IMG/VR virus record: IMGVR_UViG_3300006869_000154
Location: 1 to 20,037 of that record
Direction: 5' to 3' (one strand)
DNA: 20,037 nucleotides
DNA from: a virus
The notes under the pieces: generated by a model
Databases searched by the model: none
The model's input: only the letters and a program-made list of their open reading frames with translations
Told to the model about the DNA's origin: nothing
Program-made: the position numbers and the translations under genes
Shown: positions 1-20,037 of the stretch, one piece after another
Layout of the letters: each line of letters opens with the position of its first letter
How positions within the stretch are numbered: the first letter of the stretch is position 1

Positions 1-150
1 ATCTAACCATTCTTCAAATGTCAGTGCGTGGTCTTCGTAGGCTTCCTCAAGAGCAGATACCATGTAAGAAACATCTTCAGGTTTCAACTTACCGCCATTG
101 ACCACATGATGATAAAAACGCCTTGCTTGTGATAGTATGTCTTGGTTCAT
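1..150 (-). CDS. Small hypothetical protein, C-terminus cut by window edge
   Basis: An open frame of 50 codons starts with ATG at 150 and runs off the left edge without a stop. It begins MNQDILSQARRFYHH and is rich in charged residues with several glutamates (EEAYEDH), so it looks soluble and helical. A GAGA sequence lies about 8 nt before the ATG and is a weak ribosome binding site. The gene starts 15 nt after the 3' end of the tRNA gene, so it probably lies on the same transcript. I do not recognise the family and only part of the protein is visible. A chance open frame of 50 codons is possible, but strand and spacing fit the rest of the window. Confidence 0.55.
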   Translation of the reverse strand, partial: MNQDILSQARRFYHHVVNGGKLKPEDVSYMVSALEEAYEDHALTFEEWLD

Positions 151-165
151 CACATCAATCTCATA

Positions 166-240
166 TGGTGCCGGAGAAAGGAATCGAACCCTCAACCTAC
201 TGATTACAAATCAGTTGCACTACCGTTGTGCTACTCCGGC
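166..240 (-). tRNA. tRNA-Thr (anticodon UGU), CCA encoded
   Basis: The minus strand folds into a full cloverleaf. The acceptor stem is GCCGGAG/CTCCGGC (7 bp), the D arm contains GGTAG, and the anticodon stem ACTGA/TCAGT carries the loop TTTGTAA with anticodon TGT (plus-strand 206-208). The T arm has loop TTCGATT with a stem containing G-U pairs. Discriminator A and CCA are encoded (166-169). It would read ACA/ACN threonine codons. It lies only 9 nt downstream of the structured element at 250-323 and 15 nt before the next small gene, so it is probably cut out of a longer transcript. Confidence 0.95.
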
Positions 241-249
241 GAATAAAAA

Positions 250-323
250 GTGGGTAGGGTGACAGGGTTTGCATGTCCCAAGCGTCCGGTTGAGGCCCCC
301 TGTTACCAGAGGGCCGTACCCAC
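250..323 (-). ncRNA. Structured RNA element with two competing folds
   Basis: Between the DUF932 stop codon and the tRNA, 74 nt of the minus strand can close into a long stem. GTGGGTA (317-323) pairs with TACCCAC (250-256), and GGTAACAGGG (298-307) pairs with CCCTGTCACC (258-267) in 9 of 10 positions. The outer stem is followed directly by TTTTTATTC, as in an intrinsic terminator. A different local hairpin, GGCCC/GGGCC with inner CTG/CAG and a 4-nt loop (294-315), uses the same GGTAACAG bases, so the two folds exclude each other. It does not fit a tRNA cloverleaf despite the 7-bp closing stem. It could be a terminator/antiterminator switch, a processing element or a stable 3' end. I recognise no known RNA family. 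Confidence 0.5.
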
Positions 324-329
324 AAACTG

Positions 330-1304
330 TTAAGCGGCTACTGCGAACTCCACCGCCTTTTCAACCGCACGTTGTTTACGAGTCTGGTTAGAACCAAACC
401 ATGCAGAGGTCAAACGTGAGTCTGCCTCTCGACCCATAATGTGATCGGTCAAGTAGGTGACACTGTTAAGTGCCTGCCACCATGAACCTTCCGCGAACTC
501 CGCACCAGGCTGAGTCTCTAGAACCTCAAACGCCTTCTTCGCGTTCGTAGTTAGGTCTTCGAACTGTTGTACATTGTCCGGAGACTTCTTACCAGTGTAA
601 GTACGTGGGAAGACTTCGTTGTAGTACTGGATCAGAGAGTCCATAGTGAACCGCCTCTTTGCGAGGAACTCTGCCATCTCTTTGTACTGATCAAACTTCT
701 CGTGGGCGATACCCAGAGCTTCCTTAACCTTCTGAGGGTTAAACTCAGAACGGTGGTTCATCTTGCAGGAGTTTGCAACCTGCTGACCCAGCGACATGGT
801 AAGAGTGTTGTTGCAGACCACACGAATCGGAGTGAACCGAACGTCAATCGACTTACCGTACTGGTGAGGGTTAGAGAAGAGAAGGTAGGAGTCAACCTGA
901 TCACCACCAAGGATATCGAACGACTCCTTGATCTTGGCGAGTGCCCAAACCATCTGTCCACCCTTCAGTGAACCAGCGGTGTGCATTTCCATGTCACCAG
1001 CAAGAACGTACTCAGAGAAGAATTCAAACGCTTCTTCGTTCTGGACGGGGTTCCAGTTCTCACCAACCTGAGTCAGAACCTTGTTGTCCGAAGAACGAAC
1101 AAGAGCCTCGACACCTGTCGGGATTTCAATTTGCGACAGAACCGTGTCACCCACACGTGCATAGGTAGGAACCTTCTCGACTGTCCAGTCAAGACCAGCC
1201 TTCTGCATCATCTGTGCGGGAGTGAGATCGTTAGATACTGGTACACCAAGACCATGCCAAGGGACTGCACCTGCGTATGCCATAGTTTCGACTTCATGCG
1301 ACAT
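330..1304 (-). CDS. DUF932 / phage-plasmid-like protein (TIGR03299 type)
   Basis: The 324-residue protein matches the DUF932 family by its N-terminal pattern AYAGAVPWHGLG, the central NWNPVQNEEAFEFF, and PIRVVCNNTL near the middle, which are hallmarks of the family. Its length is typical. DUF932 proteins are common in phages and plasmids; their biochemical role is not settled and I assign none. I chose the ATG at 1304 because GGAG lies 9 nt before it; an upstream in-frame TTG at 1319 overlaps that site. A strong sigma-70-type promoter lies about 50 nt upstream and there is no overlap with its neighbour, so the gene looks like its own early unit. Codons are biased to C/G endings, unlike the secreted genes upstream, which suggests high expression. 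The transcript would continue into the structured RNA and tRNA. Confidence 0.9.
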   Translation of the reverse strand: MSHEVETMAYAGAVPWHGLGVPVSNDLTPAQMMQKAGLDWTVEKVPTYARVGDTVLSQIEIPTGVEALVRSSDNKVLTQVGENWNPVQNEEAFEFFSEYVLAGDMEMHTAGSLKGGQMVWALAKIKESFDILGGDQVDSYLLFSNPHQYGKSIDVRFTPIRVVCNNTLTMSLGQQVANSCKMNHRSEFNPQKVKEALGIAHEKFDQYKEMAEFLAKRRFTMDSLIQYYNEVFPRTYTGKKSPDNVQQFEDLTTNAKKAFEVLETQPGAEFAEGSWWQALNSVTYLTDHIMGREADSRLTSAWFGSNQTRKQRAVEKAVEFAVAA

Positions 1305-1354
1305 AATATATTTCTCCAAAGTTCTGAGAAGACTATCTCCTCAGTTATGTATGT

Positions 1355-1383
1355 ATAATACTACACTAGGCAGAGATTGTCAA
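1355..1383 (-). promoter_or_regulatory. Sigma-70 promoter for the DUF932 gene
   Basis: On the minus strand TTGACA (1378-1383, 6/6) is followed after 17 nt by TATTAT (1355-1360, 5/6). Transcription would start near 1348, leaving a leader of about 44 nt with a GGAG site before the ATG at 1304. The sequence just upstream of the -35 is almost pure A/T. Confidence 0.85.
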
Positions 1384-1384
1384 T

Positions 1385-1403
1385 ACTTTTTTCGAAAAAA
1401 AGT
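1385..1403 (-). promoter_or_regulatory. AT-rich near-palindrome upstream of -35, UP-element-like
   Basis: ACTTTTTT and AAAAAAGT flank a 3-nt centre, placing long T and A runs directly upstream of the -35 box. This matches the position and composition of an UP element bound by the RNA polymerase alpha subunit. It could also be a weak hairpin after the gene ending at 1415, but it lacks a GC-rich stem. Confidence 0.45.
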
Positions 1404-1414
1404 TAAATTTATTT

Positions 1415-1651
1415 TCAGTACAAGGACATGAGGGTTGAGATCGCCAAAATCAGTCGGTTTCTCCAGATCATGGAGTTGGACTGTTCTGCAATCTCCTGAG
1501 TGGTCTTGATGTCTTCGAGGATCTCAAAGAACTCTTCCTTGGTCAGGTTACCCGACTCGTACTCGACTGTGGTGGACTGGACTAACAGGGCCAGTCTAGA
1601 CATGTCTTGGTCTTCTGCTTGCCGTTTAATTTCTTGTAGTTCTGGACTCAT
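1415..1651 (-). CDS. Small protein with C-terminal membrane segment
   Basis: The 78-residue protein has an acidic helical body (QTTTVEYESGN-like region, then EEFFEILEDIKTTQEIAEQ) and ends in one hydrophobic stretch at about residues 62-78 (NRLILAISTLMSLY). It would be a tail-anchored inner-membrane protein. The ATG at 1651 overlaps the stop of the lipoprotein gene by 4 nt (ATGA) and has GGAG 7 nt upstream, so translation is coupled. It is the last gene of the membrane cassette 2991-1415. A perfect sigma-70 promoter inside the preceding gene (2003-2031) would transcribe this gene without an intact lipoprotein gene. A role in lysis, for example as a holin regulator, is possible from context, but no sequence motif shows it. 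Confidence 0.75.
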   Translation of the reverse strand: MSPELQEIKRQAEDQDMSRLALLVQSTTVEYESGNLTKEEFFEILEDIKTTQEIAEQSNSMIWRNRLILAISTLMSLY

Positions 1652-2022
1652 TTGTTTCTCCGTAGGATCGCCGTTCCAACGTCACGACTCTGTTCCTGCA
1701 ATAAAGTTTTCTTCAGTCCACAATATGTAGGTGACATCGATTCTCGCGCCGCGAGGGGTTCCGTTGTGGTTTTCATAAGTAGTAGAAGGTTATTAACATC
1801 ACGGGATCCTTTGAGTTCGGAGTACGCAATCAACCAGTCAACGTTATCATCGATAATCGCCGCTTGTTCTATTGCGAGACCTTCGTCACTACATTCTAGA
1901 TTATTGATGTTGTGGTAGAGTTCTACCGCTTGATACGACTCATTATCGTCGTAGAGTGATGCACAACCGCTGAGTATACTCATCCCCAGCAAGCTAGCTA
2001 AGATTATAACACGATTTTTCAT
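1648..2022 (-). CDS. Phage lipoprotein, candidate outer-membrane spanin
   Basis: This 124-residue protein starts MKNRVIILASLLGMSILSGC, a basic n-region, a hydrophobic core and a clear lipobox LSGC with the lipidation cysteine at residue 20. The residue after Cys is Ala, which favours sorting to the outer membrane. The mature part is about 105 residues with further cysteines at about 48 and 103. The ATG at 2022 is preferred over the in-frame TTG at 2031, because only the ATG gives a clean lipoprotein signal. Its Shine-Dalgarno sequence is weak (AGG 11 nt upstream), so coupling to the upstream gene, which ends 12 nt before, is likely. That upstream gene has one N-terminal membrane helix and a long coiled coil, so the two look like a two-component spanin pair. 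The assignment rests on architecture and order, not on family similarity. Confidence 0.8.
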   Translation of the reverse strand: MKNRVIILASLLGMSILSGCASLYDDNESYQAVELYHNINNLECSDEGLAIEQAAIIDDNVDWLIAYSELKGSRDVNNLLLLMKTTTEPLAARESMSPTYCGLKKTLLQEQSRDVGTAILRRNK

Positions 2023-2031
2023 TTTTGTCAA
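2003..2031 (-). promoter_or_regulatory. Perfect-consensus sigma-70 promoter inside lipoprotein gene start
   Basis: TTGACA (2026-2031) and TATAAT (2003-2008) are separated by exactly 17 nt, a 12/12 match. The start point would fall near 1996, inside the signal-peptide codons of the lipoprotein. Transcripts from it could therefore only express the next gene (1415-1651) and anything beyond. The -35 lies in the short gap after the stop of the coiled-coil gene. Confidence 0.75.
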
Positions 2032-2034
2032 GAC

Positions 2035-2514
2035 CTAATTTGATAAAGGATTATCTAAAAACGCCTGTATTTTTGCGTCGAGTCTTTCCTCTACCTGTTG
2101 AAGTTTACGATCAGTATCCACAACGAGTGCATCTCGTTTGGTATCAAATCGTTCGTCAGCCCTATCTATCATATCTTCAACTACGGTTTCTAGAGTTCTC
2201 CCTTGATCCTCCACACGGTCAACGTTGCGTTCCATGCGATTGAAATCGTCTCGTAAGTCGTTCTTGATAGTTCTGGAATAGTCTACTGCGGCGTCAACTT
2301 GAATCAACGCATCGTCTAACTTCTGCTCGATTAGTCTATTGCGGTTCTCAATCTCTGTGGTATCGATGTTCGCAATGATCTCTTTCATATCCATGTAGTC
2401 TTTATAGAACTCAAATGCACCCCAAGATGCACCACCCAAGGTTGACAGGGCGGTGAGGATAACCATTATCCTACCACCTCTGAAGGTCATTCCCGCGAAT
2501 TCAAATTCTGCCAT
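2035..2514 (-). CDS. Membrane-anchored coiled-coil protein, candidate inner-membrane spanin
   Basis: The 159-residue protein has one predicted transmembrane helix at about residues 14-37 (RIMVILTALSTLGGASWGAF) after a short N-terminus. A long, highly charged helical region follows from about 42 to 152, with heptad-like spacing of hydrophobic residues, so a coiled coil is likely. This is the layout of an i-spanin: inner-membrane anchor plus periplasmic coiled coil. The ATG at 2514 has AAGGA 6 nt upstream. A lipoprotein gene starts 13 nt downstream, the usual partner order. Against the idea, no peptidoglycan hydrolase is visible in the window, and similar coiled-coil membrane proteins exist with other roles. 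Confidence 0.75.
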   Translation of the reverse strand: MAEFEFAGMTFRGGRIMVILTALSTLGGASWGAFEFYKDYMDMKEIIANIDTTEIENRNRLIEQKLDDALIQVDAAVDYSRTIKNDLRDDFNRMERNVDRVEDQGRTLETVVEDMIDRADERFDTKRDALVVDTDRKLQQVEERLDAKIQAFLDNPLSN

Positions 2515-2523
2515 CTGTTATCC

Positions 2524-2991
2524 TTAACTTACGATTACTGTGATGAGTCCTGTGATCACAAATATACTTATTCCTATACCAAAAACAAGCGCCGCAACAT
2601 CAATCCAGAACGCCTTGGCCTGCGCCTTCCTACGCATTTCGTTCTGACGATACCTTCGTATCCTTTTGCGTTCTTCCATCATGTCTTCGTAGAAGGCGCC
2701 TTGTCCGGAATAGATCAGGTACTCTCTGAGTTCTTTTTCCATCCATGCAATCTTGTGTTTCGCGGCGGTGATCTCCAACGCCTGCGCCTCTACACTGTTA
2801 CCACTAAAAAGTTTCTGAACTCCTGCGGTAGATTGGTTCTTGATGTTTGCTTCACTCACTGCGTCCATAGAATCGAAAAACTTTCCGAACGCGCCAATCA
2901 TATCTTGGGCTTCCCTACCCTTTTCCACTGCTCCCTTAATTGCATTATATGCGGCACCAGCGACTTGCACCGCGACAGCTAGTTCTACCAT
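2524..2991 (-). CDS. Hypothetical tail-anchored membrane protein
   Basis: The 155-residue protein opens with a small-residue-rich amphipathic stretch (AVAVQVAGAAYNAIKGA). It has a central charged helical part with a very basic patch at about residues 108-124 (ERKRIRRYRQNEMRRKAQAK) and ends in a hydrophobic segment at about 130-154. It therefore looks anchored in the inner membrane by its C-terminus. The ATG at 2991 is preceded by an A-rich leader with GAGA. It is the first gene after the late-promoter-like motif at 3023-3033, which makes it the head of the membrane cassette. The spanin-like gene follows 9 nt after its stop. I do not recognise a family; a holin-related or virion membrane role would be a guess. 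Confidence 0.75.
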   Translation of the reverse strand: MVELAVAVQVAGAAYNAIKGAVEKGREAQDMIGAFGKFFDSMDAVSEANIKNQSTAGVQKLFSGNSVEAQALEITAAKHKIAWMEKELREYLIYSGQGAFYEDMMEERKRIRRYRQNEMRRKAQAKAFWIDVAALVFGIGISIFVITGLITVIVS

Positions 2992-3022
2992 ATTATTATT
3001 CTCTTTTTGGTAGTTAGTTTAA

Positions 3023-3033
3023 CTGTATTTATT
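3023..3033 (-). promoter_or_regulatory. T4-type late promoter candidate (AATAAATA)
   Basis: The minus strand carries AATAAATACAG, matching the NATAAATA late-promoter core known from T4-like phages. It overlaps the TAA stop of the gene ending at 3032 and lies 32 nt upstream of the ATG at 2991. The 9-mer TAAATACAG recurs at 5884-5892 upstream of the secreted cassette. Confidence 0.55.
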
Positions 3034-3529
3034 ATTCTTCGAATTGCAAGTTGCGTAAGTTTTGTAGTTCCTGTTGTAGTCTTAAGACCTCTAGTCGTTT
3101 CTTCTCCAACTCTAGTTTGTATAACAAGTTACAGTTGGGTCTCTCTTTTGGTGCACCGATAGGAATATTGATCCGTGCGTAAACACCCACGTCTCGTGTG
3201 AACGCTTGATTTCCAAATCTCGTGGGTGGACCTATGTCCGTACCATAGTAAGTTCCGTAGTAAGGGTCATCCTGATTGAGGATACCCACCACACCAAACT
3301 CTAGATTTGTTGCAGAACCAATCGCGGCAGAACACTCGAAGTCTCCTGCACGTACACGGTCCTGTTGAAAACTTTGGGGAGAGTTGGGCATATTAAGATT
3401 GAGAGAACTCGCGCTGTTACTAGTGGGCGCTCTCTCAATTATTGTTGTAGTGGTTGTTGCGGGTATAGAATCCTGCGCTGCGGTCTCAGCAGAAAACAAT
3501 AACGCTACAATAACGAGTAATTTTTTCAT
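3032..3529 (-). CDS. Secreted protein with C-terminal coiled coil
   Basis: The 165-residue protein begins MKKLLVIVALLFSAETAAQ, a typical Sec signal peptide with likely cleavage after TAA or TAAQ. A Thr-run and Ser/Asn/Pro-rich linker follows, then a short Gly-rich region with a cysteine (FECSAAIGSATNLEFGVVG), a Tyr-Gly-rich stretch, a second cysteine (NCNLLYKL), and a charged leucine-rich helix of about 35 residues, probably a coiled coil. The ATG at 3529 overlaps the upstream stop by 4 nt (ATGA), which decides against the in-frame ATG at 3544. It is the last gene of the secreted cassette. Its layout resembles that of the protein at 5250-5825, so the two may be distant paralogs. No known family is recognised; it would act in the periplasm or outside the cell. 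Confidence 0.8.
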   Translation of the reverse strand: MKKLLVIVALLFSAETAAQDSIPATTTTTIIERAPTSNSASSLNLNMPNSPQSFQQDRVRAGDFECSAAIGSATNLEFGVVGILNQDDPYYGTYYGTDIGPPTRFGNQAFTRDVGVYARINIPIGAPKERPNCNLLYKLELEKKRLEVLRLQQELQNLRNLQFEE

Positions 3530-3903
3530 TTCAATCTCGAACATATCCTAGAAGACACGGACGTTCCGGTAGTCCTTTGTCTGACAATTTTAGTTTTTGT
3601 ACATATGTAATCTGCAATACCAACATCTTGTTGTCGGATATACACCATTACTTCTCTTCTCTCTAAGTAAGGAACCCTAATTATCTTTTCGCTCGTGGCG
3701 AATTTCACGGGGTTCCACTCAGAGTCGTAAACACTAATCTCGAAGAACTCAACATCACTTCTTCGATTGATCAGTAACATCTCAGTCTGCATCACATTCT
3801 CAACAAAACTTCTTTCGAGTTTTGGATATGTTGGTGTCCAAGAGTGGGCCATCGCTGACCCACTCAAGAACAATCCTGTCAATAACATAATAAAACGTAT
3901 CAT
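3526..3903 (-). CDS. Secreted beta-rich protein, pilus-chaperone-like
   Basis: The 125-residue protein starts with the signal peptide MIRFIMLLTGLFLSGSAMAH (cleavage after AMA). The mature part alternates hydrophobic and polar residues as in an immunoglobulin-like sandwich: MLLINRRSDVEFFEISVYD, then VKFATSEKIIRVPYLERREV and MVYIRQQDVG. This pattern resembles the N-terminal domain of periplasmic pilus chaperones, which is about this size. The gene is one domain long, so a full two-domain PapD-type chaperone is not present. It starts immediately after the stop of the fimbrial-subunit-like gene (TAAATG), which suggests a subunit/partner relation. The two cysteines near the C-terminus (YICTKT, SRICSRL) may form a disulfide. 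The fold assignment is inference from pattern only. Confidence 0.75.
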   Translation of the reverse strand: MIRFIMLLTGLFLSGSAMAHSWTPTYPKLERSFVENVMQTEMLLINRRSDVEFFEISVYDSEWNPVKFATSEKIIRVPYLERREVMVYIRQQDVGIADYICTKTKIVRQRTTGTSVSSRICSRLK

Positions 3904-4407
3904 TTAGATTGCGATACACTCCGCCTGTACTGTCGCACGATAGATACCAGCGGGTAATGCCTTGTCAAATCCATAGTCGGCTTCTGAAGATACTTTGAAC
4001 CAAGTACTTCCTGCAACCGTTAGATCGATTTCTGTTACGTTGTTGTAGAGTCTCTTCTCAGTGTCGTATGCCGCCATCGCGGGATCCGAAACTTCACTGA
4101 CCGAAACTGTTCCACTCCAAGTCACAACATCGTCCAAAGCAGGACTCTCAACGAATTGGTCTGGAGTTGTTATTGTCGCCTTGTAATAATCAGCCTGAAT
4201 AACATCGTAGCGAACGATGGGTTCAACACCCCCGTCAACTGCGTCAGTACTGAGTGTACTTGGTGTCGGGTTTCCAAAGACACCTAGAGTGTCTGTTGTC
4301 ACCACACACTTAGAATCTACAGTACCCGTGATATCGACATTAGTTGCATTCGCACTTGTTGCGAGAACAAGAGACAACGCCGTTAATGGTAGTACTTTCT
4401 TTAACAT
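3904..4407 (-). CDS. Secreted fimbrial-subunit-like protein
   Basis: The 167-residue protein has the signal peptide MLKKVLPLTALSLVLATSANA. Its mature part is a beta-strand-rich domain of about 145 residues with one cysteine near the start (GTVDSKCVV) and one near the end (ATVQAECIAI). The ending LPAGIYRATVQAECIAI resembles the last strands of fimbrial and spore-coat-U-type subunits, where a Gly-x-Tyr strand closes the domain. Size, signal peptide and cysteine spacing also fit such a subunit. AAGGA lies 7 nt before the ATG at 4407. A chaperone-like gene follows directly. A structural prediction could show whether the first strand is a donor strand. An unrelated beta-sandwich such as an extracellular decoration protein is the main alternative. 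Confidence 0.75.
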   Translation of the reverse strand: MLKKVLPLTALSLVLATSANATNVDITGTVDSKCVVTTDTLGVFGNPTPSTLSTDAVDGGVEPIVRYDVIQADYYKATITTPDQFVESPALDDVVTWSGTVSVSEVSDPAMAAYDTEKRLYNNVTEIDLTVAGSTWFKVSSEADYGFDKALPAGIYRATVQAECIAI

Positions 4408-4420
4408 TTAATGTTCCTTT

Positions 4421-5317
4421 TTATGGTTGTTCATACTGTAGATTGACCATCTCTTGATGTAGTTGGTCTTGGGCAAAGTTTACACGATACCCGTTAGTAT
4501 TGTCAGGTAAATTCGCATCCTGTAGAGTTATGGTCTCCTCGTATTTAGTGTCGGGGAGTGTATCATAATAAAAAGTTGGTACGAAGTTTAGTAAGAGTAG
4601 TTGGTTGTGTATCTGTTGGTCAGCGGACGCGATAAGTGACCTCTCAACAATACCTAACATCTCTTCGAGGGATTTCCTTCTCAGGTTTGGTTTTGATTCA
4701 CCACCCTCCTCAATCTGTTCTCTATCTCTCTCTTCTTCCTCCTCATCTTTAGTTTCAGTTTCTTTTTCCAGTTCTTCTTGTACGAACTGATCGTCCATTG
4801 GATCATACGCTACAATTTCCGGTACGGTTGGAGTGGACGGAATATAATTCGGGCACTCCGGTCTATCAGTTACACCAAAACAAGGATCGTACTGATAGTT
4901 GTAGAGGACAGTAGGATCCGTTACTTTACCTTCACCTTCCACAACAATAGATCCGTCTCCCCACCTACTTCGAGGTATGTTAGAGACAGGAACCAATCTC
5001 CTTATCGAACTGCCTGGCAATCCAGACCAATCGTCTGCGGATCGAAAAATGTATTGACCTTCGTTCTCCGCATCCTCGTTCTGCACGTAGACGATCATAT
5101 CGTCTTCGGGGTTCTTTATGGTTGTGTATCTGTACACAACACCATTAACTGTAAGTCCTGTCTGTTGAGGCAGGACGTTGGTCATTACCCATGTAAGACC
5201 ATCTTGCGCCGCATTTCCGGTTGTCCCGAAAACGGTTTGTGCATGTACGTTAGATGACCAGAAGCATGAGAAGAATACTAAGGACACCACCAGCGCCCAG
5301 TAAGGTTTTCTTGTCAT
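4421..5317 (-). CDS. Large secreted acidic protein of unknown function
   Basis: The 298-residue protein starts at ATG 5317 (AGGG 7 nt upstream), not at the in-frame ATG 5347. Residues 1-27 form a signal peptide (hydrophobic core WALVVSLVFFSCFW, cleavage after VHAQ or VHA). Residues 28-170 form a globular region with TVFGTTGNAAQDGLTWVM at its start, a WGDGSIVVEGEG segment at 119-130 and cysteines 146 and 155. An extremely acidic stretch follows (about 180-205, mostly Glu/Asp), then basic RRKSLEEML and a hydrophobic-aromatic C-terminal part. It shares 68 nt with the end of the upstream gene. I do not recognise it. The Glu-rich linker suggests calcium binding or a spacer. It probably acts in or outside the host envelope. 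Confidence 0.8.
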   Translation of the reverse strand: MTRKPYWALVVSLVFFSCFWSSNVHAQTVFGTTGNAAQDGLTWVMTNVLPQQTGLTVNGVVYRYTTIKNPEDDMIVYVQNEDAENEGQYIFRSADDWSGLPGSSIRRLVPVSNIPRSRWGDGSIVVEGEGKVTDPTVLYNYQYDPCFGVTDRPECPNYIPSTPTVPEIVAYDPMDDQFVQEELEKETETKDEEEEERDREQIEEGGESKPNLRRKSLEEMLGIVERSLIASADQQIHNQLLLLNFVPTFYYDTLPDTKYEETITLQDANLPDNTNGYRVNFAQDQLHQEMVNLQYEQP

Positions 5318-5825
5318 TTGTAAACCCTTTGTCGTAGTCTTCTGCATTGGGTTGTTCCTCTTCGTTGATTTCCCACGCCGCCTTTGCCGCTGGACCTATT
5401 AGACCATCATATGGACACGGTGTTCCGGCGTGCATCATTGCATCAAAGACTCTTTCGTCTTGGCACATAACCGACACGGCGGCCACTTTCATTCCCATAT
5501 CATAGAGCGTCTTTGCATTCTTTAACCTCTCACAATTTTCATCCGTTACCTGAGTACCTGTAGAGACACCAAGAATCTGAGTTTGAATTGCACCCGCAAC
5601 TCCAAAGGTACACAAGTCTGAGTTCGACGTGTTGATTGTCGGGGTGATCGCAGAGGCAGGGGGTGATCTGAGAATAGTAGTCGTTTTACCGTTGGTAGTA
5701 ACGGTACTCTCAGTTATGATAGGTTCAACTGTTTGAGTCGGAGTTTCGTCAGCGTCCTGTGCATTGACTGCGACTCCAAAAATTAATGATGTAAGTAACA
5801 CCACGCTGCTAATTACTAAGCGCAT
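5250..5825 (-). CDS. Secreted protein with signal peptide and C-terminal membrane anchor
   Basis: The 191-residue protein begins MRLVISSVVLLTSLIFGVAVNAQ (signal peptide, written here as MRLVISSVVLL then TSLIFGVAVNAQ). A Thr-rich segment (TVTTNGKTTTILRSPP) follows, then the Gly/Ala region SDLCTFGVAGAIQTQILGV, a conserved-looking helical block (NCERLKNAKTLYDMGMK), cysteines in VSVMCQDERVF and GTPCPYDGL, and a hydrophobic tail GAGGVLSILLMLLVI. The mature protein would sit in the periplasm anchored by its C-terminus. ATG 5825 has AAGGA 7 nt upstream and is preferred over the TTG at 5843. It heads the secreted cassette behind a late-promoter-like motif and a leader hairpin. Six cysteines suggest disulfides. 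No family is recognised. Confidence 0.8.
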   Translation of the reverse strand: MRLVISSVVLLTSLIFGVAVNAQDADETPTQTVEPIITESTVTTNGKTTTILRSPPASAITPTINTSNSDLCTFGVAGAIQTQILGVSTGTQVTDENCERLKNAKTLYDMGMKVAAVSVMCQDERVFDAMMHAGTPCPYDGLIGPAAKAAWEINEEEQPNAEDYDKGFTNDKKTLLGAGGVLSILLMLLVI

Positions 5826-5849
5826 ACCATATTCCTTTTCCAATTAGTT

Positions 5850-5873
5850 GGGGTGTCATTTAATTGACACCCC
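5850..5873 (-). promoter_or_regulatory. Leader hairpin upstream of the secreted cassette
   Basis: GGGGTGTCA and TGACACCCC form a perfect 9-bp stem with a 6-nt loop. It lies between the late-promoter-like motif (5884-5894) and the start codon at 5825, so it would be in the mRNA leader, 14 nt before the AAGGA site. No U-run follows on the minus strand, so a simple terminator for the gene ending at 5921 is less likely. It may stabilise the leader or be an operator. Confidence 0.55.
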
Positions 5874-5883
5874 CATAGTATGC

Positions 5884-5894
5884 CTGTATTTAGT
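5884..5894 (-). promoter_or_regulatory. Late-promoter-like motif upstream of secreted cassette
   Basis: The minus strand reads ACTAAATACAG, one mismatch to the NATAAATA core but sharing the exact 9-mer TAAATACAG with the site at 3023-3031. Transcription would start near 5881 and produce a leader of about 55 nt containing the 9-bp hairpin. Confidence 0.4.
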
Positions 5895-5920
5895 CTTTTG
5901 AGATTTTTAAATTTGAACGA

Positions 5921-6688
5921 TTATTCCATTTGTTCGAAGATGTGATATAAAAGAGTCGAATACTCTGTATGTGCGTCTTCGTCTGGATGATTGTGTTCGT
6001 GGATCGTATAGTTCTCTTTGGCGAGAGTGTAGAGGTCTTTCCAATGTCCCATTCCAATCCTAGACTCTTTCTTTAGTCTACCCAGATGTTCATTACACTG
6101 TTTCTGCCAATTGCGAAAAATTTTATCTCGTCCATTTTCCTGAGTCATGTAGATCATCATATCATACATCATCTTATGGAAAGCGCCTTGAATCAATTTA
6201 ATACCAAGAGTATCACATGTGTTTTGTAGACTTAACATGAAAGTAAGGGTGTGTAGAATATCGGTTCTTGGTTCATGACCCTTATGGATATACATGTACA
6301 TCGCACCCCACTTACTCTCGTCAAGAATATCGATTCTCTCCGGAGAATATTGGGTCATGTCATCATATCGTTTTATGTTCAACCACTTTTCGTTGTGAAC
6401 CTCTCTGGACTCAGCGACCTCATGTCGAGTAAACCCAGACCACATAACCACAATGTGAGTGGGCATGGTTCTCTTTCCCGCCTGTGCATCCGCAAGGTAC
6501 ACTGTGAGATCACGGAAAATCTTTTCGTTACCTCCGCCACAGGTTGCAAGATTTACTGGTGGTTCCTCAAAACCAAGATGATTACTTAACTTACTTGCCC
6601 AGTTTCTAGGCCAGTGAGTAGGGGGGTCATCATTACAACCCTCCAACTCATCCCCATATGTAAAACTGCAACCATTGACTAGTAACAT
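5921..6688 (-). CDS. SGNH-hydrolase-like protein
   Basis: The 255-residue protein starts MLLVNGCSFTYGDEL, the block I signature of phage SGNH/GDSL-type hydrolases, with the candidate nucleophile Ser8. Further family-like blocks are ATCGGGNEKI (Asn54), VVMWSGFTRHE (about 81-90) and a C-terminal HNHPDEDAH, where His234 in HP would be the catalytic histidine. The acid three residues before it is Glu231 instead of the usual Asp. Length is normal for the family. Members are esterases, acetylhydrolases or lipases acting on sugars or lipids; the substrate cannot be told. The start ATG lies 3 nt after the stop of the DUF3310 gene. No signal peptide is seen, so it acts in the cytoplasm or virion, for example on capsule or LPS acetyl groups if virion-borne. 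Confidence 0.75.
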   Translation of the reverse strand: MLLVNGCSFTYGDELEGCNDDPPTHWPRNWASKLSNHLGFEEPPVNLATCGGGNEKIFRDLTVYLADAQAGKRTMPTHIVVMWSGFTRHEVAESREVHNEKWLNIKRYDDMTQYSPERIDILDESKWGAMYMYIHKGHEPRTDILHTLTFMLSLQNTCDTLGIKLIQGAFHKMMYDMMIYMTQENGRDKIFRNWQKQCNEHLGRLKKESRIGMGHWKDLYTLAKENYTIHEHNHPDEDAHTEYSTLLYHIFEQME

Positions 6689-6691
6689 AAA

Positions 6692-7225
6692 TTATCCATT
6701 TTCTAGATCGTGAACATACAACGCCAGTAGTGCGTAGTGCAATACTTTCATTAGGTCTTTGCGGTGATCAGATACATCACCCTTATTACCGTAGCGACTG
6801 TTGTATTTATCCACGTTACCTAGAAAGAAACCCATACCTCTTCCCCTGTCAATGATAACCTCACTTGACTGGATACCGGACTGACAATAGTGGGCGCTGT
6901 ACGTACTATCGATGTACTCTTTAAATTCCTTGATCAACTCATCCTCACGGAACTTATAGTCCGGACGATGTTCAACGCTGCCATAGTCATCATCAGTAAC
7001 AGTCAGGGTTACTGTAGTGGCGTCCCCATAGTCAAGTGTGTAGGGATTTCCGATACTAGTTGTAAAGTCTAGGGGCACAGTATCAACAGTTATACCATCT
7101 ACTTTAATAGTGTCCTCCTTCTTTCCAAACTTCTCTTCCCTATGTTTACGGGCCATCTCGTTCCACTCTTCTGGAGTGATGTCATCAATACTACCCCTAC
7201 CACTTCTATCCTTCTTTTTCGACAT
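6692..7225 (-). CDS. DUF3310-domain protein
   Basis: The 177-residue protein has a charged N-terminal half and a C-terminal domain at about residues 110-172 that fits DUF3310. Visible elements are AHYCQSGIQSSEVI (His112, Tyr113), the glycine/asparagine block GFFLGNVDKYNSRYGNK (Gly136, Asn137, Lys140, Tyr141, Arg144), and DHRKDLMKVLHYALLAL (Asp157, Lys160, Tyr164). The domain occurs in many phages and in the nucleotide kinase gp1.7 of T7, so a role in nucleotide metabolism is possible and fits the thymidylate synthase nearby; activity is not shown by the sequence. ATG 7225 overlaps the ANL-like gene by 20 nt and has GAGG upstream. The N-terminal 90 residues are unassigned. Confidence 0.8.
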   Translation of the reverse strand: MSKKKDRSGRGSIDDITPEEWNEMARKHREEKFGKKEDTIKVDGITVDTVPLDFTTSIGNPYTLDYGDATTVTLTVTDDDYGSVEHRPDYKFREDELIKEFKEYIDSTYSAHYCQSGIQSSEVIIDRGRGMGFFLGNVDKYNSRYGNKGDVSDHRKDLMKVLHYALLALYVHDLENG

Positions 7226-8660
7226 CTCTATACCTCAATCTATCAGTTTCATAATCATCGAAACCATACTCCAGTTGACTCTTCAGGTTGTGCCAGTATC
7301 GACATCTTAGATTGTCGAGACAAAACGCTTCCCTAGACTGGTGTACGATATCCTTAAAATACCGAAGGTCAGAGAGTTTCTCGTTCTCTTCGGCGGTAAA
7401 GTCTTCGTATACAACCAAGTAGTTTCTACCGTACTTGGATAGTATGTCGAAGTTCTCATGACCCAGAATCTCCTTCACTGGTCTTGAGTACGGGTTCTTG
7501 AACACTCTATGTAACCGAATGTACTCACCCGCCTCGTTCTTGTCATAAAAATGAGAAAGTTGCACGAATTCTCTACACGGTTTTGCACGAACCAGTGCGA
7601 CCTTTTCCCTTTCATTATACAAAATATTATAGAAGTTGTCAAGGGGTTTTCCTACGTTACCCTCTTCGAACGGTGTCTTTTTGTCAACCACCTTGCAGAA
7701 CAGATTAAACGCCTGCGCCCTCTTTTCTCCACTTAGGATCGCAACTCTTAGATCCCACTTCTTTATAATACGGTGTAGGTTCTCCGTGAACTCACCATAG
7801 GGGTAAATGAATGTCACATCTCTCCTAGATTTTTTAGACATACGAGCGACCATGTTTTCAAGGGTCTCCTCGTTCTTGATCATGACTTGTTTCTTACCCT
7901 CTTCCTCCATGACAGACACAACAAAGTTTGTGAACACGGGGTTCCACATGGACAACCTGTCCCAGAAATTCATTAACAGATGTTCCGTACAGTAGATGTA
8001 AGCCGGTAGGAAATACGTCATGAAAGATTCTGCGTGAATGAAATTGAAGGTGTGGATTGCACGAGTGTCTTTTAGATTAAATATTGCACCGTTACGTGCA
8101 GAGAGTGCGGCGACCTCTTTATGTGTGTAGTACCTGAAATTGAAACTGTCATCTTCCAGTCCGTCATCATACGAGATGTATAGAAGATCATGGGGTCCGG
8201 ATAAGATGCCAGGCACTTCACCCCCTTCATAAGAGTCTAGGTCAACATCATCGATGTTAATCAGACACCCAGTGTTACCGTAACTCTCCATTTCATGTAC
8301 AAGGTAGTCAGGTATGATACCCTCACACATGCGAGAAGCCTCTTCATCTATCACAAGTAGTTCAGGTTTGAGAAGAGGGATTGCACCATCAACTAGGATG
8401 TCTCTGTTCCAAGGCAGGTGGCCCGGAAACATAACAACACCCAGTTCTGCAAGTGCAAAAACAAAGGCGTGAAAATTTGTTTTGTTGGTGACACAACCAA
8501 TCGCACATATGTCACCCTTCTGGATACCCACCTCGTTATGGAGATAGCACTTCCACTTATCAATTAGTTCGACAAACTCTTCTTTGTTGTGTTCACTAGC
8601 ACGTCCCCTATGGACGTTTCTAACCAGAAGTTGTTCTCGAAGTAAACTCCGATTAATCAC
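7206..8660 (-). CDS. Degenerate ANL-superfamily (acyl-adenylate synthetase-like) protein
   Basis: This 484-residue protein follows the ANL fold order without its catalytic motifs. Residues 28-110 match the N-terminal region of AMP-forming synthetases: EVGIQKGDICAIGCVTN, then FVFALAELGVVMFPG and the buried strand PELLVIDEEAS. At 157-186 DLLYISYDDGLEDDSF takes the place of the Ser/Thr/Gly-rich phosphate loop and is followed by YYTHKEVAAL where THxN is usual. Residues 303-341 (LRVAILSGEKRAQAF, then NVGKPLDNF) match the SGG and VGKPL blocks, while the YGxTE motif between them is missing. Length is a little short for a complete enzyme. The start is GTG 8660 with AGGAG 7 nt upstream; it overlaps the upstream 2OG oxygenase gene by 8 nt, so the two are coupled. 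A binding or carrier role rather than adenylation is likely. Confidence 0.65.
   Translation of the reverse strand: MINRSLLREQLLVRNVHRGRASEHNKEEFVELIDKWKCYLHNEVGIQKGDICAIGCVTNKTNFHAFVFALAELGVVMFPGHLPWNRDILVDGAIPLLKPELLVIDEEASRMCEGIIPDYLVHEMESYGNTGCLINIDDVDLDSYEGGEVPGILSGPHDLLYISYDDGLEDDSFNFRYYTHKEVAALSARNGAIFNLKDTRAIHTFNFIHAESFMTYFLPAYIYCTEHLLMNFWDRLSMWNPVFTNFVVSVMEEEGKKQVMIKNEETLENMVARMSKKSRRDVTFIYPYGEFTENLHRIIKKWDLRVAILSGEKRAQAFNLFCKVVDKKTPFEEGNVGKPLDNFYNILYNEREKVALVRAKPCREFVQLSHFYDKNEAGEYIRLHRVFKNPYSRPVKEILGHENFDILSKYGRNYLVVYEDFTAEENEKLSDLRYFKDIVHQSREAFCLDNLRCRYWHNLKSQLEYGFDDYETDRLRYRDVEKEG
7614..7642 (-). promoter_or_regulatory. Perfect-consensus sigma-70 promoter within ANL-like gene
   Basis: TTGACA (7637-7642), 17 nt, TATAAT (7614-7619): 12/12 match on the coding strand of the ANL-like gene. 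A start near 7607 would give a transcript carrying the 3' part of that gene, then DUF3310 and the SGNH-like gene. It lies in codons for GKPLDNFYNILYNE, so it may be chance in an AT-rich coding stretch. Confidence 0.5.
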
Positions 8661-9318
8661 TCTCAATCTCCTCAATTAACATGTCACGTAACTGTCTCGC
8701 CTTCTCATCACGAGGATCATTTTCACCATACCCACAGAATTTATATGCGAGGGTAATCCGTTTACCCCCTGCATATGCGGCGTGCCAACACAAATTATCA
8801 GGTTCCTCTTTGGGTCCAAAGTAATAGTGTCTGCACTGCCAGCCTGGTACGTCTGGTATGGTCACCACTTCATCTTTCTTGATATCATAATAAGTGAAGT
8901 AACCATCACCCTCAGACCAAGTGAACAGAACTTGATATGCGGTAGCGTCCCAGTTGGTATGCCAACCTACGAAACCGCCTGGCGGGTAATACGACAACAG
9001 TGCACTGGTGTGCGCCCCTATCTCAGATGCGAACTCGTACTTGACCATATTCATGTACGAACTCCAGACTTCCGGATCCCTTCGTACCATAGACGCAATC
9101 GGTTGTGCATAGTGTCTATCTGGCGGACCTACAGGATCACCCTTAAGAGAAACCTCTCTCAAGAACTCTTCGCTTGTAAGGTACTGTCCGTTTTGTCTGT
9201 CCTCTTCAGAAGAGTACATGAAGTACTTTGGATCCTCGTACCCGTCAACCTTAAAGAACTCATCTTTGAAATGGTTGAGGGTTGCGAGAAAGTCTTTATT
9301 CCGTATCTGAACTTCCAT
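8653..9318 (-). CDS. 2OG-Fe(II) oxygenase-like protein
   Basis: The 221-residue protein has a double-stranded beta-helix signature: LLSYYPPGGFVGWHTNWDA, then LFTWSEGDGYFTYYD, and CWHAAYAGGKRITLAYKF at the end. His120, His179 and Arg187 are the natural candidates for the distal and proximal iron ligands and the 2-oxoglutarate anchor. The usual HxD is HTN here (Asn122), with Asp124 two residues on, so the second ligand is uncertain. ATG 9318 has AGGA 6 nt upstream; the longer frame from 9381 is rejected. It overlaps the AbrB-like gene by 23 nt and the ANL-like gene by 8 nt. The substrate is unknown: protein, small molecule or a group bound by the ANL-like partner are possible. Confidence 0.75.
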   Translation of the reverse strand: MEVQIRNKDFLATLNHFKDEFFKVDGYEDPKYFMYSSEEDRQNGQYLTSEEFLREVSLKGDPVGPPDRHYAQPIASMVRRDPEVWSSYMNMVKYEFASEIGAHTSALLSYYPPGGFVGWHTNWDATAYQVLFTWSEGDGYFTYYDIKKDEVVTIPDVPGWQCRHYYFGPKEEPDNLCWHAAYAGGKRITLAYKFCGYGENDPRDEKARQLRDMLIEEIESD

Positions 9319-9472
9319 CTTGTTTCCTAAAACTCCACTGACCAGTAATCTTATTTTGTTCCCAAACGATCTGGTCACCAACTTTCAAATCGAGCGCTTC
9401 CATCATCTCATCAGAAAATTCCAAACATTGATATCCATCGCTGTCTTCAAATACTTTCGTCGTATATATCAT
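9296..9472 (-). CDS. Small AbrB/MazE-like protein
   Basis: The 58-residue protein contains GYQCLEFSDEMMEALDLKVGD followed by QIVWEQNKITGQWSF, close to the SpoVT/AbrB swapped-hairpin pattern (x-x-hydrophobic-P/S-x-E/D-hydrophobic...LxxGDxhxh). Such domains form dimeric DNA-binding units in transition-state regulators and toxin-antitoxin antitoxins. No toxin gene is next to it. The ATG at 9472 is chosen because AAGGAG lies 9 nt upstream and because it gives exactly the length of the domain; an ATG at 9511 in the same frame has no such site. It overlaps the small membrane protein gene by 26 nt and the oxygenase gene by 23 nt. It may regulate the cluster or simply be a single-domain accessory protein. 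Confidence 0.65.
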   Translation of the reverse strand: MIYTTKVFEDSDGYQCLEFSDEMMEALDLKVGDQIVWEQNKITGQWSFRKQDGSSDTE

Positions 9473-9584
9473 CGTCCTTAACTCCTTCGATGTCACCTTT
9501 GAAATAACCATCTATCAACATGTACACAACAGTATTGACAATCGCCAACGTAATCAAAAACATCCAACCGGCAAATTGTTCCAT
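9447..9584 (-). CDS. 45-residue single-span membrane protein
   Basis: The predicted protein has a short N-terminus (MEQFAG), one hydrophobic helix at about residues 7-25 (WMFLITLAIVNTVVYMLI) and an acidic tail (KDDDIYDE). It would span the inner membrane once with the tail probably in the cytoplasm. Its ATG shares one base with the stop of thyX (TAATG), so translation is coupled to ThyX. Longer in-frame starts exist within thyX but lack support. No function can be assigned; small phage membrane proteins of this type often alter host membrane or defence functions. Confidence 0.6.
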   Translation of the reverse strand: MEQFAGWMFLITLAIVNTVVYMLIDGYFKGDIEGVKDDDIYDESI

Positions 9585-10273
9585 TAGTCTAACGCCTCCA
9601 CTACAGATGGAAAGTGTGCACCGATTACCGCCCATGCCTTTTTCGCAATATCGATGTGTTCTTTCTGAGTACCATTCGCCATGCGTAGATCACAGTAATG
9701 GATCCAAGACCTCAGAGTACCGGACATGTACAAAGTTGTCTTAGTGTTACCCTCCGGTAATACCGCACGGGCCTGTTCCTTTGCAATACCTTGGTTCAGG
9801 GCCCACTCATACGCCTGTCTCGCCTTGTTGATAACTTCGGACTGTTTCATGTTCCACTGTTCGTAGAGTCGTTCATTAGGGGTCTTGTTACCACCCTTTC
9901 CAAAATCATCAATGTCATCCAGTTCGATAGAGTTCTGTCGGTTCTTAGGATCTTGCAACCTCGCCTCTCGTAGATTAAAGGTGTCACTCTCCGCATACCG
10001 TTGAGAGAACTCTTGGAATGAAAACGAACGGTGTCGAACAATCTGACGTGAAATGTCACGTGTTGTCTTGATCTCCATCGTTACTGACACCATCTCGAAG
10101 GGAGACCAGTGTTTATGTTTGATCAGATACTTCAGAAGTTTCGGTGCGGTCAATGCGTTGTTCTGATTGATCGGGTTTGAAACTCTTGCGGCGTATGCAA
10201 CCAACTCCTCCGCCGTGTGACACCCAGTGCTAGCACTAGGAGTAGTGAGACCCACAAGGTTAACCTCACTCAT
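9584..10273 (-). CDS. thyX: Flavin-dependent thymidylate synthase ThyX
   Basis: The 229-residue enzyme methylates dUMP to dTMP using methylene-tetrahydrofolate with FAD and NADPH, supplying thymidine for phage DNA synthesis. The defining ThyX motif RHRx7SxR is complete at residues 80-93 (RHRSFSFQEFSQRY), and the Glu/Arg-rich FAD/dUMP pocket fragments such as QARAVLPEGNTKTTLYM and SGTLRSWIHYCDLRM are present near 170-200. Length is in the family's usual range. ATG 10273 follows a strong AAGGAG at 6 nt, placed over the stop of the upstream oxygenase gene (10 nt gap). It sits among the metabolic genes directly downstream of the replication block, and DUF3310 further down may be related to nucleotide supply. 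Confidence 0.97.
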   Translation of the reverse strand: MSEVNLVGLTTPSASTGCHTAEELVAYAARVSNPINQNNALTAPKLLKYLIKHKHWSPFEMVSVTMEIKTTRDISRQIVRHRSFSFQEFSQRYAESDTFNLREARLQDPKNRQNSIELDDIDDFGKGGNKTPNERLYEQWNMKQSEVINKARQAYEWALNQGIAKEQARAVLPEGNTKTTLYMSGTLRSWIHYCDLRMANGTQKEHIDIAKKAWAVIGAHFPSVVEALD

Positions 10274-10283
10274 TTTACTCTCC

Positions 10284-10835
10284 TTATTGGTAATGTAGAC
10301 ATGTCATCATGATGTACTTATCGTGATCATTAGGTGTCAGTCCTGCATGGGGAAACATCCACATGGGTGGGAAGACAACGACACGTCCGGTCTTTGGTCT
10401 GATTTCTAAATCACCCCCGTCAACATCTAATGCGGGGAACATAGTTGAACCATCGTTGTTGTTAAGGTATATGATTGCGACAGCCGCTCTACGAGCTGTC
10501 GGATAATCCGTAACGTCAACGTGGGTTTGAAACTCCTGAGTGGATTTCTTTGCGTACTTCTTTATACGCAACGCCTCCATCGCTGTCACCTTTAGATAGT
10601 TCTCCGCACCACACTCTTGAATATAACTTCTATAGATGGGTAACAGTTTGGTGTAGACGTACTGGCACTCAGAAGGAACGCTCTCGTTCAGGTCCAATTG
10701 GTCAAAGTGGTAACCACCAGTCTTGTAAGACGTGACCGATTTCTTATTGTTCTTGAAAATTCTTACGTAACGTGCACATACATCTTCATTGAGAACATTA
10801 TCGTATACCTTGATAAGTTCTCTAAGTGAGGTCAT
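10284..10835 (-). CDS. 2OG-Fe(II) oxygenase, prolyl-4-hydroxylase-like
   Basis: The 183-residue protein carries a complete iron-binding facial triad: HVD (His105, Asp107), distal His163 in FPHAG, and Lys173 a typical distance further on for 2-oxoglutarate. The core pattern RRAAVAIIYLNN, then GGDLEIRPKTGRVVVFPP is the usual order of the P4H-type double-stranded beta-helix. It would hydroxylate a side chain or a small molecule in the cytoplasm, coupled to succinate formation. The ATG 10835 (AAGG 9 nt upstream) overlaps the end of the 59-residue gene by 14 nt; upstream in-frame ATGs at 10868 and 10904 lack ribosome binding sites. It is not clearly related to the oxygenase at 8653-9318, which has a different ligand motif. 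A nucleobase-modifying role has no support from motifs. Confidence 0.85.
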   Translation of the reverse strand: MTSLRELIKVYDNVLNEDVCARYVRIFKNNKKSVTSYKTGGYHFDQLDLNESVPSECQYVYTKLLPIYRSYIQECGAENYLKVTAMEALRIKKYAKKSTQEFQTHVDVTDYPTARRAAVAIIYLNNNDGSTMFPALDVDGGDLEIRPKTGRVVVFPPMWMFPHAGLTPNDHDKYIMMTCLHYQ

Positions 10836-11001
10836 CCCAGTCAACCTTGTCTTTGTCGAGACAGTCATTATCGTGCAACCATTGTAGTGCGTTCTCAATT
10901 CCAATGAGAGTGCCGGCTTTGATTCCGGATCGGTAACCTATAGTGTGACTCGCCCACAACAAGAATGTGGCGACCACTGCAATTTCCCAATTGTCAAACA
11001 T
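10822..11001 (-). CDS. 59-residue membrane protein
   Basis: An ATG at 11001 opens 59 codons ending in TAG at 10822. The product starts MFDNWEIAVVATFLLWASH and holds one hydrophobic helix at about residues 6-22, followed by a soluble, Asp-rich tail (HDNDCLDKDKVDWDD). AAGG lies 8 nt before the ATG, inside the last codons of the helicase gene, whose stop is 3 nt away. The end overlaps the oxygenase start by 14 nt. The frame closes an otherwise empty gap of about 170 nt, which supports it. It is related in layout, not clearly in sequence, to the 45-residue membrane protein downstream of thyX. Confidence 0.75.
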   Translation of the reverse strand: MFDNWEIAVVATFLLWASHTIGYRSGIKAGTLIGIENALQWLHDNDCLDKDKVDWDDLT

Positions 11002-11004
11002 GAT

Positions 11005-12396
11005 TTATACCTTAAATAAATTGAACCTCTCGGCACTGAGACGTTCTCCCGCAGATGACTTGTCAAACGCTGGACGGTCATCTACTACTTCACCTTCTTC
11101 TTCCGAAGACTGTTCACAATCATACAGTCTCATTTTCGATCTGTCAACCCCTACAACAAATTTCTGATTCACTGTGGGATCGTTGTAACGGTTCTTCAAC
11201 TGTTTTACGAGGATCTTACCCTGAGAGTTTAGTTCAGTGTTAGAGATCAGAGCGAACATGAAGTCTGCGGTTGCGGGTAGACCAAAAGACTCAGAGGTAT
11301 CTTCGAGACCCACATCATCGTTTGAGTAACCAGATCGTGTAGTCTGAGTTGCAGAGACGATAGGAACATTGAACTCCACTGCCAGTCCACGGATCTCTTC
11401 TGCAATACTCTTGATATAAGAGTAAGAGTTAATTGCACCACCCATACCCTTCATACGAGAAGAGGCGCAGATGTTCAAGTAATCGATGAAGACAATATCC
11501 GGAGTAAACTTCTTCTTCAGTTTCAGTTCGTTCAACAAAGCACGGAAGTGTGAAGTGTTCGCCTGTCCGGTAGGGTACTCCTTGATTATCAACTTACCCT
11601 GAGTCTTACGTGCGAGTTCTCCAACCCGATCACGGAACATATCCTTCGACATGTTCTCTAACTGGTCAATCGCTACGTTGAGTAGATTCGCATCGATACG
11701 TTCCGCGATTCGTTCTTCAGCCATCTCCATAGTGATGTAAAGGACATTTTTTCCCTGAGACAAGGAAGCTCCAGCACAATGACACATGAAAAGACTTTTA
11801 CCGACACCCGTACCTGCAAGTGCAATGTTGAGGGTCTTATTAGGTAGACCACCCTTAGTGATGGAATTAAAGTATTCCAGATCGAACGGAAGTCTTTCTT
11901 CTTTCTGGTGGTAGAACTCATATCGTTGGTCTACGTTTTCAATATAGTCGTGTCCAATATTGGTATCGAAACTAACTGCGAGCGCCTTACTCAGGATCTC
12001 CGGTATCGCATTCTTACTTAGTGTTTTGTGTTTACCATCAATTACGGATATAGACTCCATGACTGCATTGAATACCGCACGGTCTTGACACCACTTCTCT
12101 GTACGGTCAACCAACCAATTTACGTCTACCTCTTCAAAAGAAAAGATGTTGGGCAAAATCTCCATTGCATGTCGGTACTGTTCATCCGACAGTCGGTCAC
12201 CCTCATCGATCTCAATCTTGAAGGATTCCATAGTCGGAAGTTTGTTGTACTTGGCAATGAACTTGGTGAACTCTTTGAAGAGATTACGATAGACCCCTTC
12301 GAAATAGTCCGGTGATACGAATGCTGCAACCTTCCTCGCATACTCATCATTCGTTACTAAGTTGCGAAGTATAGTTTGTTCTAGGTTTATATCCAT
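11005..12396 (-). CDS. Replicative DNA helicase, DnaB/gp41 type
   Basis: The 463-residue protein is a hexameric 5'-3' replicative helicase of the RecA-like DnaB family, the counterpart of T4 gp41. Residues 1-130 form the N-terminal helical domain. Walker A is GTGVGKS at 195-201 (Lys200), and the Walker B strand IVFIDYLN has Asp305. The arginine/DNA-loop region follows with VSATQTTRSG and the conserved end block VKQLKNRYNDP. Length is normal. The start is ATG 12396, sharing one base with the upstream stop (TGATG) with GAGG just before it. It works at the fork with the primase and polymerase encoded upstream. A sigma-70-like promoter in its last codons may boost the genes that follow. Confidence 0.95.
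   Translation of the reverse strand: MDINLEQTILRNLVTNDEYARKVAAFVSPDYFEGVYRNLFKEFTKFIAKYNKLPTMESFKIEIDEGDRLSDEQYRHAMEILPNIFSFEEVDVNWLVDRTEKWCQDRAVFNAVMESISVIDGKHKTLSKNAIPEILSKALAVSFDTNIGHDYIENVDQRYEFYHQKEERLPFDLEYFNSITKGGLPNKTLNIALAGTGVGKSLFMCHCAGASLSQGKNVLYITMEMAEERIAERIDANLLNVAIDQLENMSKDMFRDRVGELARKTQGKLIIKEYPTGQANTSHFRALLNELKLKKKFTPDIVFIDYLNICASSRMKGMGGAINSYSYIKSIAEEIRGLAVEFNVPIVSATQTTRSGYSNDDVGLEDTSESFGLPATADFMFALISNTELNSQGKILVKQLKNRYNDPTVNQKFVVGVDRSKMRLYDCEQSSEEEGEVVDDRPAFDKSSAGERLSAERFNLFKV
11119..11147 (-). promoter_or_regulatory. Sigma-70-like promoter in 3' end of helicase gene
   Basis: TTGACA (11142-11147), 17 nt, TATGAT (11119-11124): 11/12 match. Start near 11112, about 110 nt upstream of the 59-residue gene at 11001, so it could drive the 11001-9296 group (membrane protein, oxygenase, thyX). 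It lies in helicase codons and may be chance. Confidence 0.45.
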
Positions 12397-12716
12397 CAAG
12401 TCCTCGGCTGTGCGATTGCCCACCCTTCATTGAAGGCGGTTTCTAGAATGTCCTCCAGAATGTCTGCTGCATATTCCTGAAGTTGAATGTCATCAGATGT
12501 CAATAAAGGATCAGGTGAGAATACCACCTTATAATTGAATGTAAGGCAATCCTGAATTTCATTGAATGCAACATTTCCATAACGAATAACGGTTTCAGTG
12601 AAATCACCACGTAGAATACGTATGTCCCACGCCTGATCATTAGGAGAGTCTTCGACGGGGATCAACTTATAATCAATCCCCTCAGAGACCTTATCTACAT
12701 TAAGTTTCTTCGGCAT
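12396..12716 (-). CDS. Hypothetical protein between uvsX and helicase
   Basis: The 106-residue soluble protein (MPKKLNVDKVSEGIDYKLI...) shows mixed beta/alpha character: a strand-rich centre (AWDIRILRGDFTETVIRYG, then CLTFNYKVVFSPDP) and an acidic C-terminal helix (EYAADILEDILETAF). The ATG 12716 overlaps the end of uvsX by 17 nt and the stop shares a base with the helicase start, so expression is tied to both. Location between recombinase and helicase suggests a replication or recombination accessory function, for example a helicase-loading or single-strand-binding helper, but nothing in the sequence proves it. Confidence 0.8.
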   Translation of the reverse strand: MPKKLNVDKVSEGIDYKLIPVEDSPNDQAWDIRILRGDFTETVIRYGNVAFNEIQDCLTFNYKVVFSPDPLLTSDDIQLQEYAADILEDILETAFNEGWAIAQPRT

Positions 12717-13755
12717 CGACTATCGCATCCATATCAACCTGTTGAGGTAGTCCAATCTTGTACTGTTTCTCTAGGAAGTCTGCGAAGTCTGTGAACTCAA
12801 AGATCGGAGTCCAGAACTCTTCTTCCAGAGTTTGAGTCAGACGAACCTTCGGGTCAAGTAACTCTCCAGTTTCTCTATCAACGCGACAATACCAACCATT
12901 ACTAGGCTTAGTGACATAACCACCAACAAGAGCAGCATCCAGAAGACCGCTATAACGCTGTACACCACCTTCCCAAGACACAGAAATAGGAATCTTAGAC
13001 TTTTCTTTAACATATCGACTCTTCTCCACATTGATCACAAAGTGGTAACCCTTGATCTCTGTACCAACTTTATCCTGTTGGCGTCCAAGGATCCAGATGT
13101 TGTCTGCACTGTAATAGATACCAGTACCACCACCCACAATATCTTTGGGGAAGAGACCGATCTCTTTGTACGTATGGTTCACCGCCAACATAGGAATGTT
13201 CTTCATTGCGAGGTATGGTGTACACATACGGAACAGACCCTTCAGTGCCTTCGCACGTGACATGTCTGCAACAGACTTCTCGTTGATTGCATCCTCAAGT
13301 TCTTTCTTGGATGCAAGGTTACCGATTGAGTCGATCACTACGATTACATCATCGTTGCGATCCAACTCTTCGAGTTGACTGATCAAGTCAAACTTGAGTT
13401 CTTCTACATTCGTGATAGGAGTGTGAAGCACCCGATCAGTGTCAATTCCAAACTGTTGGAAATAAGATTGGGGGGAACCGAACTCACTATCATAGAATAG
13501 TAATACCGCATCTTTCTTTGCCTCCAGATATGCACCCGCCATCAACAAGGCGAATGAGGTCTTGAAGTGTTTGGATGGACCCGCAAGTACCGTAAGGCCT
13601 GGCGTAACTCCACCGTTGACAGATCCGGATAGTGCAACGTTCACCATAGGAACGTTGGTTGGGACCATATCTTTCTCAGTGAAGAACTTACTCTCCGACA
13701 GTACCTCCGTTGTCTTGATCTTCGAGTTCTTCTTCAGTTTGTCCATCACGCTCAT
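12700..13755 (-). CDS. uvsX: UvsX, RecA-like recombinase
   Basis: The 351-residue protein is the phage homologue of RecA: it coats single-stranded DNA and drives strand exchange for recombination-dependent replication. Walker A is GPSKHFKTS at 59-67, the T4-UvsX-type loop, and Walker B is VIVVIDSIGN with Asp142. The block MLAVNHTYKE and the following Gly-rich loop GGGTGIYYSADNIW match the DNA-binding region. The C-terminus (DMDAIVDAEET) is acidic as usual. ATG 13755 has GGAG 9 nt upstream, and the first 68 nt overlap the 3' end of the UDP-glucose dehydrogenase gene. A weak promoter candidate lies at 13810-13839. Confidence 0.95.
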   Translation of the reverse strand: MSVMDKLKKNSKIKTTEVLSESKFFTEKDMVPTNVPMVNVALSGSVNGGVTPGLTVLAGPSKHFKTSFALLMAGAYLEAKKDAVLLFYDSEFGSPQSYFQQFGIDTDRVLHTPITNVEELKFDLISQLEELDRNDDVIVVIDSIGNLASKKELEDAINEKSVADMSRAKALKGLFRMCTPYLAMKNIPMLAVNHTYKEIGLFPKDIVGGGTGIYYSADNIWILGRQQDKVGTEIKGYHFVINVEKSRYVKEKSKIPISVSWEGGVQRYSGLLDAALVGGYVTKPSNGWYCRVDRETGELLDPKVRLTQTLEEEFWTPIFEFTDFADFLEKQYKIGLPQQVDMDAIVDAEET

Positions 13756-14719
13756 TATTCACATCTCCAAAAGTAATATTGTTCGCTTTCTCTCGTTCAT
13801 CTAGCTCATAGTATGCACGATATCGGCTGTTTATGTCAAGGACTTTTTCGATTAAATCGAAACTAATCTTGTTACCCTCTTGGTCCTCTGCCTCAGAGAA
13901 CTTTAAGAATGCGGTTGCATCCTTGGGTAAACATGCACCACCAAACCCACGTTTGCGGTCATAACCCGGCACACGGGTGTGTCCAACACCAACACGAGGA
14001 TCTCGGCCAACCGCACGTGTAACGATGTTGTAAGAACAACCCCACGCATTGATCAGGTCATACAGTTGGTTAAAGAAGGTAACCTTAGTTGCAAGGTAAG
14101 TGTTGATTGCATACTTCACGAACGATGCCTCTGCGGCCGCCATGCGGAAGTACTCGTTAGACTTACACAGACTGAACACGTCATAGATTTCTACCAGTTC
14201 GGCAGTTGCACGTTCACTACCACCAAGTACGTGGAACTCTGCATTTACAAACTGTTCCTCTGCCGACTTCTCCGTAAGGAACTCAGGGTTGTACACGAAA
14301 CGATCAATACCGTCCTCAAACATAGAGTTGTAGAGTCGATCAATAACGTCCGGAGTGATTGTTGATTTGACAACAACAAGAGACTCGGTGTGTTCGATCA
14401 GTTTGAGTACCGCATCCTCTACGATAGATGCATCAACAAATCCACTGTCGGGGTTCATGGGTGTGGGTGCACACACAAACACACAGTGTGGTTCGAACTC
14501 AACCATCGCATCGATGGATGCCTCTGGACCATACTTTGGATCTGCAATCTGCAAGTCCACTAGTGGATGTAGGAATGCATACTCTACTGCCTTACCTACA
14601 AACCCATGACCGACAATACCCAACTTGAAAGGGTTATCCGGACTAATAGGTTTCTGTTTGTCTGCCTGAGATGGACCGTCCGAAGTCTTCGGAACAAAGT
14701 CATCAAAATTATCTGCCAT
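13688..14719 (-). CDS. UDP-glucose 6-dehydrogenase family protein
   Basis: The 343-residue enzyme belongs to the UDP-glucose/GDP-mannose dehydrogenase family, oxidising a UDP-hexose (likely UDP-glucose to UDP-glucuronate) with two NAD+. The Rossmann loop is GIVGHGFVGKAV (34-45). STITPDVIDRL, YNPEFLTE (Glu147), KYAINTYLATKVTFFNQ (Lys202, Asn206) and GFGGACLPKD (catalytic Cys263) are all in place. The protein is shorter than bacterial Ugd (about 390-450), with an extra 30-residue N-terminal tail and a truncated, very acidic C-terminal part instead of a full UDP-binding domain. The last 22 residues come from codons overlapping uvsX by 68 nt. GGAG lies 8 nt before ATG 14719, inside the end of the epimerase gene. 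Next-door epimerase makes a two-step uronate pathway. Confidence 0.9.
   Translation of the reverse strand: MADNFDDFVPKTSDGPSQADKQKPISPDNPFKLGIVGHGFVGKAVEYAFLHPLVDLQIADPKYGPEASIDAMVEFEPHCVFVCAPTPMNPDSGFVDASIVEDAVLKLIEHTESLVVVKSTITPDVIDRLYNSMFEDGIDRFVYNPEFLTEKSAEEQFVNAEFHVLGGSERATAELVEIYDVFSLCKSNEYFRMAAAEASFVKYAINTYLATKVTFFNQLYDLINAWGCSYNIVTRAVGRDPRVGVGHTRVPGYDRKRGFGGACLPKDATAFLKFSEAEDQEGNKISFDLIEKVLDINSRYRAYYELDEREKANNITFGDVNNERDGQTEEELEDQDNGGTVGE
13810..13839 (-). promoter_or_regulatory. Weak sigma-70-like promoter upstream of uvsX
   Basis: TTGACA (13834-13839) with CATACT (13810-13815, 4/6) after 18 nt. It lies within the dehydrogenase gene, about 45 nt upstream of the uvsX ATG in terms of start point. 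The position is sensible but the -10 is poor. Confidence 0.3.
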
Positions 14720-14721
14720 TA

Positions 14722-15720
14722 TTATGTCTCCTCTACGTCATAAAAATTTTTGTACCACTCATAGAATTTTGCAACACCTTCTGCAATACTGACCTTCGGT
14801 GTATATCCTAGTTTTTGAAGTTTGTCTGTGTTACTCCACGTCTCTTTTGTATCGGCGGGATGTTTCGCAACCATCTCCTTCGTAACTTCCTTACCAACGT
14901 TCTTCTCAATCTCTGAGATGAAGTCCATCAGTTGAACCTGTTCGCCTCTACCAATATTAAATATCTCATTATTGGGAATGACTCCAGATTCCACGTTCGC
15001 CAAAACGATGCAGATCCCGTCAAGGATATCATCGATGTAGGTGAAGTCCCGCTTCATATCCCCATAATTATACACCTTTATTGGCGTTCCGTCAAGGGTT
15101 GATTTCGTAAATTGGAAGAGTGCCATGTCTGGTCTACCCCAAGGTCCGTACACGGTAAAGAAACGTAGTCCTGTACTAAACAACTTGGAAATTCCGAACT
15201 GACACTCGTTGATGTATTTGGTATATGCATAGGCGTTAAGTTGGTGCGCCTGAACAAAGTCTTCCTTCCACCCATTCTCTGAAATAGGAGTTCCTCCATA
15301 TACAGAACTGGTAGATGCATAGATGAATTTTGTTTGGGGACTGTAGTTTTCGAACAGATTAATTAGGTTCTGTGTACCATCAATGTTGTTTGAGTGATAC
15401 TCTGATTCTTTCCCAAACGAGTCACGCACCCCTGCGTGTGCGGCGAGATGTATAACATAGTCAAAGGGTTCGCCCACAACATCCGGTATCAAACGTTGAT
15501 CGTTTAAAAGGTTACCCAGCATCAGTTCATCACGTATGTCCATGTCCATGATCTGCATACCAAAGTTAGTATGTCTTTTAACTTTCAACCAAGGATCATA
15601 GAGATGACTGTTCCAGTTATCGCATCCAATAACATCATGACCCATTCCTGTGAGTCTTAGACACAACTGAGATCCTATGAACCCTGCAGCTCCGGTGACT
15701 AATATTCTTTTATTATCCAT
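14722..15720 (-). CDS. NAD-dependent epimerase, UDP-glucuronate 4-epimerase-like
   Basis: The 332-residue extended short-chain dehydrogenase has the NAD-binding motif TGAAGFIG (Gly10, 13, 16), the catalytic Tyr164/Lys168 in NAYAYTK, with STSSVYGG carrying the Ser/Thr. The stretch VYGPWGRPDMALF (190-202) is typical of UDP-glucuronate 4-epimerases and related enzymes. With the dehydrogenase that follows, UDP-glucose would become UDP-glucuronate and then UDP-galacturonate. Length is normal. ATG 15720 overlaps the primase stop by 8 nt and has no clear Shine-Dalgarno, so translation depends on coupling. The sugar substrate is inferred from the motif; GDP-mannose or other UDP-sugar epimerases are alternatives. 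Confidence 0.88.
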   Translation of the reverse strand: MDNKRILVTGAAGFIGSQLCLRLTGMGHDVIGCDNWNSHLYDPWLKVKRHTNFGMQIMDMDIRDELMLGNLLNDQRLIPDVVGEPFDYVIHLAAHAGVRDSFGKESEYHSNNIDGTQNLINLFENYSPQTKFIYASTSSVYGGTPISENGWKEDFVQAHQLNAYAYTKYINECQFGISKLFSTGLRFFTVYGPWGRPDMALFQFTKSTLDGTPIKVYNYGDMKRDFTYIDDILDGICIVLANVESGVIPNNEIFNIGRGEQVQLMDFISEIEKNVGKEVTKEMVAKHPADTKETWSNTDKLQKLGYTPKVSIAEGVAKFYEWYKNFYDVEET

Positions 15721-16651
15721 TTCGGTAAATGTACTCCAATGCTCTGTCGGCCTCTACAATGAGAGGTCTGTTCTCGTACCAGTTACCAGTTTCAGCGTCG
15801 AACTGTTTACACATATCCGCAATCTGTTGTGCAGTTATGGGATAGTTACTTTCTGTTGCGCGGCCCGCAACAGCGACCATGATCTGATACATTTTGTGAT
15901 ACCAACCTGTACCACTGATCTGTATATATTCCGCACCTAACGACTTAGGCCAGAACGGACAATCGTGATACGATGTCCATACTATGTTAGTGTTGTCCAG
16001 TTGGGACTTACGATGTTCTATCACTGCCTTCTGTAAACTTTCTGGTAATCTATCTAGGAAAGAATTACCTGTCTTCTCGTGGTAAGGATGTTTTGCAATC
16101 AACTCAGATACGTTGAGTGCAGAACCAGAGTTCGCAAAGAAGAAAGATGTTGCGTTAGGATACTGCGCCGGCACATAGTACATACGTGCAAGGTCTTTTG
16201 TCTGAGGATCTCCGATCTCACCTAGTTCTGTATTCAGAGCATACCAGAAGGATTTGATCCTTTCGTTTTCGACGGGTTCGTCGAGTCGGAAGACGATCCG
16301 AAACTTGAGGTTGTCTGATCTACTTGACGCAGTATTGTACACAACATAGTCGTATCCTCCGAATTGATCTTGCAGTCTTCGCTCAAGGGTTGAAAGATCC
16401 ACACCAAAATTGTGATCATCAACATCAACAGCGCACCAACCACCCCAATGACTAGTAGATTTATTAGAACGTTTCGAACCCATTTCGAAAACAGCAGGAC
16501 TAATAAGAGGACTAGAATTATTTCCACCCTTCTCTCCTTTCACTTGTGATATGCGATACAACCACTTAACAAATTTATCCCACGAATCGAACTGGACCCG
16601 ATTGTGAGTCTTGTTATCAAACTGATTGCGGAATAGTGTTAGTTCAAACAT
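15713..16651 (-). CDS. Archaeo-eukaryotic-type primase (PrimPol-like)
   Basis: The 312-residue protein is read as a primase of the AEP superfamily. Motif I is WCAVDVDD (Asp76, Asp78), the middle block is VVYNTASSRSDNLKFRIVF (105-121), and the third is DLARMYYVPAQYPNA (153-167), recalling the D-x-x-R-hydrophobic-PGT-N signature of plasmid PrimPols. Residues 250-310 form a helical domain like the C-terminal domain (PriCT) found after such cores. It would synthesise primers for the polymerase immediately upstream. T4 uses the unrelated TOPRIM primase gp61 instead; none is seen in the window. ATG 16651 is preferred; its own sigma-70 promoter has its start point next to the ATG, so the transcript could be leaderless. 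Confidence is limited because the active-site histidine is not clear. Confidence 0.68.
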   Translation of the reverse strand: MFELTLFRNQFDNKTHNRVQFDSWDKFVKWLYRISQVKGEKGGNNSSPLISPAVFEMGSKRSNKSTSHWGGWCAVDVDDHNFGVDLSTLERRLQDQFGGYDYVVYNTASSRSDNLKFRIVFRLDEPVENERIKSFWYALNTELGEIGDPQTKDLARMYYVPAQYPNATSFFFANSGSALNVSELIAKHPYHEKTGNSFLDRLPESLQKAVIEHRKSQLDNTNIVWTSYHDCPFWPKSLGAEYIQISGTGWYHKMYQIMVAVAGRATESNYPITAQQIADMCKQFDAETGNWYENRPLIVEADRALEYIYRNG

Positions 16652-16657
16652 AGACAC

Positions 16658-16687
16658 ATCATAACAAATCTTCGCGGTTTCTGTCAA
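16658..16687 (-). promoter_or_regulatory. Sigma-70 promoter for the primase-epimerase group
   Basis: TTGACA (16682-16687), 18 nt, TATGAT (16658-16663): 11/12 match. The -35 contains the TGA stop of the polymerase gene. The start point would fall at about 16651-16652, at or one base before the ATG of the primase. Confidence 0.75.
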
Positions 16688-19167
16688 GAGAAAAAGTCTT
16701 CTAGGGTTGCACGTGGTTCTGCCGCCCACCCGACTGCATCAAGGATTGGTTCGAGAGGATCTAGGAACGTCTTCCGGAACATCATGTCATAGTCGATGAA
16801 GTCATGCAACCCGAACTCCTTGGGTAGGTTCAAGGGGAACGACACCACGTTCTCACCCAGACGGTTGGGCATCTTCAGGTAGACGAACTTGATCTTCTCT
16901 CCGTTCTGGACGTAGACGTACCTCTTGTCAAGTGCGTTCTTCTTAACCGTATCGTTGTAGACCAGTGCACCACGCACGTGGATAGGACAACCCTTCTTGT
17001 AGACGGTCTGTCGATCCTGCCACTTGGTGATCTCCGAAACCCCACGAGGGAACGACACGTCTTCGGGAGGAAGAGTCCCAAATTGGGTCTTAAAGTTCCC
17101 AATAAAGGACTGTGTGTCTGACTCAGTACCTTCTATGATGACCCGAAAGATTTCTTGAAACTTGTCACGCACAACCTGAGGCGTAGATGACTTGACCGCT
17201 TCGATACCCATCAACTTGAGTTTGGGTTGTGCGTACTGCACACCCTCGTTGTTGTGCACGTTGAGGATGTAACGTTTCTTCGCCATCCAGATACCACGGT
17301 CTGCGATTACCTCGCGTCCCATCTCCATACGGTTGACCATTGCACTGGTGACTCTCGCCATCTCCGCATAGGATTTAGACAATACTTTCTCGAAGTGTTC
17401 GGAACAAATCTTGTCAAGGAACTTTACAGGATCCTTCGGGTTGAACTTGTCAACAAGATCACCCATCCGAATGTAAACAGAGTCGGTGTCAATTGCAACA
17501 ACGTAGTCTTCTTCCGTCTTGAGAAGTTTTTGCATCTCATCGTTGACCGCACGTTCCGCCCACTTGATTGCGAGTTGTCCCGCAAGGGTGATCGACTCCG
17601 CAACACGTTGGTCAAAGTATCGGAACCACCGATTACCCAACGCACCGTAGAGTGAGTTCATCAGAATCTTGATCGCCATCTGTTGGTTGTTCAGTGACGT
17701 GATCTTGTTGTCCAGTTCCCGTGTGGGATTGTTCTGGTATTCTTGTTGTAGTCGCAACATCTCCTTCTTGACCACACGGCGTTCGTCATAGTATTTCTTA
17801 ATGATGTTGGGGATCACACCCTCACGTTCGTGAGTAAACTTAATTCCGGTAGGTGCGACAGAGAAAGGACTACCGGACACATCGATGTCGCCGGAAAGGA
17901 ATGCGTCCACGGACACGTCATTGTAGAAACCATCAAGGACAGTCTCAGGTGACATGTTGTACTGGACAATGATGTTCGGGTACAGTGAGTTCAAGTCGAA
18001 CGATGTCACCCAGTCATGGGAACCGACTTGAGGTTCCTTGACGTATCCGCCTGGATACGATGTCTTGACCTTCTCGACCTTGGGTGGTACTGCAACTTTC
18101 TGTTCGTTCAAGATGCGGTAGATGATGGTGTCCCAGATGTTTGTGGTCCCCATCGTGTCGTTGTAGTTCACACCACCGCGATACGCCATGGTCAGGACCA
18201 GAGAGATCAGGTCAAGTTTCTCGTCGAGTTTCTCGACCAGTTCCACGTCCTTGATGTTGTAGTCAATGAACTTCTGGAAGTCAGTCTTGTACAGGGAGTA
18301 CAGTGTACCGTGTTCTTCGTAGGATAGTTTACCCTCACCCAGTACTACGTGGGCGATGTGGTCCAGTCGATAGGACTCCTGTTGACCCAGAGTGTTGTAG
18401 GTGAACTTCTTGAAGATTTCTAGATAGTCGAGGTGTTGGATACCTTCGAGGGTGTACTCCTGTTGTTTCTTTCCGTTGATGGTTACGTTACCTTCACGTA
18501 CCAGACCCCACGGTGAAAGTTTCTTCACCATGTCCGCGCCAATGGTTTTACCAATACGGTTGACCAGATAGGGAATGTCGAAGAATCGTGTGTTCCATCC
18601 GGTCACGATGTCGGGTTGGTTACGGAACCAGTGATCGACGAACTTCATGAGGAGTTGCGCTTCGGAGTCGCACTTCTCGTAGATCACATCCTCACCCGCA
18701 TTGTAGTCATACAGACCCCAGACGCGATAGGGACCGTTGGGGTTCTTGATAGTGATGGCGATGACCGGATGATCTGCCTTGTCGGGTTCGGGGAACCCTT
18801 CGTCAGATGCGACCTCAATGTCGATGGTGCACACATCGATCCAGTCACGGTTGAATTCGATAGGGGTAGGGAACATGTCTGCAATGAACTGAGACACGAA
18901 GTTGTTCATCCCGTAGACCTTGAAGTTGGGTACGTCCTCGTAACGTTTCTGGAACTCAGTCGCCTCCTTCATGGAGTCAAACTTGAGGGGTTCGACAGAA
19001 GTACCGTCAATCGCCTTCCACCCCGATTGTCTCTTGTCGGACTGCACGTACAGGGTAGGTTTGTAGGGGACTTTGGTTTGAAGTTTTTTTCCGTTCTCCG
19101 CAAACCCACGGAACAGGATGTTACTGCCGTACCGGACCACGGAAGTGTAAAACATTGGTTGATTCAT
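16684..19167 (-). CDS. DNA polymerase, family B (T4 gp43 type)
   Basis: The 827-residue replicative polymerase has all 3'-5' exonuclease and polymerase motifs. Exo I is DIE at 116-118, Exo II is [11 protein letters not shown] (190-200), and Exo III is YNIKD (303-307). Polymerase motif A is DLNSLYP (391-397), motif [10 protein letters not shown] (500-508), and motif C DTDS (560-563). The C-terminal end ATLEDFFS resembles a sliding-clamp binding peptide. Length is somewhat shorter than T4 gp43 (898) but complete. Codons favour G/C in third position and the GC content is clearly higher than in the secreted genes. ATG 19167 has AAGG 7 nt upstream and a TTGACA-18-TATAAT promoter 30 nt further up, so it starts its own transcript. 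Confidence 0.98.
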
Positions 19168-19193
19168 GGTGCGCCTTTTTTCAGTAGGGTTGT

Positions 19194-19223
19194 ATTATAT
19201 AACAGTAGGGCGTCTTCTGTCAA
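19194..19223 (-). promoter_or_regulatory. Strong sigma-70 promoter for DNA polymerase
   Basis: TTGACA (19218-19223) and TATAAT (19194-19199) are perfect hexamers spaced by 18 nt. The start point near 19187 gives a leader of about 20 nt with AAGG. The -35 box contains the TGA stop of the glycosyltransferase gene. Confidence 0.85.
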
Positions 19224-20017
19224 GGGATAACTTTAAATTGATCTGAACGAGTCCAAGGTTGTTCTATGTGTATGTCTGGATAACCATGATGGTCCTGAGT
19301 CACGGCGAGAGACTTAGACACCATCTGCGTTGTCGGGTTTTTGACTGACTGCATTGGATCGGGGTCACGGTGATTGTATGGTAAATGTATGTCTCTACCA
19401 AAATACAAGGTGTCTCCGTTAGACCAAGGGTGGATGATGTAGTTCTCAGGTATACGACTCTTATCTTGTTTTGACAAGAAGTGATCAACGTAGTTCTTGA
19501 ATAGTCTCTCTAGTACACCATAAGGACCACAGTTAATCCAGAACTTTTGTTCGGTTAGTAGTCTGTACTGCCACGCTGCACAAAACGGTTTGAAGGTATA
19601 ACACCCCATGAACAAACCTATGTTTGCGTAGATTATATTTTTTGCGTGAATGTACGTGAGTAGGTTGCGGAATTCGTTTTCATGTTGAGGCCATAGATAC
19701 GTATCATGTTCCATAACTAGGAACCGTTCTCCGGTTGCACCTTGTTGACGCATCAACTCCCAGTGAGAACACATTCCCGCTTTCTCTGTTGGGGAATGAT
19801 CTTGAGGTTGTTTCCCCGCATCCAGTCTGGCGAGGGATGGTCTCCAATCGTACTTCGCAACGTGTTCTTCGAAGTCAGGGTGTTCTGGAGTGATCGCATC
19901 AAACACGTTCCAGTCCAACGTGCCATCATCTATAAGGTTCTGAAAAGATAACTTACTGAGTTCGGCGTACTTCTCCGATCTCTCATCACCCTTCATTACA
20001 ATTTGGTATACCTTCAT
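19220..20017 (-). CDS. GT25-like glycosyltransferase
   Basis: The 265-residue protein resembles family-25 glycosyltransferases (LPS galactosyltransferase type). It begins MKVYQIVMKGDERS, the usual opening strand, and holds SPTEKAGMCSHWELMRQQ (76-92), the counterpart of the family's E-x-x-C-x-x-SH motif. RFLVMEHDTYLWP follows (98-110), with EHD (103-105) at the site of the metal-binding EDD. The remainder, including the Cys- and Trp-rich part, is less like the family. It would transfer a sugar from a nucleotide donor to a lipid, protein or polysaccharide; the UDP-uronate enzymes downstream may supply its donor. I chose the second ATG (20017) because the first lies only one base after GAGG. The stop overlaps the polymerase promoter. 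The sequence upstream (20018-20037) is too short to judge. Confidence 0.7.
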   Translation of the reverse strand: MKVYQIVMKGDERSEKYAELSKLSFQNLIDDGTLDWNVFDAITPEHPDFEEHVAKYDWRPSLARLDAGKQPQDHSPTEKAGMCSHWELMRQQGATGERFLVMEHDTYLWPQHENEFRNLLTYIHAKNIIYANIGLFMGCYTFKPFCAAWQYRLLTEQKFWINCGPYGVLERLFKNYVDHFLSKQDKSRIPENYIIHPWSNGDTLYFGRDIHLPYNHRDPDPMQSVKNPTTQMVSKSLAVTQDHHGYPDIHIEQPWTRSDQFKVIP

Positions 20018-20037
20018 CATTCCTCACGAGTGGGGGG

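Follow-up and report, generated by a model that had tools for sequence, protein, structure and literature searches.

Organization of the Cassette and Its Export Signals

The DNA analyzed here, referred to as the window, is a stretch of 20,037 nucleotides from a T4-like marine phage. Five genes lie on its minus strand in the order A-B-C-D-E (5825..3032), and all five reading frames are open and begin with ATG. Gene A (5250..5825) encodes a protein of 191 amino acids with a signal peptide, an S/T-rich stretch, a four-cysteine domain, and a hydrophobic C-terminal tail. The product of gene B (4421..5317; 298 amino acids) combines a signal peptide with a conserved two-cysteine part, an acidic stretch, and a conserved C-terminal segment. 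Gene C (3904..4407) encodes an exported protein of 167 amino acids, predicted to be an Ig-like sandwich that is weakly fimbrial subunit-like; gene D (3526..3903) encodes an exported single-domain protein of 125 amino acids, predicted to adopt a PapD-type periplasmic chaperone fold; and gene E (3032..3529) encodes an exported protein of 165 amino acids with two invariant cysteines and a Leu/Glu-rich C-terminal stretch. Genes A and B overlap by 68 nucleotides and D and E by 4; B and C are separated by 13 nucleotides, and C and D by none.

A Sec-type signal peptide was called for all five products by a purpose-made heuristic rather than by SignalP. Two of the 22 other genes in the window also passed, one encoding the lipoprotein H described below and the other a Rossmann-fold enzyme, for which the export signal was dismissed as a false positive of the heuristic. 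Most orthologs of the cassette proteins passed as well (64/78 for A, 89/92 for B, 79/84 for C, 67/72 for D, and 68/75 for E), in contrast to the membrane protein G, which did so in 1 of 69 sequences. The sequence-only reading, which had described five consecutive exported genes with tight or overlapping junctions, is thus borne out on both counts. Each of the four cysteines of A is kept in all 78 orthologs, and the two of B are kept in 90 and 92 of 92; the two cysteines of C, D, and E are present in all 84, 72, and 75 orthologs, respectively. The number of invariant or nearly invariant cysteines is even in all five proteins.

A degenerate T4-late-type box, CTAAATAC (5886..5893, minus strand), lies 61–68 nucleotides before gene A, and a second late-type box, ATAAATAC (3025..3032, minus strand), precedes gene F. 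Within the window, late-type motifs are no more frequent than expected by chance. Among the relatives, 40 of 85 distinct sequences upstream of A contain an exact TATAAATA, against a mean of 1.6 and a maximum of 7 in 200 mononucleotide shuffles. The late-promoter-like motif proposed earlier for the cassette therefore gains support from the relatives, although not from its frequency in the window.

Conservation of the Cassette and Its Linkage to Gene G

Downstream of the cassette, gene G (2035..2514, minus strand) encodes a protein of 159 amino acids with an N-terminal membrane helix, a long hydrophilic part, and the C-terminal sequence NPLSN; a homolog is present in HTVC115P (E 3e-17). Hydropathy predicts a single N-terminal transmembrane segment and none later in 69 of 69 sequences, and by hydropathy the N side is the more positive in 57 of the 69. 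G is a predicted inner-membrane protein and a conserved partner of A. Gene F (2524..2991, minus strand; 155 amino acids with a C-terminal hydrophobic segment) lies between E and G in the window and in some relatives only.

The full set of cassette genes was found in 102 of 118 relatives, and contig ends interrupt the remaining 16. The five genes had been proposed to form one cassette, and in related phages A to E were found together, rather than scattered, at every locus examined. A-B-G occurs without C-D-E in SAR11 and Roseobacter phages; A-B-G is an older, widespread core, and C-D-E is an addition placed inside it, a distinction that the sequence-only reading did not draw. A G-type protein was defined by an N-terminal transmembrane segment and the C terminus NPL, a rule to which none of 1105 other open reading frames conformed, and A was linked with such a protein at 42 of 42 HTVC023P-type and 55 of 58 CRP-207-type loci that extend >3 kb downstream. 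Two of the three CRP-207-type exceptions have a G of 226 amino acids, too long for the rule, and in the third G ends in KPL. With 80 loci per set, A went unrecognized at 4 HTVC023P-type and 11 CRP-207-type loci. The alignment of A for the relatives with the cassette is without 10 of 103 loci on account of length, none of which has a lysis match. In that alignment, 77 of 78 sequences of A have the hydrophobic C-terminal tail, whereas neither of the two sets above shows it (0 of 55 and 0 of 53).

Homologs of A were found in 11 of 50,697 phage records, HTVC027P (HTVC023P-type) not being among them. In all 11 of these named phages, A is accompanied by a B-like protein with an export-signal-like N terminus and then by a G-like protein; in four, this N terminus required correction of the annotated start. 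The B proteins of different phage groups correspond by position and export signal alone: no homology between groups was detectable by hhalign, and B had no matches in phage records at E ≤ 1. Searches against PHROGs matched A to phrog_20531 (E 3.4e-16) and E to phrog_37374 (E 9e-6); for A, C, D, and E, Pfam and PHROGs yielded no named families, and PDB profile searches yielded nothing credible. Paralogy of A and E, each with two similarly spaced cysteines, was rejected, as the hhalign match (probability 41) covers 21 columns at the N terminus alone. A bacterial origin of the cassette was also rejected: a scan of genome contigs with the C profile and one peptide pattern returned two relatives, both of them short MAG contigs that carry A-B-C-D-E-G and are therefore phage.

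Predicted Structures of D and C

An AlphaFold2 (AF2) model of the read-through C-D stretch had a pLDDT of 91.1, with the D block, from model residue 191 on, at 84–98. The best VIA-align match of D was the chaperone FimC (4dwh_A; Z 10.9, 100 residues, rmsd 2.8), and ranks 1–16 were all chaperones of chaperone-usher systems, FimC, Caf1M, and SafB among them (Z 9.3–10.9, 91–103 residues, rmsd 2.4–3.5). The one-domain, chaperone-like character ascribed to D from sequence thus stands: on the model, D is a one-domain protein with the predicted fold of a PapD chaperone N-terminal domain. Eukaryotic MSP domains, which belong to the same fold class, also appear in this list at Z 9.7, so the fold alone does not equate to chaperone function. 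The chain of D stops with the final strand of its N-terminal domain, and a second, C-terminal Ig domain is missing; the length is 122–138 amino acids among 71 distinct orthologs.

Cys101 and Cys121 of D are located in its two final strands; a disulfide between F1 and G1 is a feature of FGL chaperones. Like PapD, FimC, and Caf1M, D has the N-domain fold, an export signal, an adjoining gene for an Ig-like subunit, and a cysteine pair in the last two strands; unlike them, it is single-domain and phage-encoded, with no usher found and no PF00345 match (none in the window at E ≤ 10 and none among the matches listed for 62 D orthologs at E ≤ 0.1). Comparison of D with seven K-12 chaperones by hhalign gave a probability of only 0.7. 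PHROG_25455 matches nearly the whole length of D, but only at E 0.054, and a BFVD search with the C-D model returned as its top match a viral protein of 133 amino acids (E 1.5e-4). A match of D in Rhizobium phage RHEph01 (E 0.6) was discarded, as it falls inside a 2-kb gene amid virion genes.

The AF2 model of C had a pLDDT of 91.8. Its first Foldseek matches were CfaB, the PapG pilin domain, and FimF (E 1.4e-3 to 4.2e-3). The best VIA-align matches were MSCRAMM and integrin domains (Z ≤ 7.6; SdrD 7.6), and no chaperone-usher pilin was among the best 50, an absence that excludes nothing. On these models, C is predicted to be an Ig-like sandwich that weakly resembles pilins; the earlier description of C as pilin-like gains weak support from the sandwich and the Foldseek list but finds no counterpart in the VIA-align list. 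PF00419 and PF05229 had no matches in the window at E ≤ 10 and were not among the matches listed for any of 64 C orthologs, one of which gave FimH_man-bind at E 0.036.

Lipoprotein and Lysis Genes near the Module

Directly after G, gene H (1648..2022, minus strand) encodes a lipoprotein (SILSGC) that is mostly confined to the clade of the window. A rule-based search found a lipoprotein open reading frame at G in 15 of 87 relatives of the C-D-E lineage (one of them a 41-residue overlap; control 0 of 69) and in 1 of 76 HTVC023P-type loci. Given this near restriction of H to one clade, G-H was rejected as a general spanin pair; G and H may form such a pair in the window itself. At 30 of 69 CRP-207-type (Roseobacter-type) loci, a lipoprotein open reading frame of 71 amino acids overlaps the start of A and carries the second-half domain of A (hhalign probability 94.6, E 6.9e-8; 50 shuffles ≤5.6); it is a predicted outer-membrane-type partner.

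Lysis genes lie close to the module in 5 of the 11 named phages. GTA_holin_3TM is beside A in Mosig, Peptidase_M15_3 follows G in HTVC023P, and Amidase_2 lies ∼0.9 kb upstream of the module in HTVC033P; after G, MW202481 has Phage_lysozyme at ∼0.7 kb and MW202675 has a PG-binding, GH19-like enzyme at ∼1 kb (GH19 just under the cut-off). In a divergent clade that has C-D-E, a holin and/or GH19 endolysin was found ≤1.8 kb after G at 70 of 111 loci, a count that, like all proximity counts made with these lysis queries, is biased upward because the queries were drawn from genes beside the module. At one locus of this clade (L112), the junctions measure 9, −1, and −4 nucleotides. No holin or endolysin was recognized in the window, and the lysis queries had no matches in the flanks of 74 of 90 loci or at any of 69 CRP-207-type loci. 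Among 20 whole records searched, 11 had a stand-alone lysozyme. Its distance to the cassette exceeded 20 kb in 8 of them and was 24 bp, 2.6 kb, and 4.7 kb in the other 3; in near relatives of the window, the known endolysin is >20 kb distant. A proximity statistic (12 of 55 representatives matched, 11 within 1.2 kb, 3.7 expected) was dropped as a test since its queries came from genes beside the module; it had also missed a lysozyme 4.7 kb away at another locus (L055).

A Putative Lysis-Stage Envelope Module

The genomic context points to the lysis stage at least as much as to a surface structure. The reading that we favor, with a confidence just short of even, is that the cassette is a putative late, exported, spanin-like envelope module of the lysis stage: A to E would form the exported part of one late operon, A-B-C-D-E-G, whose core, A-B-G, would work in the envelope of the host as infection ends. 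The elements of this reading visible in the sequences themselves are the signal peptides, the cysteine pairs, the N-terminal membrane helix of G, the linkage of A and G, and, in relatives, the T4-late box. In the late stage of infection, Sec would export A to E to the periplasm, where they would be oxidized; A would be held by its hydrophobic C-terminal tail, and G would be anchored to the inner membrane, its body lying in the periplasm. D might keep the Ig-like C folded, perhaps lending its last strand. After holin and endolysin had opened the inner membrane and the wall, the assembled complex would take the role of spanins and break or bridge the outer membrane, in most relatives without a recognizable lipoprotein beside G. 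The part of C in a spanin-like complex is a guess, and we are aware of no earlier case in which lysis involves a chaperone together with an Ig subunit. Also weighing against this reading are the lack of a recognized holin or endolysin in the window, the stand-alone lysozymes far from the cassette, the many flanks without lysis matches, the lack of detectable homology among the B proteins of different groups, and the missing tail of A in two of the sets.

Several features recall two-component spanins (Rz/Rz1). By hydropathy, the topology of G is i-spanin-like; a lipoprotein follows G in the window and precedes A in part of the Roseobacter-type loci; and the cassette adjoins holin and endolysin in part of the relatives. 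The module differs from spanins in that 72 of 87 C-D-E-lineage relatives have no lipoprotein open reading frame at G by rule and in that up to five extra exported proteins are present. A hydrophobic C-terminal tail is common to A and the u-spanins, but A is without a lipobox, its conserved cysteines being only 72, 98, 121, and 137, none of them near the signal peptide.

Export and conserved cysteines are also consistent with superinfection exclusion or late sealing of the envelope, in which the exported proteins would fill the periplasm or outer membrane and prevent penetration by phages that arrive later, although we consider this unlikely. RI is a small exported phage protein that acts in the periplasm, as the cassette proteins would. 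A further precedent is T4 Spackle, likewise small and exported, which PMC7677548 describes as a periplasmic early gene product that inhibits the gp5 lysozyme. These are single proteins, and Spackle is early, whereas the cassette has a late-type box in relatives, belongs to a six-protein module that includes a membrane protein and exceeds any such factor known to us, and has holin or endolysin neighbors in part of the relatives.

The PapD N-domain fold of D, the chaperone-usher pilins that head the Foldseek list of C, and the adjacency of C and D at every examined locus holding both argue for a surface fiber or coat, with C a pilus-like subunit and D its chaperone, that would aggregate cells or block adsorption. 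When C is aligned with 16 K-12 pilins, its N-terminal motif VDITGTV..KC falls at the donor-strand/strand A position (hhalign probability 67.6, reached by 0 of 100 shuffles), and pelagiphage curli genes, for which a role in sibling capture is proposed (PMC7029224), offer a precedent. However, the match is not significant with mature sequences alone (probability 0.8), mature C has only ∼7 residues ahead of the invariant Gly28, D lacks the second chaperone domain, no chaperone-usher pilin is among the VIA-align matches listed for C, and the core A-B-G is also found where C and D are missing. The usher family PF00577 was found in 0 of 13 records of 43–160 kb at E ≤ 1, records that may be fragments. 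The read-through C-D model has good domains but a pTM of 0.61 (one model), which leaves a C-D complex without support. With neither an usher nor a curli pore in the 13 records and no confident C-D docking, the exported surface structure suggested by the sequence-only reading is not borne out, and we regard a fiber or coat as quite improbable.

It is very unlikely that some or all of the proteins are on or in the particle, either coating it at lysis or with N-terminal hydrophobic segments that serve otherwise. The late-type box before A would fit such a location, as would the position of A-B-G, which in MedDCM-OCT-S28-C10 is flanked by tail-fiber and terminase genes, in CRP-207 lies ahead of terminase genes, and in CRP-810 follows a tail fiber gene; but five signal peptides and conserved, even cysteines fit the periplasm and not the cytoplasm, where virions form. 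Identity with a piece of the curli (type VIII secretion) cassette of pelagiphages was rejected as hardly credible: that cassette, too, is a row of exported proteins conserved among marine myo- and podophages (PMC7029224, PMC9599517, and PMC9004378), and the phage groups overlap, with curli genes in HTVC023P-type podophages and pelagimyophages (PMC9599517, PMC7029224), but no common protein family was seen, none of A to E matches a Pfam curli family at E ≤ 1, and the CsgG pore was found in 0 of 13 records, which may be fragments, at E ≤ 1.

The spanin-like reading can be widened, more speculatively and with rather doubtful standing, to propose that A-B-G, alone or together with a lipidated copy of the domain of A, provides a new, multi-component route of outer-membrane disruption in many marine alphaproteobacterial phages, to which one T4-like lineage would have added an Ig subunit and its PapD-like chaperone, a single-domain protein lacking an usher. 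In the analysis by Kongari et al. (PMC6139136), breach of the outer membrane without recognizable spanins is an open question, spanin-less genomes make up ∼13% of those analyzed, many of them marine cyanophages, and a lambda lysogen complementation assay is proposed. A-B-G is a concrete candidate for this step in SAR11 and Roseobacter phages and is testable in that assay. Among the papers listed by a literature search, judged by title and abstract beginning and with subscription journals mostly outside its scope, none was about phage-encoded chaperone or fimbrial genes; a stand-alone PapD-fold protein in a phage cassette would be unusual whatever its function.

Composition and linkage of the cassette

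The cassette consists of five open frames on the minus strand, each with an ATG start: A (5250-5825), B (4421-5317), C (3904-4407), D (3526-3903) and E (3032-3529). The N-termini of all five proteins combine positive charge with a hydrophobic stretch and appear cleavable. By a signal-peptide heuristic of this analysis, export-signal N-termini were kept in 64/78 orthologs of A, 89/92 of B, 79/84 of C, 67/72 of D and 68/75 of E, and the membrane protein G passed in 1 of 69 cases. The sequence-only reading of five consecutive genes with Sec-like signals thus holds. Conserved cysteines were even in number, with four in A (each 78/78) and two each in B (90/92 and 92/92), C (84/84), D (72/72) and E (75/75), a pattern that fits periplasmic oxidation and putative disulfides.

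The window, an IMG/VR virus record of 20,037 nt, comes from a T4-like phage; its products include ThyX, a DnaB-like helicase, a family B DNA polymerase and a UvsX-type recombinase (T4_UVSX_C match, E 6.6e-12). It has three near-identical contigs: L001, with 99.98% identity across 9,819 nt, and L002 (33.6 kb) and L003 (115 kb), in both of which proteins A to E and G are 100% identical to those of the window. Searches of 50,697 phage records gave no match for B, C or E and a single spurious one for D; the C-D-E lineage is therefore without a close isolate there. Two relatives of C were found in 84,980 prokaryote species genomes, each on a short MAG contig. Given that both contigs carry A-B-C-D-E-G, they are phage DNA.

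Two sets of queries were used to scan IMG/VR: C, A, D and E from the window, and C and D from divergent relatives. Among the matches listed for C or A, A to E were collinear in 102 of 118 loci, the other 16 ending within the cassette. In the 80 further loci listed by the D and E scans, the order A to E was intact in 62, and the other 18 began within the cassette. Among 151 divergent loci listed, A-B-C-D-E-G was complete in 114 and cut by contig ends in the other 37, with no exceptions. Many loci are near-copies or share a contig; at <90% identity there were 65 A sequences among 78. A and B overlapped by 62-83 nt in 103/103 cases, and the median C/D and D/E junctions were 3 and -4 nt. The genes remain together in related phages, and scattering, which would have counted against the sequence-only reading, was not seen in the loci examined. 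Gene F (2524-2991, minus strand), which has a late-type box of its own and codes for a protein with a hydrophobic segment at the C-terminus, lies between E and G in part of the relatives and at another place in the others that carry it.

An A-B-G core in other phages

Eleven phage records contained homologs of A: six Pelagibacter phages, among them Mosig EXVC030M, HTVC023P and HTVC115P, two Roseobacter phages (CRP-207 and CRP-810) and three environmental genomes. Searches for C, D and E found none of them in these phages. In all 11, A is followed by a B-like protein whose N-terminus resembles an export signal (in HTVC115P, HTVC202P, CRP-207 and CRP-810 only with the annotated start shifted upstream), and next by a G-like protein with an N-terminal membrane helix and the C-terminus NPL (once NPM), a few small genes intervening in HTVC115P.

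In two larger sets of loci, a rule for G was satisfied in 42/42 HTVC023P-type and 55/58 CRP-207-type loci with >3 kb downstream, and by 0/1105 other ORFs; in the three misses, G is 226 aa long in two and ends KPL in one. A itself went unrecognised in 4/80 HTVC023P-type and 11/80 CRP-207-type loci. A is homologous across groups (hhalign prob 99.4-100). Window G matched its CRP-207-type counterpart (95.6) and, with less certainty, the HTVC023P-type one (74.8), while those two did not match each other (8.2); for B, only position and signal peptide are comparable. A-B-G is thus the core, to which one T4-like lineage adds C-D-E between B and G. The cassette exceeds the sequence-only description in both extent and age. 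A hydrophobic C-terminal tail was observed on A in 77/78 members of the C-D-E lineage, and in 0/55 HTVC023P-type and 0/53 CRP-207-type proteins; HTVC115P A ends in a similar segment.

Several annotations look wrong: in MW202481, B is labelled 'transport protein tonB' (A, L379:4890-5396, and G, L379:6233-6640, are unannotated), and CRP-810 A and its G-like protein are annotated as OmpA family and lysozyme.

In 30/69 CRP-207-type loci a lipoprotein ORF of ~71 aa, called by rule, overlaps the A start. A profile of 18 such sequences matched window A (prob 94.6, E 6.9e-8, 41 columns) within its four-cysteine domain (NCERLKNAKTL...AAVSVMCQD); 50 shuffles gave <=5.6, the two other A sets 76.5 and 69.9, and the remaining profiles tried <=18.5. 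CRP-207-type phages would thus place the domain of A at the site of a lipoprotein, as an o-spanin would be. Such ORFs before A (L123:1725-1940 in CRP-207; L124:4693-4953 in CRP-810) are missing from the record annotations. Near G, lipoprotein ORFs were found in only 15/87 loci of the C-D-E lineage, including H of the window, and in 1/76 HTVC023P-type loci. Lipoprotein H (SILSGC, with two further cysteines) and the 78-aa protein I follow G (1415-2022, minus strand), mostly in the clade of the window.

Predicted folds of C and D

AF2 modelling of C and D as one read-through stretch gave a mean pLDDT of 91.1 and a pTM of 0.61. The D model matches PapD-type chaperones in their first domain, and that family fills VIA rows 1-16 (best Z 10.9 for FimC 4dwh_A, 10.8 for Caf1M 1z9s_A and 10.7 for SafB 2co6_B, over 97-103 residues at rmsd 2.4-3.1); unlike those chaperones, D ends after this domain and lacks the second. 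Membership of D in the PapD-chaperone fold class is well supported by the model. Given that an unrelated Ig domain of CsxA (Z 10.2) and eukaryotic MSP domains (Z up to 9.7) score nearly as high, the fold supports the class and not chaperone function. Cys101 and Cys121 of D lie in the last two strands of the model, and FGL chaperones carry a disulfide in the last two strands of that domain. The proposal that D is chaperone-like therefore stands for the fold, but the D profile did not significantly match seven K-12 chaperones (hhalign prob 0.7).

Folded alone, C gave a pLDDT of 91.8 and a pTM of 0.78. The suggestion that C is pilin-like is weakly supported by its top Foldseek hits, which are CU pilins (CfaB, E 1.4e-3; the PapG pilin domain; FimF), none reaching E<=1e-3, and from an N-terminus (NVDITGTVDS-KCVV) that aligns with the donor-strand/strand A motif of 16 K-12 pilins at prob 67.6, a value reached by 0/100 column shuffles. 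Against it, only this N-terminus aligned, the match fell to prob 0.8 once signal peptides were removed, and the best VIA matches were MSCRAMM and integrin domains (Z <=7.6, common according to the note of VIA). The module is real, abundant and well conserved, and one of its phage-encoded proteins has a single domain of the PapD fold.

Lysis genes near the module

A GTA_holin_3TM protein adjoins A in Mosig (25.8 bits; cut-off 24.8), a Peptidase_M15_3 protein lies directly 3' of G in HTVC023P, and an Amidase_2 protein lies upstream of the module in HTVC033P. A phage lysozyme follows G in MW202481, and a PG-binding, GH19-like enzyme lies ~1 kb beyond G in MW202675. Within the C-D-E lineage, Phage_lysozyme-type genes precede A by 7-412 nt in seven loci and a GH19 gene by 5 nt in locus L083. 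In locus L112, G is followed by an EF-hand/TM protein, a PF11351-type holin (its L106 homolog scores E 2.8e-24) and a GH19 enzyme; the successive junctions measure 9, -1 and -4 nt.

Counts over flanks overstate closeness, since the module's own neighbours supplied the blast queries. A holin and/or GH19 gene was found <=1.8 kb after G in 70/111 divergent-clade loci with room, and an M15 or GH24 match in available flanks of 30/76 HTVC023P-type loci. Against a lysis role, there was no lysis match in the flanks of 74/90 loci (including those near-identical to the window), and no endolysin match in 69 CRP-207-type loci. Stand-alone lysozymes were present in 11/20 whole records; judged by the coordinates, their distance from the cassette was >20 kb in eight, which include relatives of the window, 2.6 and 4.7 kb in two, and 24 bp in one. 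GH19 and Amidase_2 searches of whole records revealed one adjacent GH19 gene (record G012) and no other adjacent enzyme. Given that lysis genes of T4-like phages are unclustered, as described in PMC6139136, these distances are weak evidence either way.

Proposed role

We tentatively favor, at slightly under an even chance, a lysis-stage envelope module. The features observed are export signals, conserved cysteines, conserved linkage, a late box in relatives and the predicted folds of C and D. The cassette proteins would be exported by Sec late in infection, with A anchored by its hydrophobic tail and D holding C; they may then assemble with G, which has a single N-terminal TM by hydropathy, and disrupt the outer membrane after endolysin action. 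In most relatives the module does not form a canonical spanin pair, and A, which lacks a lipobox, is not a u-spanin.

Among the alternatives, the cassette proteins could instead be associated with the virion. A second, superinfection exclusion, is opposed by the late box. Of 85 distinct regions upstream of A, 40 contained an exact TATAAATA, the T4 late-promoter core, compared with a mean of 1.6 and a maximum of 7 in 200 shuffles; most copies lay 26-47 nt ahead of the gene. The shorter TAAATA was present in 55/85. TAAATA occurred within 150 nt before B in 4/91, C in 17/86, D in 4/74, E in 10/78 and G in 2/73 cases, and the window's own box before A is degenerate (CTAAATA). This enrichment in relatives supports a late transcript that would start at A. 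A surface fibre is disfavored by the missing usher (PF00577), which, like CsgG, was found in 0/13 records searched (43-160 kb, possibly fragments).

Several further genes were observed in this region and beyond. Just 5' of A lies a DUF6071-like protein (5921-6688, minus strand), two such genes being in tandem in some relatives. A 489-aa protein (7206-8675, minus strand) has no Pfam match at E<=0.001 and is 35-60% identical to its counterparts in non-identical relatives. Adjoining UDP-glucose/GDP-mannose dehydrogenase-like and NAD epimerase-like genes in a replication region (13688-15720, minus strand) point to possible surface-sugar modification. Near the cassette in five loci is a small exported protein, as at L036:4915-5253 in one relative, with a weak, under-cut-off match to Phage_OMP, the cyanophage outer-membrane beta barrel (E 1.2e-4).
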